Shown here in pieces: positions 1-50,914 of a DNA stretch of 50,914 bases. The position numbers and the translations under genes are program-made. The stretch spans positions 1-50,914 of the forward strand of contig JAKSIQ010000010.1 of assembly GCA_024398755.1 (NCBI GenBank). The letters run 5' to 3'. How positions within the stretch are numbered: position 1 is the stretch's first letter; every line of letters starts with the position of its first letter. Origin of the DNA: Bacteroidaceae bacterium (lineage in GTDB: Bacteria; Bacteroidota; Bacteroidia; Bacteroidales; Bacteroidaceae). The notes beneath the pieces are model-generated. The model had not been told where the DNA came from, searched no databases, and saw only the letters and a list, made by a program, of their open reading frames with translations.

Positions 1-17
1 ACTAGCCATTTTCCAGA

Positions 18-120
18 CCGCGGTAAGTGAATACGCCTGTTTTGCTCACGAGAGCATAATGTTGCACGTATCAATACCCATACTTTTTCGGGCAAACCCC
101 ATCTATGCCTTCCCCCACTA
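18..120 (-). repeat. Dispersed repeat, long copy
   Basis: Read on the minus strand, this stretch starts with TAGTGGGGGAAGGCATAGAT and ends with CGTATTCACTTACCGCGG. The same two blocks recur at 23846-23907 on the plus strand, with only a few differences and about 38 internal bases missing there. The two copies are therefore one element in opposite orientation about 23.8 kb apart. No ORF fits inside it. It could be a small non-coding mobile element, a recombination relic or a repeated transcript-end structure; its function is unknown. Confidence 0.75.
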
Positions 121-259
121 AATTTCCACTGAGCCGGATTATTACCTGGCCGATACCACCACCGGCTTTAACATGAACCGCAAGCAGAACAATCGGAAGC
201 TGTCAAAGAAAATCATTCCGAGAGAGGATAGAATATCGGAACACTATTTACCCTCATGA
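121..259 (+). pseudogene. Possible C-terminal remnant of a coding sequence
   Basis: From 121 to the TGA at 257-259 one plus frame is open and reads like a basic C-terminal tail (EPDYYLADTTTGFNMNRK, then KLSKKIIPRED). An in-frame TAA sits just upstream, at the junction with the dispersed repeat at 18-120. The only ATG is at 173. It is too short to identify and could be chance, but its position between two repeat structures suggests debris of a rearrangement. Low confidence. Confidence 0.2.
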
Positions 260-262
260 GCT

Positions 263-396
263 AAGTTTTTCGGGAATGGTGTTAGAAAACCGTCGCCGCC
301 CGTGGCGTCGTGAACGGGAGGGGCCCGCTGCCAAAGGCAGTGGGAGGGATAGCGCCGTCAGGCGCGTAGTTTTCTAACACCATTTCCGAAAAACTT
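263..396. repeat. 28-bp inverted repeat enclosing three hairpins
   Basis: The arms at 263-290 and 369-396 are inverted copies of 28 bases with one mismatch. The 78 bases between them fold on themselves into three GC-rich hairpins: CGCC/GGCG near 294-307, CCCGCTGCC-AAA-GGCAGTGGG near 324-344, and GCGCC-GTCA-GGCGC near 351-364. The result is a cloverleaf-like structure of about 134 bases with an A/T-rich outer stem and a G/C-rich core. It lies 3' of the guaA-like gene, about 90 bases from its stop. It could be a small repeated element (MITE- or REP-like) or a structured RNA. Confidence 0.7.
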
Positions 397-487
397 TCCT
401 CCCCAAGAGTCCAAAACTCACAAAGCAACAGCCGCGACAAATGGCATGATATCCATCGGTCGCGGCTGTAAAGTTAATCTTATCCGA

Positions 488-1471
488 TCATTCCCACTCG
501 ATTGTGCCGGTTGGTTTCGGAGTCAGGTCGTACAGGACTCTGTTGACGCCCGGAACCTCGGTTACAATGCGCTGGGTTATGTGCTGGAGCAGGTCGAACG
601 GAATGTTCTCGACTGTAGCGGTCATGGCGTCACGGGTGTTCACCGCGCGGATAACAACCGGCCATTCCCATGCGCGCTGGTTGTTCTTGACACCTGTTGA
701 CTTGTAGTCAGGAACAAGTGTGAAATACTGCCATACCTTGCCTTCAAGACCGTTCTTGGCGAATTCCTCACGCAGAATTGCGTCACTTTCGCGTACAGCC
801 TCAAGACGCTCACGTGTAATGGCACCGGTGCAGCGTACGCCAAGTCCGGGACCTGGGAACGGCTGACGGTAGTTCATTGAATCCGGAAGACCGAGTTCGT
901 GACCTACCATGCGGACCTCGTCCTTGAACAGGAGCTTGATAGGCTCTACAAGTTCGAACTGGAGATCGTCAGGCAGACCGCCTACGTTGTGGTGTGACTT
1001 TACAGGACCTGATTCAACGATGTCCGGATATATGGTGCCCTGGGCAAGGAACTTCACGCCTTCAAGCTTGCGGGCCTCTTCTTCAAATACACGGATGAAC
1101 TCGCCGCCAATGATCTTGCGCTTCTGTTCAGGATCGGCAACACCTGCCAGCTTGTCCAGGAAACGGTCGGTAGCATCAACATATACGAGATTGGCCTTCA
1201 TTTCGTCGCGGAAAACGCGGACAACCTGCTCGGGCTCACCCTTGCGCAGAAGACCGTGGTTGACGTGTACAGAAACCAGCTGATTGCCTACAGCCTTGAT
1301 GAGAAGTGCTGCAACTACCGATGAATCAACACCGCCAGACAGTGCCAGAAGAACCTTTCCGTCACCAATCTGCTCACGGAGAGCCACGATCTGTTCATCA
1401 ATGAATTTCTTGGCGAGAGCAGGAGTTGTAATGCGCTCCATGTCTGCCGGACGTACGTTTCCAGTGTTCAT
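488..1471 (-). CDS. guaA: GMP synthase ATP-pyrophosphatase subunit without glutaminase domain
   Basis: Converts XMP to GMP with ATP and an ammonia donor, in de novo purine synthesis in the cytosol. The 327 residues begin at about the position of the second domain of ordinary GuaA. There is a PP-loop SGGVDSS at residues 45-51, the [11 protein letters not shown] segment near 70, a [16 protein letters not shown] segment near 153, and the C-terminal dimerisation domain ending in KPTGTIEWE. The class-I glutaminase domain (about 200 residues in the usual protein of about 520) is absent. A separate glutaminase, as in archaeal two-subunit GMP synthases, or free ammonia would be needed. The genome may also encode a full-length GuaA, making this a paralogue. 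The start at 1471 sits 19-20 bases after the expected start site of the TAATTTTG box. Confidence 0.9.
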
Positions 1472-1496
1472 ATTGATTGTTTTGGTTTTGATGCCG

Positions 1497-1504
1497 CAAA
1501 ATTA
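1497..1504 (-). promoter_or_regulatory. -7 box TAATTTTG of the guaA-like gene
   Basis: On the minus strand the box TAATTTTG matches the Bacteroidota -7 consensus TAnnTTTG and lies 26 bases upstream of the ATG at 1471. No clear TTTG is seen at -33; the upstream stretch is only T-rich. Confidence 0.5.
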
Positions 1505-1549
1505 CAAAAAACAGAGAAAAAAACGACACCTCAAAAATCAAAAACTATG

Positions 1550-1966
1550 CTAAAATCTCAATGTTTTTTCAAGCAGACTGACAACGTCGTCAATCTCCTG
1601 TTCCGATGGAGCCTGGACCGAGATTACTGCAAGTCTGCCACGATGATGTTCAAGGCACATTACTCTGATTTGTGATTCATCTTCACAATACACCTGGAAA
1701 CCGTATGCATGGCGGTTGTTGAAATTCCACTCCTGAATCGGATTGAAGTCTTCGGGGTCGTCGTCATCGAACCCCACCATATCGACATAATTCGTCAGAG
1801 CCTGGTCGGGAGCCGTGGAATCCTGAGGCATTTCAGCCTCGCTTATTTCAATCTCCACATTACCGCACGACGCATACGCATGCTGTTCCTCGGTTCCGAA
1901 CGGTCCGGGAACGATTTCAATTCCCTGCTTCCACTCCTGCGGCAGCTTCAGTGTAAGTCTTATCAT
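1550..1966 (-). CDS. Small acidic protein of unknown function
   Basis: A 138-residue soluble protein with no signal peptide or membrane segment. It is acidic, with an aspartate cluster (FDDDDPEDF) near residues 66-74, and has an alternating pattern of likely beta strands ending in a helix (SEQEIDDVVSLLEKTLRF). I do not recognise the family. It precedes the guaA-like gene on the same strand with a 78-base gap that contains the guaA promoter, so the two may be transcribed separately. A TAAATTTG box at 1989-1996 (minus strand) lies 23 bases before its ATG. Confidence 0.7.
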   Translation of the reverse strand: MIRLTLKLPQEWKQGIEIVPGPFGTEEQHAYASCGNVEIEISEAEMPQDSTAPDQALTNYVDMVGFDDDDPEDFNPIQEWNFNNRHAYGFQVYCEDESQIRVMCLEHHRGRLAVISVQAPSEQEIDDVVSLLEKTLRF

Positions 1967-1988
1967 ACATTTTCAATGTTTCGTTCTG

Positions 1989-1996
1989 CAAATTTA
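1989..1996 (-). promoter_or_regulatory. -7 box TAAATTTG upstream of the 138-aa gene
   Basis: TAAATTTG on the minus strand fits TAnnTTTG. A TTTT stands 19 bases upstream in place of the -33 TTTG, so the match is partial. Confidence 0.45.
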
Positions 1997-2085
1997 AGCG
2001 TTTTCATCAAACCGGAAAAACTCTTGTTTTTATGGCATGTGTGAATTATTTGTGAAATCCATTAATGACATATCTGTACGACAGC

Positions 2086-2184
2086 TAACTTTGCAGCCAG
2101 AAAGTCAAGGAAGCCGGTTGGCTCCCAAATAATTATTGGTATGATTAATGGAAAGCCTCCCGTCTGTGAAGATAGGAGGCTTTC
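2086..2184 (+). ncRNA. Possible small structured RNA or leader
   Basis: A TAACTTTG box at 2086-2093 could start transcription near 2100. The following sequence holds a small hairpin (AGCC-GGTT-GGCT, near 2112-2123) and a perfect 10-bp stem GAAAGCCTCC (2151-2160) / GGAGGCTTTC (2175-2184). No U-run follows, so the second hairpin is not a classical terminator. No ORF is evident. It may be a small RNA or an upstream control element for the lipoprotein gene. Weak support. Confidence 0.3.
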
Positions 2185-2207
2185 ACATAATGGGAAGGCG
2201 AGATTGC

Positions 2208-2241
2208 TTTTTTGCATTGCCGGAAAATAATGCCTAATTTT
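2208..2241 (+). promoter_or_regulatory. Promoter of the small ORF and fimbrillin-like gene
   Basis: A TTTTTTG, about 20 bases of spacer and TAATTTTG (ending near 2241) match the Bacteroidota promoter. Predicted transcription would begin near 2250, upstream of the 47-aa ORF and the lipoprotein. Confidence 0.5.
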
Positions 2242-2308
2242 GCGAATCATTTCAGAAATCATCTGACCTGACAACAAAAAACACTCTAATCTAATAAAAA
2301 GCAAAATT

Positions 2309-2452
2309 ATGATTGATTGCAAAGACGTGAACTATGTGGCTCCACATGTGAAAGCAGTGGAGGTCAAATCACAGCGTATGCTCTGCACGAGCAATCCCAT
2401 GAATGCGATTCAAAATGAACGTTACGAGATTGGTTCAACAGACTGGTTTTAA
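2309..2452 (+). CDS. 47-aa small protein upstream of a fimbrillin-like lipoprotein
   Basis: ATG at 2309 to TAA at 2450-2452 encodes 47 residues (MIDCKDVNYVAPHVKAVEVK and on to SQRMLCTSNP). From memory, short ORFs with a Y-x-x-P-x-V-x-x-V-x-V pattern followed by a LCxS motif are common in Bacteroidota next to fimbrillin or surface-protein genes; their role is unknown. Two cysteines, no signal peptide. It lies 15 bases before the next gene and probably shares its transcript. Confidence 0.5.
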   Translation: MIDCKDVNYVAPHVKAVEVKSQRMLCTSNPMNAIQNERYEIGSTDWF

Positions 2453-2467
2453 AATCCCGACAAGACA

Positions 2468-4288
2468 ATGAAAACATATATCCATATTTTGGCTGCCGCT
2501 GCGATAACAGTATTTAGCGGATGTGCAAATGACTTCACTCCAGAAGCAATGACTGTCAGCAACCGCAATCTTGTGTTCACAGCTACAATGGAAAACGGTG
2601 CAGGCAAATCACGCGCAACGATTGACAATACGCTAAACTGCGCATCGTGGGAAGAAGAAGACCTTATCAGCATAAACGGTGTGAATTACAGTGCGCAGAG
2701 CGCCGGCACACAGACCACATTCAAGGCCGCCAATGAAGGCGAAGAGGCCGAAGGTGATGTCTTCAAGGCGTACTTCCCGGCAGGGCTCTACAACAACGGC
2801 ACACTAACACTGCCGGGTGTGATTAGCGAAACATGGAAAGATGGCGCATTCAATATGCCGATGTACGCAAGCAGCACAACAACTGACCTTGCGTTCAAAA
2901 ACCTGTGCGGTGTACTGAAGGTCATTGTCAAAAGCACGCAGATTGCCAGAGTGAAGAGCATCAAGGTAAGTAGCCTCAACCATGCCACCAGCGGTGTGTT
3001 TACAGTAAATGGCAGCAACGCAGCCATACTTTCAAATAAAGACGCATCTGAGAACAATATTACAGTCACATATACTGAATCTGTCACAACTAGCGCCGAA
3101 GGTACGGCTTTCTACATTGCCATTCCTCCGCAAGTATACAATGAACTGATGATAGTTGTCAGCGATGGAACAAACAGCAAGGTAATGACAACCGCAAAAG
3201 GTGTTTATGTAGGTATTGAGCGCAACAAAATCTATCCGCTTGTGTTTGAGGACAACACCACTGGCGAGGTTAATGGCATTGGATGGGTACAGCTCTGGGC
3301 ACATGGTCCGAAATTTGCCGATCGGAATGCAGGAGGTAATTCATGTACGGATGCAGGAATATATTGCAATGGAAGAACGTTGTCAACATATGGCATAAAG
3401 CAAATACAAAATTTGTTAACAGCATGGCATGTACCCTCTGCAGCTGAAATTGATACACTCATAAAATATACCGACCAAATCTGGTGTAGCAACTATAATG
3501 AATCAGATAAAGCAGGTTTTCTGTTAACAGGCAAGGACGACTTCGCCAATAACAGCATATTCCTGCCGGCTGCCGGATATGGTAGTTATACTGGGAGTAG
3601 AGATTATGATGATGGACAATATAATCTACAAAACGTAGGTGTTGGCTATTACCTGACTTCAACAAGGTCAACAAATGAAAACTGGGCGGTCAAATATTTG
3701 CACCTCAATTACAATCAAAGCGAACAATCCTATGATATACGCATTAATACACTAGATTATGCCAACTTCTTTTCAGTCCGCCTGATTCTTAATGAAAATG
3801 AAAAGCCCACTAAGGGTACACTTCCAGCTGCCGGTGTGGACAATGCGATAAACTGGGTCCAGCTTTGGGAAAACGGACCTAAATTCGCAACAGTCAATGT
3901 CGGTGTAACCGATGGCAGTGAAACAAAGTCAGGCAACAGATATTCTTGGATAAATGACGGTTCCTTTGAATGGGGCAGCAACTGGCGTATGCCAACAAAA
4001 GAGGAAATGGATTCTCTTATATCAAGCAATAAATGCGAAACTTCATGGACTACCAAGAATGAAGTCAACGGATGGTTGTTCACCGGAAAGGGCAAGTTCT
4101 CAGACAACAGCATATTCATCCCTGCATTCTCGGCAGATCAAATGGCCAAAGGAAGTTATTGGACTGCAACCAGTGTCGCTGACAACCAAGAGAAAGCGTA
4201 CATGTTCATGTTCTCTGACACAGCATTATGGACAACGAAAGCATCAATAACCAATAGTTTTTACATAAGAGCTGTCGTCAATGAGTAA
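2468..4288 (+). CDS. Fimbrillin-like lipoprotein with two C-terminal repeat domains
   Basis: The 606-residue product begins with a lipoprotein signal peptide (MKTYIHILAAAAITVFSGC; lipid Cys at residue 19). Residues about 30-260 look like the two-part beta-sandwich of Bacteroidota fimbrillin-family proteins, with a hydrophobic ATxxxGxGK-like strand early and an ERNKIYPL-like end. Two homologous domains follow at about 272-440 and 457-606. Each starts with a W-V-Q-L-W-x-x-G-P-K-F-A motif, contains a W-x-x-P-(S/T)-x-x-E-(I/M)-D-(T/S)-L block, then GFLLTGK or GWLFTGK, the NNSIFLPA or DNSIFIPA block, and a Y-x-T-(S/A)-T segment. These resemble FISUMP/DUF1566-type carbohydrate- or surface-associated domains. 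It is probably an outer-membrane or surface-exposed lipoprotein, perhaps a pilus tip or adhesin. The partner is unknown. Confidence 0.75.
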   Translation: MKTYIHILAAAAITVFSGCANDFTPEAMTVSNRNLVFTATMENGAGKSRATIDNTLNCASWEEEDLISINGVNYSAQSAGTQTTFKAANEGEEAEGDVFKAYFPAGLYNNGTLTLPGVISETWKDGAFNMPMYASSTTTDLAFKNLCGVLKVIVKSTQIARVKSIKVSSLNHATSGVFTVNGSNAAILSNKDASENNITVTYTESVTTSAEGTAFYIAIPPQVYNELMIVVSDGTNSKVMTTAKGVYVGIERNKIYPLVFEDNTTGEVNGIGWVQLWAHGPKFADRNAGGNSCTDAGIYCNGRTLSTYGIKQIQNLLTAWHVPSAAEIDTLIKYTDQIWCSNYNESDKAGFLLTGKDDFANNSIFLPAAGYGSYTGSRDYDDGQYNLQNVGVGYYLTSTRSTNENWAVKYLHLNYNQSEQSYDIRINTLDYANFFSVRLILNENEKPTKGTLPAAGVDNAINWVQLWENGPKFATVNVGVTDGSETKSGNRYSWINDGSFEWGSNWRMPTKEEMDSLISSNKCETSWTTKNEVNGWLFTGKGKFSDNSIFIPAFSADQMAKGSYWTATSVADNQEKAYMFMFSDTALWTTKASITNSFYIRAVVNE

Positions 4289-4318
4289 AACTGACCGACC
4301 CATTATTACGCTATAAAG

Positions 4319-4348
4319 TTGACAACAGACAAAATTGTTGTATCTTTG
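4319..4348 (+). promoter_or_regulatory. Promoter of the purine permease gene
   Basis: TTG at 4319-4321, 19 bases, then TATCTTTG at 4341-4348: a full match to the Bacteroidota consensus. Transcription would start near 4355, leaving a leader of only about 20 bases, too short for a purine riboswitch. Confidence 0.65.
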
Positions 4349-4373
4349 AAATAGAATTCAGATAACAGCAACT

Positions 4374-5675
4374 GTGAATAGAACATCAACAGAAAACCTT
4401 TATCAGTTAGACGGCAGAGCAAAGCTGACCAAGGCTGTACCGTACGGACTGCAGCATGTGCTTGCTATGTTCGTTTCTAACGTCACACCTATCATCATTC
4501 TTGCAAACATAGTCGGACTTGAATCAGGTCTCTCCGCCAGCCTTGTCCAGAATGCAATGATAATAGCTGGAATTGGTACAATGATCCAGCTCTATCCGGT
4601 TTGGAGAATCGGTTCGCGCCTCCCGGTCGTTATGGGAATCAGTTTCACTTTCCTTTCCCTCTCTATAGGAATTGCAACCTCACAGGGAATGGGCACCCTC
4701 ATGGGCGCTGTCATTGTTGGTGGTATAGTTGAAGGTCTGCTCGGCCTGTTCGCATATAAATGGAAGAAGGTCATTTCTCCTATAATCGCTGCTGCGGTCG
4801 TGACGAGCATCGGCTTCTCACTGCTCCCGATCGGTGCGAATTCTTTTGCCGGCGGTGAAGGCGCTGCAGATTTTGGATCAGCAAAAAACTGGATAGTCGG
4901 AACCGTTACCCTGCTGACCTGTTTCGGCTTCTTCGCATTCGCAAAGGGCTTCCTGAAATCACTCTCAGTACTCATGGGCCTTATTGTCGGATACGTCCTG
5001 GCAGCATGCATAGGAATGGTCAATTTGTCGTTTACAAACGTTTCTGTAATCGACATTCCGGATTTCCTTCCTTTCAAACCGGAATTCAAACTTGGGGCAA
5101 TCCTCCCTATCATCTGTATCTACCTGGTCTCAGCTACTGAAACGATAGGTGACACCAGCGCTCTGACTTCATTTGCCTTCAAACGAGAACCGACCACCAA
5201 AGAACTTCAAGGATCAATCAGTTGTGATGGTTTCATCAGTTCACTTTCCGGGCTGTTCGGGTGTACCCCGATAACCTCGTTCAGCCAGAACATAGGTCTG
5301 CTTGCCATGAACCATGTAGTCAACCGCTTTACAATTGCGACCGGCGCGGCTATCATGATTATAGCCGGCCTGTTTCCGGCAATTGGCGTTGCGCTAACCA
5401 GCATTCCACAGTGCGTGCTCGGTGGTTGCACGATAATGATGTTCGGTTCCATTCTTTATACCGGCTTTGACATGATTGCGAGATGCGGTTTCACAAAGCG
5501 CAATCTCTGCATACTATCTTTGTCTCTCGGAATAGGTATAGGTTTTACGCAGGCCCCGGAAATGTTCAATATATTTCCTGACCTGATAAGAAGCGTGTTC
5601 GCTGACAACTGTGTCGCAATTGTGTTTCTGCTAGCCCTTATTCTTGACAGTTGTTTACCTGAAGATTCCAAATAA
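4374..5675 (+). CDS. NCS2-family purine (xanthine/uracil-type) permease
   Basis: A 433-residue inner-membrane transporter of the nucleobase:cation symporter-2 family, with the usual 13-14 hydrophobic segments. Family landmarks are the QHVLAMFVSNVTPIII start, the conserved SATETIGDTSALT segment near residue 255, and the signature TPITSFSQNIGLLAMN near 300, whose Q-N-x-G form is typical of xanthine/purine rather than uracil members. It probably imports xanthine or a related purine with H+ or Na+. Translation appears to start at a GTG (4374), the first start codon after the predicted transcription start. It is monocistronic by position; the adenylate kinase gene downstream has its own promoter. 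Confidence 0.88.
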   Translation: MNRTSTENLYQLDGRAKLTKAVPYGLQHVLAMFVSNVTPIIILANIVGLESGLSASLVQNAMIIAGIGTMIQLYPVWRIGSRLPVVMGISFTFLSLSIGIATSQGMGTLMGAVIVGGIVEGLLGLFAYKWKKVISPIIAAAVVTSIGFSLLPIGANSFAGGEGAADFGSAKNWIVGTVTLLTCFGFFAFAKGFLKSLSVLMGLIVGYVLAACIGMVNLSFTNVSVIDIPDFLPFKPEFKLGAILPIICIYLVSATETIGDTSALTSFAFKREPTTKELQGSISCDGFISSLSGLFGCTPITSFSQNIGLLAMNHVVNRFTIATGAAIMIIAGLFPAIGVALTSIPQCVLGGCTIMMFGSILYTGFDMIARCGFTKRNLCILSLSLGIGIGFTQAPEMFNIFPDLIRSVFADNCVAIVFLLALILDSCLPEDSK

Positions 5676-5734
5676 ATGGAAAAGTATCCAAAGCACTGGT
5701 TGACGTGCATTGGAAAAGTTTTATACGGGATTAA

Positions 5735-5765
5735 TTGGAACATTCCAAAACAGATTCTAAATTTG
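5735..5765 (+). promoter_or_regulatory. Promoter of the adk-cupin gene
   Basis: TTGG at 5735-5738, 19 bases, TAAATTTG at 5758-5765. The ATG of the adenylate kinase fusion is at 5798, leaving about 25 bases of leader. Confidence 0.65.
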
Positions 5766-5797
5766 CGGAGTTTTTTTGGATATAACCGTATAACCTA

Positions 5798-6787
5798 ATG
5801 AAATATTACATTCTTTTTGGCCCTCCAGGGGCTGGCAAAGGCACTCAGGCTGGTGCCATCTCAGAAAAGTACAACCTGAAGCATATCAGTACAGGTGAGC
5901 TTCTCCGTGCGGAAATTGCCGCAGGAAGTGAACTGGGCAAACAGGCAAAAAGCCTTATTGAAGCTGGAAAGCTTGTTCCGGACAGCGTTGTTGAAGGTAT
6001 GATAGAGAACACTTTCAATACTGAAAAAAATGTTGCAGGATTCCTGCTTGACGGTTTCCCACGCACGCTCGGACAGGCAAACGACCTTGACAAGATGCTT
6101 GAGTCACGTGGAGAAAAGGTAAACGCAGTACTCTCTATCATGATTTCTGACGAGACTATCAAATCACGTCTTGCACATCGTGCCCAGATTGAAGGTCGCG
6201 CCGACGATGCCAATCCCACGACAATACAGAACCGTATTGACACATATCACAAGCAGACCGAACCTCTGATAGAATTCTACAAGAATTGCGGAAAGTATTA
6301 TGAAGTTGACGGTGAATGCGGTGACATTGAAGATGTACGCAAGGCCATGTTCAACGTGTTTCGCGGTATGGACAAAAAGTTTCTGGACCGCCAGGTGGTA
6401 ATAGATGAAGATCTGCTGGATAAAGTTCAGCGCATGGCACAGGACTCTCCCCGACTCCGCATGAACTACGACCTGCGCAACAGTGAAGAGGACCAGTCAC
6501 AGCGTATGCTCAACGTCATGCTTCCGGGAACCAAGACTACAATCCACAAGCATAATCTGTCAAGCGAGACAATCATGCTGCTTCGTGGAAAGATGGATAC
6601 CGTGTTCTACAACGAGAACGGCGTGGAAAAGGAGCGCATCCACATGGGCGGTGACACCGGAGTGTTCGGTGTGAACATCCCCAAGGGACAGTGGCATACC
6701 TTTGAAGTGGAAGAACTGGCCATAATCTTCATGGCTCAGGACTGTGCATGGTCTCCTCTCACAAAAGAGGACATGCTTTCAAAGTAA
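5798..6787 (+). CDS. adk: Adenylate kinase fused to a WbuC-type cupin
   Basis: Residues 1-190 are a short-lid adenylate kinase (2 ADP to ATP + AMP): P-loop GPPGAGKGTQ at 8-17, STGELLR near 31, the LLDGFPRT AMP site near 82, and a lid beginning AHRAQIEGRADD without zinc cysteines. Residues about 195-329 form a separate cupin of the WbuC type: it begins DEDLLDKVQRMAQDSPRLRM, has QRMLNVMLPGTKTTIHKH (metal-binding histidines) and ends with IPKGQWHTFEV. WbuC-like proteins are normally free-standing and are often found in polysaccharide loci; their reaction is not settled. A single open frame with no stop joins the two domains, so this is a true fusion. The usual Adk is about 190-215 residues. It overlaps azlD tail to tail by 9 bases. 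Confidence 0.92.
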   Translation: MKYYILFGPPGAGKGTQAGAISEKYNLKHISTGELLRAEIAAGSELGKQAKSLIEAGKLVPDSVVEGMIENTFNTEKNVAGFLLDGFPRTLGQANDLDKMLESRGEKVNAVLSIMISDETIKSRLAHRAQIEGRADDANPTTIQNRIDTYHKQTEPLIEFYKNCGKYYEVDGECGDIEDVRKAMFNVFRGMDKKFLDRQVVIDEDLLDKVQRMAQDSPRLRMNYDLRNSEEDQSQRMLNVMLPGTKTTIHKHNLSSETIMLLRGKMDTVFYNENGVEKERIHMGGDTGVFGVNIPKGQWHTFEVEELAIIFMAQDCAWSPLTKEDMLSK

Positions 6788-7081
6788 CTGGGAAAGAAAA
6801 ACGCAGATACAGCACACAAGAGACACTGCAAGCATTCCCATGCCTTTCCAGGCACATGTAACACCTATCGCCAGCGTAGCCAACCCTATCGCTGGCGATG
6901 TTGTTTCCATAATTGCAGGAAATGTCATGACCGACAAGGTGATGTATGGCACATAATGAAAGAAGCTGCGGACGAACCGGTTTGTAATGCGTTCCTTCAG
7001 AAGCAGCAGAGGCAGCACACGCACCAGATTGGTTGTCAGTGCCGTCACAGCAATATATATGAAAATGTTTCTTTCAGTCAT
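6779..7081 (-). CDS. azlD: AzlD-type branched-chain amino acid exporter subunit
   Basis: A 100-residue, almost wholly hydrophobic protein with about four membrane segments (MTERNIFIYIAVTALTTNLV at the start, then LPLLLLKERITNRFVRSFFHYVPY). This matches the small AzlD partner of the AzlC exporter for branched-chain amino acids. The start at 7081 is preferred because it overlaps the end of azlC by 8 bases, and the longer frame adds an unrelated basic stretch. The 3' end overlaps the adk-cupin gene convergently by 9 bases, with no terminator between them. Confidence 0.88.
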   Translation of the reverse strand: MTERNIFIYIAVTALTTNLVRVLPLLLLKERITNRFVRSFFHYVPYITLSVMTFPAIMETTSPAIGLATLAIGVTCAWKGMGMLAVSLVCCICVFLSQLL

Positions 7082-7814
7082 GTTCTCCAGTAACTTTACT
7101 GTCATCAACCTCGACCGATGCCGGCAACAGCCATGCAAACAGCAATGACACTATAACGGTCAGAATCATGGTCCTTGTGCCGTTGTCTATATTCCTGACA
7201 ACAGGACATACGGAACATATCCAGCTTAACAGGCATGCCACAGTAACGGCTACAGTCAGTTTCCAGTGTTTTCTTGCCGCTGTCACGACTATGGAGATGA
7301 ACATTCCATATAGGGCCACACCAAGAGCACTGACAATATCAGCAGGCAGAGAATTGCCCGCCGCTATGCCTGAAGCCGTACCGGCAGCCCACATGACACC
7401 AGCAACCGACATTGCGCCATAAGTGTATTTGGGCTGCAGACATCCTTTGTAGGCAATTGAAATGCCGTAAACCTCATCGGTCATGCAACAGCCTACCAGA
7501 ATTTTCTGAAACAATCCGATATCCGGTGGCAGTTTCTGTGTGATTGTGGCGCTCATCAGCAGATACCTGAGGTTTACAACCACGCACATTACAATGACAG
7601 CCATATATGACGCATTGGCTGCAAAGAGTGTGTAAGCTCCGAATTCTCCAGCAGAAGCGCGTGTAAAAAGGCTGCATAAGAAACCGGTAGCAGGTACAAG
7701 TCCTGCATTCCTTGCCACGATGCCCATAGAGAATGAAACTGCAAAATAACAGGCGGCTATTGGAATGCCGTCTCTGACACCTTGCAGGAATATGTTCTGT
7801 CCGCTCTGACTCAT
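7074..7814 (-). CDS. azlC: AzlC-type branched-chain amino acid exporter, main subunit
   Basis: A 246-residue integral membrane protein of the AzlC/YgaZ family. Landmarks: QGVRDGIPIAACYFAVSFSMG at 11-31, the NLRYLLMSATI segment near 80, and about six hydrophobic helices. With AzlD it would export leucine, isoleucine, valine or analogues. It ends inside the azlD start and begins 18 bases after the stop of the AMP-binding ligase gene, so all three probably form one minus-strand transcript. Confidence 0.9.
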   Translation of the reverse strand: MSQSGQNIFLQGVRDGIPIAACYFAVSFSMGIVARNAGLVPATGFLCSLFTRASAGEFGAYTLFAANASYMAVIVMCVVVNLRYLLMSATITQKLPPDIGLFQKILVGCCMTDEVYGISIAYKGCLQPKYTYGAMSVAGVMWAAGTASGIAAGNSLPADIVSALGVALYGMFISIVVTAARKHWKLTVAVTVACLLSWICSVCPVVRNIDNGTRTMILTVIVSLLFAWLLPASVEVDDSKVTGEHD

Positions 7815-7832
7815 CAGCTCATGAAAAAGGCG

Positions 7833-9743
7833 TCAGAGTGACGCCATATTCTTTTCATTAAGAAGGTTCTTGCCTTCCGGCGTATATGCATATTCAATGC
7901 GGTCAGCATAGAACTTTTCAACTTTTCCGCGCACAACCTTCATTGTACTGTTCACCAGACCGCCCTTTTCAGTAAACTGTTCCGGAAGTACTACAATTGC
8001 TGCAGGCAACCATCGCTCCGGGAACAGGCCTTCGCGTGTTCCACCCTTACGATAGCTGTCAACTTCTTCCTGAATCTTTTTCAGCATGATTTCCTTGGCT
8101 TCTGCCGATTCAAGGTCAATTCCAGGCTTCTGATGTGCGGCATATTCCTTCAATGCTTCCTTATTGGGAACCACCAGAGCAATTGTATAAGGGTTCATAT
8201 CGTTGTGCAGAAGCGTATTGTCAATATACTTGCTTCCATCGGTAAGACCGTCCTCAAAGCCCTCCGGCGAATATTTTTCTCCGTCAGGTGAAATAAGAAG
8301 AGACTTGAATCGGCCTGTAACGTAAAGATAACGCGGATCTTCGGTGCAGATATAACCCATATCGCCCGTATGCAGCCATCCGTCAACTATTGTGCTGGCG
8401 GTCGATTCAGGATTCTTCCAGTAACCGCCCATGACATTCTCTCCACGTATCACAATCTCACCGCGTGTTCCGTGTGCAACTTCTTTTCCATCGGAATCAC
8501 AGATTTTTATATCCATAGGTTTGACAGTACGTCCTGATGAACCGAAACGTGCTCCTGCCGGTGAGTTTGAACATATTATAGGTGTTGCCTCGGACAGGCC
8601 GTATCCCTGGAAAATGGGAATTCCTATTGCGCAGAAATAACGCTGCAGCTCTATGTCCAGCAGTGCACCTCCACCTACGAACAACTGCAACCGGCCTCCA
8701 AGACCTTCACGCACGCTCTTGAATATGAGTTTGTCAAACAGCTTGACCATAGGCCAGCGCCAGAACTGCCAACCTCCACGGTTGTAATACTCCTTGTTGT
8801 AAGCAATGGCGTTCTTGAGCGCAAAATTGTACAGTTTTTCCACCTTCGGACCTTTTGCTTTGATGCCGGCCTCAATGTTCTTCTTGAAGTTGCGCGAAAT
8901 AGCCGGTACCGAAAGCATTATATGCGGCTTGATTTCCTTTATGGCTATCGGCATGTTTCTCAAAGTCTGCATAGGAGTCTTGCCGACCGGCACTGTTGCA
9001 ATGCTGCCACCATGGTACATCATGGTATAGAATCCGGCCACATGAGCGAAACAATGGTCCAGCGGCAGAACAATGAGCATTACCCAATCGTTCGGAATAT
9101 CAATTACAGACACGCCCTGCTCCACGTTGGCAGTATAATTCCTGTGTGTCAGGATAATGCCCTTAGGATCGGCTGTAGTACCCGATGTATAAGTGATGTT
9201 GGCAGGATCGTCGGGACCTATCTGGGCAATACGCTCATCAAGCGCTCCCGGATTGTCATTCATGAACTTAAGGCCCATATCACGAATCTGGCCTATTGTC
9301 ATTTCGTTTTCTTGCAGATCTTCAATATTGTCAAGTACTATGACTTTCTCAACAAGCGGTGTTCCGGGCACCGTTTTCCTTATTTTTGGAAGCTGTTGGG
9401 CCGATGCCACTACGAATCTGGCATCGGAATGGTTGATGCGGAACAACAGGTCATTGGTCTCTTCAAGTTTGGTTGAGAGCGGAACATCGACACCACCGGC
9501 AAACAGTATGCCCAGTTCGGTAAGAATCCACAGGTTGCGGCCTTCTGAAATCAAGGACACCCTGTCTCCCTTCTGCAATCCCAATGCCATGAAACCGGCA
9601 GCAAGAATGCGGCCTTCACGGTATGTGTCGGCAAACGATGTCTCACGCCAGACGTCACCGGTCTTTTCACGAAGAAAGGTCTTGTCTGCAAATTTGTTGC
9701 AATAGTGCTCTACAAATTCTATTATTGTCGGTCTTTCGTTCAT
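7833..9743 (-). CDS. Long-chain acyl-CoA synthetase (AMP-binding)
   Basis: A 636-residue AMP-forming ligase of the long-chain fatty acid:CoA type: fatty acid + ATP + CoA to acyl-CoA + AMP + PPi. Motifs in order: the adenylate P-loop ITYTSGTTADPKG near 193-205, the A5 motif QGYGLSEATP near 378, HTGDMG near 450, and GRFKSLLISPDGEKYSPEG near 470, where family members bind the acyl chain and the catalytic lysine region begins. The start at 9743 (MNERPTIIEF) lies about 20 bases after the expected start of the TATATTTG box; 9752 is an alternative. It could supply acyl-CoA for lipid synthesis, but it is 14 kb from the sulfonolipid-type operon. Confidence 0.88.
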   Translation of the reverse strand: MNERPTIIEFVEHYCNKFADKTFLREKTGDVWRETSFADTYREGRILAAGFMALGLQKGDRVSLISEGRNLWILTELGILFAGGVDVPLSTKLEETNDLLFRINHSDARFVVASAQQLPKIRKTVPGTPLVEKVIVLDNIEDLQENEMTIGQIRDMGLKFMNDNPGALDERIAQIGPDDPANITYTSGTTADPKGIILTHRNYTANVEQGVSVIDIPNDWVMLIVLPLDHCFAHVAGFYTMMYHGGSIATVPVGKTPMQTLRNMPIAIKEIKPHIMLSVPAISRNFKKNIEAGIKAKGPKVEKLYNFALKNAIAYNKEYYNRGGWQFWRWPMVKLFDKLIFKSVREGLGGRLQLFVGGGALLDIELQRYFCAIGIPIFQGYGLSEATPIICSNSPAGARFGSSGRTVKPMDIKICDSDGKEVAHGTRGEIVIRGENVMGGYWKNPESTASTIVDGWLHTGDMGYICTEDPRYLYVTGRFKSLLISPDGEKYSPEGFEDGLTDGSKYIDNTLLHNDMNPYTIALVVPNKEALKEYAAHQKPGIDLESAEAKEIMLKKIQEEVDSYRKGGTREGLFPERWLPAAIVVLPEQFTEKGGLVNSTMKVVRGKVEKFYADRIEYAYTPEGKNLLNEKNMASL

Positions 9744-9770
9744 AACAGTCATATAGTTTATTATTCTACG

Positions 9771-9778
9771 CAAATATA
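9771..9778 (-). promoter_or_regulatory. -7 box TATATTTG of the acyl-CoA synthetase/azl group
   Basis: TATATTTG on the minus strand, 27 bases before the ATG at 9743. The -33 element is not clear. Confidence 0.45.
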
Positions 9779-9810
9779 GACAAAAAGGCACATACTATAT
9801 CAAAAAGGTT

Positions 9811-9818
9811 TATCTTTG
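9811..9818 (+). promoter_or_regulatory. -7 box TATCTTTG of the 176-aa lipoprotein gene
   Basis: TATCTTTG fits TAnnTTTG. The predicted start is near 9825, leaving a leader of about 55 bases before the ATG at 9882. No good -33 box is visible. Confidence 0.5.
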
Positions 9819-9881
9819 CATGAGAAGTCGCGACAAACGCCGTGTTTTGCCAATTATTAACCTATTTATAATACAACATCT

Positions 9882-10412
9882 ATGAAAACTATCAAGAGTA
9901 TCGGATTCAGCATGCTGCTGCTCATGAGTGCAGCTGTCATTTTCAGTTCTTGCGGTGCAGGCGCTCCTAAACAGTCAAAGGAACTGGTTCTTGCAGAAGG
10001 CGACCGTGCAACACTTACCAACGACGGTGAATACACCACCATTGAATTCCCCGATCAGCTGACCGCAGAAGACGGCACATTGTACGACACTGACCTGATG
10101 GGTTATCTGTCAAACTGCAACGCTCCTATTTCAACCGACGGAACAGACTGGGACGGTTTCCGCATCTACTATTACATGCACAATTCACGTGAATGGCTCC
10201 ACAAGGGCATCTACGAGAATCCTGCTGAAATCAAGGTGTCACAAATCAAGAAGATTGTCATTGCAAACAGATATACCTATCTGAGAAACTTCAACACCAA
10301 GATGACTCTTCTGAACAATTCAAAGGAAATGAAGAACGACAACGGCTACAAGGAGGAAGTCCAGTTCGGAAACACCTACTATTACTATATCGAAGTCATT
10401 CTCCGCGACTGA
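9882..10412 (+). CDS. Putative lipoprotein of unknown function
   Basis: A 176-residue protein with a lipoprotein signal peptide (MKTIKSIGFSMLLLMSAAVIF then SSCG; lipid Cys at residue 24). The mature part is Tyr- and Asn-rich with a likely beta-sandwich pattern (YTTIEFPD, FRIYYYMHNSREW, IKKIVIANRYTYLR, YYYYIEVIL). I do not recognise a family. It is a single gene with its own promoter box and a strong terminator right after it. Probably outer-membrane or periplasmic. Confidence 0.75.
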   Translation: MKTIKSIGFSMLLLMSAAVIFSSCGAGAPKQSKELVLAEGDRATLTNDGEYTTIEFPDQLTAEDGTLYDTDLMGYLSNCNAPISTDGTDWDGFRIYYYMHNSREWLHKGIYENPAEIKVSQIKKIVIANRYTYLRNFNTKMTLLNNSKEMKNDNGYKEEVQFGNTYYYYIEVILRD

Positions 10413-10432
10413 TTTTAACAGCAATATCATAG

Positions 10433-10469
10433 AAAAGGCCGGCTAATCGCTTTTAGCCGGCCTTTTTTT
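10433..10469 (+). terminator. Intrinsic terminator after the lipoprotein gene
   Basis: Perfect stem AAAAGGCCGGCTAA (10433-10446) / TTAGCCGGCCTTTT (10453-10466) with a six-base loop, running into seven T. Complementary A residues on the left arm could also let it act on the opposite strand, toward the end of the radical SAM gene. Confidence 0.9.
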
Positions 10470-10519
10470 GCCCGCAAGCAAAACGGCCCGAATCACGCAC
10501 CGCGGACTGGGAAATGTGG

Positions 10520-11380
10520 CTATCGGCTCATTCGGTGACGCTTGGTCACAAGCGCATAGCCGCAGGTGCGGCATATTGGCTCTACTGCCTTGTGTGCTGA
10601 GAAGCCGTCAAATATGCGTCTGGCGCGCTCGGTTGACAGAATCTCGTCAAGAGTCTGGTCGAACAGGTTTCCGAGCGGCATGCTGCCGTTGTGGTCAAGA
10701 CAGCACGGAACCACGGTGCCATCGGCCAGAACACCTATCTGGTTGCGCAGGGCATAGCAGAACAGTTCGCCGTCCTCTTCCACTCCGCCACATGGGTCGG
10801 CATTCCCGGGACCGCTATCGGGCCATTCGAATTTGCTGTCGAATTCCAGATACAGGTTATGACACAGTTCATAGCCATTACGGTTCTCCTTCCACGGTGC
10901 CGGCACGTACTGTTCAAGCATTTTCAGAATCTCTGCGTTACGGCTTTCCAGCCCTCCCTGATTCCAGAGTCTGAGCACTATGATGCAGCCTTTCCGGGCA
11001 GCCTCAATGGAGAATCTCATGACACCGTCAATATAGGATTGCGGATTGTCACCGTCATTCCCTTCAAAAGCGTGCAGTGAAATGTTTGTCTTGTACGGCA
11101 GAGAATCCATAAGTCCGCTTTGCAGAAGTGTCCCGTTTGTGGTCAGCACCGGAATGAAGCCCTTCTGGCGTGCCAGCGCAATGAACGTTGGCAGCAGTTT
11201 GTGCGAACAAGGCTCGCCCATAAGGTGGAAATACAGGAATCTGACCTTGCCCTTCAGCCTGTCTGTCAGTGTCTGGAACTCATTGAGTGTAAGCTGGCGG
11301 TGCTTTCTTGTGTGCCCCGGACAGAAGCGGCATTCAAGATTGCAGATGTTGGTAATCTCCAGATAGCACCGGGTAAGCAT
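10520..11380 (-). CDS. Radical SAM/SPASM-type protein
   Basis: A 286-residue radical SAM enzyme. The CNLECRFC cluster motif (CxxxCxxC) is at residues 13-20, followed by the HLMGEP and LTTNGTLL segments typical of the family. The C-terminal third carries a SPASM-like cysteine set: CGG near 197, CYALRNQIGVLADGTVVPCC around 207-226, and CRTCGYA near 270. Such proteins bind one SAM-cleaving [4Fe-4S] cluster plus an auxiliary cluster and often modify peptides or cofactors. No obvious peptide substrate lies nearby. It follows tilS by 18 bases on the same strand, so the two are co-transcribed; the substrate is unknown. Confidence 0.85.
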   Translation of the reverse strand: MLTRCYLEITNICNLECRFCPGHTRKHRQLTLNEFQTLTDRLKGKVRFLYFHLMGEPCSHKLLPTFIALARQKGFIPVLTTNGTLLQSGLMDSLPYKTNISLHAFEGNDGDNPQSYIDGVMRFSIEAARKGCIIVLRLWNQGGLESRNAEILKMLEQYVPAPWKENRNGYELCHNLYLEFDSKFEWPDSGPGNADPCGGVEEDGELFCYALRNQIGVLADGTVVPCCLDHNGSMPLGNLFDQTLDEILSTERARRIFDGFSAHKAVEPICRTCGYALVTKRHRMSR

Positions 11381-11398
11381 TTCAGAAAAGCGGTAAGA

Positions 11399-12751
11399 TT
11401 ATCTGCCTGTCAGTCTGATGACAAGTTGCCTTGAGGTTTCGGCCGATACGCGGAAACGGTTGTCGCTGCGCTGCCCTATCACCCACAATATGTCTTTGCC
11501 GTCGGTCAGGACCAGCTGCCGACGCTTCTGCGGAAGACTGAATTTCAAATCTGTCATGAAGTCACTGAGCAACCTGCGGCCCTTCATTCCGAACGGGTGG
11601 AAGCTGTCTGCGTTCTGCACATTCCTTACCTGCAGTGAAGTGCCGGCAAGGTCAGCATCGAGAGTGGCCACATTGCGGTCTCTTGAAATGGGCGCATTGA
11701 CGGGCGCAAATGAAAAAGCAAGGCTGGAACCGTCAGGAAGCTGAACTTCAAGGCCGTCTTCAACAGCCACATCCACAAGCAGTTCCGTTTCACTTTCCTT
11801 GCGCACCAGCAATCTGCCGCGGTCAACGTACAGAATGCTGCCGGCAGCATGGAAGCATCGGCCCGGTTCACCTTGAGCCGCAGCGTAAACCTGTTCGGCA
11901 AGACTTTCCGAGAAGCCGTAACCGGACAGTATTTCATACAGTACAGCCTTTGACTTCAAATGACTGTCACCATTGTCATCAAGCAGCATAAGTGACTGGA
12001 TATCAATGTCGCAGCCATCGGCACATGGAGTGACGCACATTGCCTTCGACTTGTCCACGGCCTCTTCATAAAACGCCAGAGCCTGACGCAGATGGGCCGA
12101 TGTGCGGTCAATGGCGCAGTCAACATCAGGGTTGGTCTGGCGCATCAGAGGCAGCAGTTCGAGCCGTATTCTGTTGCGGGTGCAGTCAGCTTCAAGGTTG
12201 GTGCTGTCAGTAACGTAATTCTGTCCCTGAACGGTCAGCCAGTATTCAATATCGCGGCGGGATACGCACAGGAAAGGCCTTACAATGAATCCGTTTTTCG
12301 GCTTTATGCCGCACAGGCCGCGTATTCCGGTACCTCGCATCAGATTCATGACAACAGTTTCTACCGAATCGTCACGATGATGCGCTATACATACGGCCGA
12401 TGCTCCGTTCTCAAGCCTGAGACGTTCAAAGTCAGCGTACCTGAGTTCGCGTGCAGCCATTTCAATGGAAGCATGGTGTTGTGCGGCGTACTGACGCGTG
12501 TCGTAGCTGCACAGTTCCAGCCTGACACCAAGCCTGGTGCAGAGTTCCTGTGCAAAAGCCTGGTCGCGGTCGCTTTCATTGCCACGCAGATGGAAATTGC
12601 AATGGACGGCAATGCAATCGCACCCCAGACTGTGACGCACAAGCAGCAGGGCTGTGCTGTCAGCTCCTCCGCTCAAACCCACCAGCACTCTGGCTCCAGG
12701 TTCAAGCAGGCCGTTTGCGGCAATGTATTCCTCTACCCTTTTCTGCAACAT
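11399..12751 (-). CDS. tilS: tRNA(Ile)-lysidine synthase
   Basis: Modifies C34 of the CAU-anticodon isoleucine tRNA to lysidine using ATP and lysine, so that it reads AUA. The 450-residue protein has the PP-loop VGLSGGADST at 24-33, the HCNFHLRGNESDRD segment near 50-63, IAHHRDDSVETVVMNLMRGTG near 125-145 and VTDSTNLEADCTRNRIR near 185. The C-terminal TilS domains end with SFHPFGMKGRRLLSDFMTD and WVIGQRSDNRFRV. Full length for the family. A possible TACTTTTG box at 12757-12764 (minus strand) would place the transcript start almost at the ATG, suggesting a leaderless message or a slightly later start. Confidence 0.95.
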   Translation of the reverse strand: MLQKRVEEYIAANGLLEPGARVLVGLSGGADSTALLLVRHSLGCDCIAVHCNFHLRGNESDRDQAFAQELCTRLGVRLELCSYDTRQYAAQHHASIEMAARELRYADFERLRLENGASAVCIAHHRDDSVETVVMNLMRGTGIRGLCGIKPKNGFIVRPFLCVSRRDIEYWLTVQGQNYVTDSTNLEADCTRNRIRLELLPLMRQTNPDVDCAIDRTSAHLRQALAFYEEAVDKSKAMCVTPCADGCDIDIQSLMLLDDNGDSHLKSKAVLYEILSGYGFSESLAEQVYAAAQGEPGRCFHAAGSILYVDRGRLLVRKESETELLVDVAVEDGLEVQLPDGSSLAFSFAPVNAPISRDRNVATLDADLAGTSLQVRNVQNADSFHPFGMKGRRLLSDFMTDLKFSLPQKRRQLVLTDGKDILWVIGQRSDNRFRVSAETSRQLVIRLTGR

Positions 12752-12785
12752 GATGCCAAAAGTACTGATTTGGCAAAGAAAAACT

Positions 12786-12793
12786 TAATTTTG
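12786..12793 (+). promoter_or_regulatory. -7 box TAATTTTG of the YqiA-like gene
   Basis: TAATTTTG lies 28 bases before the ATG at 12821. The divergent tilS gene starts 70 bases away, so this short region serves both. Confidence 0.5.
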
Positions 12794-12820
12794 CACTGAC
12801 ATTTTGAAGCACACAGAGAT

Positions 12821-13402
12821 ATGAAGATTGTTTATTTCCATGGTTTCGGTTCATCGGGAGCAAGCGGAACGGTTGAGAGCCTGAGACATAATCTGCCTGA
12901 TTTTGAAATAGTTGCGCCTGACATTCCGGTCGATCCGGCCGATGCCCTTCCATATCTGAAGGATTTGGTACAGCAGGAACAGCCCGACCTGATAATAGGC
13001 ACGTCGATGGGTGCCATGTACGCCCAGCAGATGTACGGTTTCAAGAAGATTCTTGTCAATCCGGCATTCAACATGTCAACCATGTCGAAAGTCATGAAGG
13101 CCGGCAAGAAATACCCCTTCCGGAACGGACGCAAGGACGGTGCCAAGGATTTCATGATTACCGGACAGATAGTCAAGAATTTCAATCAGATGGAACGCCA
13201 GCAGTTCAAAGGCATCACCGATTTTGACCTGCAGAACACATGGGGGCTTTTCGGCACTCATGACACAACGGTGAACTGCTATGACCTGTTCAAGAAGCAT
13301 TACACTAACGCACAGCGCTTTGACGGGGAGCACAGTCTGAACGACAAATCGCTCAAACAGGCCGTTCTTCCACTTGTCAGGCAGATTCTTTCAATAAATT
13401 GA
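12821..13402 (+). CDS. YqiA/YcfP-family alpha/beta-hydrolase
   Basis: A 193-residue small alpha/beta hydrolase. Visible parts are the first strand and oxyanion loop IVYFHGFGSSGASGT at 3-17, the nucleophile elbow GTSMGAMYA near 59-67 (Ser), an acid in GTHDTTVN near 145, and the catalytic His in FDGEHSLND near 168. Members such as E. coli YqiA act as esterases on acyl-CoA or short esters in vitro; the physiological substrate is unknown. Separate unit between tilS (divergent) and metF. Confidence 0.85.
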   Translation: MKIVYFHGFGSSGASGTVESLRHNLPDFEIVAPDIPVDPADALPYLKDLVQQEQPDLIIGTSMGAMYAQQMYGFKKILVNPAFNMSTMSKVMKAGKKYPFRNGRKDGAKDFMITGQIVKNFNQMERQQFKGITDFDLQNTWGLFGTHDTTVNCYDLFKKHYTNAQRFDGEHSLNDKSLKQAVLPLVRQILSIN

Positions 13403-13413
13403 AAAATAAAGCG

Positions 13414-13433
13414 TACCTTTGCGTTTTAAAACG
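13414..13433 (+). promoter_or_regulatory. -7 box with start-site palindrome upstream of metF
   Basis: TACCTTTG at 13414-13421 fits the -7 consensus. It is followed at once by the perfect 12-base palindrome CGTTTTAAAACG at 13422-13433, which would straddle the transcription start. The palindrome could be an operator for a dimeric regulator. The leader to the ATG at 13466 is under 40 bases, so no SAM or cobalamin riboswitch is present. Confidence 0.5.
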
Positions 13434-13465
13434 AAAACAGCTTAAAAAGCCATAACCGGAACGAC

Positions 13466-14350
13466 ATGAAGATAAGTGACATTTTTGCCGGAAAGAAGAC
13501 ATTGTCATTCGAAATCTTTCCCCCGAAAAGAGAGGAAGACACATTCACTCTGATTGAAAACACAATAACCAAGCTTGACTCGTACAAGCCTGATTTCATA
13601 AGCGTCACCTACGGCGCTTTAGGCAACACACTTACCAATACTGCAAAGATTGCCAAGCACATAAAGGACCACACAAGCGCCGAACCTCTTGCCCACCTTA
13701 CCTGTGTGGCATCGACCGAAGGCAGAATTGACGAAGTGTGCGGCGAACTGAAGCAGGCCGGTGTCGAGAACATTCTCACACTGCGCGGAGACATGCCCAA
13801 GGATGTCACCACACCTGTCTTTTCAGACTTCAAGCATGCATCGGACCTTGCACATTACATACACGGCAAATATCCGGGCGACTTCTGTCTGGCAGGAGCA
13901 TGCTATCCGGAAAAGCACCCGGAAGCTGAAAACATGCGCCAGGACATTGAGTTCATGAAGAAAAAGCAGGACGAAGGCATGCAGTTCTTCAACAGCCAGC
14001 TGTTCTTTGACAACGAAGCATTCTACCATTTCCTGCTTCAGGCACGCAAGGCCGGAATCACGGCACCGATCATTCCCGGCATCATGCCCGTAACCAACTA
14101 CGCACAGCTGGACCGCATGATTCAGGTGACCGGATGCAACGTTCCGCTCAAGCTGCGCAACTACTTTGACAAATACAAGGACGACAAGGCCGCCATTGAA
14201 GAGATAGGCCTGATATTCACCAGCTACCAGATTCTTGACCTGATAGCCAATGACGTTGACGGAATACACATTTATTCAATGAACAAGAGCGGTTTCATAG
14301 GCCGCCTGATGGACAACATAAGCTACGTTGCCGAAAAGTTCTTTGAATGA
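13466..14350 (+). CDS. metF: 5,10-methylenetetrahydrofolate reductase
   Basis: Reduces methylene-THF to methyl-THF with an FAD cofactor, feeding methionine synthase. The 294-residue TIM barrel carries the SFEIFPPK start (residues 14-21), SVTYGALG near 47, the NILTLRGDMP FAD segment near 105, GACYPEKHPEA near 144-154 and PGIMPVTN near 204. The length matches bacterial MetF. Its TGA overlaps the metH ATG by four bases, so synthesis of the two enzymes is translationally coupled. Confidence 0.95.
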   Translation: MKISDIFAGKKTLSFEIFPPKREEDTFTLIENTITKLDSYKPDFISVTYGALGNTLTNTAKIAKHIKDHTSAEPLAHLTCVASTEGRIDEVCGELKQAGVENILTLRGDMPKDVTTPVFSDFKHASDLAHYIHGKYPGDFCLAGACYPEKHPEAENMRQDIEFMKKKQDEGMQFFNSQLFFDNEAFYHFLLQARKAGITAPIIPGIMPVTNYAQLDRMIQVTGCNVPLKLRNYFDKYKDDKAAIEEIGLIFTSYQILDLIANDVDGIHIYSMNKSGFIGRLMDNISYVAEKFFE

Positions 14351-16695
14351 CAATACGTTCCTTGAATACCCAGATGACAGAAAAAATACAGATTCTTGAC
14401 GGCTCACAGGGCAGTTACCTGTCGCAGATAAGCGGCAGTGACAACCTTTGTGTGGCTCTGCTCAACCTGACTGCCCCGGAACTGGTGCAGCGCATGCACC
14501 GTGAATACATTGAAGCCGGTTCGCAGTACATATCGACCAACACATTCGAACTGAACCCCATCAAATGGGCCAGCCACGAACAGCCCTGGCAGGAAGTTGC
14601 CGCAGCTGCAATTGACAACGCACGCAAGGCCATAGGAGACAGGACCGATGTGAAACTGATGTTCGATGTTTCGACAAGCGGCCAGCTCATGCAGCCCGTA
14701 GGTTCCATGAGCTTCCAGGAGGCATACGACAACTACCGTCAGGTTGCCGAATTCGCATACGGAAAGGTTGACGGATTCCTGCTGGAGACTTTCAGCGACA
14801 TATACGAACTGCGCGCCGCCATACTTGCTGTAAAGGACGTGTGCAGCAAGCCGGTATTCGCATCGATGACATTCGATGACCAGTGTCGCACGCTGACAGG
14901 TTCTACGCCTGAAATTGTAGCCCTGACGCTGTCGTCACTTGGGGTCGATGCCCTTGGCGTGAACTGTTCGTCGAATCCGGATATTGTGCTGGAAGTGGTA
15001 CGGCGCATGAGACCGTTCGCACAGTGCCCCATTCTGGCCGAGCCCAACAAGGGACTGCCGCGCATGGTTGACGGACGCGTGTTCTATGACTTCACTGACG
15101 CCGCCTTTGCAGACATCTGCCGCAAGCTTGTTGAAGCCGGCGCCACATACATTGGAGGCTGCTGCGGTTCCACACCGTCAAGCATCAAGGCCATAAGCAG
15201 TCTGAAGGAGCTTGATGCCCCGATGACACTGGAACCGGACGGAACATACATCTGTTCATCGACCGTTCTGCTGAAACTTGGCAAAGGTACGGTCTGTGGC
15301 GAACGTCTGAACCCTACCGGCAAGAAGAAACTCAAGGAAGCGCTGGCAAACGGCAACTTCGAATACCTGAAGGAAGAAGCTCTTGCACAGAAGCAGGCCG
15401 GAGCTGATTTCCTTGATTTGAACTGCGGAATTCCCGCAGCCGACGAGACCGCTCTGCTCTGCCAGGCCGTGCAGAACGTACAGGAGGTCTGCGACCTTCC
15501 GCTTCAGTTGGACTCGTCATCGCCCGCGGCCATTGCCGCAGCCTTACGCGTATATAATGGTGTACCTATGATCAATTCGGTAAACGGCAGCCAGAAGTCA
15601 ATGGACGAAATGCTTCCGCTTATCGCAAAATACCGTCTGCCGGCCGTTACGCTCCCGCTCGATGACAACGGCGTACCTGACAATGTGATTGGACGTATGA
15701 ACATTGCCAACCGCATAGAACTCAGGGCATCGGGACTTGGAATAGACCGCCGCCAGCTTGTGTTCGACGGACTTGTAATGGCAGTGTCAAGTGACCAGAG
15801 ATATGGTAATGTGACACTTGAAACCATTTCACAGCTGCATGCGGCAGGATTCCTGACAACGATAGGACTTTCAAACGTATCGTTCGGTCTTCCGGACCGC
15901 CCTACTCTGAACCGCAATTTCCTGGCTATGGCCATATACGCCGGGCTTGACATACCAATCATGAATCCTATGGACCGTGACACCATGGCCACCCTCAGAG
16001 CCGCAATGGCCCTGACCGGGAACGATCCTGACTGCGGGCGGTATGTTGAGTTCAACAATGAAAGCGGCGCCGATGCACAATCGGATTCATTGTTCGATGT
16101 AATTGTAAACGGCGACCGCAGCCGCATTTCAGAATGTCTTGAACGCGAACTTCCAAAATACGGCAAGGACGGAATAGTGAACGATGTGCTCATTCCGGCT
16201 TTGAACAAGGTTGGCGACGGATTTGGTGCAGGCAAGCTGTTTATGCCTCAGCTCATACGGTCAGCACAGGCAGCCAAACAGGCATTCGAGCTTCTTGCCG
16301 GACAATACGAAAGCAACACAGCCAACCAGTCAAAAGCCACGCTCATGCTGGCAACCGTTCACGGTGACGTTCACGATATAGGCAAGAATATTGTAGGCGT
16401 AGTGGTACAGAGCCACGGCTATGGTGTGATTGACCTTGGCAAGGATGTGCCCAAGGAGACAATACTTGAAGCTGCGCTCAAGGAAAAGCCTCAGGCAATA
16501 GGTCTCAGTGCACTGATGACCACAACTGTCGAGTCGATGCGTGAAACGATAGCATATCTGAGGGAAAACGGCATCACCTGCCCCATAATTGCCGGAGGCG
16601 CCGTAATGACCGGACAGATTGCCACAAAAATAGGCGCTGACCATTATGCCAAAGACGCACTCGAAGCCGCCCGCATATTCGGTTCAATTCTATAG
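14347..16695 (+). CDS. metH: Cobalamin-dependent methionine synthase, short form lacking the reactivation domain
   Basis: Transfers a methyl group from methyl-THF via cobalamin to homocysteine. Domains in 782 residues: homocysteine/zinc barrel (about 10-290, with GVNCSSN near 201 and GGCCGSTP near 272 carrying the zinc cysteines); pterin-binding barrel (about 310-580, with GERLNPTGKKK and LDLNCGIP); four-helix cap (about 590-670); cobalamin domain (about 675-782) with the DVHDIGKNIVGVV motif whose His ligates cobalt. The protein stops there: the C-terminal SAM-dependent reactivation domain of the roughly 1,200-residue E. coli enzyme is missing. Reactivation may rely on a separate protein. The ATG at 14347 overlaps the metF stop; MTEKIQILDG at 14374 is an alternative start. 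Confidence 0.93.
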   Translation: MTIRSLNTQMTEKIQILDGSQGSYLSQISGSDNLCVALLNLTAPELVQRMHREYIEAGSQYISTNTFELNPIKWASHEQPWQEVAAAAIDNARKAIGDRTDVKLMFDVSTSGQLMQPVGSMSFQEAYDNYRQVAEFAYGKVDGFLLETFSDIYELRAAILAVKDVCSKPVFASMTFDDQCRTLTGSTPEIVALTLSSLGVDALGVNCSSNPDIVLEVVRRMRPFAQCPILAEPNKGLPRMVDGRVFYDFTDAAFADICRKLVEAGATYIGGCCGSTPSSIKAISSLKELDAPMTLEPDGTYICSSTVLLKLGKGTVCGERLNPTGKKKLKEALANGNFEYLKEEALAQKQAGADFLDLNCGIPAADETALLCQAVQNVQEVCDLPLQLDSSSPAAIAAALRVYNGVPMINSVNGSQKSMDEMLPLIAKYRLPAVTLPLDDNGVPDNVIGRMNIANRIELRASGLGIDRRQLVFDGLVMAVSSDQRYGNVTLETISQLHAAGFLTTIGLSNVSFGLPDRPTLNRNFLAMAIYAGLDIPIMNPMDRDTMATLRAAMALTGNDPDCGRYVEFNNESGADAQSDSLFDVIVNGDRSRISECLERELPKYGKDGIVNDVLIPALNKVGDGFGAGKLFMPQLIRSAQAAKQAFELLAGQYESNTANQSKATLMLATVHGDVHDIGKNIVGVVVQSHGYGVIDLGKDVPKETILEAALKEKPQAIGLSALMTTTVESMRETIAYLRENGITCPIIAGGAVMTGQIATKIGADHYAKDALEAARIFGSIL

Positions 16696-16715
16696 GGCTG
16701 TCCAGGACAATAAAA

Positions 16716-16756
16716 CAGAAGCGGGGCGAACTTTTCAGTTTGCCCCGCTCTGCTTT
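16716..16756. terminator. Bidirectional terminator between metH and glnA
   Basis: Stem AGCGGGGCGAAC (16720-16731) / GTTTGCCCCGCT (16738-16749), with an A-rich left flank and a T-rich right flank. It lies between the convergent metH and glnA ends and can serve both strands. Confidence 0.8.
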
Positions 16757-16770
16757 ATATGAGTTTGGAA

Positions 16771-18279
16771 TCATCCAAGATCAATGCTGTCATTGACAAG
16801 TTTCATAAGACCGGCAGCGTCAAGCGACTGACGCAGTGTGGTGTCATTGAAAGCAGTCAGATACTTGATCATGTAATCGACTATATTCTCTGAGAAGACT
16901 CCCTTTGAAGTATAGATTTCGCGGTCCTTGACCAGTTCCTGAGCGGCTTCAACGCAGCAGCCCGGCAGCTGTTCAAGAGCCTCCTGTACCGCCTTGTTCT
17001 TTTCGTCGTGTATGTTCACGCCAAGACCGACGAAAGTCTTTTCGGCAATTTCCAGACCGTTCGGCATTTCAAAGCCGTGACGTGCGGCGCAGCACAGGGC
17101 TGCCATGAGCAGATATGTGTCGGCAAAGCCGTCGCTGGCGCGCCATTCGAATGTCTGCTTGTCGCTGAAGTCATGCTTGCCGGCAATCTCCTTATCCTGC
17201 GGATTGGCTGCTGCGGCCATGTTCATAGGCTTGAGCCATCCTAATGGAACACGTACCAGAGCACTGCGGTTCGAGAATGACCAGCACAGCGATGTGGGTG
17301 CTTCCTGATGCGGAACAAGGCGCATGAATGACAGCGGATGCGGATTGCCGAAAGCAGGCAATGAAGTACCGGCATCCATATATCCGGCTATTGCCTTTTT
17401 GCATTCGTCTGTCAGTTCTCCGTTCTTTGTCATTACTGACTTGCCATTGCGTGTGAACTTGCAGTGGACGTGCATGCCTGATCCTGCCTTGCCCACAGTA
17501 ATCTTTGGAGCGAATGTCAGTGACACGCCGTACTGGTATGCAAGCTGACGCATTGCCCACTTGGCAATTACCAGCTGGTCGGCTGCATCTTCTATATTGA
17601 TAGGAAGGAATTCAATTTCATTCTGTTCGTATATCTTGCCGTCCTGAGTGAAGTTGCCTACCTCGGAATGTCCGTACTTGATATTGCCGCCGCACTGTGC
17701 TATAATCTGCATAGCCTGAGTGCGAAGATCTGCAAACTTGCAGAAAGGAGCGCTTTCGTGATATCCCTTCTGGTCAGGAGTCTGATAGAGAGAATCGGCA
17801 TCGGCCACAACATAATACTCGAGTTCGCCCATGGCCTGCATTTCAAGACCTGTGGTCTCGGTGAAAGCCTTGTGAGCCTTGTGCAGAATGTACTGCGGGC
17901 TGCTTTCAAACATCTGTCCTTCACGGTCAAAGAATGAGCACAGCATGTCAACCGTAGGAACGTCGGTAAACGGATTCAGGAATGCCGTGGAATAGCGCGG
18001 CATGACGTACAGGTCACTCTTTCCTGCTTCAATGAACGGGAACAGGCTTGAACCGTCAACGCGTTCACCGGCCATGAGTATGTTCTCAAGGTGTTCCTGT
18101 GAGCCGATTACAAAATTCAGGGTCTTGAGCTTGCCGTCCCATCCGCAGTAGTGGAAATTGACAAACTCGACTGCATTCTCCTTGCAATAGCGGATAATGT
18201 CGCTGCATGTAAACTCTTTAGCCGGTTTGCCAAGAAAGCGTACCAGACCGTTAGGGTTCATTTCAATGTATTTGTCCAT
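16771..18279 (-). CDS. glnA: Glutamine synthetase
   Basis: Makes glutamine from glutamate, ammonia and ATP in the cytosol. The 502-residue protein has the type I layout: a beta-grasp N-terminal domain, then the catalytic barrel with GELEYYV (metal Glu) near 147, YEQNEIEFLP near 225, KAGSGMHVHCKF near 268 and NRSALVRVPLG near 345. I do not see the adenylylation-site tyrosine context of enterobacterial GlnA with certainty. It is a single gene convergent with metH. A TAAGTTTG box at 18311-18318 (minus strand) lies upstream. Confidence 0.93.
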   Translation of the reverse strand: MDKYIEMNPNGLVRFLGKPAKEFTCSDIIRYCKENAVEFVNFHYCGWDGKLKTLNFVIGSQEHLENILMAGERVDGSSLFPFIEAGKSDLYVMPRYSTAFLNPFTDVPTVDMLCSFFDREGQMFESSPQYILHKAHKAFTETTGLEMQAMGELEYYVVADADSLYQTPDQKGYHESAPFCKFADLRTQAMQIIAQCGGNIKYGHSEVGNFTQDGKIYEQNEIEFLPINIEDAADQLVIAKWAMRQLAYQYGVSLTFAPKITVGKAGSGMHVHCKFTRNGKSVMTKNGELTDECKKAIAGYMDAGTSLPAFGNPHPLSFMRLVPHQEAPTSLCWSFSNRSALVRVPLGWLKPMNMAAAANPQDKEIAGKHDFSDKQTFEWRASDGFADTYLLMAALCCAARHGFEMPNGLEIAEKTFVGLGVNIHDEKNKAVQEALEQLPGCCVEAAQELVKDREIYTSKGVFSENIVDYMIKYLTAFNDTTLRQSLDAAGLMKLVNDSIDLG

Positions 18280-18310
18280 GTGAATATATATATGTCTTGA
18301 CTAACAAGTG

Positions 18311-18318
18311 CAAACTTA
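18311..18318 (-). promoter_or_regulatory. -7 box TAAGTTTG of glnA
   Basis: TAAGTTTG on the minus strand, 32 bases before the glnA ATG. No TTTG at the ideal distance, so the promoter may need an activator; that is inference. Confidence 0.4.
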
Positions 18319-18354
18319 CACAAATTTGGCATACTCACTTTCAAAAAAATGCGC

Positions 18355-18362
18355 TATTTTTG
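18355..18362 (+). promoter_or_regulatory. -7 box TATTTTTG of the OmpA-like gene
   Basis: TATTTTTG, 25 bases before the ATG at 18387. It rules out the longer frame beginning at 18297, which would start upstream of the transcript. Confidence 0.5.
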
Positions 18363-18386
18363 CACATCAATTTAAAAAAAGAAATA

Positions 18387-19067
18387 ATGAAGAAACTTAT
18401 CGCAATCTGTCTTTCAACAACTCTGCTTCTGTCAAGTTGCTCATCATGGAACAAAACCGCCAACGGTTCAGTACTTGGCGGTGCAGCAGGTGTCCTTATC
18501 GGCGCTGGAATCGGTGCACTTGTAGGAAATGACGCACAGAGCGCAGCCATAGGCGCAGCCATAGGCGGTGCAGTTGGTGGTGGTACCGGTGCAATTATCG
18601 GTCACAAAATGGACAAGAAGGCTGAAGAGCTTGCAGCAATCGAGGCTGCCAAGGTTGAAACAGTCACTGACGTGAACGGCCTTTCTGCCATCAAGGTCAC
18701 ATTTGACAGCGGCATTCTGTTCGGTTTCAACAGTTCAAAGCTGAGCGCCGAATCAAAGGAATCACTTGACCAGTTTGCAAAGACCATGGCCGATATGACC
18801 GAGACCGACATCACCGTACTGGGTCATACCGACAACGTAGGTACTGCCGAGGCTAACGAAAAGGTATCTGCAAAGCGTGCCGACGAAGTTGCCACTTATC
18901 TGACAAAGGCCGGCATCAGCAAGGACAGAATCACTGCTGAAGGCAAGTCATTCACAATGCCTGTTGCCAGCAACGACACTGAAGAAGGACGTGCACAGAA
19001 CCGTCGCGTTGAGATTTACATCTCAGCCAACGAGAACATGATCAAGGAGGCTGAAGCCCAGAACTGA
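18387..19067 (+). CDS. OmpA-family lipoprotein with glycine-zipper segment
   Basis: A 226-residue envelope protein. The lipoprotein signal peptide (MKKLIAICLSTTLLLSSC) puts the lipid Cys at residue 18. Residues about 28-70 are a glycine zipper (GGAAGVLIGAGIGALVG, then IGAAIGGAVGGGTGAIIG), likely a membrane-inserting hairpin. The C-terminal half is an OmpA peptidoglycan-binding domain: FGFNSSKLS near 111, then LGHTDNVGTAEANEKVSAKR near 145, and AQNRRVEIYI near 206. It probably ties the outer membrane to peptidoglycan, like YiaD/Pal-type proteins. Monocistronic, with a terminator after it. Confidence 0.9.
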   Translation: MKKLIAICLSTTLLLSSCSSWNKTANGSVLGGAAGVLIGAGIGALVGNDAQSAAIGAAIGGAVGGGTGAIIGHKMDKKAEELAAIEAAKVETVTDVNGLSAIKVTFDSGILFGFNSSKLSAESKESLDQFAKTMADMTETDITVLGHTDNVGTAEANEKVSAKRADEVATYLTKAGISKDRITAEGKSFTMPVASNDTEEGRAQNRRVEIYISANENMIKEAEAQN

Positions 19068-19124
19068 TTTGAAGCGCTTTCCAACTGACTGACGATGGAG
19101 CATTTCATCGTTACCAAACAGACC

Positions 19125-19164
19125 AGACCGGTTGAAAATCCTTTTCAGCCGGTCTCTTCTTTTA
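19125..19164 (+). terminator. Terminator after the OmpA-like gene
   Basis: Stem AGACCGGTTGAAAA (19125-19138) / TTTTCAGCCGGTCT (19142-19155), one G-T wobble, tight loop, then a T-rich tail CTTCTTTT. Confidence 0.8.
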
Positions 19165-19173
19165 TAAAATGGC

Positions 19174-19181
19174 TATATTTG
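19174..19181 (+). promoter_or_regulatory. -7 box TATATTTG of the CE15 esterase gene
   Basis: TATATTTG lies inside the first codons of the longest frame (ATG 19169). Transcription would begin near 19188, so the real start must be 19196 or 19208. Confidence 0.5.
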
Positions 19182-19207
19182 TGACATTGAAACAAATGAA
19201 TGACAAT

Positions 19208-20575
19208 ATGGACAGAATTACAGGATTTGTTTTGGCAGCAGCATTCGGACTTGTTTTTTCAACAGAGGCCGATGCGCAGTTCTTCATGATGGGCGGTGGC
19301 AACCGCGCCGCACAGGACAGTTTGAGACAGATAGCCGCGGCCGATTACAGCAATATGCTGGAGCAGCTTGGCATAGACGCGCCGCGTGAAGGACGCCAGC
19401 CCAACAGCAAGGATGAAAGCAAGCACCCCAACTACAACGAACTGGAGGCAAACCCCTACCCGTTCTATCCGGACGCGCTGACCACTCTTGACGGAAAGCA
19501 TGTCAGAAATGCCAGAATGTGGAACAAGGTACGCCGCCCGGAACTTGTCAGACTGTTTGAAGACAATGTCTACGGACGCATTCCTGAAAATGTGCCCGGT
19601 GTCACATGGACGGTTTCAAAAGAAGAGGAAAAAGATTTCAAGGGCACTCCCGTTATTGTACGCTACCTTACAGGCACTGTTGACAATTCAATGTACCCGG
19701 CCATTACCGTCGAGATTCAGGCAAACGTGGTCTGGCCAAAGGGAAAGACCGATGTTCCGGTTATCATGGAATTCGGTTTCGGTGCTGGCGATCCCACAGC
19801 TACACGCGGAAATTCAGTCTCTTGGCAGCAACAGGTTGTGGAACGCGGATGGGCAGCCTGCTCAATCAATCCGTCATCGATACAGGCCGATGCCGGTTCC
19901 GGTCTCACGAACGGCATAATAGGTCTGTGCAACAAAGGCGAATTCCGCAAGCCTACCGACTGGGGCTCACTGCGCGCCTGGGGCTGGGGCGTATCACGTC
20001 TGCTTGACTATTTTGAGACATGCTCAGAGTTCGATGCTACAAAGACCGCCATTGAAGGCGTGTCACGCTACGGCAAGGCGGCTCTTGTCGCAATGGCATT
20101 CGAGCCAAGGATTGCAGCTGGATTCATTGCATCATCAGGCAAGGCCGGAGCAGCAGGCTGGCGACGCGACTGCGGTGAAAGCATCGGCAACATAGTATCG
20201 AACGAAGAATATCACTGGGTATGCGGCAACCTTATAAAATACGGTACAGACCCAATGACCGAAAACGACCTGCCTGTTGACCAGCACGAACTGATTGCCC
20301 TGTGCGCTCCGCGCGCCTGCTTCATATCGACCGGCACCTTTGACGGTGACAAGTGGCAGGATGTTGTAGGTTCGTTCATATCGGCCAGCAAGGCAAGCCC
20401 TGTCTATGAACTGTTCGGACTTCCAGGACTTGGAACCGACCTGTTCCCGGGAGTTGACAACGGGCTGATGGACGGTCCTCTGGCCTACCGTCAGCATCAC
20501 GGCGGCCACGAGGCCACACCAAACTGGCCGTACTTCCTCGATTGGTTTGACCATCAGGTAGTTGACCGCAATTAA
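19208..20575 (+). CDS. CE15-type glucuronoyl esterase, secreted
   Basis: A 455-residue exported alpha/beta hydrolase with a signal peptide (MDRITGFVLAAAFGLVFSTE, cleavage after ADA). The nucleophile motif GVSRYGKAA near 285-293 is the G-x-S-R-x-G-K signature of carbohydrate esterase family 15. RAWGWGVSRLLDYFE precedes it, and the catalytic His lies in HHGGHEATPNWPYFLDWF close to the C-terminus. CE15 enzymes cleave esters between glucuronic acid on xylan and lignin alcohols. Such a gene implies plant cell-wall use, but no other xylan gene is adjacent. Start chosen after the predicted transcription start; 19196 is an alternative. Confidence 0.85.
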   Translation: MDRITGFVLAAAFGLVFSTEADAQFFMMGGGNRAAQDSLRQIAAADYSNMLEQLGIDAPREGRQPNSKDESKHPNYNELEANPYPFYPDALTTLDGKHVRNARMWNKVRRPELVRLFEDNVYGRIPENVPGVTWTVSKEEEKDFKGTPVIVRYLTGTVDNSMYPAITVEIQANVVWPKGKTDVPVIMEFGFGAGDPTATRGNSVSWQQQVVERGWAACSINPSSIQADAGSGLTNGIIGLCNKGEFRKPTDWGSLRAWGWGVSRLLDYFETCSEFDATKTAIEGVSRYGKAALVAMAFEPRIAAGFIASSGKAGAAGWRRDCGESIGNIVSNEEYHWVCGNLIKYGTDPMTENDLPVDQHELIALCAPRACFISTGTFDGDKWQDVVGSFISASKASPVYELFGLPGLGTDLFPGVDNGLMDGPLAYRQHHGGHEATPNWPYFLDWFDHQVVDRN

Positions 20576-20690
20576 ATTGACATTTTTTCAATAATGTTTT
20601 TGGCAATCGCCATTTTTTATTTTCCTTTGCGGGAAATAAAGTAAAAACGCATACTATTAAACTTTTCATAAAACATTAACTCAATTCATT

Positions 20691-22037
20691 ATGAGAACAA
20701 GAATCATCATTGGAGCAATGATGTGCTTTGCATGCACTTCTGTTATTGCAGGCGGACTGACTACCAACACAAATCAGAATCCAATATTTTTCAGACAGCC
20801 TGCGCAAAATGCCGTAATTGGTGTGCAGGGAACATATTACAACCCGGCAGGTCTGGCTTTGATGGACGAAGGATGGCACTTTGCCATTGGAGACCAGATG
20901 GCAATCCAATCAAGAGAGATAACTTCATCATACGCTCCGTTCTCATGGAATACAGATCGCCCAGGACAAACTACCGTCAAATATGAAGGCAAGACATTCT
21001 CACCGGTAATTCCTACCTTTGACCTCTCTTACAACCAGAACGACTGGGCAGCATCATTCCACTTCGGCGTAGTATCAGGTGGCGGTTCATGCACATTTGA
21101 TGAAGGACTTGGATCGTTTGAGTCACTTCTTTCCCTGCCTTGTCTGGTATCACCAAGCATACTCGGATATAGGGCCGATATTGAATTCACAGGAAAGTCA
21201 TTCGGTTTTGCCGGACAGTTCAACTATTCATACAAGGTCATTGACGAAGGTGATCTGAAACTTGCAGTTGCTGGAGGTCTGCGTCTTAACTATCTGAAGA
21301 ACATATATACCGGTGGCATATACAATTACATGTTCAAGGCAGCATCCATTGGAATGCAAAAAGCATCAGCACTAGGAATTGCGAGTGACAATATGGAAGT
21401 TGACTGCACACAGTCAGGATTTGCAATCAATCCTATCCTTTCAGCCCATTTCAACCTTGGCGATCTTGATTTTGCTGCCAGATATGAATTCAAGACATCA
21501 GTAACACTTGAAAACGACACGAAAACAAATACCGCCAACATTGCACAGTTCGGTGACGGCATAAAATCACGTTCCGACATACCTGCACTTCTTGCCGTAG
21601 GTTTGAATTACAGCATTATGCCCACTTTGAGAGCATCGGCCGGATACCACCTGTATTTTGACAAGAAGGCCAATTACAACGGCAGAGAGGAACTTCTTGG
21701 AGCCAACACCTGGGAAGAAATGTTCGGTCTTGAATGGGATGCATGCAAAAAGGCTACAATAAGCCTTGGCACACAGTTCACAGTATGCGATTTCGGCGAT
21801 GACAACGAATACCTTAATGACATGGCTTTCGGACTCAGTTCATGGTGCCTTGGCGGTGGTGCACGTTATCACATCAATGACAACATGGCACTGGATTTCT
21901 CATTGTTCAAGACTTTCTATCAGGGCGAGACAAGGAAATATGGCAACTACGGTTCTACCGGAGCCATGATTCCAGGTTCTGACGAATTCATGAGACAGTC
22001 ATTCAGCTTCGGCCTTGGATTTGTATACGATCTGTAA
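20691..22037 (+). CDS. FadL/OmpP1-type outer-membrane transporter
   Basis: A 448-residue beta-barrel protein with signal peptide (MRTRIIIGAMMCFACTSVIA). The N-terminal NPIFFRQPAQNAVIGVQGTYYNPAGLAL segment corresponds to the plug/hatch region of FadL proteins, and the C-terminus ends in alternating strands with a terminal aromatic-rich strand (SFSFGLGFVYDL). It should allow uptake of fatty acids or other hydrophobic compounds across the outer membrane. Single gene with a strong terminator downstream. A weak promoter-like TTGG ... TTCCTTTG is seen at about 20608-20638. Confidence 0.85.
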   Translation: MRTRIIIGAMMCFACTSVIAGGLTTNTNQNPIFFRQPAQNAVIGVQGTYYNPAGLALMDEGWHFAIGDQMAIQSREITSSYAPFSWNTDRPGQTTVKYEGKTFSPVIPTFDLSYNQNDWAASFHFGVVSGGGSCTFDEGLGSFESLLSLPCLVSPSILGYRADIEFTGKSFGFAGQFNYSYKVIDEGDLKLAVAGGLRLNYLKNIYTGGIYNYMFKAASIGMQKASALGIASDNMEVDCTQSGFAINPILSAHFNLGDLDFAARYEFKTSVTLENDTKTNTANIAQFGDGIKSRSDIPALLAVGLNYSIMPTLRASAGYHLYFDKKANYNGREELLGANTWEEMFGLEWDACKKATISLGTQFTVCDFGDDNEYLNDMAFGLSSWCLGGGARYHINDNMALDFSLFKTFYQGETRKYGNYGSTGAMIPGSDEFMRQSFSFGLGFVYDL

Positions 22038-22058
22038 TAGAAGCGAATACACAGTTTG

Positions 22059-22098
22059 AAAAAAACGGTCGGCAGAATTGAATGCCGACCGTTTTTTT
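22059..22098 (+). terminator. Terminator after the FadL-like gene
   Basis: A run of A, then stem ACGGTCGGCA (about 22065-22074) / TGCCGACCGT (22083-22092) and seven T. The A run also pairs with the T run, so the stem is long and usable from both strands. Confidence 0.9.
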
Positions 22099-22118
22099 CA
22101 TGCCCCCCCTTATAAAAA

Positions 22119-22166
22119 ATCTGCAGGGGCATATTGTTGAGTTACCGGCTCAACGCCCCTGCAGAT
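22119..22166. other. Compound hairpin in a 315-base gene-free stretch
   Basis: A perfect 12-bp outer stem ATCTGCAGGGGC (22119-22130) / GCCCCTGCAGAT (22155-22166) encloses a 6-bp inner stem GTTGAG (22136-22141) / CTCAAC (22149-22154). The two stems stack on the 3' side. No T-run follows on either strand. The rest of the gap (22167-22352) holds no gene that I can support. It may be a protein-binding site, a repeat-type element or the end of a transcript. Confidence 0.6.
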
Positions 22167-22352
22167 CACTTACAACTAAACACTTTACCGTCATTACTGT
22201 GAAATGACAACAAACATGGTCAATCGCCACCAATCATGTTTGCAATGCAAATGTAACCCCTATTTTGCAACATTTCAAACAAAATGGGCAGAAAATTACA
22301 CAAAAACAGACTAAATTGTGTATTTCAAGCAATAGCTCCTATACTTGAAGAA

Positions 22353-22820
22353 TCAGAAGCTGTCAAATGTGAAGGGCAACAAATCCAAAGCGTTGTCGAA
22401 TTTGATGCTTTTTGCAGAGCCTGCCAGAAGTACGGAAACCGGATTGTCGCTTGTGCAGAATTCCGCCATTACCTGACGACATGAACCACATGGCGTTATA
22501 GGTTGTTTCACTTGTACCCCACCCTGACTGGCGGCAATTGCAATTGACTCAATATACGCACCATCAGCATGGGCATGTGCATAGAACAGTGCAGTCCTTT
22601 CTGCACACAGGCCTGAAGGAAATGCGGCATTTTCCTGATTGGCTCCGGTAAAGATCCTACCGTCCGACATTCGCACAGCAGCGCCAACATTAAATTTTGA
22701 ATAAGGTGCGTAAGAAAGATTCGTGGCTTCCAAGGCCTTGCAGACCAACTCACTGTCAACCTTTTCCATCTGTTCGGCCGACTCATATTCACGATACCTG
22801 ACAATCAGTTGCTTTTCCAT
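22353..22820 (-). CDS. cdd: Cytidine deaminase
   Basis: Hydrolyses cytidine and deoxycytidine to uridine forms in pyrimidine salvage. The 155-residue protein has the zinc-site motifs of the small tetrameric class: FPSGLCAERTAL near 83-94 (Cys and catalytic Glu) and TPCGSCRQVMAEF near 120-132 (two Cys). NVGAAV appears near 44. Start set at 22820 (MEKQLIVRY); the longer frame to 22958 overlaps the divergent dus promoter and adds an unrelated stretch. A TACATTTG box at 22840-22847 (minus strand) supports this start. Confidence 0.93.
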   Translation of the reverse strand: MEKQLIVRYREYESAEQMEKVDSELVCKALEATNLSYAPYSKFNVGAAVRMSDGRIFTGANQENAAFPSGLCAERTALFYAHAHADGAYIESIAIAASQGGVQVKQPITPCGSCRQVMAEFCTSDNPVSVLLAGSAKSIKFDNALDLLPFTFDSF

Positions 22821-22839
22821 CGTTCCAATATTTTCAGTA

Positions 22840-22847
22840 CAAATGTA
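22840..22847 (-). promoter_or_regulatory. -7 box TACATTTG of cdd
   Basis: TACATTTG on the minus strand, 20 bases before the ATG at 22820. Confidence 0.45.
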
Positions 22848-22885
22848 TGGCATATCAATCAAAAATGGAACCTGTGCAACATAAC

Positions 22886-22917
22886 TTTTGAAAACAGACG
22901 GATACTGTTTACATTTG
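22886..22917 (+). promoter_or_regulatory. Promoter of the dus gene
   Basis: TTTTG at 22886-22890, 19 bases, TACATTTG at 22910-22917: complete Bacteroidota promoter, 20 bases before the ATG. Confidence 0.65.
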
Positions 22918-22936
22918 CAGACCGACTTGAACAGGT

Positions 22937-23848
22937 ATGCCCGATATTCACTTTGCACCGATTCAGGGATATACAGACCATGTGTATCGCAAAGCCCATT
23001 ACGAACTGGCTGGGGGTATCAGTACATATTATTCGCCGTTCATGCGTCTTGAACACGGCGAAGTGAGAAGACGCGACATTCGCGACATATCGGCCGAAAA
23101 CAATTCCGGTGTGCCGATGGTACCTCAAATTATTGCCGCCGATGCAATTGAACTGAAACAGCTCACCAATGTGGTCCGGGATAGCGGATACCGGCGCATT
23201 GATCTGAATATGGGATGTCCGCATCCGCCCCAGGCCGGCCACGGACGGGGCGCAGGCCTGCTTACGCGTCCTGATGCAGTCAGGGAAATCATGGCGGAAA
23301 TTGCCAGCACTCCTGACATGAAGTTCTCCGTGAAGATGCGGCTTGGTTTGGAAAGTCCTGATGAATGGCGGCAACTGGTTGACATATTGAACGATACTCC
23401 ATTGGAACACGTAACTCTACATGCCAGGACCGCCAGACAGATGTATCGCGGCGTTCCCGATATGGATATGTTCGATGCATTTCTGCAACAATGTCGGCAT
23501 CGGGTAATTTACAACGGTGGTATAAAGACATTGGCCGATTTCCAGAATCTGGAACAACGTTTTCCATCACTACAGGCGGTCATGATCGGTCAGGGACTAA
23601 TGGCAAATCCATGCTTTGCAACGGAATGCCGACAAGGCAGGCAGTTCACACAGGCGGAGTCCCAAAAGGTGATTATGGCAATTCACGACCGTATTTTCAG
23701 CCACGCATCGGCCACGCTGCAAGGCGACGCACAAGTTCTGACACACATGCAGGCCTTCTGGCGTCCGTTAGAAGATTCCATTGACCGCAAGTTGTGGAAA
23801 AAGCTCATAAAGACCTCATCACTCAGCAAGTATCGCGAACAATTTTAG
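22937..23848 (+). CDS. tRNA-dihydrouridine synthase
   Basis: An FMN-dependent enzyme reducing uridine to dihydrouridine in tRNA. The 303-residue TIM barrel has the family start FAPIQGYTD (6-14), PMVPQI near 61, the catalytic-Cys block LNMGCPHPPQAGHGRGAGLL near 90-109, FSVKMRLG near 129, HARTARQMYRG near 159 and YNGGIKT near 190. The catalytic block varies somewhat from the usual GCPxxxVxxxGxGAxLL. It is divergent from cdd. Its TAG stop (23846-23848) coincides with the first bases of the dispersed repeat. Confidence 0.9.
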   Translation: MPDIHFAPIQGYTDHVYRKAHYELAGGISTYYSPFMRLEHGEVRRRDIRDISAENNSGVPMVPQIIAADAIELKQLTNVVRDSGYRRIDLNMGCPHPPQAGHGRGAGLLTRPDAVREIMAEIASTPDMKFSVKMRLGLESPDEWRQLVDILNDTPLEHVTLHARTARQMYRGVPDMDMFDAFLQQCRHRVIYNGGIKTLADFQNLEQRFPSLQAVMIGQGLMANPCFATECRQGRQFTQAESQKVIMAIHDRIFSHASATLQGDAQVLTHMQAFWRPLEDSIDRKLWKKLIKTSSLSKYREQF

Positions 23849-23907
23849 TGGGGAAGGCATAGATGGGGCTAGCCCGTAAGTAAAACAGGCGTATTCACTC
23901 ACCGCGG
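23846..23907 (+). repeat. Dispersed repeat, short copy
   Basis: TAGTGGGGAAGGCATAGATG followed by GGGCTAGCCCGTAAGTAAAA and CAGGCGTATTCACTCACCGC. Compared with the minus-strand copy at 18-120 it lacks about 38 internal bases but keeps both ends. It begins exactly at the dus stop codon and lies about 40 bases upstream of the promoter of the eight-gene operon. Confidence 0.75.
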
Positions 23908-23949
23908 GAAGAAAATAGCATATAAATTCTGCACTTTCCATACGTTTTG

Positions 23950-23981
23950 TTTTGTAATAGTAAAACCTTATACTATCTTTG
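23950..23981 (+). promoter_or_regulatory. Promoter of the sulfonolipid/Hdr-like operon
   Basis: TTTTG at 23950-23954, exactly 19 bases, TATCTTTG at 23974-23981. Start site near 23988; leader of about 37 bases to the ATG at 24025. No other promoter of this quality is seen until the end of the eight-gene block at 32209. Confidence 0.7.
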
Positions 23982-24024
23982 CGCCAACTAATTAGTAAAA
24001 CAGTTTACAATAATATCACTTACA

Positions 24025-25287
24025 ATGCAAAAAGACATTTTTGACAAGATTCGTGAATCATCAGGTGGCCCTATCGGCCAATATAGAGAAAAGGCTGACG
24101 GATACTTTGCATTCCCGAAACTGGAAGGCGAACTCGGTCCGTACATGAGGTTCAATGGTCAGGACGTTCTCTGCTGGAGTCTGAACAACTATCTTGGACT
24201 GGCAAACCACCCCGAAATAAGAAAAGTTGACGGTGAAGCCGCAGTACGCTGGGGCATGGCCTACCCTATGGGAAGCCGAATGATGACCGGCCAGACCGCC
24301 CTTCACGAGAAACTTGAGAACATGCTGGCCAAGTTCGAAAAGAAGGAAGCCGCTTTCCTGTTCAACTTCGGTTATCAGGGCATTCTTTCAACAATCGACT
24401 CTCTGGTAAGCCGTCATGACATTATAGTATATGATGCCGAATGTCACGCATGTCTGCTTGACGGAATACGTCTGCACATTGGCGACAAGTTCAAGTTCCG
24501 TCACAACGACGCACAGGACTGTGACCGCGTACTTGCAAAGGCACAGGCTCTTACCGAAGAGCGCGGAGGCGGCATTCTGGTAATTACCGAAGGCGTGTTC
24601 GGAATGACAGGCGCTCTCGGCATTCTGGATCAGATTGTAGCCCTCAAGAAGAAGTACAATTTCCGTTTCATGATTGACGATGCTCACGGATTCGGTGTCA
24701 TGGGTCCTCACGGACGAGGCACTTCCGAACATTTCAACTGCATGGATGGAGTCGATATCTACATTGGCGCATACGCAAAGTCAATGGCCACCATAGGCGG
24801 TTTCGTAGCCAGCGAAAAGGACATCATAACATATCTGCGTTACAACATGCGTTCACAGATGTACGCCAAGGCTCTGCCAATGCCAATTGTTGAAGGATGC
24901 ATAAAGCGTCTTGAAATAATTGACAGTCCTGAAGGTGACGAGCGCCGCGCACAGCTGTGGAAAGTGACACGCCGTCTGCAGGAAGGTTTCCGTTCGCTCG
25001 GTTATGAAATAGGTCCGGCCGAAGCATGCGTCACCCCGGTTCATCTTCGTTGTGGTGTTGACCAGGCGACACAGATTGCCGTTGACCTTAGAGAGAACTA
25101 TCATATTTTCTGCTCAATTGTCACCTACCCTGTCATTCCTCCAGGAATGCTGATTTTCCGCATCATATCTACAGCTGCACACAGCATAGAGGATGTTGAC
25201 CGCACTCTGGCCGCATTCAAGGATATCAAGGAGCGTCTTGACCGCGGTGAATATGACAAAGGATTTGCAGACAAAGCTATCAGATAA
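24025..25287 (+). CDS. Alpha-oxoamine synthase, probable cysteate fatty-acyltransferase
   Basis: A PLP enzyme of the serine palmitoyltransferase/AONS family (420 residues) that condenses an amino acid with an acyl thioester with loss of CO2. Visible: NNYLGLANHP at 54-63, GSRMMTGQTALHEKLE near 83-97, DAECHACLLDG at 137-147, the D-D-A-H site at 218-221, and the PLP lysine K252 in AYAKSMATIGGF. SPT and its relatives use the same fold, so the substrate cannot be read from these motifs. Context favours L-cysteate: the last gene of the same operon is a cysteate synthase, so the product would be 3-ketocapnine, the sulfonolipid precursor. Serine (giving 3-ketosphinganine) is the alternative. First gene of the operon; the next begins 7 bases later. 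Confidence 0.85.
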   Translation: MQKDIFDKIRESSGGPIGQYREKADGYFAFPKLEGELGPYMRFNGQDVLCWSLNNYLGLANHPEIRKVDGEAAVRWGMAYPMGSRMMTGQTALHEKLENMLAKFEKKEAAFLFNFGYQGILSTIDSLVSRHDIIVYDAECHACLLDGIRLHIGDKFKFRHNDAQDCDRVLAKAQALTEERGGGILVITEGVFGMTGALGILDQIVALKKKYNFRFMIDDAHGFGVMGPHGRGTSEHFNCMDGVDIYIGAYAKSMATIGGFVASEKDIITYLRYNMRSQMYAKALPMPIVEGCIKRLEIIDSPEGDERRAQLWKVTRRLQEGFRSLGYEIGPAEACVTPVHLRCGVDQATQIAVDLRENYHIFCSIVTYPVIPPGMLIFRIISTAAHSIEDVDRTLAAFKDIKERLDRGEYDKGFADKAIR

Positions 25288-25294
25288 CTATACC

Positions 25295-26080
25295 ATGCAT
25301 ACAGTCTGGATTACAGGAGCCTCATCAGGAATAGGCCGTGCATGTGCGTTCCAATACGCAATGCAGGGCTGCCGCCTTGTGCTTACATCAACGTCCAGAC
25401 CCACACTTGAACAGACAGCCGACAGATGCCGCGAACTGGGCGCATCGGACATACGCATACTGCCGTATGACCTTAGCGAACCGGACGGCATCAGGCTGCT
25501 TGTGAACGAAGCCTGGAACGCCTATGGCGGCATTGACATTCTTTTCTGCAACGCCGGCATAAGCCAGCGTACTGCAATTGAAGATACACCAATGTCTGTC
25601 GTAAGAAAAATAATGGAGGTAAATTTCTTTGCATCTGCCGCCATGGCTCAGGCTATCCTTCCGCTCATGATATCGAACGGAGGAGGCAGAATTGCCGTAA
25701 CATCTTCAATTGCAGGAAAATTCGGATTTCCGCTACGATGTGCGTACAGTTCGTCAAAATTCGCCCTGTACGGATTCTTTGAGACCCTTAGAGCAGAGAA
25801 CCGGAACAGGAACATATCGGTCACCATCATATGCCCGGGACGTGTCAGAACCAACATATCGTTCAATGCGCTTGACAAAGGAGGTGTAAGACACGGAGTC
25901 ATGGATCCGGGACAGGACGGCGGACTGAGTGCCGATAAGGCTGCCCGTAAGATTGTACGTGCGATAAAACGCCGCAGAAATGAGGTGCTTGTAGGACGCG
26001 GCGAACTGCTTATGGTTTACATAAAGCGTTTCTTTCCAAACCTTTGCGCCAGACTTGCCGCAAAAATCAAGCCTATGTGA
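25295..26080 (+). CDS. Short-chain dehydrogenase, probable 3-keto long-chain base reductase
   Basis: A 261-residue SDR. The NAD(P)-binding TGASSGIG is at residues 7-14, NAG near 89, the active-site Ser in VTSSIAGK near 137-144, and the catalytic AYSSSK (Y-x3-K) near 151-156. Next to an alpha-oxoamine synthase it most likely reduces the 3-keto group of the condensation product (3-ketocapnine to capnine), analogous to 3-ketosphinganine reductase. The start at 25295 gives a correct N-terminal Rossmann fold; the longer frame overlaps the upstream gene. Its TGA shares one base with the next ATG (TGATG). Confidence 0.85.
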   Translation: MHTVWITGASSGIGRACAFQYAMQGCRLVLTSTSRPTLEQTADRCRELGASDIRILPYDLSEPDGIRLLVNEAWNAYGGIDILFCNAGISQRTAIEDTPMSVVRKIMEVNFFASAAMAQAILPLMISNGGGRIAVTSSIAGKFGFPLRCAYSSSKFALYGFFETLRAENRNRNISVTIICPGRVRTNISFNALDKGGVRHGVMDPGQDGGLSADKAARKIVRAIKRRRNEVLVGRGELLMVYIKRFFPNLCARLAAKIKPM

Positions 26081-26775
26081 TGGAGAACCTGTTCGAAGAG
26101 CTTTGCAAGGACTACCGTTTCAAGGAGGGATTCCACAACTGCATAAATTGTGGAACCTGCACAGCCGTATGCCCTGCCGCCGAATTCTACAAATATGACC
26201 CCAGACGCATTGTCGATACCGTTCAGACACGTGACGATGCGCAGATTGAAGCTCTGCTGAAATCTGATACGATATGGTACTGCGGCGAGTGCATGAGCTG
26301 CGTGACGCGTTGTCCGCGAAAGAACGGTCCGGGGCTGGTAATAATGGCTCTGCGTGACCTGAGCATCAGACTCGGTTATTTTACCGAATCGGAAAAAGGA
26401 CGTCAGATGCTGCCTCTGACACATACCATGACCGGTAACATTCTCAAATACGGCTACTGCATACATCCGGAAACATTCAAATGGGAAGACCACATGGAAT
26501 CGGGCCCGGTATGGAAATGGCACATGGAACATCTTGAGAAAAGCATGAAACGTCAGGGTGCCAACTACATGGGCGAAGGTCCGGGCGTGCTCAGAAAAAT
26601 ACCTCAGGAATCGCTTGACGAACTGAAAGCCATTTTCGATGTGTCTGGAGGTACTGAGAGAATCAGGACGGTTGAGGAATATTCCCGCAAAAAGGCAATG
26701 GAAATGGGCGTGTCCATAGAAGAATATGAGAAGGATGCCTTTGAACATTGCAGCGAAACACATTTCAACGAATGA
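26080..26775 (+). CDS. HdrC-like iron-sulfur protein (first copy)
   Basis: A 231-residue soluble protein with two [4Fe-4S] motifs: C21-x2-C24-x2-C27-x3-C31-P and C68-x2-C71-x2-C74-x3-C78-P. The layout matches HdrC of heterodisulfide reductases and the sHdrC1 proteins of sulfur oxidisers. A roughly 140-residue helical C-terminal extension rich in charged residues follows. It should pass electrons between an HdrA flavin subunit and an HdrB cluster subunit. It overlaps the SDR stop by one base and the hdrB-like start by four (ATGA), showing tight coupling. Confidence 0.88.
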   Translation: MENLFEELCKDYRFKEGFHNCINCGTCTAVCPAAEFYKYDPRRIVDTVQTRDDAQIEALLKSDTIWYCGECMSCVTRCPRKNGPGLVIMALRDLSIRLGYFTESEKGRQMLPLTHTMTGNILKYGYCIHPETFKWEDHMESGPVWKWHMEHLEKSMKRQGANYMGEGPGVLRKIPQESLDELKAIFDVSGGTERIRTVEEYSRKKAMEMGVSIEEYEKDAFEHCSETHFNE

Positions 26776-27842
26776 TACTGGAAGGACGACAGAAAATTTG
26801 GAGCGATTACCAGAAGGACATTCCCGATGACCACTGGTATTACGTGCGCAGCTGTATACGCCAGAATTTCTTTCCGGCCAGCGAACGTATGTTCACTCAC
26901 ATTGTGAAGGATGTTCTCGGCAAAGATCTTTATGAGACTCCCCACCACACGACATGCGGAGGAATAGCATATCACTGCGACACCATTCCGCAGGAAACCG
27001 CCATGACCATAGTTGCGCGCCAGTTTGCGCTGATGACAGAGGCCGGCTACGAGAATTACTGTCCAAGCTGCATAACATCGTTCGGCAACTACATTGAAAT
27101 ACTTGAAACATGGCAGGAGTTTCCTGAACTGGAAGCAAAAATCCGTGAGAACCTGTGGAAAGCCTGCCGCCGTGAATTCAACAAGCCAAAATATCTGGCT
27201 CATTCAAGTGACCTTATATATCACTGGCGCGGTGAGATAGCAAAACGGGCAAAGAAACTGCTTGTAAACGTAGAAACGGGAGAACCGCTCAGAGTTGTGG
27301 AGCATATAGGCTGCCATTACGCCAAGATGTTCCCGAGCAAAGGCGTAGGCGGAGCCGAGTATCCATGCGTACTGGCAGGAATGATTGAAAGCTGGGGTGG
27401 ACAGGTAATTGACTATCCTGAACGCCGCCATTGCTGCGGTTACGGTTTCCGCCAGTATCACGTAAAGGCAAACCGCGGCTACAGCCTGTCAAACACGCAT
27501 AAGAAATTCGAATCAATGGAGCCGTACCATCCGGACCTTATCATAACCAATTGTCCCGGCTGTCCGTATTTTCTTGACCGATGGCAGTATGTCATTGCCT
27601 GTCAGACAGGAAAGACTTACGGCGAAAACGGTCATGGCATACCGGTACTGACATACGAAGAGCTTGCAGGACTGGTGCTTGGCTATGACCCGTGGGACCT
27701 GGGCCTGCAGCTTCACCAGGTTGCTGTAGAACCGCTTCTTCAGAAAATGGGAGTTGAATTTGATCCGGCAGCCAAATATCTGGGTCTTGACAAAGAAGAC
27801 CTCATAAAACCGGAACTGCCGTCATCAATCAAATGTTATTGA
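26772..27842 (+). CDS. HdrB-like protein with CCG domains
   Basis: A 356-residue protein with two CCG-type modules that in HdrB hold non-cubane [4Fe-4S] clusters, the site of disulfide chemistry. The C-terminal module is canonical: GCHY (near 182), HCCGYG (near 220) and NCPGCPYF (near 257). The N-terminal module is altered: C near 28, then TTCGG instead of CCG after 33 residues, then NYCPSC. One cluster may thus lack a ligand. Signal peptide and membrane segments are absent. The ATG overlaps the hdrC-like stop, and the hdrA-like gene begins 7 bases after its end. In sHdr systems the equivalent B subunit works with lipoate-bound sulfur; whether that holds here is unknown. Confidence 0.87.
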   Translation: MILEGRQKIWSDYQKDIPDDHWYYVRSCIRQNFFPASERMFTHIVKDVLGKDLYETPHHTTCGGIAYHCDTIPQETAMTIVARQFALMTEAGYENYCPSCITSFGNYIEILETWQEFPELEAKIRENLWKACRREFNKPKYLAHSSDLIYHWRGEIAKRAKKLLVNVETGEPLRVVEHIGCHYAKMFPSKGVGGAEYPCVLAGMIESWGGQVIDYPERRHCCGYGFRQYHVKANRGYSLSNTHKKFESMEPYHPDLIITNCPGCPYFLDRWQYVIACQTGKTYGENGHGIPVLTYEELAGLVLGYDPWDLGLQLHQVAVEPLLQKMGVEFDPAAKYLGLDKEDLIKPELPSSIKCY

Positions 27843-27849
27843 CACGACC

Positions 27850-28866
27850 ATGAACCACAATATTGTAATTATCGGCGGCGGAATCGCCGGAATGGAGGCG
27901 GCCAAGGCGCTTTTAGCCCTCGGCCACACTCCAATTCTCATTGAAAGCAAACCTTATCTTGGCGGTCATGTGGCAAAATGGCACAAGCTGTTTCCTGACA
28001 TGTCATCGGCCACAGAACTTGTTGAAAAGCTGCGCAAAGACATTACCGCAGCAAACATTTTCCTAAGCACCGACGTGATATCAATGAACCGTCTGGCAAG
28101 TGGATGGACTCTGAAACTCAGCAACGGCATTGTAATAAACGCATCGGCAATTCTGGTTTCAACTGGATTCAAACTGTTCGAGGCATCGAAAAAAGAGGAA
28201 TACGGTTACGGTGTCTATGAGAACGTGATCACCAATTCAGATCTGGAGGCCTGGTTCAACGGTGAATCGGACTGGAGGATTCCACAGAATCCCAAAACAA
28301 TAGGGTTCGTTCATTGCGTAGGTTCACGTGACCTGAAAGCGTGCAACGGACAATGCTCCAAGGTATGTTGCGCAACAGCCATAAAGCAGGCCATTGAAAT
28401 AAAGGAACGCTTTCCGTTTGCAAAAGTCTATTGCTTCTACATGGACTTGAGACTGTTCGGAAAGAAATACGAAGACTTCTATGTGAATGCGCAGCGTGAC
28501 TATGGAGTCCAATTCATAAGAGGACGCGTTTCGGAAGTCGGAGAAACAATCGACCATAGGCTTCAGGTCAAAGCCGAGGACACGCTCTCTGGCAAGCCTT
28601 TGAAACTTCAGCTTGACATGCTGGTTCTTATGGCAGGCATTGTGAACAACCCGAGCATCAGATCAATATCGGCAATGTCTGGTCTTGAAACTGACAGCGA
28701 CGGATTCCTGCGCAGCAGTGACAATGAATACGGTGTAGTTGAATCCGGCCAGCCGGGTATATACTTTGCCGGAGCCTGCACCGGTCCGAAAACCGTTCCG
28801 GAAACTGTGGCCGAAGCCCGTAGCGCAGCACTCCAGATACATTCCTACATTAAGAAATTGGCATGA
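27850..28866 (+). CDS. HdrA-like flavoprotein, short form
   Basis: A 338-residue FAD protein. The dinucleotide fold IVIIGGGIAGMEAAKAL is at 5-21; a cysteine set C156 (HCVGSRD), C165, C169, C173, C174 matches the CVGSRD-x-CSxVCC block of HdrA/QmoA proteins that holds a [4Fe-4S] cluster next to FAD; the C-terminal GIYFAGACTGPKTVPETVAEA contacts FAD. It lacks the extra ferredoxin domains of methanogen HdrA (about 650 residues), as do the HdrA proteins of sulfur oxidisers and QmoA. It would be the flavin hub of the complex. The next gene begins 4 bases after its stop. Confidence 0.9.
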   Translation: MNHNIVIIGGGIAGMEAAKALLALGHTPILIESKPYLGGHVAKWHKLFPDMSSATELVEKLRKDITAANIFLSTDVISMNRLASGWTLKLSNGIVINASAILVSTGFKLFEASKKEEYGYGVYENVITNSDLEAWFNGESDWRIPQNPKTIGFVHCVGSRDLKACNGQCSKVCCATAIKQAIEIKERFPFAKVYCFYMDLRLFGKKYEDFYVNAQRDYGVQFIRGRVSEVGETIDHRLQVKAEDTLSGKPLKLQLDMLVLMAGIVNNPSIRSISAMSGLETDSDGFLRSSDNEYGVVESGQPGIYFAGACTGPKTVPETVAEARSAALQIHSYIKKLA

Positions 28867-28870
28867 TTCC

Positions 28871-29188
28871 ATGATGGATTTCGGTTTCAAATTGAGCAAA
28901 AGCTCCACTATTGACCTGACCGATGTGAAAACGGACAGGTTTGAGCAGCTGTGCAAACAGGAACCGGGAGCACGTGTCTGCATAGGTTGCGGGTCGTGCA
29001 GCGCAAGCTGTCCGGCAGCAAGTCTGTCAGGAATGAGCATGCGCAAAGTGCTGCTGGCCATGCAGCGCGGACAGGATGTGCGTCCTATGCTTCGCAACTG
29101 CATGCTGTGCGGCAAATGCACTATGGTCTGTCCACGTGGTCTGAACACCAGAAACATCATTCTAAACATTTGCCGTCAGTATGATTGA
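28871..29188 (+). CDS. HdrC-like iron-sulfur protein (second copy)
   Basis: A 105-residue protein with two [4Fe-4S] motifs: C37-x2-C40-x2-C43-x3-C47-P and C77-x2-C80-x2-C83-x3-C87-P, nearly the minimal HdrC. It differs from the first HdrC-like protein by lacking the long C-terminal extension. A second, smaller HdrC after HdrA is also the arrangement in sHdr loci (C1-B1-A-x-C2-B2). Start at 28871 (ATGATG), since the longer frame lies within the hdrA-like gene. Its end overlaps the next start by 8 bases. Confidence 0.87.
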   Translation: MMDFGFKLSKSSTIDLTDVKTDRFEQLCKQEPGARVCIGCGSCSASCPAASLSGMSMRKVLLAMQRGQDVRPMLRNCMLCGKCTMVCPRGLNTRNIILNICRQYD

Positions 29189-30929
29189 GAGATTTCCAGA
29201 AGGCTTCCATCCGTTTGTCATTCCGTTTCTAGCCGGAATGGCTTTTGTACTTGTGGTATGCCTTGCAAAAGCTGCTGTGGTGTTTTTCCAGCTTGATGCC
29301 GGCAGCCGCAGACGGTATCTGGTTTCGCTCATCATTCCGAATGTTATAATAAAGAATGTGATTGACATAATACTGGATTGTCTGCTCCATGTCAAACTTT
29401 GGAAACGGAACCGCATGTTGGGGTTCATGCATTCCAGCATTGCCTTTGGCTGGTTCATGATAATACTGTTGGGACACATTCAGGTACTGTTATATTTTCC
29501 AAACCGTCTGAACACGTTCTACTACCCTATTTTCTTTGACTATTTCATTGAGGGAGGAAATGACACGCTCGTTTCAAAACTCATGGACGTGTTCCTTTAT
29601 GTAATACTTGCAGGCATTGCACTCGCCATAATCAAACGATTCTATTCCAAGCTTTTCGGAATGAAGCGCACAGCCAGGCCTACACTTTTTAACATGATAG
29701 GACTGTATTCGCTATGGGCCATATTTCCGTTAAGGCTGCTTGCCGAACTATGCGCACGCAGCGGCAATACCGATCCTACCTTATGGTGGGCATATTCAAT
29801 AGCTCTATGCACATTCATGTGCGTTCTGCCTTTCAGCCGATACCTTCACATTCCGGCCGAAATGCTGCTTGTAACCATGCGCAACGCCCATATTGAAGTG
29901 ACACGTCCGGGCAAGGGAATGGCAAAAGTCCAGACCGACAGCTGTCCGAACTGCGGTGTGTGCATCGATGCCTGCCCTATGAATGCCGATCCGGCCAATC
30001 TGAAGGACAGCACCGTTTACTACACACGCCAGTTGCGCAGAAACAACAGGGAAAGAATTGACCATATTGCAGACAAATGCATGCTGTGCGGCAAATGTAC
30101 GTCTGTGTGTCAGGTAGGAGTTGACGGTCCGAAACTGAGAATATTGGCACGTGCAACCCGCAAATACAATATCGGGGCCGATTTCACTACTGTTGAAAAC
30201 CTGCCTGTATTGCCCGACGCGCAAGGCAAAGTGCTGTATTTTTCAGGCTGCATGACGCAGCTTACTCCGCTTATAGGACGCAGCATTGAATCGGTACTGA
30301 AAAAAGCGCAGGTGGAATATGAATGGCTTGACAGGGATGGCGGATTGTGCTGCGGACGTCCTCTTCATACCGCCGGACGTCTGAAAGAGGCACAGGAACT
30401 GATTCACCGCAACGAGGAACTGATTCTTTCAAGCGGTGCCACCACCCTTCTGGTAAGCTGCCCTATCTGCTACCGTGAATTCAAAGAGAAATACGTTCTT
30501 CCAGGAGTGAATGTCGTACACTATGCCGACTATTTTACACAACTGATAGAGAACGGCAGATTGGTTCTCAAAGAAAAAAGCGACATATGCTACGTTTATC
30601 ATGACCCATGTGAACTCGGGCGCGGCTGCGGCATGTATGAAACGCCCAGAAAACTTATTGCCCAGACAGCCGGAATTGCTGAAGCACCTGCCAACAGGGC
30701 CGGAAGCATTTGCTGCGGAGGCTCATTGGGTTCACTTTCACTGGATTTCACACACCGTGAAAAGATTACCAGAGCATCACTTGAGAACCTTTACCAAAGC
30801 AGGGCCGATGCCATTGCCACAGCATGTCCGTTGTGCCTTGCAACATTTTCACGCTACAGCGACAGGCCTGTCAAAGACCTGGCCCAGATAATTGACGAAC
30901 AGACAAAAACAAACAATATCAGACAATGA
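29181..30929 (+). CDS. Membrane-bound HdrE-HdrD-like fusion
   Basis: A 582-residue fusion. Residues about 1-240 hold five to six membrane helices with histidines in places typical of b-type haem ligands (GFMHSSIAFGWFMIILLGHI near 76-95), like NarI/HdrE. Then two [4Fe-4S] motifs (CPNCGVCIDACP near 255 and CMLCGKCTSVCQ near 298) and two CCG modules, both canonical: GCM...LCCGRP...CPIC and PCE...ICCGGS...CPLC. The protein could exchange electrons between the menaquinone pool and the soluble Hdr-like subunits. It overlaps the previous gene by 8 bases and the cysteate synthase start by 4. Confidence 0.88.
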   Translation: MIERFPEGFHPFVIPFLAGMAFVLVVCLAKAAVVFFQLDAGSRRRYLVSLIIPNVIIKNVIDIILDCLLHVKLWKRNRMLGFMHSSIAFGWFMIILLGHIQVLLYFPNRLNTFYYPIFFDYFIEGGNDTLVSKLMDVFLYVILAGIALAIIKRFYSKLFGMKRTARPTLFNMIGLYSLWAIFPLRLLAELCARSGNTDPTLWWAYSIALCTFMCVLPFSRYLHIPAEMLLVTMRNAHIEVTRPGKGMAKVQTDSCPNCGVCIDACPMNADPANLKDSTVYYTRQLRRNNRERIDHIADKCMLCGKCTSVCQVGVDGPKLRILARATRKYNIGADFTTVENLPVLPDAQGKVLYFSGCMTQLTPLIGRSIESVLKKAQVEYEWLDRDGGLCCGRPLHTAGRLKEAQELIHRNEELILSSGATTLLVSCPICYREFKEKYVLPGVNVVHYADYFTQLIENGRLVLKEKSDICYVYHDPCELGRGCGMYETPRKLIAQTAGIAEAPANRAGSICCGGSLGSLSLDFTHREKITRASLENLYQSRADAIATACPLCLATFSRYSDRPVKDLAQIIDEQTKTNNIRQ

Positions 30930-32209
30930 AACCGGACAGTACAAAGTATCATCTGATCAACGTGGCCGATGGCCATGAATTTGAAGACAAAGGCTGGACT
31001 CTGAGCGATCCTGTCGGCAAGACGCCGTCACTGGTCAGAGCCGTGTATGACAACCGTTCGTTCGAACCTAGAACTGACCTTGACGGAATATACCGCTACG
31101 CAAACTGGATGCCGGTCAGCAGGACTTTGAAAAAGTCATGCGCACCTGTAACATACAAGTCAAAAGGACTGGCAAAGCATCTTGGTCTGAACAATCTTTA
31201 CATTACATATTCCGGCTGGAACCCCAAACTTGGCGCCAAGTTCCGCACCTGTTCTTTCAAGGAGACCGAGGCATATTCGGTACTTGCAAGAATGGATTCC
31301 CGCGAAAAACGCGTCCTGGTGGTTCAGTCTGCCGGTAATACGGCAAGAGCATTCGCTCAGGTATGTTCAGACAACAGGATACCTGTAGTCATCTGCGTAC
31401 CGTGTGACTGCCTTCATGACCTCTGGTTCACCAAGAAGCTGAACAAATGTGTCAAGCTTGTCACAGTACCGCACGGCTGTGACTATTACGATGCCATCAG
31501 CGTTGGTGAAAAGCTGGCAGAAAATCCGATGTTCATGCTTGAAGGCGGTGCCAAGAACATAGCCCGTCGTGACGGCATGGGAACCACCATTCTCAGCTTT
31601 GCCGAAAAGACAGGAGTGATTCCCGATGCGTATTTTCAGGCTGTAGGTTCCGGAACAGGTGCAATAGCCGCATGGGAAAACGCATGCCGTCTGGCCCAGG
31701 ACCCAAGATTCGGCAAGAACAACATGAAGGTATTCGTTGCACAGAACAAGCCTTTCACCCTAATATATGATTCATGGAAGGCAGGCTCACGTGAACTGTT
31801 GCCGCTTGATCCGGAGGTAGGACGCCGTGAGGCCGAAATCATACTGGCCAAAGTTCTTTCAAACAGAAAGCCCCCATACAGTATAGCCGGAGGACTGTTT
31901 GATGTGCTCAAAGCAAGTGGAGGCGATGTCTATCTGGCCGACAACAATGATATAATGTACTGGATGATGCAGTTCCGCAACCTTGAAGGATACGAACTGC
32001 TGCCTTCGGCCTGCGTTGCAGTTGCAGCACTGGCAAAGGCCGTTGAAGAAGGACGTGTAGCCAAAGAGGACAACATAATGCTGAACTGCACAGGAGGCGG
32101 AACGCTTGCCGCCATGAGCAAAGGCTACGTTTTCAAACAGAGCGACTTGGAAATAGCACCCGAAACTCCATCAGAAGAGATTATTGCAAAGGTCAAGGCT
32201 CTGTTCTGA
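30926..32209 (+). CDS. Cysteate synthase
   Basis: A 427-residue PLP enzyme of the threonine-synthase fold. It shows the layout of archaeal-type cysteate synthase: WNPKLGAKFRTCSFKETEAY with the PLP lysine K112, SAGNTARAFA near 134-143, AVGSGTGAIAAWE (phosphate loop) near 239 and CTGGGTLAAMSKG near the C-terminus. That enzyme makes L-cysteate from O-phosphoserine and sulfite; in methanogens it serves coenzyme M, in Bacteroidota sulfonolipids. Threonine synthase is an alternative by fold, but the motif set and the neighbouring acyltransferase favour cysteate. Last gene of the operon, translationally coupled to the membrane Hdr protein and followed by a terminator. Confidence 0.88.
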   Translation: MKPDSTKYHLINVADGHEFEDKGWTLSDPVGKTPSLVRAVYDNRSFEPRTDLDGIYRYANWMPVSRTLKKSCAPVTYKSKGLAKHLGLNNLYITYSGWNPKLGAKFRTCSFKETEAYSVLARMDSREKRVLVVQSAGNTARAFAQVCSDNRIPVVICVPCDCLHDLWFTKKLNKCVKLVTVPHGCDYYDAISVGEKLAENPMFMLEGGAKNIARRDGMGTTILSFAEKTGVIPDAYFQAVGSGTGAIAAWENACRLAQDPRFGKNNMKVFVAQNKPFTLIYDSWKAGSRELLPLDPEVGRREAEIILAKVLSNRKPPYSIAGGLFDVLKASGGDVYLADNNDIMYWMMQFRNLEGYELLPSACVAVAALAKAVEEGRVAKEDNIMLNCTGGGTLAAMSKGYVFKQSDLEIAPETPSEEIIAKVKALF

Positions 32210-32243
32210 ACATATAGGCAGACAGTCGCTGACCAGTAAAATG

Positions 32244-32282
32244 CTGTGGTTCGTCCATCCGACGGACCACAGTTGTTTTTTA
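32244..32282 (+). terminator. Terminator at the end of the sulfonolipid/Hdr-like operon
   Basis: Stem CTGTGGTTCGTC (32244-32255) / GACGGACCACAG (32261-32272) with one G-T wobble and a five-base loop, then TTGTTTTTT. It closes the eight-gene unit. Confidence 0.88.
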
Positions 32283-32402
32283 TGGTAAAATCCCCCACCC
32301 AACTATGTATAGGGGCATTATTTCACATTACAGCCCCCACCATCATGAAAAATAAATACAAAATTTGACGTATATTAAAACACACCTATTGGAAATAAAG
32401 TT

Positions 32403-32410
32403 TATTTTTG
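32403..32410 (+). promoter_or_regulatory. -7 box TATTTTTG of the first hybrid kinase
   Basis: TATTTTTG fits TAnnTTTG; the transcript would start near 32417, which excludes the longer frame from 32408 and supports the ATG at 32465. The 180 bases between the terminator at 32282 and the gene hold nothing else that I can support. Confidence 0.4.
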
Positions 32411-32464
32411 AAATTTATTAAGAACTGTAACAGTATAAAATACTGTTGTTATCAACTGGAAAAT

Positions 32465-35290
32465 ATGAAATCGTATCAGATCAAATTCAATGATGCCAGC
32501 AGCTTTGAAATAGAGCTGGAATCGCTGCGAAACAAATACGGAAGTATTCCCAGCACACGTTTTCTGTTCTACATAACGTGGTCGTATGACCCCAGAATCG
32601 ATCTGCCAGTTGTATCCGAGTGCATTGAAAGGTTGTTTCCTGATTCCATTTACTATGGGAATGAAGTGACAGCCAGTATAGTAGAAGGAGTTCATTCATA
32701 TGGACTGTATGTCAACTGCACCATATTTGAAGACAAAGAATCCAGTGTAAGACTGCTTTGGATTGAACAGAACACCGAGTACTCTTCGCTTGATGACCTG
32801 TGGGCATACTGCAAGACACTTGACGGTCTGAAAGGTATTGAGTTGATTCCATCCACCCAGGACAACGAAGTGCTTGGCATTGATGACAGCAAGACGGACA
32901 TAAGCAGCAACATTCTCATATTCGGCGGAATAAGCATCAATTATCAGGACCTGTCACTTGAAGCACAAGTCTTTGCAAAAGGCCATCCGGCTTCAAAGAA
33001 AGGTACCGCCGTCATTCTATATTTCGGCAGGAGTCTTAACATTACGAGCAACTGTATTGTAGGTTGGAAAGGACTTGGCCGATATATGACCGTAACCAGA
33101 AGCGGCGGAAAGATAATTCATGAGATTGACGGTCAGAAACCAAGAAACATATACAAGAAGTACCTTAACATTGTGGATGACGATTCAAGCTCGACGCTGG
33201 TATTTCCGCTGATGCTTGAAGAGGACGGAGTCGAATACCTGCGAACTCCACGCGGTTTCTATCCCGACAAGACCGTGGCAATGATTGTTCCCATCAGAGA
33301 AGGATCACAGGTCCGTATAGCATACGGTGACAAAAACACCATTCTTGACAGTCTGTATGACAAGATAGACGTAATAGAATCTTTCCATCCCGAAATCATC
33401 AAGTCATTCTCATGTTCTGCCAGAAAATGGTTCTGGGGCAATGATGATATCAGCCGTGAAACCATTCCATTGCAGGAAATAGCCCCCACCAACGGTTTCT
33501 ACACCGGAGGCGAGATTCTCAGAATAGGCAACAAAGTCAGAGTGATGAACTCAACCCTTGTGCTTATCAGTTTCAAGGAAGGCGAAGGGCAGGAAAAGAA
33601 AGTTCTTACCATAAAGAGAAGAGGCGATGACTCACTTCTGGCCCGTATCACGCATTTTACAGGAAAGATAGTCCAGGAACAGGAAGAGGCTCTGAAGGTT
33701 GCCAACGAAGAAAGACAACGCAACGCCATACTTCATGAAATCATCAATTCCCACAAATGGTCGTTCACCGTCAACCACAAAGACGAGATAGTGAATGCCG
33801 AGTTTGACCGCGGATTACAGGAATTGACAGACATTGACCTGTCATCATCATTTTACGCATGGGCGGAAATCATTCATCCTGATGACAAGGCCGGAGCATT
33901 GGAAATGTTCAAAAAGACCATTGCCGACCACAGCTGCAAGACCCCGTTCGACACCACATACCGTATGATGGAAAAAGACGGCAAATTCCACTGGTTCCAC
34001 TCTGCCGGACGAATGGTGCGTGACGAATATGGCAACGGCGAGTTTTTCGGCATCCACATTGACATCTCCAATCAGATTGAAGAACAGCTCAAGAACCAGA
34101 AACGCATTGAAGAGGCACTTGTCATGGCACAATCGGCCAACAATGCCAAGTCATCGTTCCTGTTCAACATGAGTCATGACATACGTACTCCTATGAATGC
34201 CATCAAAGGTTTTACCACAATGGCAAAGAAATTCAGCGGAGACGGAGAAAAGGTAAATGAGTATCTGGAAAAGATTGACCTTGCCGGCCAGCAGTTACTG
34301 CTGCTCATCAACCAGGTTCTTGAAATGTCAAGAATCGAATCGGGCAAGATTGAATTCGAAAACAAGCCTGTAAACCTTAAGGAAAGGTTCGAATCGTTCA
34401 TTACCGTAATCTCGGAACAGTCAAAGGAAAAGGGTATCAGGTTCCACTGTTCTATGGAAAACGTAAAGCACCATCACATTCTTACTGATGAAGCCAAGTT
34501 GAGCCAGATTACCATGAACATTACAGGCAACGCCATAAAATACACGCCTGAAGGTGGCAGCATTGACCTCACATTGAAGGAAACCGAATGTGACAGGAAA
34601 GGCTATGCAAGGTTCGTAATAACCGTAGCCGACACAGGCATAGGCATGAGCAAGGAGTTCCTGAAAGTGCTGTTCGACCCGTTCACACGTGAAAAGAGTT
34701 CCACTGTCAGCCACATCCAGGGCACAGGACTTGGAATGTCCATTGTCAAAAATCTTGTTGATCTGATTGGCGGACATATTGAAGTCCAATCAGAACAGGG
34801 CAAGGGCAGCCGTTTTGATGTTACTTTGGAAATGCAGATTGACGACAGCGAGCACACGGAAACACAGACCGATTCGCTGCTACAGGACAAGGATTTGAAG
34901 GGACGCAAGGTACTTCTTGTCGAGGACAATGAACTGAACCGTGAAATTGCCCGCTTCATACTTGAGGAAATGGGACTGGCTGTCGATGAAGCCGAAGACG
35001 GCGATATTGCTGTACACCGGATTGAAGGCCTGGTATCGAAAGGTGAATACAATAGGTATGATTTCATTCTGATGGACATACAAATGCCTGTAATGGACGG
35101 CTACGAAGCCACTAGAGCCATAAGGAATATTCTGGATGCGGTTGATGTCCATATTCCAATTATCGCAATGACAGCCAACGCTTTTGCGGAAGACAGGCAG
35201 AATTCGCTGGCAGCCGGAATGGATGCCCATCTGGCCAAGCCAATTGATGTTGACAAACTACATGATACACTGATACGATTCGAAAAGTGA
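32465..35290 (+). CDS. Soluble hybrid histidine kinase with FIST sensor
   Basis: A 941-residue cytosolic protein with no membrane segment. Residues about 1-380 are a FIST N/C sensor pair (FGGISINYQ, GTAVILYFGRSL, FPLMLEEDGVEYLRTP, VRIAYGDKNTIL), thought to bind small ligands such as amino acids. A PAS domain follows (about 430-540), then a coiled coil, HisKA with the phospho-His in [12 protein letters not shown] near 571, an HATPase domain with GTGLGMSIVKNL, and a C-terminal receiver with the phospho-Asp in [16 protein letters not shown] near 869. No output domain is present, so a separate DNA-binding or HPt partner is needed. It lies directly downstream of the sulfonolipid-type operon terminator and 10 bases before its paralogue. 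Confidence 0.92.
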   Translation: MKSYQIKFNDASSFEIELESLRNKYGSIPSTRFLFYITWSYDPRIDLPVVSECIERLFPDSIYYGNEVTASIVEGVHSYGLYVNCTIFEDKESSVRLLWIEQNTEYSSLDDLWAYCKTLDGLKGIELIPSTQDNEVLGIDDSKTDISSNILIFGGISINYQDLSLEAQVFAKGHPASKKGTAVILYFGRSLNITSNCIVGWKGLGRYMTVTRSGGKIIHEIDGQKPRNIYKKYLNIVDDDSSSTLVFPLMLEEDGVEYLRTPRGFYPDKTVAMIVPIREGSQVRIAYGDKNTILDSLYDKIDVIESFHPEIIKSFSCSARKWFWGNDDISRETIPLQEIAPTNGFYTGGEILRIGNKVRVMNSTLVLISFKEGEGQEKKVLTIKRRGDDSLLARITHFTGKIVQEQEEALKVANEERQRNAILHEIINSHKWSFTVNHKDEIVNAEFDRGLQELTDIDLSSSFYAWAEIIHPDDKAGALEMFKKTIADHSCKTPFDTTYRMMEKDGKFHWFHSAGRMVRDEYGNGEFFGIHIDISNQIEEQLKNQKRIEEALVMAQSANNAKSSFLFNMSHDIRTPMNAIKGFTTMAKKFSGDGEKVNEYLEKIDLAGQQLLLLINQVLEMSRIESGKIEFENKPVNLKERFESFITVISEQSKEKGIRFHCSMENVKHHHILTDEAKLSQITMNITGNAIKYTPEGGSIDLTLKETECDRKGYARFVITVADTGIGMSKEFLKVLFDPFTREKSSTVSHIQGTGLGMSIVKNLVDLIGGHIEVQSEQGKGSRFDVTLEMQIDDSEHTETQTDSLLQDKDLKGRKVLLVEDNELNREIARFILEEMGLAVDEAEDGDIAVHRIEGLVSKGEYNRYDFILMDIQMPVMDGYEATRAIRNILDAVDVHIPIIAMTANAFAEDRQNSLAAGMDAHLAKPIDVDKLHDTLIRFEK

Positions 35291-35300
35291 CAAGACATAT

Positions 35301-38105
35301 ATGCTGCACCTGAAATTTTTAAGAAAAGAAAACCGCAGACTGATTAACAGTATAACCGGAACATTCAATCTGGTTTACTCCGTCAACATGTCCGATGACT
35401 CATTCGCCATTATGAGGATGGATAGCGGACTTGCCGGTGCTGGAATTGCATTCAAGTCTTTTTCTCAAGTAAAGCAGTTCTTTCTGGATAACGTGGTGTA
35501 CAAATCCGACCGTGAAAAAATGGTCGAGGAATTGGACTACGACACCATACGCACAAAACTGAAAGAAGTCTCCACATACAGTCTTGAATACCGTGCAGTA
35601 ATTGACGGCATGACAATGTGGAACGAAATGAGCGTTTCGTCGCTTGAAGGTGACGATGTGCTGATTGGTTTTGCAGACAAACTGCACAACAAGCTTGGAG
35701 AAATCATAACGTTTGCAAATTATTTTCTTGACACTTACCTTTCTGCCTATTATGTAGGACTTGATGACATGACATGTCAGACATACAAGCAGTCACAGTA
35801 TTTTGACGGAAAATATCATTTTGACTCCAACTATTTTGAAGCAATCCAGCAATACATAAGCAATGACGTCCATCCCCAGGACCGTGAAGCGCTTCTTGTA
35901 GCCATACGTCCTGAACGCATGAAGGAACTTCTCAAGGAAAAGCCGGAATACACCCATGTGTTCCGTGACATTTCAACCGGGCAGGAGAAATCATTCCGTA
36001 TTCAGGTAATTCGTGGAGCCGATGACAGTCATGCCGCATTCGGATTCATTGACATTACGAGCGAACTGAACGAACAGAATCTCAGGCAGGAACAGATCAG
36101 GCAGAATGACAAGCTGAAAACCATTATTGAAAGTTTCACAAAGGATTATTCATCGGCCTGCATCATCAATTTCAAAAATGACTCTTTCCGAACTCTGACA
36201 AGAGTACAGCAGAGTGTCAGCGTCAATGACAACGCTACTTTCTCCAACACTTTTTCAATGTTTCTCAACTATGTCCACAAAGACGATTATGACACATTGA
36301 AAAGCATTTTCGACTTATCGTCTCTTTCAGATAAGCTGAAAACCGAGCATGACTTCACAACGCAGTTCCGCAGTATCATAAACGGACTTACCAGATGGAA
36401 CCTGGTACGCGTTTCAAAAATCAGTGACGAGGAAGCTATTCTTGCGTTTGCAGACGTTGACGACGAGGTTGCCGCAAAGATGGCACAGAATATCATATCA
36501 AAGGACTGTTATGGTGTATATCTCATTGATTTGGATACCGATACCATCAAGATTATCAAACAGCAGAAATCGAATGTACCGACTGAAGAATTCGCATCCG
36601 GACATCATTCAAAACTGTTTGGTGAACTGATTGCTTCGCTTGAAGGCAACAGCAGGGAGCAGGTTGCCGGACTTGATACAGTTGAAGGCATACGCAATCT
36701 GCTTCGCAAGGAGGACAAGCGTGAACTGCTTGTTGAATTTCCAGACAGCAACGGTGTCCTGACCAGACTGACATGGTATGTAATAGACAGGAAAAACGGT
36801 GAAGCCTGCAATGTATGTCTGACATTCTCCAATCTGGATGCCGAGCAGGCTGACAGCGTAAGGATGAGCGAAAAGATTGCCATGCAGAAAATCCAGCTTG
36901 AAGAGCAGCAGAAACAGTTGCAGGAAGCTCTTGCCATGTCACAGAGTGCCAGTCGTGCAAAGACCACATTCCTGAACAACATGAGCCACGACATACGTAC
37001 ACCGATGAACGCCATCATCGGCTTTACAGGACTGGCAAAGAATCATCTTGATGACAACGAAAAGGTCATGGACTACCTTGACAAGATAAGCCAGTCATCG
37101 AACCATCTGCTTTCGCTGATAAACGATGTGCTTGATATGAGCCGCATTGAGTCCGGCAAAATGAGCATCGAAGTACATCCTGAAGACATCTCCGAGATTG
37201 TCAGCACCATAGGCAATCTGGTTGAGGCCGATGTCAAGGCGAAACAGCTTGATTTCAGAATTGAAGCCGACGGAATTGCCGACAGCAATGTTGAGTGTGA
37301 CAAATTACGTTTGAACCAGATTCTTCTGAATATAATATCAAACGCCATCAAATATACTCAGGCTGGAGGTTCGGTTACCCTGCACGTTGACCAGACAAAA
37401 GCGAAAGCCGGATATGGCAAGTTCGTGTTCCAGATAAGCGACAACGGCATGGGCATGAGCAAGGAGTTCCTGAAAACAATATACGACCCGTTCACACGCG
37501 TAAAGTCATCGACCGTAAGTGGCATACAAGGTACAGGTCTGGGCATGGCTATCACCAAAAATCTGGTTGAAATGATGGGAGGAACCATCAGTATTGACAG
37601 TGAGTTGGGAAAGGGAACAAGCGTTGTCGTCAAATTTACATTCAAACTGATCAGGACAGACAATGTAATACCTGGCGAAGTTGCTGAAAATGACGCAACA
37701 GCAATTTCCGCCGACCAGATATCCAAACTTGACGGTAAAAAGATATTGCTTGTTGAAGACAATGAACTGAACCGCGAAATTGCAGGCACCATTCTAAACG
37801 AATTCGGGTGTACTGTCTTTGAGGCATCAGACGGACAAATTGCTCTGGACATGATATCAAAGGCATCAGTCGGCGACTATGACATTGTGCTCATGGATGT
37901 CCAGATGCCTGTAATGGACGGATACGAAGCTACCGGACGGATACGTAAACTTGACTCCCCGATATCGGACATTCCTATAATAGCAATGACTGCCAATGCT
38001 TTTGAAGAAGACCAGAAGGCTGCACTTGAAGCCGGAATGAACGCTCATATTGCCAAGCCGATAGATATTGGTATTCTTGTCAGAATATTGTCAAAATTTG
38101 TGTAA
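35301..38105 (+). CDS. Soluble hybrid histidine kinase with repeated PAS-like sensor domains
   Basis: A 934-residue cytosolic paralogue of the preceding gene. The N-terminal 510 residues contain about four divergent PAS-like units; two of them share a [18 protein letters not shown] / [18 protein letters not shown] motif, pointing to internal duplication. A Gln-rich coiled coil near 520-540 leads to HisKA (phospho-His in [12 protein letters not shown] near 561), HATPase ([12 protein letters not shown]) and a receiver (phospho-Asp in [15 protein letters not shown] near 864). The kinase-receiver half closely resembles that of the upstream gene while the sensors differ, so the pair could cross-talk or form heterodimers. 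Co-transcribed with it (10-base gap). The stop overlaps the promoter region of the rubrerythrin gene. Confidence 0.92.
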
Positions 38106-38117
38106 TTACTATATTTG
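38088..38117 (+). promoter_or_regulatory. Promoter of rubrerythrin
   Basis: TTG at 38088-38090, 19 bases, TATATTTG at 38110-38117. The -33 element lies inside the last codons of the second kinase gene. Confidence 0.65.
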
Positions 38118-38145
38118 CGATAAAATAACAAAAGAAAAAGACATT

Positions 38146-38685
38146 ATGAAAACAAAGTATTCAGGTACCCAGACCGAAAAGAATCTGGAAGCGGCTTTTG
38201 CAGGTGAATCACAGGCTCGTAACAAATACACATATTTTGCATCGAAAGCAAAGAAAGAGGGTTTCGAGCAGATTGCAGCCCTGTTCGAAGAGACTGCCAA
38301 CAACGAAAAGGAACATGCCAAACTCTGGTTCAAGGAACTGAACGGTATTGGTGACACAGCACAGAATCTGGCTGCTGCCGCCGATGGTGAGAACTACGAA
38401 TGGACCGATATGTACGAAGGCTTTGCAAAGACTGCCGAAGCCGAAGGCTTCACTGCCCTTGCTGCAAGATTCCGCGCCGTTGCAGCCATTGAAAAACGTC
38501 ACGAGGAACGTTACCGTGCCCTTCTGAAGAACATTGAAACCGCAGCTGTATTTGAAAAATCAGAAGTCAAGGTATGGGAATGCCGCAACTGCGGACACAT
38601 TGTAGTCGGCACCAAGGCTCCTGAAGTATGTCCGGTATGCGCTCATCCGAAGGCTTATTTTGAAATTCATAAGGAAAACTACTAA
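38146..38685 (+). CDS. rbr: Rubrerythrin
   Basis: A 179-residue di-iron peroxidase protecting anaerobes from H2O2. The four-helix ferritin-like domain has the metal glutamates in [14 protein letters not shown] near 15-28, [10 protein letters not shown] near 52 and [11 protein letters not shown] near 114-124. The C-terminal rubredoxin domain has CRNCG near 147-151 and [11 protein letters not shown] near 164. Start at 38146, downstream of the promoter; the longer frame begins inside the kinase gene. The Na/phosphate transporter follows after 12 bases, so they may be co-transcribed. Confidence 0.95.
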
Positions 38686-38697
38686 AAGACAGCATTA

Positions 38698-40377
38698 TTG
38701 GACTCTACAACAATTGCTACCGCTATTCTGACTCTTCTGGCAGGAATAGGAATATTTCTTATTGCCTGCCAGATGATGAGTTCGAATCTTGAATCGGCCA
38801 GTTCGGCAAAGTTGAAAAGCCTGTTCGCCAAAGCGTCAAAAAGCAAGCTTCTTGGCGTCGGCATAGGAACGGTAGGTACCGCTGCCATACAGAGTTCCGG
38901 AGCAACAACCGTAATGACAATCGGTTTTGTCAATGCGGGAATCATATCGCTGACTCAGGCGGCTACAATCATTTATGGAGCCAACATCGGTACCACAGTC
39001 ACGGCTCAGATTGTTGCCCTTGGTATGTTCGGCAGCGGCTCTGTATCAACCACCGTCATTTTTTCAGCCTTTGCCGGACTCGGTGCATTCCTTTCACTGT
39101 TTTCAAAGAAGAAAGCAACAAAGACCATTGGCGGCATTCTGACAGGCTTCGGTATGCTGTTCGTGGGACTGTCGCTCATGAGCGGCTCCATGGAGAATTT
39201 CGCCGCGCTTGAATCGGTCAAAACATTTCTGGCAAGTATTGGCAATCCTATTGTCCTGGTGCTGACAGGAGCAGTTCTGACCGCCATCATTCAGAGTTCA
39301 TCGGTCATGACATCGATTGCGCTGGCCATGTGCGTAACAGGACTCATTTCGCTTGACCAGGGCATTTTCCTGACCATGGGTTCCAATATCGGTTCTTGCG
39401 TGGTTGCAATCATTGCAGGTGTGACAAGCGGCACCAACGCCAAACGCACCGCCATGATTCATCTGCTGTTCAACTGTTCCGGTGTGGTCATATTCCTGCT
39501 GATAGGATGGATAATGTCGGTTTCAAGTGCAGATGCGCTGACGTTCGGAAACCTGTTCAATTCAATGTTCCCAAATGCGCCACAGACGCAGTTGGCCATG
39601 TTCCACACGTTCTTCAACGTGATAACCGTAATCATAATGCTTCCGCTGACCGGCGCCTTGGTCAATCTGGTAAGTCGTATGGTTCCTGACAGAGAGGTGG
39701 CACAGGCAAACGCAATACGTCTGCATCATGTTGATGACAATATGTTGAAGACTCCTCCTATTGCTGTTGCACAGACCAAGAAGGAGATACTGAGAATGGC
39801 CGATCTGGCACTTGACAATTTTGACAGATCAATCGGCATAATATCGACCATGGATTTTGCTGAACGTGAACAGTTTGACACAATTGAAAAAGAACTGAAC
39901 TTCATTAACCGCAAACTTGTGGAATTCGTGGTCAAGCTGACAGACAGAAAAATGCTCAACGAGCATGACCATCTGTATCTGACAACAACATTCAGAACTA
40001 TCAGGGACATTGAGCGCATTGGTGACTATGCGGAAAACATTGTTGAATATGCCGATGCCCTGAAAGGTGCCGGTGACTGTTTTTCGGCCGATGCTCTGAA
40101 TGAAATTGAAAGACTGAAAGTACTGGTCCATGAATTGTTCGACAAGGCCATGACCGCGTATATTGAAGAATCCGTACCTGCTCTCGAGGAAGCCAACATC
40201 ATTGAAGAAGGTATTGACAGATTCACCAAAAGCATGGAGGACAATCATATTGAAAGAATGTCACAGGGCATCTGCAAATCGAACGTCGGCGCCATGTATC
40301 TTGAACTTTCATCGAACACTGAACGTATTGCCGACCACCTTATCAACGTAGCAAAATCAATCAGGACACTTCAATAA
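38698..40377 (+). CDS. Na+/phosphate cotransporter with PhoU-like domain
   Basis: A 559-residue NptA/PNaS-family membrane protein. The two inverted-repeat signatures are visible: AAIQSSGATTVMT near 60-72 and AIIQSSSVMTSIAL near 197-210, in about eight to nine membrane helices over residues 1-330. The C-terminal 200 residues are a PhoU-like helical bundle (RDIERIGDYAENIVEYA near 440, and SNTERIADHLINVAKSI near 538). It should import inorganic phosphate with Na+. Translation seems to start at TTG (38698), unusual for this gene set, 12 bases after rubrerythrin. Its stop overlaps the next ATG by one base (TAATG). Confidence 0.9.
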   Translation: MDSTTIATAILTLLAGIGIFLIACQMMSSNLESASSAKLKSLFAKASKSKLLGVGIGTVGTAAIQSSGATTVMTIGFVNAGIISLTQAATIIYGANIGTTVTAQIVALGMFGSGSVSTTVIFSAFAGLGAFLSLFSKKKATKTIGGILTGFGMLFVGLSLMSGSMENFAALESVKTFLASIGNPIVLVLTGAVLTAIIQSSSVMTSIALAMCVTGLISLDQGIFLTMGSNIGSCVVAIIAGVTSGTNAKRTAMIHLLFNCSGVVIFLLIGWIMSVSSADALTFGNLFNSMFPNAPQTQLAMFHTFFNVITVIIMLPLTGALVNLVSRMVPDREVAQANAIRLHHVDDNMLKTPPIAVAQTKKEILRMADLALDNFDRSIGIISTMDFAEREQFDTIEKELNFINRKLVEFVVKLTDRKMLNEHDHLYLTTTFRTIRDIERIGDYAENIVEYADALKGAGDCFSADALNEIERLKVLVHELFDKAMTAYIEESVPALEEANIIEEGIDRFTKSMEDNHIERMSQGICKSNVGAMYLELSSNTERIADHLINVAKSIRTLQ

Positions 40378-41327
40378 TGGCAAACGTCATAGGCATTGAC
40401 ATAGGAGGCCAGTCGGCCAAACTGGGTCTGGTTACACCCGACGGACAGATAATCGGACAGTGTGTAGTATCATCACTTCAGAACAGTATTGACGAGTTTC
40501 TAAGCGTACTGACAGAAGCTATAATGAACCTTTCCGCCAAAAGTACGGCACCTGTCACAGGTATTGGCATAGGTGTTCCCAACGGCAATTACCACAGAGG
40601 AACCGTTGAATACGCTCCCAACCTGAAATGGGCTTACGTTGACGGAAAACCGGCTGTCATAAATCTGGCACATCTCATATCAGAAAAAACCGGAATCCCC
40701 GTCAGGCTGACGAACGATGCCAATGCCGCCGCTATGGGCGAAATGACATACGGCATTGCCAAAGGCATGAAGGACTTCATAATGATTACACTTGGAACCG
40801 GCGTAGGCAGCGGAATTGTCATTGACGGAAAGATTGTATACGGTCATGACGGCTTTGCCGGCGAACTTGGACACGTATGCATTGTTCCTGACGGACGCAA
40901 ATGCAACTGCGGTCTGAACGGTTGCCTTGAGACATACTGCAGTGCCACAGGAGTAGCCCGTACGACCCGCGAATTGCTAGTTTCAGATAGCAGGGACAGT
41001 TCCCTTCGCAAGTATGACATTGACACCATATCAGCAAAAGAAGTGTTTAATGCGGCGAAAGAGGGCGATGCGCTTGCAATTGACATCTTCAAGTACACAG
41101 GCCGTCTGCTGGGACGCGCCATGGCCGATTTCATCAAGTTCAGCGCCCCTCAGGCCATAGTGCTGTTCGGAGGCCTGTCAAAAGCGCACGAACTGTTTCA
41201 TGACGACATGGTCAAGGCCATGAATGACAATCTGCTGAAAGTCTGGCAGAACAAGGTACAAGTCCTCTACTCCTCACTGAAAGAGTCCGATGCCGCCATC
41301 CTGGGAGCATCTGCCCTAGCCTGGTAA
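40377..41327 (+). CDS. ROK-family sugar kinase (glucokinase-type)
   Basis: A 316-residue ROK protein: phosphate-1 motif VIGIDIGGQSAKLGLV at 4-19, LTNDANAAAMGE near 110-121 with the catalytic Asp, GTGVGSGIVIDGKI near 140, GELGH near 162 and the zinc-binding CNCGLNGCLE near 175-184. These fit ATP-dependent glucokinases; there is no helix-turn-helix, so it is not a ROK repressor. Coupled to the phosphate transporter gene by a one-base overlap. The exact sugar is not readable from the sequence. Confidence 0.88.
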   Translation: MANVIGIDIGGQSAKLGLVTPDGQIIGQCVVSSLQNSIDEFLSVLTEAIMNLSAKSTAPVTGIGIGVPNGNYHRGTVEYAPNLKWAYVDGKPAVINLAHLISEKTGIPVRLTNDANAAAMGEMTYGIAKGMKDFIMITLGTGVGSGIVIDGKIVYGHDGFAGELGHVCIVPDGRKCNCGLNGCLETYCSATGVARTTRELLVSDSRDSSLRKYDIDTISAKEVFNAAKEGDALAIDIFKYTGRLLGRAMADFIKFSAPQAIVLFGGLSKAHELFHDDMVKAMNDNLLKVWQNKVQVLYSSLKESDAAILGASALAW

Positions 41328-41372
41328 TCGATTCACTCACCGGCATAATGACTTTTCGCGTAGTTTTGCAAT

Positions 41373-41942
41373 ATGAAAGCTGGAAAAGAAACAAGCGCTT
41401 TGCTTATCCGCCCTGCCGTTGCCGACGATGCCCGCTTCATAGCAAGGAATATATTCCGGGCATTGCTGGTCGATGACCCGAATGAAGCCAGGGTAAATGT
41501 TCTGGAATCAATATGCCGCCGTGACGATACCCTATACAGCTGGAGGAACACAATAATTGCCATGTACAATGACAAATGTGCAGGCATACTCGTATCATAC
41601 GATGGTGCCAACTATCATGCCATGCGCGATATAACTTTTCCGCTCTTCCTTAATAGTGAAGACTACAGCGGGATGGACGATGAATGCCGTGCAGGTGAAA
41701 TGTACTGCGACTCTCTGGCCATTGAGCCGGAATTCCAGCACATGGGCATAGGGAGTGCCCTACTGGACATATTCCTCAAACGAAGCGCCGATGAAGGTCT
41801 GACTGCGACCATTGCCGTAGAACCGGACAACAGCGTTGCACGCAGGCTTTACGAATCGCGCGGCTTCCTGCATCAGGGCTGGATATCGCTTTTCGGACAC
41901 AAATACCTGCGTATGGCGGCAGGTGGCAAACTTACCTGGTAA
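41373..41942 (+). CDS. GNAT-family N-acetyltransferase
   Basis: A 189-residue acetyltransferase. The acetyl-CoA loop is LAIEPEFQHMGIGSALLDIFLKRSADEG near 112-139, followed by VEPDNSVARRLYESRGF near 145. The start IRPAVADDARFIARNIFRAL is also typical. The acceptor is unknown. A TAGTTTTG box at 41361-41368 lies only 12 bases before the first ATG, so the message may be leaderless or start slightly later. Convergent overlap of 11 bases with the GH5 gene. Confidence 0.85.
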   Translation: MKAGKETSALLIRPAVADDARFIARNIFRALLVDDPNEARVNVLESICRRDDTLYSWRNTIIAMYNDKCAGILVSYDGANYHAMRDITFPLFLNSEDYSGMDDECRAGEMYCDSLAIEPEFQHMGIGSALLDIFLKRSADEGLTATIAVEPDNSVARRLYESRGFLHQGWISLFGHKYLRMAAGGKLTW

Positions 41943-43029
41943 GGATTTCCAGCATGCGCGGGTCTTCCAACTGGTGGGTGCGGCTGTTCATGAAGCCGAA
42001 GCCGGAATCGTAATTCCACATGGTCCAGGCTATGCCAAGTTCGTCAAAGACCTGCACCATATCTGAAATCCAGTTGTACTTTTCTTCTTTGGGCGCAGTC
42101 TGATATACGCCCCATTCGCCGCAGAACAGAGGCAGGCGGTACTTGCGGGCCACCTTGACGGCATCGGCCATATCGGCCTTCAGCCTGTCGCGGTTCCATT
42201 CAACGCCTATGTAGTCCTTGACTACGGCCTTCTGCTTGTCTGTAAGACGGTCAAATTCATCCTGATGCACCATCTCACCTGGGTAATGCAGGGGGCCGGA
42301 GTAGTCTTTGTATTCGTTCCACGATGCCCTGTAATGGGTAAGCAGCATTGGATGGTAGTAGTGGAAACTCAGAATGATGTTTCTGTCGTGGCGGGGCACT
42401 TTCAGGTCCTTGAACGTGTCATAGCTCTGCATCATGTTCGAACCTATTACCAGCGTACGCTGCGGCTCACGGCTGCGCAGGGCCTTGTGCACCTTGGCAA
42501 TGAGTTCGTTCCACTGGTCGGCATCGGGTGCTACAGGTTCGTTCATGAATTCGTAGGCCACCCAATCGTTCGGGAAGCGTTTTAGCGAATCGGACAGTTC
42601 GAACCACATTTCAATAAGCCTGTCCTGGGCTTTGGGGTCATCGAACAGGGTGTTCTCCTTGCCCTCATTGGCCGCATTGAAGTAATGCGAACGGATAATG
42701 TGCAAATCGACAACCGCCCTCAGCTCATATTTGACACATAGGTCAAGCGAACGTGTAAGCAGGCTCCAGGCATCGGGCAGCTTGTTGCCCTGTTCGTCCC
42801 AGAACTGTTCTTCGTCAATGGGAATGCGCACATGGTCAAAGCCGAATTCCTTGAGCTGGCGGAAATCAGCCTCGGTCACACGCTGCTCGCGCATCTTGCC
42901 ACGTGCATAGCCCTGTGACAGCCAGTGGCTCATGTTGATGCCACGTTTCAACTCGAAATTGTTCTTTCTGACAGCAAAGGCCGGCATTGCCAGCAACACC
43001 GCCAGAACCATTGTCACTATTCGTTTCAT
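41932..43029 (-). CDS. Secreted glycoside hydrolase family 5 (cellulase-type)
   Basis: A 365-residue exported TIM-barrel glycosidase. Signal peptide MKRIVTMVLAVLLAMPAFA. The acid/base Glu lies in YEFMNEPVA near 164-172, the nucleophile Glu in FCGEWGVY near 309, and HVRIPID and VVDLHI give strands of the barrel. GH5 enzymes cut beta-glucans or mannans; the exact substrate is not readable. It is the last gene of the aromatic amino acid operon, nine bases after the Dabb gene, which is an odd position for a polysaccharide enzyme. Start at 43029 rather than 43038 because the signal peptide then begins with MKR. Confidence 0.88.
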   Translation of the reverse strand: MKRIVTMVLAVLLAMPAFAVRKNNFELKRGINMSHWLSQGYARGKMREQRVTEADFRQLKEFGFDHVRIPIDEEQFWDEQGNKLPDAWSLLTRSLDLCVKYELRAVVDLHIIRSHYFNAANEGKENTLFDDPKAQDRLIEMWFELSDSLKRFPNDWVAYEFMNEPVAPDADQWNELIAKVHKALRSREPQRTLVIGSNMMQSYDTFKDLKVPRHDRNIILSFHYYHPMLLTHYRASWNEYKDYSGPLHYPGEMVHQDEFDRLTDKQKAVVKDYIGVEWNRDRLKADMADAVKVARKYRLPLFCGEWGVYQTAPKEEKYNWISDMVQVFDELGIAWTMWNYDSGFGFMNSRTHQLEDPRMLEILTR

Positions 43030-43038
43030 TGTCTGCAA

Positions 43039-43422
43039 TTATTGTAGGGATACGTCCAGGCAGGTTCTGGATTTGATGTATGGTTTCAGCGCTCCGGCGC
43101 ATTTGAGATGCTCCGGGTGCTGGGAAAAGTTCTTGAGGGCTTCCTGGTTCTCAAAGACAATGTCGTACATGAAGTCGCAGTTTGACGACTCCAGCCTTCC
43201 TTCATACACCGCATCCATGCTGACAATTCCGGGAATCTTGTCTTTCAGCGTATAGAAGTCCAGGCAGGCCTCTTCAATTAAACCTGCCTTCCGGCTTTCT
43301 TCTATGGAATCGTTCAACGTCCACATGATTATGTGTCTGACATACTGATTCCGGCTGTTCCTGCCGCCCTGGCATCCGGCAAGCAGTGCTGTTGCCAACA
43401 ACAGATAAACTATTCTTTTCAT
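43039..43422 (-). CDS. Dabb-domain (stress-responsive A/B barrel) lipoprotein
   Basis: A 127-residue protein with a lipoprotein signal peptide (MKRIVYLLLATALLAGC; lipid Cys at 17). The rest is a small alpha/beta barrel: VRHIIMWTLNDS near 28, LKDKIPGI near 59, CDFMYDIVFENQEALKNFSQHPEH near 82-105. Cytosolic Dabb proteins are common; a lipid-anchored one is less so. Its start overlaps the DAHP synthase stop (ATGA). Function unknown. Confidence 0.82.
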   Translation of the reverse strand: MKRIVYLLLATALLAGCQGGRNSRNQYVRHIIMWTLNDSIEESRKAGLIEEACLDFYTLKDKIPGIVSMDAVYEGRLESSNCDFMYDIVFENQEALKNFSQHPEHLKCAGALKPYIKSRTCLDVSLQ

Positions 43423-44456
43423 ATCAGTCTGTCAGCGAGTTCAAGAATCAGCTGCTCCGTCTTCTCCCATCCAAGACATGGGTCGGTTATTGATTTTCCG
43501 TACACCGAAGTCTCGCCGCTCTTCTGAGCTCCGTCCTCAATGTAGGACTCTATCATCAGTCCCTTGACCATAGACCTTATGGAACTGTTGTGGTCCATGC
43601 TGTGTATGATTTCCTTGGCAATGCGGCCCTGCTCAAGATACTGCTTTCCTGAATTGGAGTGATTGCAGTCCACTATGACACCCGGATTGACTATTTCAGG
43701 ATTCGCCTTGAATGTGTCTGACAGATGAAGCAGGTCCTCATAATGATAATTTGAATGACTGGTGCCGTGGTTATCGACATATCCACGCAGAATGGCATGG
43801 GCATACGGGTTACCGGCGCTCTCCACTTCCCAGTTACGGTATATGAACATGTGCTTGCCCTGAGCGGCCTTTATGGAATTCATCATTACCGATATGTCTC
43901 CACCTGTAGGATTCTTCATTCCGACCGGAATGTCAAGTCCGCTTGCCACCAGACGGTGCTGCTGGTTCTCCACGCTCCTGGCACCTACAGCCACATACGA
44001 CAGCAGGTCTGACAGAAACACGTGATTCTCGGGATACAGCATCTCGTCGGCGCATGAGAAACCTGTCTCCATGATTGCCTTCAGATGCAGATGACGTATT
44101 GCAAACAGTCCCTTGAACATGTCGGGCGAAGCCAGCGGATTAGGCTGGTGAAGCATGCCCTTGTAGCCGGCACCCGTTGTTCTGGGCTTGTTGGTGTATA
44201 TTCTTGGAACAATGACAAGCTTTTCTTCGACCTTTTCCTGCACCTTGCGCAACCGGCCGATATAGTCCAGCACCGCATCTTCACGGTCTGCCGAACACGG
44301 GCCTATAATAAGCAGAATCTTGTCTGTTTCACCGCCCAGAACCTCTCTGATACGTTTGTCGTTTTCCGCCTTTGCCATCTGACCTTCTTCAGGCAGAGGA
44401 TACATTTCCTTTAGTTCCTGAGGGCTGAAAAGCTCCCGGTTGAATGTCATATTCAT
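43419..44456 (-). CDS. aroG: 3-deoxy-7-phosphoheptulonate (DAHP) synthase, AroF/G/H type
   Basis: First enzyme of the shikimate pathway: PEP + erythrose 4-phosphate to DAHP. The 345-residue barrel has LLIIGPCSADRED near 49-60, YTNKPRTTGAGYKGML near 87-102, VGARSVENQQHR near 158-169 and DCNHSNSGK near 263. It is of the class Ia type that in E. coli is feedback-inhibited by one aromatic amino acid; which one applies here cannot be told. Gap of 20 bases after tyrA. A start at the second ATG (MTFNRELF, 44450) is also possible. Confidence 0.93.
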   Translation of the reverse strand: MNMTFNRELFSPQELKEMYPLPEEGQMAKAENDKRIREVLGGETDKILLIIGPCSADREDAVLDYIGRLRKVQEKVEEKLVIVPRIYTNKPRTTGAGYKGMLHQPNPLASPDMFKGLFAIRHLHLKAIMETGFSCADEMLYPENHVFLSDLLSYVAVGARSVENQQHRLVASGLDIPVGMKNPTGGDISVMMNSIKAAQGKHMFIYRNWEVESAGNPYAHAILRGYVDNHGTSHSNYHYEDLLHLSDTFKANPEIVNPGVIVDCNHSNSGKQYLEQGRIAKEIIHSMDHNSSIRSMVKGLMIESYIEDGAQKSGETSVYGKSITDPCLGWEKTEQLILELADRLI

Positions 44457-44476
44457 ATTATCAGTATTTTAAATCC

Positions 44477-45322
44477 TTATTTTTCAAATAGTTTCCTTTT
44501 CAGTGACGATTCTTTCATAACCGATTTGAGCGTTTCCACATCGCCGTCGGCAATGGCCGTCTTCAGTTTCTCCATACCGCCCACAAACAGGTCAATCTGC
44601 CGGATCAGGACATCGCGGTTCAGAAGGAACAGCTCGCTCCACATTGTCTCGTTGATTGCCGCTATCCTGGTAAGGTCCCTGAATGAATCGCCCGAATACT
44701 TCGCCATCTCGGAAGTCTCGCGGCAGGTCATCAGCGATACGGCTACACAATGGGTCAGCTGGCTCAGGAAGCCTATCATCTCGTCATGCTCTTCGGGCGA
44801 CAGTTCCGATATCTTGCCAAAGCCCATTCTACGTCCCAGCTCCTTGCATCTTTCTATTGCCGACGGCGTGTTGGCCGCAGTCGGAGTAACCAGATAGTTG
44901 GCGCCTTTGAATACCGAGCAGTCACTGTTGCCCACGCCGGACCTCTCACGTCCCGCCATAGGGTGCGCGCCGATGAATTCCAGATCGGGTCTGAGCATGC
45001 GCTGGACCTCATAAACTACCGGTACTTTCACGCCCGACACATCGGTAATCAGAGTACCGGGAGCAATAAGGTCCTGATGTTCCCTTATCCATTCGACAAA
45101 AGTGTTCGGATATAGGCAGAACACTATCAGCCTGTATTTTGAGACGAAATCCTTATCCAACCGGACAGTGCCTTCGGTTATTATGCCTTTGTCAAGCGCA
45201 TATTCTATCGATTCCATGCTTCTGTCAATGGCACCAACCTGGAAGCCGGCTTTGGTAAGGGCTTCGGCATAACTGCCGCCTATGAGTCCCAGACCTACAA
45301 TCAGCACATTATCTTCTGTCAT
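44477..45322 (-). CDS. tyrA: Prephenate dehydrogenase
   Basis: Oxidatively decarboxylates prephenate to 4-hydroxyphenylpyruvate, the tyrosine branch. The 281-residue protein has the NAD-binding VLIVGLGLIGGSYAEAL at 6-22, ITDVSGVKVPV near 92, GAHPMAGRE near 118-126 and the helical C-terminal domain with QLTHCVAVSL near 190. There is no chorismate mutase and no ACT domain, so feedback by tyrosine must act elsewhere, for example at the leader. It overlaps aroA by 14 bases. Confidence 0.92.
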   Translation of the reverse strand: MTEDNVLIVGLGLIGGSYAEALTKAGFQVGAIDRSMESIEYALDKGIITEGTVRLDKDFVSKYRLIVFCLYPNTFVEWIREHQDLIAPGTLITDVSGVKVPVVYEVQRMLRPDLEFIGAHPMAGRERSGVGNSDCSVFKGANYLVTPTAANTPSAIERCKELGRRMGFGKISELSPEEHDEMIGFLSQLTHCVAVSLMTCRETSEMAKYSGDSFRDLTRIAAINETMWSELFLLNRDVLIRQIDLFVGGMEKLKTAIADGDVETLKSVMKESSLKRKLFEK

Positions 45323-46517
45323 ATCCTATACCAAGTTCTGTCAATACTTCAAAATAATCAGGAAAGCTCTTGCTGACAGCTTCAGCACCGTCAATTGAGC
45401 CTGTAAAAACCGTGAGAAGCGGCACCAGCGCCATAACCAGACGGTGGTCGTTATGGCCATTCAGCGTCCTTGAAGGAGCGTGAAGCTGTGGGGCCGATAT
45501 ATCGACCTCATTCTCAGACACACGCGCCTCAACGCCGAACGCCTCAAGTTCTGACACCATATCCCCTACCCGGTCACTTTCCTTGATGGCCAGACGACGG
45601 GTTCCGGTAATGCGTCCCTTCCCGTTCAGTACGGCAAGAGTGAAGAGCACGGGGCCCAGGTCTATGTTCTCGGAAATGTCAACTTGTCCCTCGTTCACAA
45701 GCCTGAACATCATCTCACGACAGACACGGTCGCCCTGCGCCGAATCGCCCCTCAATCCCGATATGTCCACTTTGTTGCCGTCAATGAAATTGTATATCTC
45801 AAGATAGGCGGCATTTGTCCAGTCGCCCTCCACCTTTGCCGATGCGGGAAGTGAGTAATGCTGCCCGCCTGGAATATTGAGCTGACGTCCGCCCTGCCAC
45901 TCCAGCCGTATTCCGGCCTGGCTGAGCACGTCCTGCGTAATGTCCAGATATCCCCTGCTGACCGGTTCGTTCTCCAAGCGTATGCAGCTGTCACCGGCAC
46001 ACAACGGCAACGCCATCATGAGACCGGTCAGATACTGGCTGCTGGTCGATGCATCCAGCATGAAGTCGCCCGGCTCCAGACGTCCTGACATGACTATTCC
46101 ATCGGTGTCATACCGGAAACTGACCTTGGAAAGCGTTTTGACGTAAGGCGCGATGCCACGCTCCAGAAGACGGTCGCTGCCGGTAATCAGGAACTCAGTC
46201 CCATTGGCGGCCAAGGCCAGCGCCAGAGGAATGATAAAGCGCATTGTAGATCCGCTCTCGCGGCATGGCAGGACAATTCTGCTGCCCGGCAGCAAATCAC
46301 GGCGAGTGCCGAATACCGCGCACTTGCCATCGTACCCGCATTCGAACCCGAGAGCACGCAGGCAGTCCACCGTGGCAAGTATGTCCTGCGACGGAGCAAG
46401 GCCATCCACACGTCCGCAGCTCAGGGCAGCGGCTATCAGCAGCCTGTGCGCGTAGCTCTTGGAGGGCGGGGCCTGAACGGTCCCCACTGCATTGCTTTTA
46501 CCAAACGTCAGTCTCAT
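45309..46517 (-). CDS. aroA: 3-phosphoshikimate 1-carboxyvinyltransferase (EPSP synthase)
   Basis: Joins PEP to shikimate 3-phosphate. The 402-residue protein has PPSKSYAHR near 17-25, the RESGSTMRF motif near 91-99, STSSQYLTGLMMALP near 158-172 and the C-terminal KESDRVGDMVSELEAFG near 311. It is slightly shorter than E. coli AroA (427). The start at 46517 overlaps the aroQ stop as ATGA; a longer form from 46535 adds six residues. Confidence 0.94.
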   Translation of the reverse strand: MRLTFGKSNAVGTVQAPPSKSYAHRLLIAAALSCGRVDGLAPSQDILATVDCLRALGFECGYDGKCAVFGTRRDLLPGSRIVLPCRESGSTMRFIIPLALALAANGTEFLITGSDRLLERGIAPYVKTLSKVSFRYDTDGIVMSGRLEPGDFMLDASTSSQYLTGLMMALPLCAGDSCIRLENEPVSRGYLDITQDVLSQAGIRLEWQGGRQLNIPGGQHYSLPASAKVEGDWTNAAYLEIYNFIDGNKVDISGLRGDSAQGDRVCREMMFRLVNEGQVDISENIDLGPVLFTLAVLNGKGRITGTRRLAIKESDRVGDMVSELEAFGVEARVSENEVDISAPQLHAPSRTLNGHNDHRLVMALVPLLTVFTGSIDGAEAVSKSFPDYFEVLTELGIGYDRR

Positions 46518-46951
46518 CGGTTCAAATGACTGCAAAGAATATCAATCGCTTCCAGATAACCGTCTATGCCCTTGCCTGACACCGTAGCGATGCACGATTC
46601 CCTGATATAGCTTACCTGACGGAAAGCTTCACGTGATGACACGTCCGAGATATGCACCTCGACCGTGGGAATGCGCGTAGCCTTCAGCGCATCGGCAATT
46701 GCAATGCTGGTGTGGGTGTATGCGCCGGGGTTGAACACCAGACCGTCCACCTTGTCAAAGAAAGCCTGCTGGATCATATCCACAAGGTCACCTTCGTGGT
46801 TGGACTGCAGGATCCGGCAGCCGATGCCTTTTCCGGCAGCATGGCTCTCCGTACGGCGGCACAGTTCGTCATAGTTCTCAGAACCGTATATCTCCGGTTC
46901 ACGTATTCCCAACATATTTATATTGGGGCCGTTCAGTACAAGTATGTTCAT
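46514..46951 (-). CDS. aroQ: 3-dehydroquinate dehydratase, type II
   Basis: Dehydrates 3-dehydroquinate to 3-dehydroshikimate. The 145-residue small protein has the type II signature LNGPNINMLGIREPEIYG at 5-22 (with the catalytic Tyr), QSNHEGDLVD near 49-58, NPGAYTHTSIAIADAL near 74 and VEVHISD near 97 with the catalytic His. Three bases separate it from aroC. Confidence 0.95.
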   Translation of the reverse strand: MNILVLNGPNINMLGIREPEIYGSENYDELCRRTESHAAGKGIGCRILQSNHEGDLVDMIQQAFFDKVDGLVFNPGAYTHTSIAIADALKATRIPTVEVHISDVSSREAFRQVSYIRESCIATVSGKGIDGYLEAIDILCSHLNR

Positions 46952-46954
46952 GTG

Positions 46955-48043
46955 TTATCTCAAGAAATCCTTACCGTATCTGATGGCAAGCATGTCGCAC
47001 AGGACAATGGCTGTCATGCTTGACACCACTATGCATATACGCCTTATGATGGCCGGATCGTGACGTCCGTTTATGCGGAGTTTCGCAGGCTGTCCGCTGA
47101 GCATGTCCACCGTATCCTGTTCCTTCGAAATGGAAGGAGTCGGCTTGACTGCACAGTTGAACACCACCGGCATTCCGTTGGACATGCCGCCGTTTATTCC
47201 GCCGTTGTTATTTGACAATGTGACTGTCTTTCCACCTTCAACAGTCCACGCATCGTTGAGTTCGGACCCTGTGCCATCGGCAAATCCGAAACCAAGGCCG
47301 AACTCCACGCCCTTGATGCCGCCAATGGCGAATACGGCCTTGGATATGCAGCCTTCGAGCGAATCGAACCACGGTTCTCCTATTCCGGCATTCAGGCCGA
47401 TGATGGCGGTCTGTATCTTTCCGCCTATTGAATCGCCGCTCCTGCGGGCTTCGTCAATCTTCTCTGTCATTTTCTTTCCGGCCGCATCGTCTATCACGGG
47501 GAAAGTCTTGGCGTTCAGGGACGCTATCTGGGCCGCAAAGTCGGTGAATGCGGAATCATCGATCCCGCCGCACTGCATTATGTGGGTGGCAAGGCTGATG
47601 CCCTTGCGTTCCAGAGCCTTGATAGCCAATGCTCCGGCAGCCACTATGCCTGCTGTGATACGGCCGCTGAAATGGCCGCCGCCACGGTAGTCCTCGAAGC
47701 CCGCATAGCGGACATGAGCCACGTAATCGGCATGCGAGGGACGCGGCAGGAAGCGTATGCCTTCATAGTCGGTGCTGCGTACGTTGGTGTTCGGGATGAG
47801 TATGGTGACGGGTGCGCCGGTGGTCATGCCGTTGAACACGCCGCTTACAATACGGAAATCGTCGGGCTCGACGCGCGCTGTATCGGTGATGCCCGAAGGC
47901 CTGCGCTTTGAGAGTTGCGACGCAACGAAACTTTCATCGACCGGAATACCTGCAGCCAGACCGTCAAGAGTGGCGCATATCATCTCACCGTGCGATTCCC
48001 CGCTCAGGGTCAGAATGACGCTCTTACCTATGCTGTTGCTCAT
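46955..48043 (-). CDS. aroC: Chorismate synthase
   Basis: Makes chorismate from EPSP with reduced FMN. Signatures in 362 residues: LSGESHGEMICATLDGLAAG near 13-32, RRPSG near 47, the RPSHADY segment near 100, YRGGGHFSGR near 120-129 (conserved His and Arg) and GGINGGMSNGMPV near 279. Length is normal. It overlaps aroB by 20 bases. Confidence 0.95.
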   Translation of the reverse strand: MSNSIGKSVILTLSGESHGEMICATLDGLAAGIPVDESFVASQLSKRRPSGITDTARVEPDDFRIVSGVFNGMTTGAPVTILIPNTNVRSTDYEGIRFLPRPSHADYVAHVRYAGFEDYRGGGHFSGRITAGIVAAGALAIKALERKGISLATHIMQCGGIDDSAFTDFAAQIASLNAKTFPVIDDAAGKKMTEKIDEARRSGDSIGGKIQTAIIGLNAGIGEPWFDSLEGCISKAVFAIGGIKGVEFGLGFGFADGTGSELNDAWTVEGGKTVTLSNNNGGINGGMSNGMPVVFNCAVKPTPSISKEQDTVDMLSGQPAKLRINGRHDPAIIRRICIVVSSMTAIVLCDMLAIRYGKDFLR

Positions 48044-49055
48044 TTTTTCTATTGCTTATAATTTGTTTCAGTTCTTCCTGCGTAAAGTTACGGAATTCAA
48101 AGCTTCCTATCGCACTTACCCATACGGCTGTCACGGCCGACGAGGTGGCTTTCTTGTCATGGCTGACGAACTCCGAGAGGACGGCCCCGTCGAAGCTGTC
48201 CCACAGCGGCAGGCCGTACTTTTCAAGGGCTGCACCTATCTGCTGCCTTGCGCTGCCGTCTGACATGTACATCATGCCTGCTGCCACGCATTCGCCGTGA
48301 TACATGGCGCCCGCGGCGGCCGATTCTATGGCGTGGCCTATGGTGTGGCCGAAATTCAGGACCTTGCGCAGGCCTTTTTCGTACGGGTCGTTCTGCACCA
48401 CATCGAGCTTGATGCCCAAGGCACCGGCTATCATGCCGCAGAGTTCCGTGCGGTCGCCGTTCCAGGCACAGATGCTCTCAAAAAGGTTCCGGTCCGATGT
48501 GGCTGCCATCTTTATCATCTCAGCCATGCCCTCGGCAAACACTCTGGGCGGCAGCGTGTCAAGACACTCAGGATCGACAATGACTTTCGATGGGTTGTGG
48601 AACGCGCCGACAATGTTCTTCACGCCATGGAAATTGATGGCAGTCTTGCCGCCGATTGACGAATCGACCTGCGAGAGCAGTGTTGTGGGTACGCTGTAGA
48701 AGTTTATTCCACGCATGTAGCACGAGGCGGCAAAGCCGCACAGGTCGCCTACCATTCCGCCGCCCACGGCCACAATAGCGTCCTTGCGTGAGAAACGGTG
48801 TTCCACAAGACAGGAAATAACGGTTTCCAGACCGTCCATGGTTTTGGTCTGTTCTCCTGCCTTCAGAGTCAGGATATGGCTTCCTGCAAAGGCATCGGCC
48901 ACCGTCCCGGCATACCTGGCAGGTACGCCATCGTCAGTTACGACAAGAACCTTGCGGCCGGACAGGTCAATCAGACTGCCTATTCTGCCAATCGAACCGG
49001 CTTCGACCACTATGTCGTAGCCTTTCCCACTTTCGGAATCGAATCTGAGTATCAT
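48024..49055 (-). CDS. aroB: 3-dehydroquinate synthase
   Basis: Cyclises DAHP to 3-dehydroquinate using NAD+ and a metal. The 343-residue protein shows VVTDDGVPARY near 39, AVGGGMVGDLCGFAAS near 96-111, YSVPTTLLSQVDSSIGGKTAIN near 121-142 and FAEGMAEMIK near 173, with the metal histidine in LNFGHTIGHAIE near 237-247. It begins inside the pheA stop codon (ATGA overlap). Confidence 0.95.
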   Translation of the reverse strand: MILRFDSESGKGYDIVVEAGSIGRIGSLIDLSGRKVLVVTDDGVPARYAGTVADAFAGSHILTLKAGEQTKTMDGLETVISCLVEHRFSRKDAIVAVGGGMVGDLCGFAASCYMRGINFYSVPTTLLSQVDSSIGGKTAINFHGVKNIVGAFHNPSKVIVDPECLDTLPPRVFAEGMAEMIKMAATSDRNLFESICAWNGDRTELCGMIAGALGIKLDVVQNDPYEKGLRKVLNFGHTIGHAIESAAAGAMYHGECVAAGMMYMSDGSARQQIGAALEKYGLPLWDSFDGAVLSEFVSHDKKATSSAVTAVWVSAIGSFEFRNFTQEELKQIISNRKNEQQHR

Positions 49056-50152
49056 ATTTTCTGATGTCTGTAAGATCCGACAAGACGCAGATTGTCACAT
49101 ACGGTCTTCATCTGACGGAGCAGTTCCTTTCCGTTTTCTCCATTCACATCGCCCTCAAGTTCCGCAAAGAAGTAGTGATTCCAGTCAGGCCCGTATGCCG
49201 GACGGCTGTGGATATAGCTCATGTTGTATCCGTGCGAACCTATAGTGTTCAATGCTTTGGCCAGAGCCCCCGCCTCGTTGCGGACAGCAAATACAAGTAT
49301 GAAACGTGTGTCGTGTCCCGGAGTCTTGAGGCTGTTCATGGAGCGCGAAAACACTGCGAATCGGGTCTGATTCTGATGAGACGTGTTGATTTGACGTGCC
49401 ATCACATCCAATCCGTAAATCGATGCAGTCTCTTCAGAGGCGATAGCCCCTACCGTCCTGTCGCCCATCTCGGAAACAGCCTTTGCCGCATGGGCCGTGC
49501 TGTTTGTCTCCTTGATGGCAATGGAATTCCTGCTCAGGAACTCGGCAGACTGTCTGATGGCCTGAGGATGGCTTATTACGGTATTGATATCCTTCAATTC
49601 AGCACCCTTGACACCGAGCAGGTTCTGGGTAATGTTCATGTCCAGAATCGAGTTGATGTAAAGGTCACCATGATATGCAAGGTCAAGCACAGTCCCGACA
49701 TCGCCCGCAAAACTGTTTTCTATAGGCAGTATTGCCACATCGACATCGCCATTGACACAGGCCGAGTATGTTCCGGCAAAATCAGAATAAGGTACGGTCT
49801 CAGCCTCGGGGAATGCCTTTTGTGCGGCAATGTGGGCGAATGCGCCTGGAGCTCCGCAATATGCTATTTTCATCCCCTTGAAGATACGCCTCTGGTAGTC
49901 CTTGGAAAGATCCATCAGATGCTTCTGGAAAAGGACGTAAAACTCCCGCTTTTCAGGATCGTCTATCAGTTCGCCGGCATTTTCCATCTTGGCCCGTTCA
50001 CGCGTGTCGTCAATGATGCAGAGGCCGTTTCTTTTCTTGTACTCTGCAACATCACGGCATTGTTGCATACGCTGTTCAAACAGTTCAGCCATCTGAACGT
50101 CTATTTCATTGATGGCCTTGCGTGCTTTGTCAAGTTCATTGTCCTGTCCCAT
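49052..50152 (-). CDS. pheA: Chorismate mutase-prephenate dehydratase (P-protein)
   Basis: A bifunctional enzyme for the phenylalanine branch: chorismate to prephenate to phenylpyruvate. Of 366 residues, about 1-90 are an AroQ-type chorismate mutase (ELDKARKAINEIDVQMAELF), about 96-275 the prephenate dehydratase (YCGAPGAFAHIAA, LPIENSFAGDVG, and NQTRFAVFSR with the T-R-F signature), and about 283-366 an ACT domain for Phe feedback (GALAKALNTIGSHGYNMSYIHSRP). The start at 50152 (MGQDNELD) follows the leader terminator; the longer frame to 50239 runs through that hairpin. First enzyme gene of the operon. Confidence 0.94.
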   Translation of the reverse strand: MGQDNELDKARKAINEIDVQMAELFEQRMQQCRDVAEYKKRNGLCIIDDTRERAKMENAGELIDDPEKREFYVLFQKHLMDLSKDYQRRIFKGMKIAYCGAPGAFAHIAAQKAFPEAETVPYSDFAGTYSACVNGDVDVAILPIENSFAGDVGTVLDLAYHGDLYINSILDMNITQNLLGVKGAELKDINTVISHPQAIRQSAEFLSRNSIAIKETNSTAHAAKAVSEMGDRTVGAIASEETASIYGLDVMARQINTSHQNQTRFAVFSRSMNSLKTPGHDTRFILVFAVRNEAGALAKALNTIGSHGYNMSYIHSRPAYGPDWNHYFFAELEGDVNGENGKELLRQMKTVCDNLRLVGSYRHQKI

Positions 50153-50160
50153 ACTGTATC

Positions 50161-50198
50161 TAAAAAAAATGAGGCTCCCCAAACTTGGACAGCCTCTT
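50161..50198 (-). terminator. Leader terminator (attenuator hairpin) before pheA
   Basis: On the minus strand GAGGCTGTCC (50196-50187), loop AAGTTT, GGGGAGCCTC (50180-50171): ten positions with a single mismatch and one G-T pair, then A and eight T (50169-50162). It lies nine bases before the pheA ATG, so it must be read through for the operon to be expressed. Confidence 0.85.
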
Positions 50199-50235
50199 AT
50201 ATGTTTCGTATTCCTGTTGTTAACCGCACACGTTT

Positions 50236-50298
50236 TCAAGACCGTCCATTTTCAAAACAGCGGTAATAATAATAGCGATAATAGCGTGCGTCAAACAT
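50236..50298 (-). CDS. Tyr/Phe-rich leader peptide of the aromatic amino acid operon
   Basis: ATG at 50298 to TGA at 50236 encodes 20 residues, MFDARYYRYYYYRCFENGRS. Six Tyr (positions 6, 7, 9-12) and two Phe (2, 15) in 20 codons are far above chance, and the peptide precedes a terminator and a pheA-tyrA-aro operon. This is the layout of a transcription-attenuation leader. The last codons (bases 50248-50238, TGGACGGTCTT) can pair with AAGAGGCTGTCCA (50198-50186), which includes the left arm of the terminator: five plus four base pairs around an internal loop, a candidate antiterminator. A ribosome stalled at the Tyr codons would leave this segment free. No Shine-Dalgarno site is visible, as usual here. 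Confidence 0.75.
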   Translation of the reverse strand: MFDARYYRYYYYRCFENGRS

Positions 50299-50321
50299 TT
50301 GTTCTTGATGTTCTTGTTTTA

Positions 50322-50485
50322 TGCTTCTGCTTCTGCTTTTGCTTTTGCTTTTGCTTCTGCTTTTGCTTCTGCTTTTGTTTCTGCTTTTGCTTCTGCTTTT
50401 GCTTTTGCTTCTGCTTCTGCTATTGTTTCAGCTTCTGCTTTTGTTTCTGCTTCTGCTTTTGTTTCTGCTTCTGCTATTGTTTCAG
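50322..50485. repeat. Degenerate hexanucleotide repeat in the aro operon 5' UTR
   Basis: About 27 units of GCTTYT and variants (GCTTCT, GCTTTT, GTTTCT, GCTATT) on the plus strand. On the transcribed minus strand this is an A/G/C sequence of the AGCAGAAGCAAAAGC kind, nearly free of U and so unlikely to fold. It lies between the predicted start site (about 50485) and the leader peptide ATG (50298). Plus-strand frames through it encode artefactual poly Cys-Phe or poly Leu. Confidence 0.8.
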
Positions 50486-50490
50486 CACTG

Positions 50491-50522
50491 CAAAACTATA
50501 TGTATTTCCACAAACCGCCAAA
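50491..50522 (-). promoter_or_regulatory. Promoter of the pheA-aro-tyrA operon
   Basis: On the minus strand TTTGG (50522-50518), exactly 19 bases, TAGTTTTG (50498-50491). It fits the Bacteroidota consensus. The start site would be near 50485, giving a leader of about 330 bases that holds the hexamer repeat, the Tyr-rich leader ORF and the terminator. Confidence 0.65.
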
Positions 50523-50556
50523 TAATTCCGGCCCAACTTTCATTATTCTTCATTCC

Positions 50557-50914
50557 GGGCGCCGGAGCACTATTCCGAGCGCTGGCGCACTCCATGTGGG
50601 CGGTATGGGCGGTATGGTGCATTTCTCCATGGAGGGAATACGCTTCCTCGCGGGCGAACCCCCTACGATAGGGAAAGAATCCTGCCCACAGCACATTCTG
50701 CGTCCCTATCCTCACTATGGAAATGCGCAATCCCGCCATTCACCCCTCACGATAGGGAAAGAATCGGCCCCACAGCACCACTTTCTTCCCTATCGTCCAC
50801 GGGAAATACGCTTCCTCGCGGGCTGCCCCACTACGATAGGGAGGGAATCGGCCCTACAACACATTCTGCGTCCCTATCCTCACTATGGAAATGCGCAATC
50901 CCGCCATTCACCCC
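50557..50914. repeat. 84/168-bp tandem repeat array at the window edge
   Basis: Blocks beginning at 50641, 50725, 50809 and 50893 recur every 84 bases. Alternate blocks are much closer (50641 and 50809 share CGCTTCCTCGCGGGC and CACATTCTGCGTCCCTATCC; 50725 and 50893 share GCGCAATCCCGCCATTCACC), so the higher-order period is 168. A degenerate block precedes at 50557. Each block carries an imperfect inverted repeat of the type CGATAGGGAAAG ... CTTTCTTCCCTATCG. The array runs off the window. No gene is supported here. Confidence 0.85.

Follow-up and report, generated by a model that had tools for sequence, protein, structure and literature searches.

From where do anaerobes without sulfate reduction draw the oxidised sulfur of a sulfonate? 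To our knowledge, this has been unexplained so far. An operon of animal-gut-type Bacteroidales provides a named and testable candidate for the source. It lies in a 50,914-nucleotide stretch of DNA from a Bacteroidaceae bacterium (contig JAKSIQ010000010.1, hereafter the window), where genes for the synthesis of sulfonolipids, unusual membrane lipids that contain sulfur, enclose five Hdr-like genes. The initial annotation knew of no described link between Hdr-like complexes and sulfonolipids, and we likewise found no description of a link to sulfonolipids or cysteate in the literature searched, which took in few subscription journals. Sulfonolipids of gut Bacteroidota have been linked to host inflammation (PMC11211663).

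Layout of the operon and its lipid enzymes

Eight genes, all on the plus strand, occupy positions 24025-32209, and neighbouring genes are spaced by gaps or overlaps of at most 8 bases (Table 1). Gaps of 7 bases separate the acyltransferase from the SDR (start at 25295) and HdrB1 from HdrA, and the gap from HdrA to HdrC2 (start at 28871) measures 4 bases. Overlaps were found for SDR/HdrC1 (1 base), HdrC1/HdrB1 (4), HdrC2/HdrDE (8) and HdrDE/cysteate synthase (4). The open reading frame coordinates bear out the spacing and strand described in the initial annotation, and the gene content that it claimed is all present, with acyltransferase and SDR first, cysteate synthase last and five Hdr-like genes enclosed. 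The promoter and terminator that it placed around the operon were also recovered, as a Bacteroidetes-type match before the first gene and a strong terminator with a 13-pair stem after the last.

Table 1. Genes and predicted signals of the operon, in window coordinates.
Feature	Position	Strand	Basis
Promoter-like site TTTG-N19-TANNTTTG	23951..23981	+	Pattern match, 43 bases upstream of first ATG; predicted only
SulA-type cysteate acyltransferase (alpha-oxoamine synthase), 420 aa	24025..25287	+	PDB best matches; catalytic Lys252, SulA-diagnostic Lys282
Short-chain dehydrogenase (SDR), candidate 3-ketocapnine reductase (KCR/CapC role)	25295..26080	+	PF00106; NCBIfam PRK06181 above cut-off
HdrC1-like, two [4Fe-4S] motifs	26080..26775	+	NCBIfam HdrC 82 bits (equivalog cut-off 350)
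HdrB1-like	26772..27842	+	NCBIfam HdrB 128 bits (cut-off 450); PDB HdrB match
Short HdrA-like flavoprotein, 338 aa	27850..28866	+	6tjr match; Cys cluster C156/C169/C173/C174
HdrC2-like, two [4Fe-4S] motifs, 105 aa	28871..29188	+	Pfam Fer4 families
HdrDE-like fusion, 582 aa	29181..30929	+	Pfam CCG twice plus Fer4; hydropathy
Cysteate synthase, 427 aa	30926..32209	+	TIGR03844 418.2 bits (cut-off 324.9); 9k3c match
Intrinsic terminator	32243..32283	+	13-pair stem at 32243-32273, then TGTTTTTTAT; fold z-score -5.55

The promoter pattern, which we take to be the Bacteroidetes sigma consensus, occurs seven times in the whole window (both strands) against a mean of 1.04 in shuffled sequence. The window-wide scans for sigma-70 promoters (15 matches; 10.3 in shuffles, sd 3.2) and for terminators (11; 9.5 in shuffles, sd 3.5) fall as wholes inside the shuffle range, and therefore only individual sites count. 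The identical eight genes in identical order were found in 14 of 80 named relatives and in one further genome (G472), and because of this recurrence the arrangement is taken to be more than chance. The 80 named cysteate synthase loci comprise 14 with the complete eight-gene set (the acyltransferase of L151 matches in two pieces) and three that are partial or contig-cut. The nearest relatives of the window are all MAG-type records.

The acyltransferase is clearly of the SulA/CFAT type by pairwise score and diagnostic lysine, and cysteate is its predicted substrate. Its best PDB matches are 7u7h (537 bits) and 28eh, a 'cysteate-C-fatty acyltransferase' (523 bits); serine palmitoyltransferase scores 209 bits, and the NCBIfam SPT model gives 275 bits (cut-off 640). 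We read 7u7h as SulA through its fit to the Lys251/Lys281 numbering of PMC9304779, where Lys281, an Ala in Spt, was proposed as diagnostic of SulA. Lys282 of the window protein aligns to SulA Lys281, with the offset counted from the catalytic Lys251, and is a lysine in all 59 aligned sequences. The bit scores and this lysine rule out a serine palmitoyltransferase; the comparison with serine enzymes suggested in the initial annotation placed the protein nearer to SulA/CFAT.

For the SDR, the best 60 of 165 PDB matches are general SDRs only, and its position in the operon points to 3-ketocapnine as a candidate substrate. The last gene product aligns to the cysteate synthase 9k3c across residues 6-427 (482 bits). 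Cysteate synthase forms cysteate from phosphoserine and sulfite. The roles assigned to these three enzymes are the ones that described producers of sulfonolipids fill with SulA/CFAT, KCR/CapC and cysteate synthase, and SulA Lys281 is conserved. In Alistipes finegoldii, according to PMC11211663, the reductase genes are scattered and not clustered with the cfat and Cys genes, whereas the window has candidates for all three steps in one operon together with an Hdr complex. In a GC-rich family that belongs to another class, the 20-kb regions of five out of five genomes also hold a cysteate synthase, 37-38% identical to that of the window, and Hdr matches were absent from these regions in all five. 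Carriage of the synthase by viruses was rejected: two IMG/VR stretches fit a sequence pattern, and neither is a relative.

The Hdr-like set and its known relatives

In form, the five enclosed genes are a conserved Hdr-like set composed of HdrC1, HdrB1, a short HdrA, HdrC2 and a membrane HdrDE fusion. The eight cluster cysteines of HdrC1 are invariant across 127 rows of the alignment, those of HdrC2 across 120 rows, and the Cys cluster of HdrA across 125 rows. HdrB1 has a complete C-terminal CCG domain (C181, C221, C222, C261, C264) and an N-terminal one cut down to C28, C62 and C100; the CCG cysteines of both domains are invariant in 134/134 rows. Residues 5-330 of HdrA align to residues 4-336 of 6tjr (349 aa; 200 bits), presumably the sHdrA of H. 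denitrificans. By hydropathy, residues 11-218 of HdrDE contain five or six hydrophobic segments; two [4Fe-4S] sites and then two complete CCG domains follow. Its residues H70 and H84, and H223 just past the hydrophobic region, are invariant in 115/115 rows; heme on these histidines and menaquinone as acceptor are putative assignments from sequence.

All five Hdr genes were present at 100 of the 117 HdrB1 loci examined. The order C1-B1-A-C2-DE was found at 96 loci (two with an extra match) and C1-C2-DE-B1-A at four; among the partial loci, nine show only C1-B1 and three only B1-A nearby. HdrB1 is thus a proxy for the complex only, since 17 of the 117 loci do not show all five genes.

The set shares homology in HdrA, HdrB and HdrC with the methanogen systems, and the membrane part and two CCG domains are paired as in HdrDE. 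The features of HdrABC and HdrDE are, however, united in one operon here. The window HdrA is without the N-terminal part of methanogen HdrA (~650 aa), which it matches mainly at residues 94-329, together with a short piece near the N terminus, and HdrA, HdrB and HdrC all fall far under the NCBIfam cut-offs (for HdrA, 247 bits with the HdrA2 model, cut-off 1100, and 193 bits with the HdrA model, cut-off 1400).

In known sHdr systems, the lipoylated protein LbpA is proposed as electron acceptor. The type I sHdr (shdrC1B1AHC2B2 plus LbpA), which makes sulfite (PMC11582611, PMC10332631, PMC6067878), shares with the window the subunit kinds and the order C1, B1, A, C2, two-CCG protein, when HdrDE is counted as the counterpart of B2. 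The short HdrA can be aligned to 6tjr almost end to end, and the CCG cluster motifs are shared. Type I sHdr has sHdrH between A and C2, where the window leaves only 4 bases, and the two-CCG subunit B2/B3 is soluble, whereas its window counterpart bears a membrane domain at the N terminus, in which His residues are invariant. Moreover, sHdr sits in a dissimilatory sulfur-oxidation cluster, and the window set in an operon of Bacteroidales for making lipids. In none of 23 genomes with HdrB1 or a linked cluster was there a second strong GCV_H match, on the assumption that LbpA would match PF01597, and there was no GcvH-like protein whatever in the window's own genome (87% complete) or in G957 (100% complete). 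Genes for lipoate assembly, sLpl(AB) and LipS1/S2, were not noticed by eye among 21 neighbour representatives.

Distribution of the complex, SulA, CysH and YeiH

Among 393 genomes of the order, SulA is present in 118 of the 127 with HdrB1 and in 158 of the 266 without it (Fisher 4e-13). At least eight of the 127, from six families and with differing gene orders, carry HdrB1 no more than 10 kb from SulA, against 0.75 genomes expected by chance if genomes of 3.4 Mb are assumed (P ~1e-6, treating genomes as independent). In a seventh family, the Hdr complex is directly upstream of cysteate synthase. The linked clusters show four gene orders beyond that of the window; three of these have a second kind of PLP enzyme by SulA, and in linked clusters other than that of the window a ThrC-like PLP enzyme adjoins SulA. 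On the HdrB1 tree, linkage was gained or lost at least three times, and 107 of 134 rows are without it. The genomic link of the Hdr complex to sulfonolipid genes is strong, and the claim of the initial annotation that the Hdr-like proteins serve the lipid pathway is supported by the SulA counts and the linkage in six families. Its expectation that Hdr genes would adjoin the lipid genes in relatives held in part: the linkage recurs as given above, but 63 of the 80 named cysteate synthase loci, some of them contig-cut, have no Hdr gene.

Cysteate synthase of the window kind is present in only 3 of 301 genomes of the window's own family (E <= 1e-20) and missing in 84 of the 127 HdrB1 genomes; within SulA genomes, it is independent of HdrB1 (odds ratio 0.86, p = 0.61). 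The commonest same-strand neighbour of the complex is a two-component pair. No recurring sulfur carrier gene was found beside the complex among clustered ORFs of at least 80 aa, a limit that a protein of TusA size would escape.

The usual source of sulfite is PAPS reductase (CysH). CysH is missing in 34 of 85 HdrB1-bearing SulA genomes and in 7 of 72 HdrB1-free ones (Fisher 2e-5). The association holds within genome-size bins (p = 0.0002) and after dropping eight genomes with only C1-B1 or B1-A (29/77 vs 7/72, p = 9e-5); it is not significant when the HdrB1 label is shuffled inside families (p = 0.20), with f53, f79, f105 and f108 against it and f51, f68, f74, f121, f161 and f164 for it. Where the complex is linked to SulA or cysteate synthase, CysH is absent in 12 of 13 genomes; G733, linked by coordinates, carries it. 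All 14 named eight-gene genomes, of unknown completeness, are without CysH. A strict rule of either complex or CysH is ruled out, for 51 of the 85 HdrB1-bearing SulA genomes have both, and eight cassette-bearing close relatives have neither, by an HdrB1 search that had no positive control there. Because of these eight, another sulfite source must exist or the rule is incomplete.

A gene for a YeiH-type transporter, a candidate for sulfite export (PMC11582611), is present at 7/7 assessable cassette loci without the complex versus 4/18 with it. YeiH is also missing in three of seven SulA genomes without HdrB1 and CysH.

Proposed role and competing explanations

We consider it fairly probable that the operon is a self-contained capnine module in which the five-protein Hdr-like complex makes sulfite, passes electrons to menaquinone and replaces CysH. 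The set itself is best read as an LbpA-free relative of the sulfur-oxidising sHdr making sulfite for cysteate. The five proteins would constitute one membrane-attached, sulfite-forming complex, in which HdrB1, at its CCG clusters, would oxidise sulfane sulfur from a carrier left unspecified. Electrons would run from HdrC1 over the HdrA flavin to HdrC2 and HdrDE, and through the membrane domain of the latter to menaquinone. LbpA would not be needed because this membrane domain would take up the electrons in its place. The sulfite would be joined with phosphoserine to cysteate by cysteate synthase, SulA would convert cysteate and acyl-ACP to 3-ketocapnine, and the SDR would reduce this to capnine, the sulfonolipid backbone. 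In anaerobes unable to reduce sulfate, the complex would replace CysH as the sulfite source; the proposed product is common to both, although CysH reduces activated sulfate and the complex would oxidise sulfane sulfur, the opposite redox direction. We infer the chemistry from these comparisons, including the single five-protein complex, sulfite as product and the direction of electron flow.

The wider claim of a biosynthetic, LbpA-independent, menaquinone-coupled sulfur-oxidising Hdr, which turns sulfane sulfur into sulfite for outer-membrane sulfonolipids in anaerobic Bacteroidales without sulfate reduction, has in our view an even chance of being right. If true, it would mean that Hdr-like complexes can act in biosynthesis, as a respiratory sulfur-oxidation machine turned assimilatory, and would point to a membrane cytochrome as a possible substitute for the LbpA step of sHdr. 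SulA Lys281, HdrB1, cysteate synthase, a VOC protein and a YeiH transporter could serve as genomic markers for candidate sulfonolipid producers.

The initial annotation had suggested sulfite production or the balancing of electrons. As a mere electron conduit for sulfonolipid synthesis, the complex would balance thiol/disulfide redox through menaquinone and make no sulfite; the SulA co-occurrence and linkage fit this equally, and so do the three invariant His of the HdrDE membrane domain and the independence of HdrB1 from window-kind cysteate synthase among SulA genomes. We regard it as unlikely. Established acyltransferase and SDR chemistry leaves no known capnine step in need of such a conduit, and the excess of missing CysH and the transporter in complex-free cassettes would be unpredicted. 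We prefer sulfite production to a pure balancing of electrons, given the excess of HdrB1 among genomes without CysH. It is quite unlikely that the complex forms oxidised organic sulfur directly, for example from a Cys- or carrier-bound persulfide to sulfinate or sulfonate, with no free sulfite. The unusual N-terminal CCG of HdrB1, with three invariant Cys, means that the active site may differ from that of HdrB, and the many HdrB1 genomes without window-kind cysteate synthase would suit such a product. However, a synthase of the sulfite-using family ends the same operon in the window and 14 of the 80 named relatives, and linked clusters other than that of the window have the ThrC-like PLP enzyme beside SulA.

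A function in anaerobic energy metabolism that is unrelated to the lipids, with the associations to SulA and missing CysH due to shared lifestyle or lineage, would agree with the unlinked tree rows, the within-family CysH test and the two-component neighbours. We hold it to be very unlikely, as linkage in six families exceeds chance with differing gene orders and the size-stratified CysH test holds. Hardly credible, finally, is an ordinary sHdr with its genes for LbpA and lipoylation at some other place in the genome. Its subunit set and order resemble type I, and HdrA matches 6tjr at nearly full length, but this reading is disfavoured: the GcvH counts in the 23 genomes, with no second strong GcvH-like protein, led us to reject an ordinary sHdr with LbpA, there is no room for sHdrH between HdrA and HdrC2, and a membrane domain forms part of the HdrB2 counterpart as a fusion.

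Operon organization and lipid enzymes

Handles beginning with G, L and f denote compared genomes, fetched loci and families. The operon on contig G000:C2, which is one entire contig (50,914 bases) of a 1.97-Mb assembly that is 87% complete, had been described in the initial annotation as eight tightly spaced genes between a promoter and a terminator. This was borne out; neighbouring genes overlap or are separated by no more than 8 bases throughout. The flanking dihydrouridine synthase and sensor kinase genes are regarded as separate units because of the spacing, the promoter match and the terminator.

The acyltransferase falls on the SulA side, with 537 bits against SulA (7u7h) and 523 against the cysteate fatty acyltransferase 28eh, versus 209 bits against serine palmitoyltransferase. 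According to PMC9304779, Lys281 is the one residue by which the active sites of SulA and Spt clearly differ. Its counterpart is Lys282 in the window's enzyme, and all 59 acyltransferases in the alignment, which adds 58 from fetched loci to the window's own, carry Lys there. The last protein of the operon scores as a cysteate synthase, with 418 bits against TIGR03844 (cut-off 324.9), and aligns with the solved enzyme 9k3c across residues 6-427. The SDR fits a candidate 3-ketocapnine reductase, a role assigned by position only.

Features of the window and of related loci
Feature	Position or loci	Strand	Remarks
Dihydrouridine synthase gene	window 22937-23848		upstream of operon
Promoter-like site TTTG-N19-TANNTTTG	ends 43 bases 5' of first ATG	+	pattern match
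Eight-gene operon	window 24025-32209	+
HdrC1, HdrB1, HdrA (338 aa), HdrC2, HdrDE fusion (582 aa)	between SDR and cysteate synthase genes
HdrB1, with N-terminal CCG domain	window 26772-27842
Terminator	3' of last stop		13-pair stem, fold z -5.55
Hybrid sensor kinase gene	window 32408-35290		downstream of operon
Tandem pair of large hybrid sensor kinases	window 32408-38105		immediately 3' of operon; FIST domains in first
VOC, SDR, complex, cysteate synthase	L124 3221-11281		one operon; SulA gene not found there
YeiH-type genes (PF03601)	L129 11276-12613; L136 12031-13404
YeiH-like genes by similarity	L123, L126, L130-L132, L138, L139, L151, L155, L186
VOC protein genes	L119-L121, L124-L127, L129-L137, L139, L151, L152, L155, L159, L175, L186; L113; L304, L310, L311, L313, L314; L211, L213-L215

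The Hdr-like proteins and sHdr

All five hdr genes are present at 100 of the 117 HdrB1 loci examined, 96 in the window's order and four as C1-C2-DE-B1-A; the remainder comprise nine loci with only C1-B1, three with only B1-A and five where one or two are missing, in some cases at a contig end. From this conserved operon we infer that the five proteins form a single complex. Their cluster cysteines are invariant in the alignments. One CCG set of HdrB1 is complete; the N-terminal one is down to three invariant cysteines (C28, C62, C100; 134/134 rows), so that this domain, judged from sequence, could probably not hold the usual five-Cys non-cubane cluster. In 115/115 rows, HdrDE possesses a pair of [4Fe-4S] motifs together with two full CCG sets, and three of its His are invariant; residues 11-218 include five or six hydrophobic segments.

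HdrA matches 6tjr (349 aa) nearly end to end, and methanogen HdrA (643-659 aa) chiefly over residues 94-329. The set and its order parallel sHdr type I (shdrC1B1AHC2B2) as given in PMC11582611, but the H gene is absent. LbpA, a GcvH homologue, is essential in sHdr according to PMC10332631 and PMC6067878. A GCV_H search of 23 genomes returned exactly one strong protein in 19 and a second strong protein in none; G804 and G885 have an additional weak match, under the cut-off and within a much larger frame, and no GCV_H protein was found in G957 (100% complete), G000, G571 and G472. The Hdr-like set counts as a new form of sulfur-oxidising Hdr complex, outside sHdr in the strict sense. In the published sHdr model (PMC6067878), LbpA may receive two of the four electrons. 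The HdrDE membrane domain could stand in for LbpA, passing electrons to menaquinone. Such a flow would be feasible, the potential of menaquinone (about -74 mV) being slightly above that of the sulfite/sulfide couple (about -116 mV).

The C1-B1 pair occurs without other subunits in L106, L263, L272, L278, L279, L293, L295, L297 and L302; in L272, L278 and L297 it adjoins MinD/Mrp-like ATPase genes (named by eye), and HdrB1 relatives may serve another system too. A LuxR-family response regulator lies near the Hdr genes in 13 of 117 loci and a HisKA_3 sensor kinase in 11, mostly upstream on the same strand (e.g. L109, L111, L242, L292, L298); both are possibly regulators of these genes.

Co-occurrence and linkage with sulfonolipid genes

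A survey of 393 genomes from the order found HdrB1 in 127, window-type cysteate synthase in 104 and a SulA-type acyltransferase in 276. Of the 127 HdrB1 genomes, 118 carry SulA, as do 99 of the 104 cysteate synthase genomes; five of the nine that have HdrB1 but no SulA are 76-82% complete. Within SulA genomes HdrB1 and window-type cysteate synthase are independent, so the complex tracks SulA rather than this one cysteate synthase. In the window's own family, cysteate synthase reaches E <= 1e-20 in only 3 of 301 genomes. Six of 296 genomes sampled across the phylum exceed the cysteate synthase family cut-off, five from one family (f29), in which no Hdr gene lies within the 20-kb regions. G571, of the same genus, carries a divergent pair of cysteate synthase genes, at 76% and 68% to the window's (G571:C23, G571:C59; L038, L112), one behind HdrDE on a 3.1-kb contig and the other alone.

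Besides the window's genome, HdrB1 surroundings were fetched in 116 of 126 HdrB1 genomes, many clipped by contig ends; the remainder were judged from coordinates. At least eight of 127 genomes, from six families (G000, G634, G673, G700, G733, G776, G930, G965), have SulA no more than 10 kb from HdrB1, where about 0.75 were expected for 3.4-Mb genomes; G733 was judged from coordinates alone, and the count lacks an acyltransferase position for G728 and G663. Besides the window's, four arrangements were found: SulA, a ThrC-like enzyme, SDR, VOC protein, then C1-C2-DE-B1-A (f130); SulA, ThrC-like, then C1-B1-A-C2-DE (f157); C1-B1-A-C2-DE, then SulA and ThrC-like (f74); and SulA, the complex, then SDR and VOC (f91). 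Cysteate synthase directly follows the complex in three f58 genomes. In an HdrB1 tree (134 rows, quick method), the 27 linked rows occupy two distinct regions and require 4 changes, against about 25 in shuffles; at least 3 of the 4 are forced by well-supported branches. The link of the Hdr-like set to sulfonolipid synthesis, as initially proposed, is well supported by this independent genomic evidence; no description of it was found in the literature searched (sulfonolipid, cysteate, sHdr, heterodisulfide reductase; few subscription journals). The ThrC-like PLP enzyme scores under the cut-offs of TIGR03844 and of threonine synthase and may be a second kind of cysteate synthase; beside SulA it carries paired N-terminal CxxC motifs (L310, L313, L314, L318, L324, L201).

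GTDB contigs were scanned with the cysteate synthase alignment, and the best 80 of at least 570 relatives were inspected; many of their record titles name ruminants or horses, none a cultured species. All eight genes occur in the window's order in 14. L122, L124 and L128 have Hdr genes 5' of cysteate synthase, some genes being absent or cut by contig ends. In eight, SulA, SDR and cysteate synthase are present without an Hdr match, and a further one, L138, contains a piece of a cassette of this kind. The other 54, some lying on short contigs, show cysteate synthase but no match to SulA or Hdr; among them, L175 has SDR on the opposite strand. A VOC/glyoxalase-superfamily protein of about 356 aa, without a match within the window, is encoded 5' of SulA in most of the operon's relatives and close to SulA/Hdr genes in other families, and may be an unrecognised sulfonolipid gene.

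Possible sources of sulfite

If the complex makes sulfite, genomes missing PAPS reductase (CysH) are expected to carry it more often. CysH was called by NF002537 above its cut-off in 157 SulA genomes of the order chosen for completeness (156 at >=96%, plus G733 at 83%). The set comprised 85 of the 118 HdrB1 bearers, not counting the genome of the window, and 72 of the 158 lacking HdrB1. CysH is absent from 34/85 HdrB1-bearing versus 7/72 HdrB1-free genomes (odds ratio 6.2, Fisher 2e-5), and from 29/77 versus 7/72 (p = 9e-5) after removal of eight genomes with only a C1-B1 or B1-A locus. The association survives shuffling inside bins of genome size (p = 0.0002) and between the means of families (p = 0.0006), and is not significant with labels shuffled within families (p = 0.20), of which 17 are mixed; f51, f68, f74, f121, f161 and f164 follow the trend, and f53, f79, f105 and f108 run against it. 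Linkage of the complex to SulA or cysteate synthase is seen in 13 genomes, and 12 of these lack CysH (G000, G472, G571, G601, G634, G673, G700, G776, G815, G930, G957, G965); of the 12, G000, G472 and G571 are only 80-87% complete. The remaining linked genome, G733, has CysH.

A simple rule of either complex or CysH meets contrary cases among the named relatives. CysH is missing in 22 of 22 genomes, 14 with the eight-gene operon and eight with the Hdr-less cassette (assembly completeness not given), and HdrB1 was not found in the latter eight in a search run without a positive control. A gene for a YeiH-like membrane protein adjoins the Hdr-less cassette at 7/7 loci with enough flank and the complex at 4/18 (the window, L113 and 16 named loci; L128 and f58 loci excluded), the loci being close kin and thus not independent. 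Two of these proteins were checked and belong to PF03601; the others were identified by similarity. YeiH is listed as a candidate sulfite exporter in PMC11582611. The YeiH-type protein beside the cassettes is a candidate sulfite or sulfonate transporter, and uptake of sulfite or a sulfonate could in that case replace the complex. YeiH also occurs in 4/7 SulA genomes without HdrB1 and CysH and in 1/3 others (G000, G601, G957), with no base rate for comparison. Sulfite production by the complex, one of the initial suggestions, is favoured with moderate confidence as the best of the mechanisms considered.
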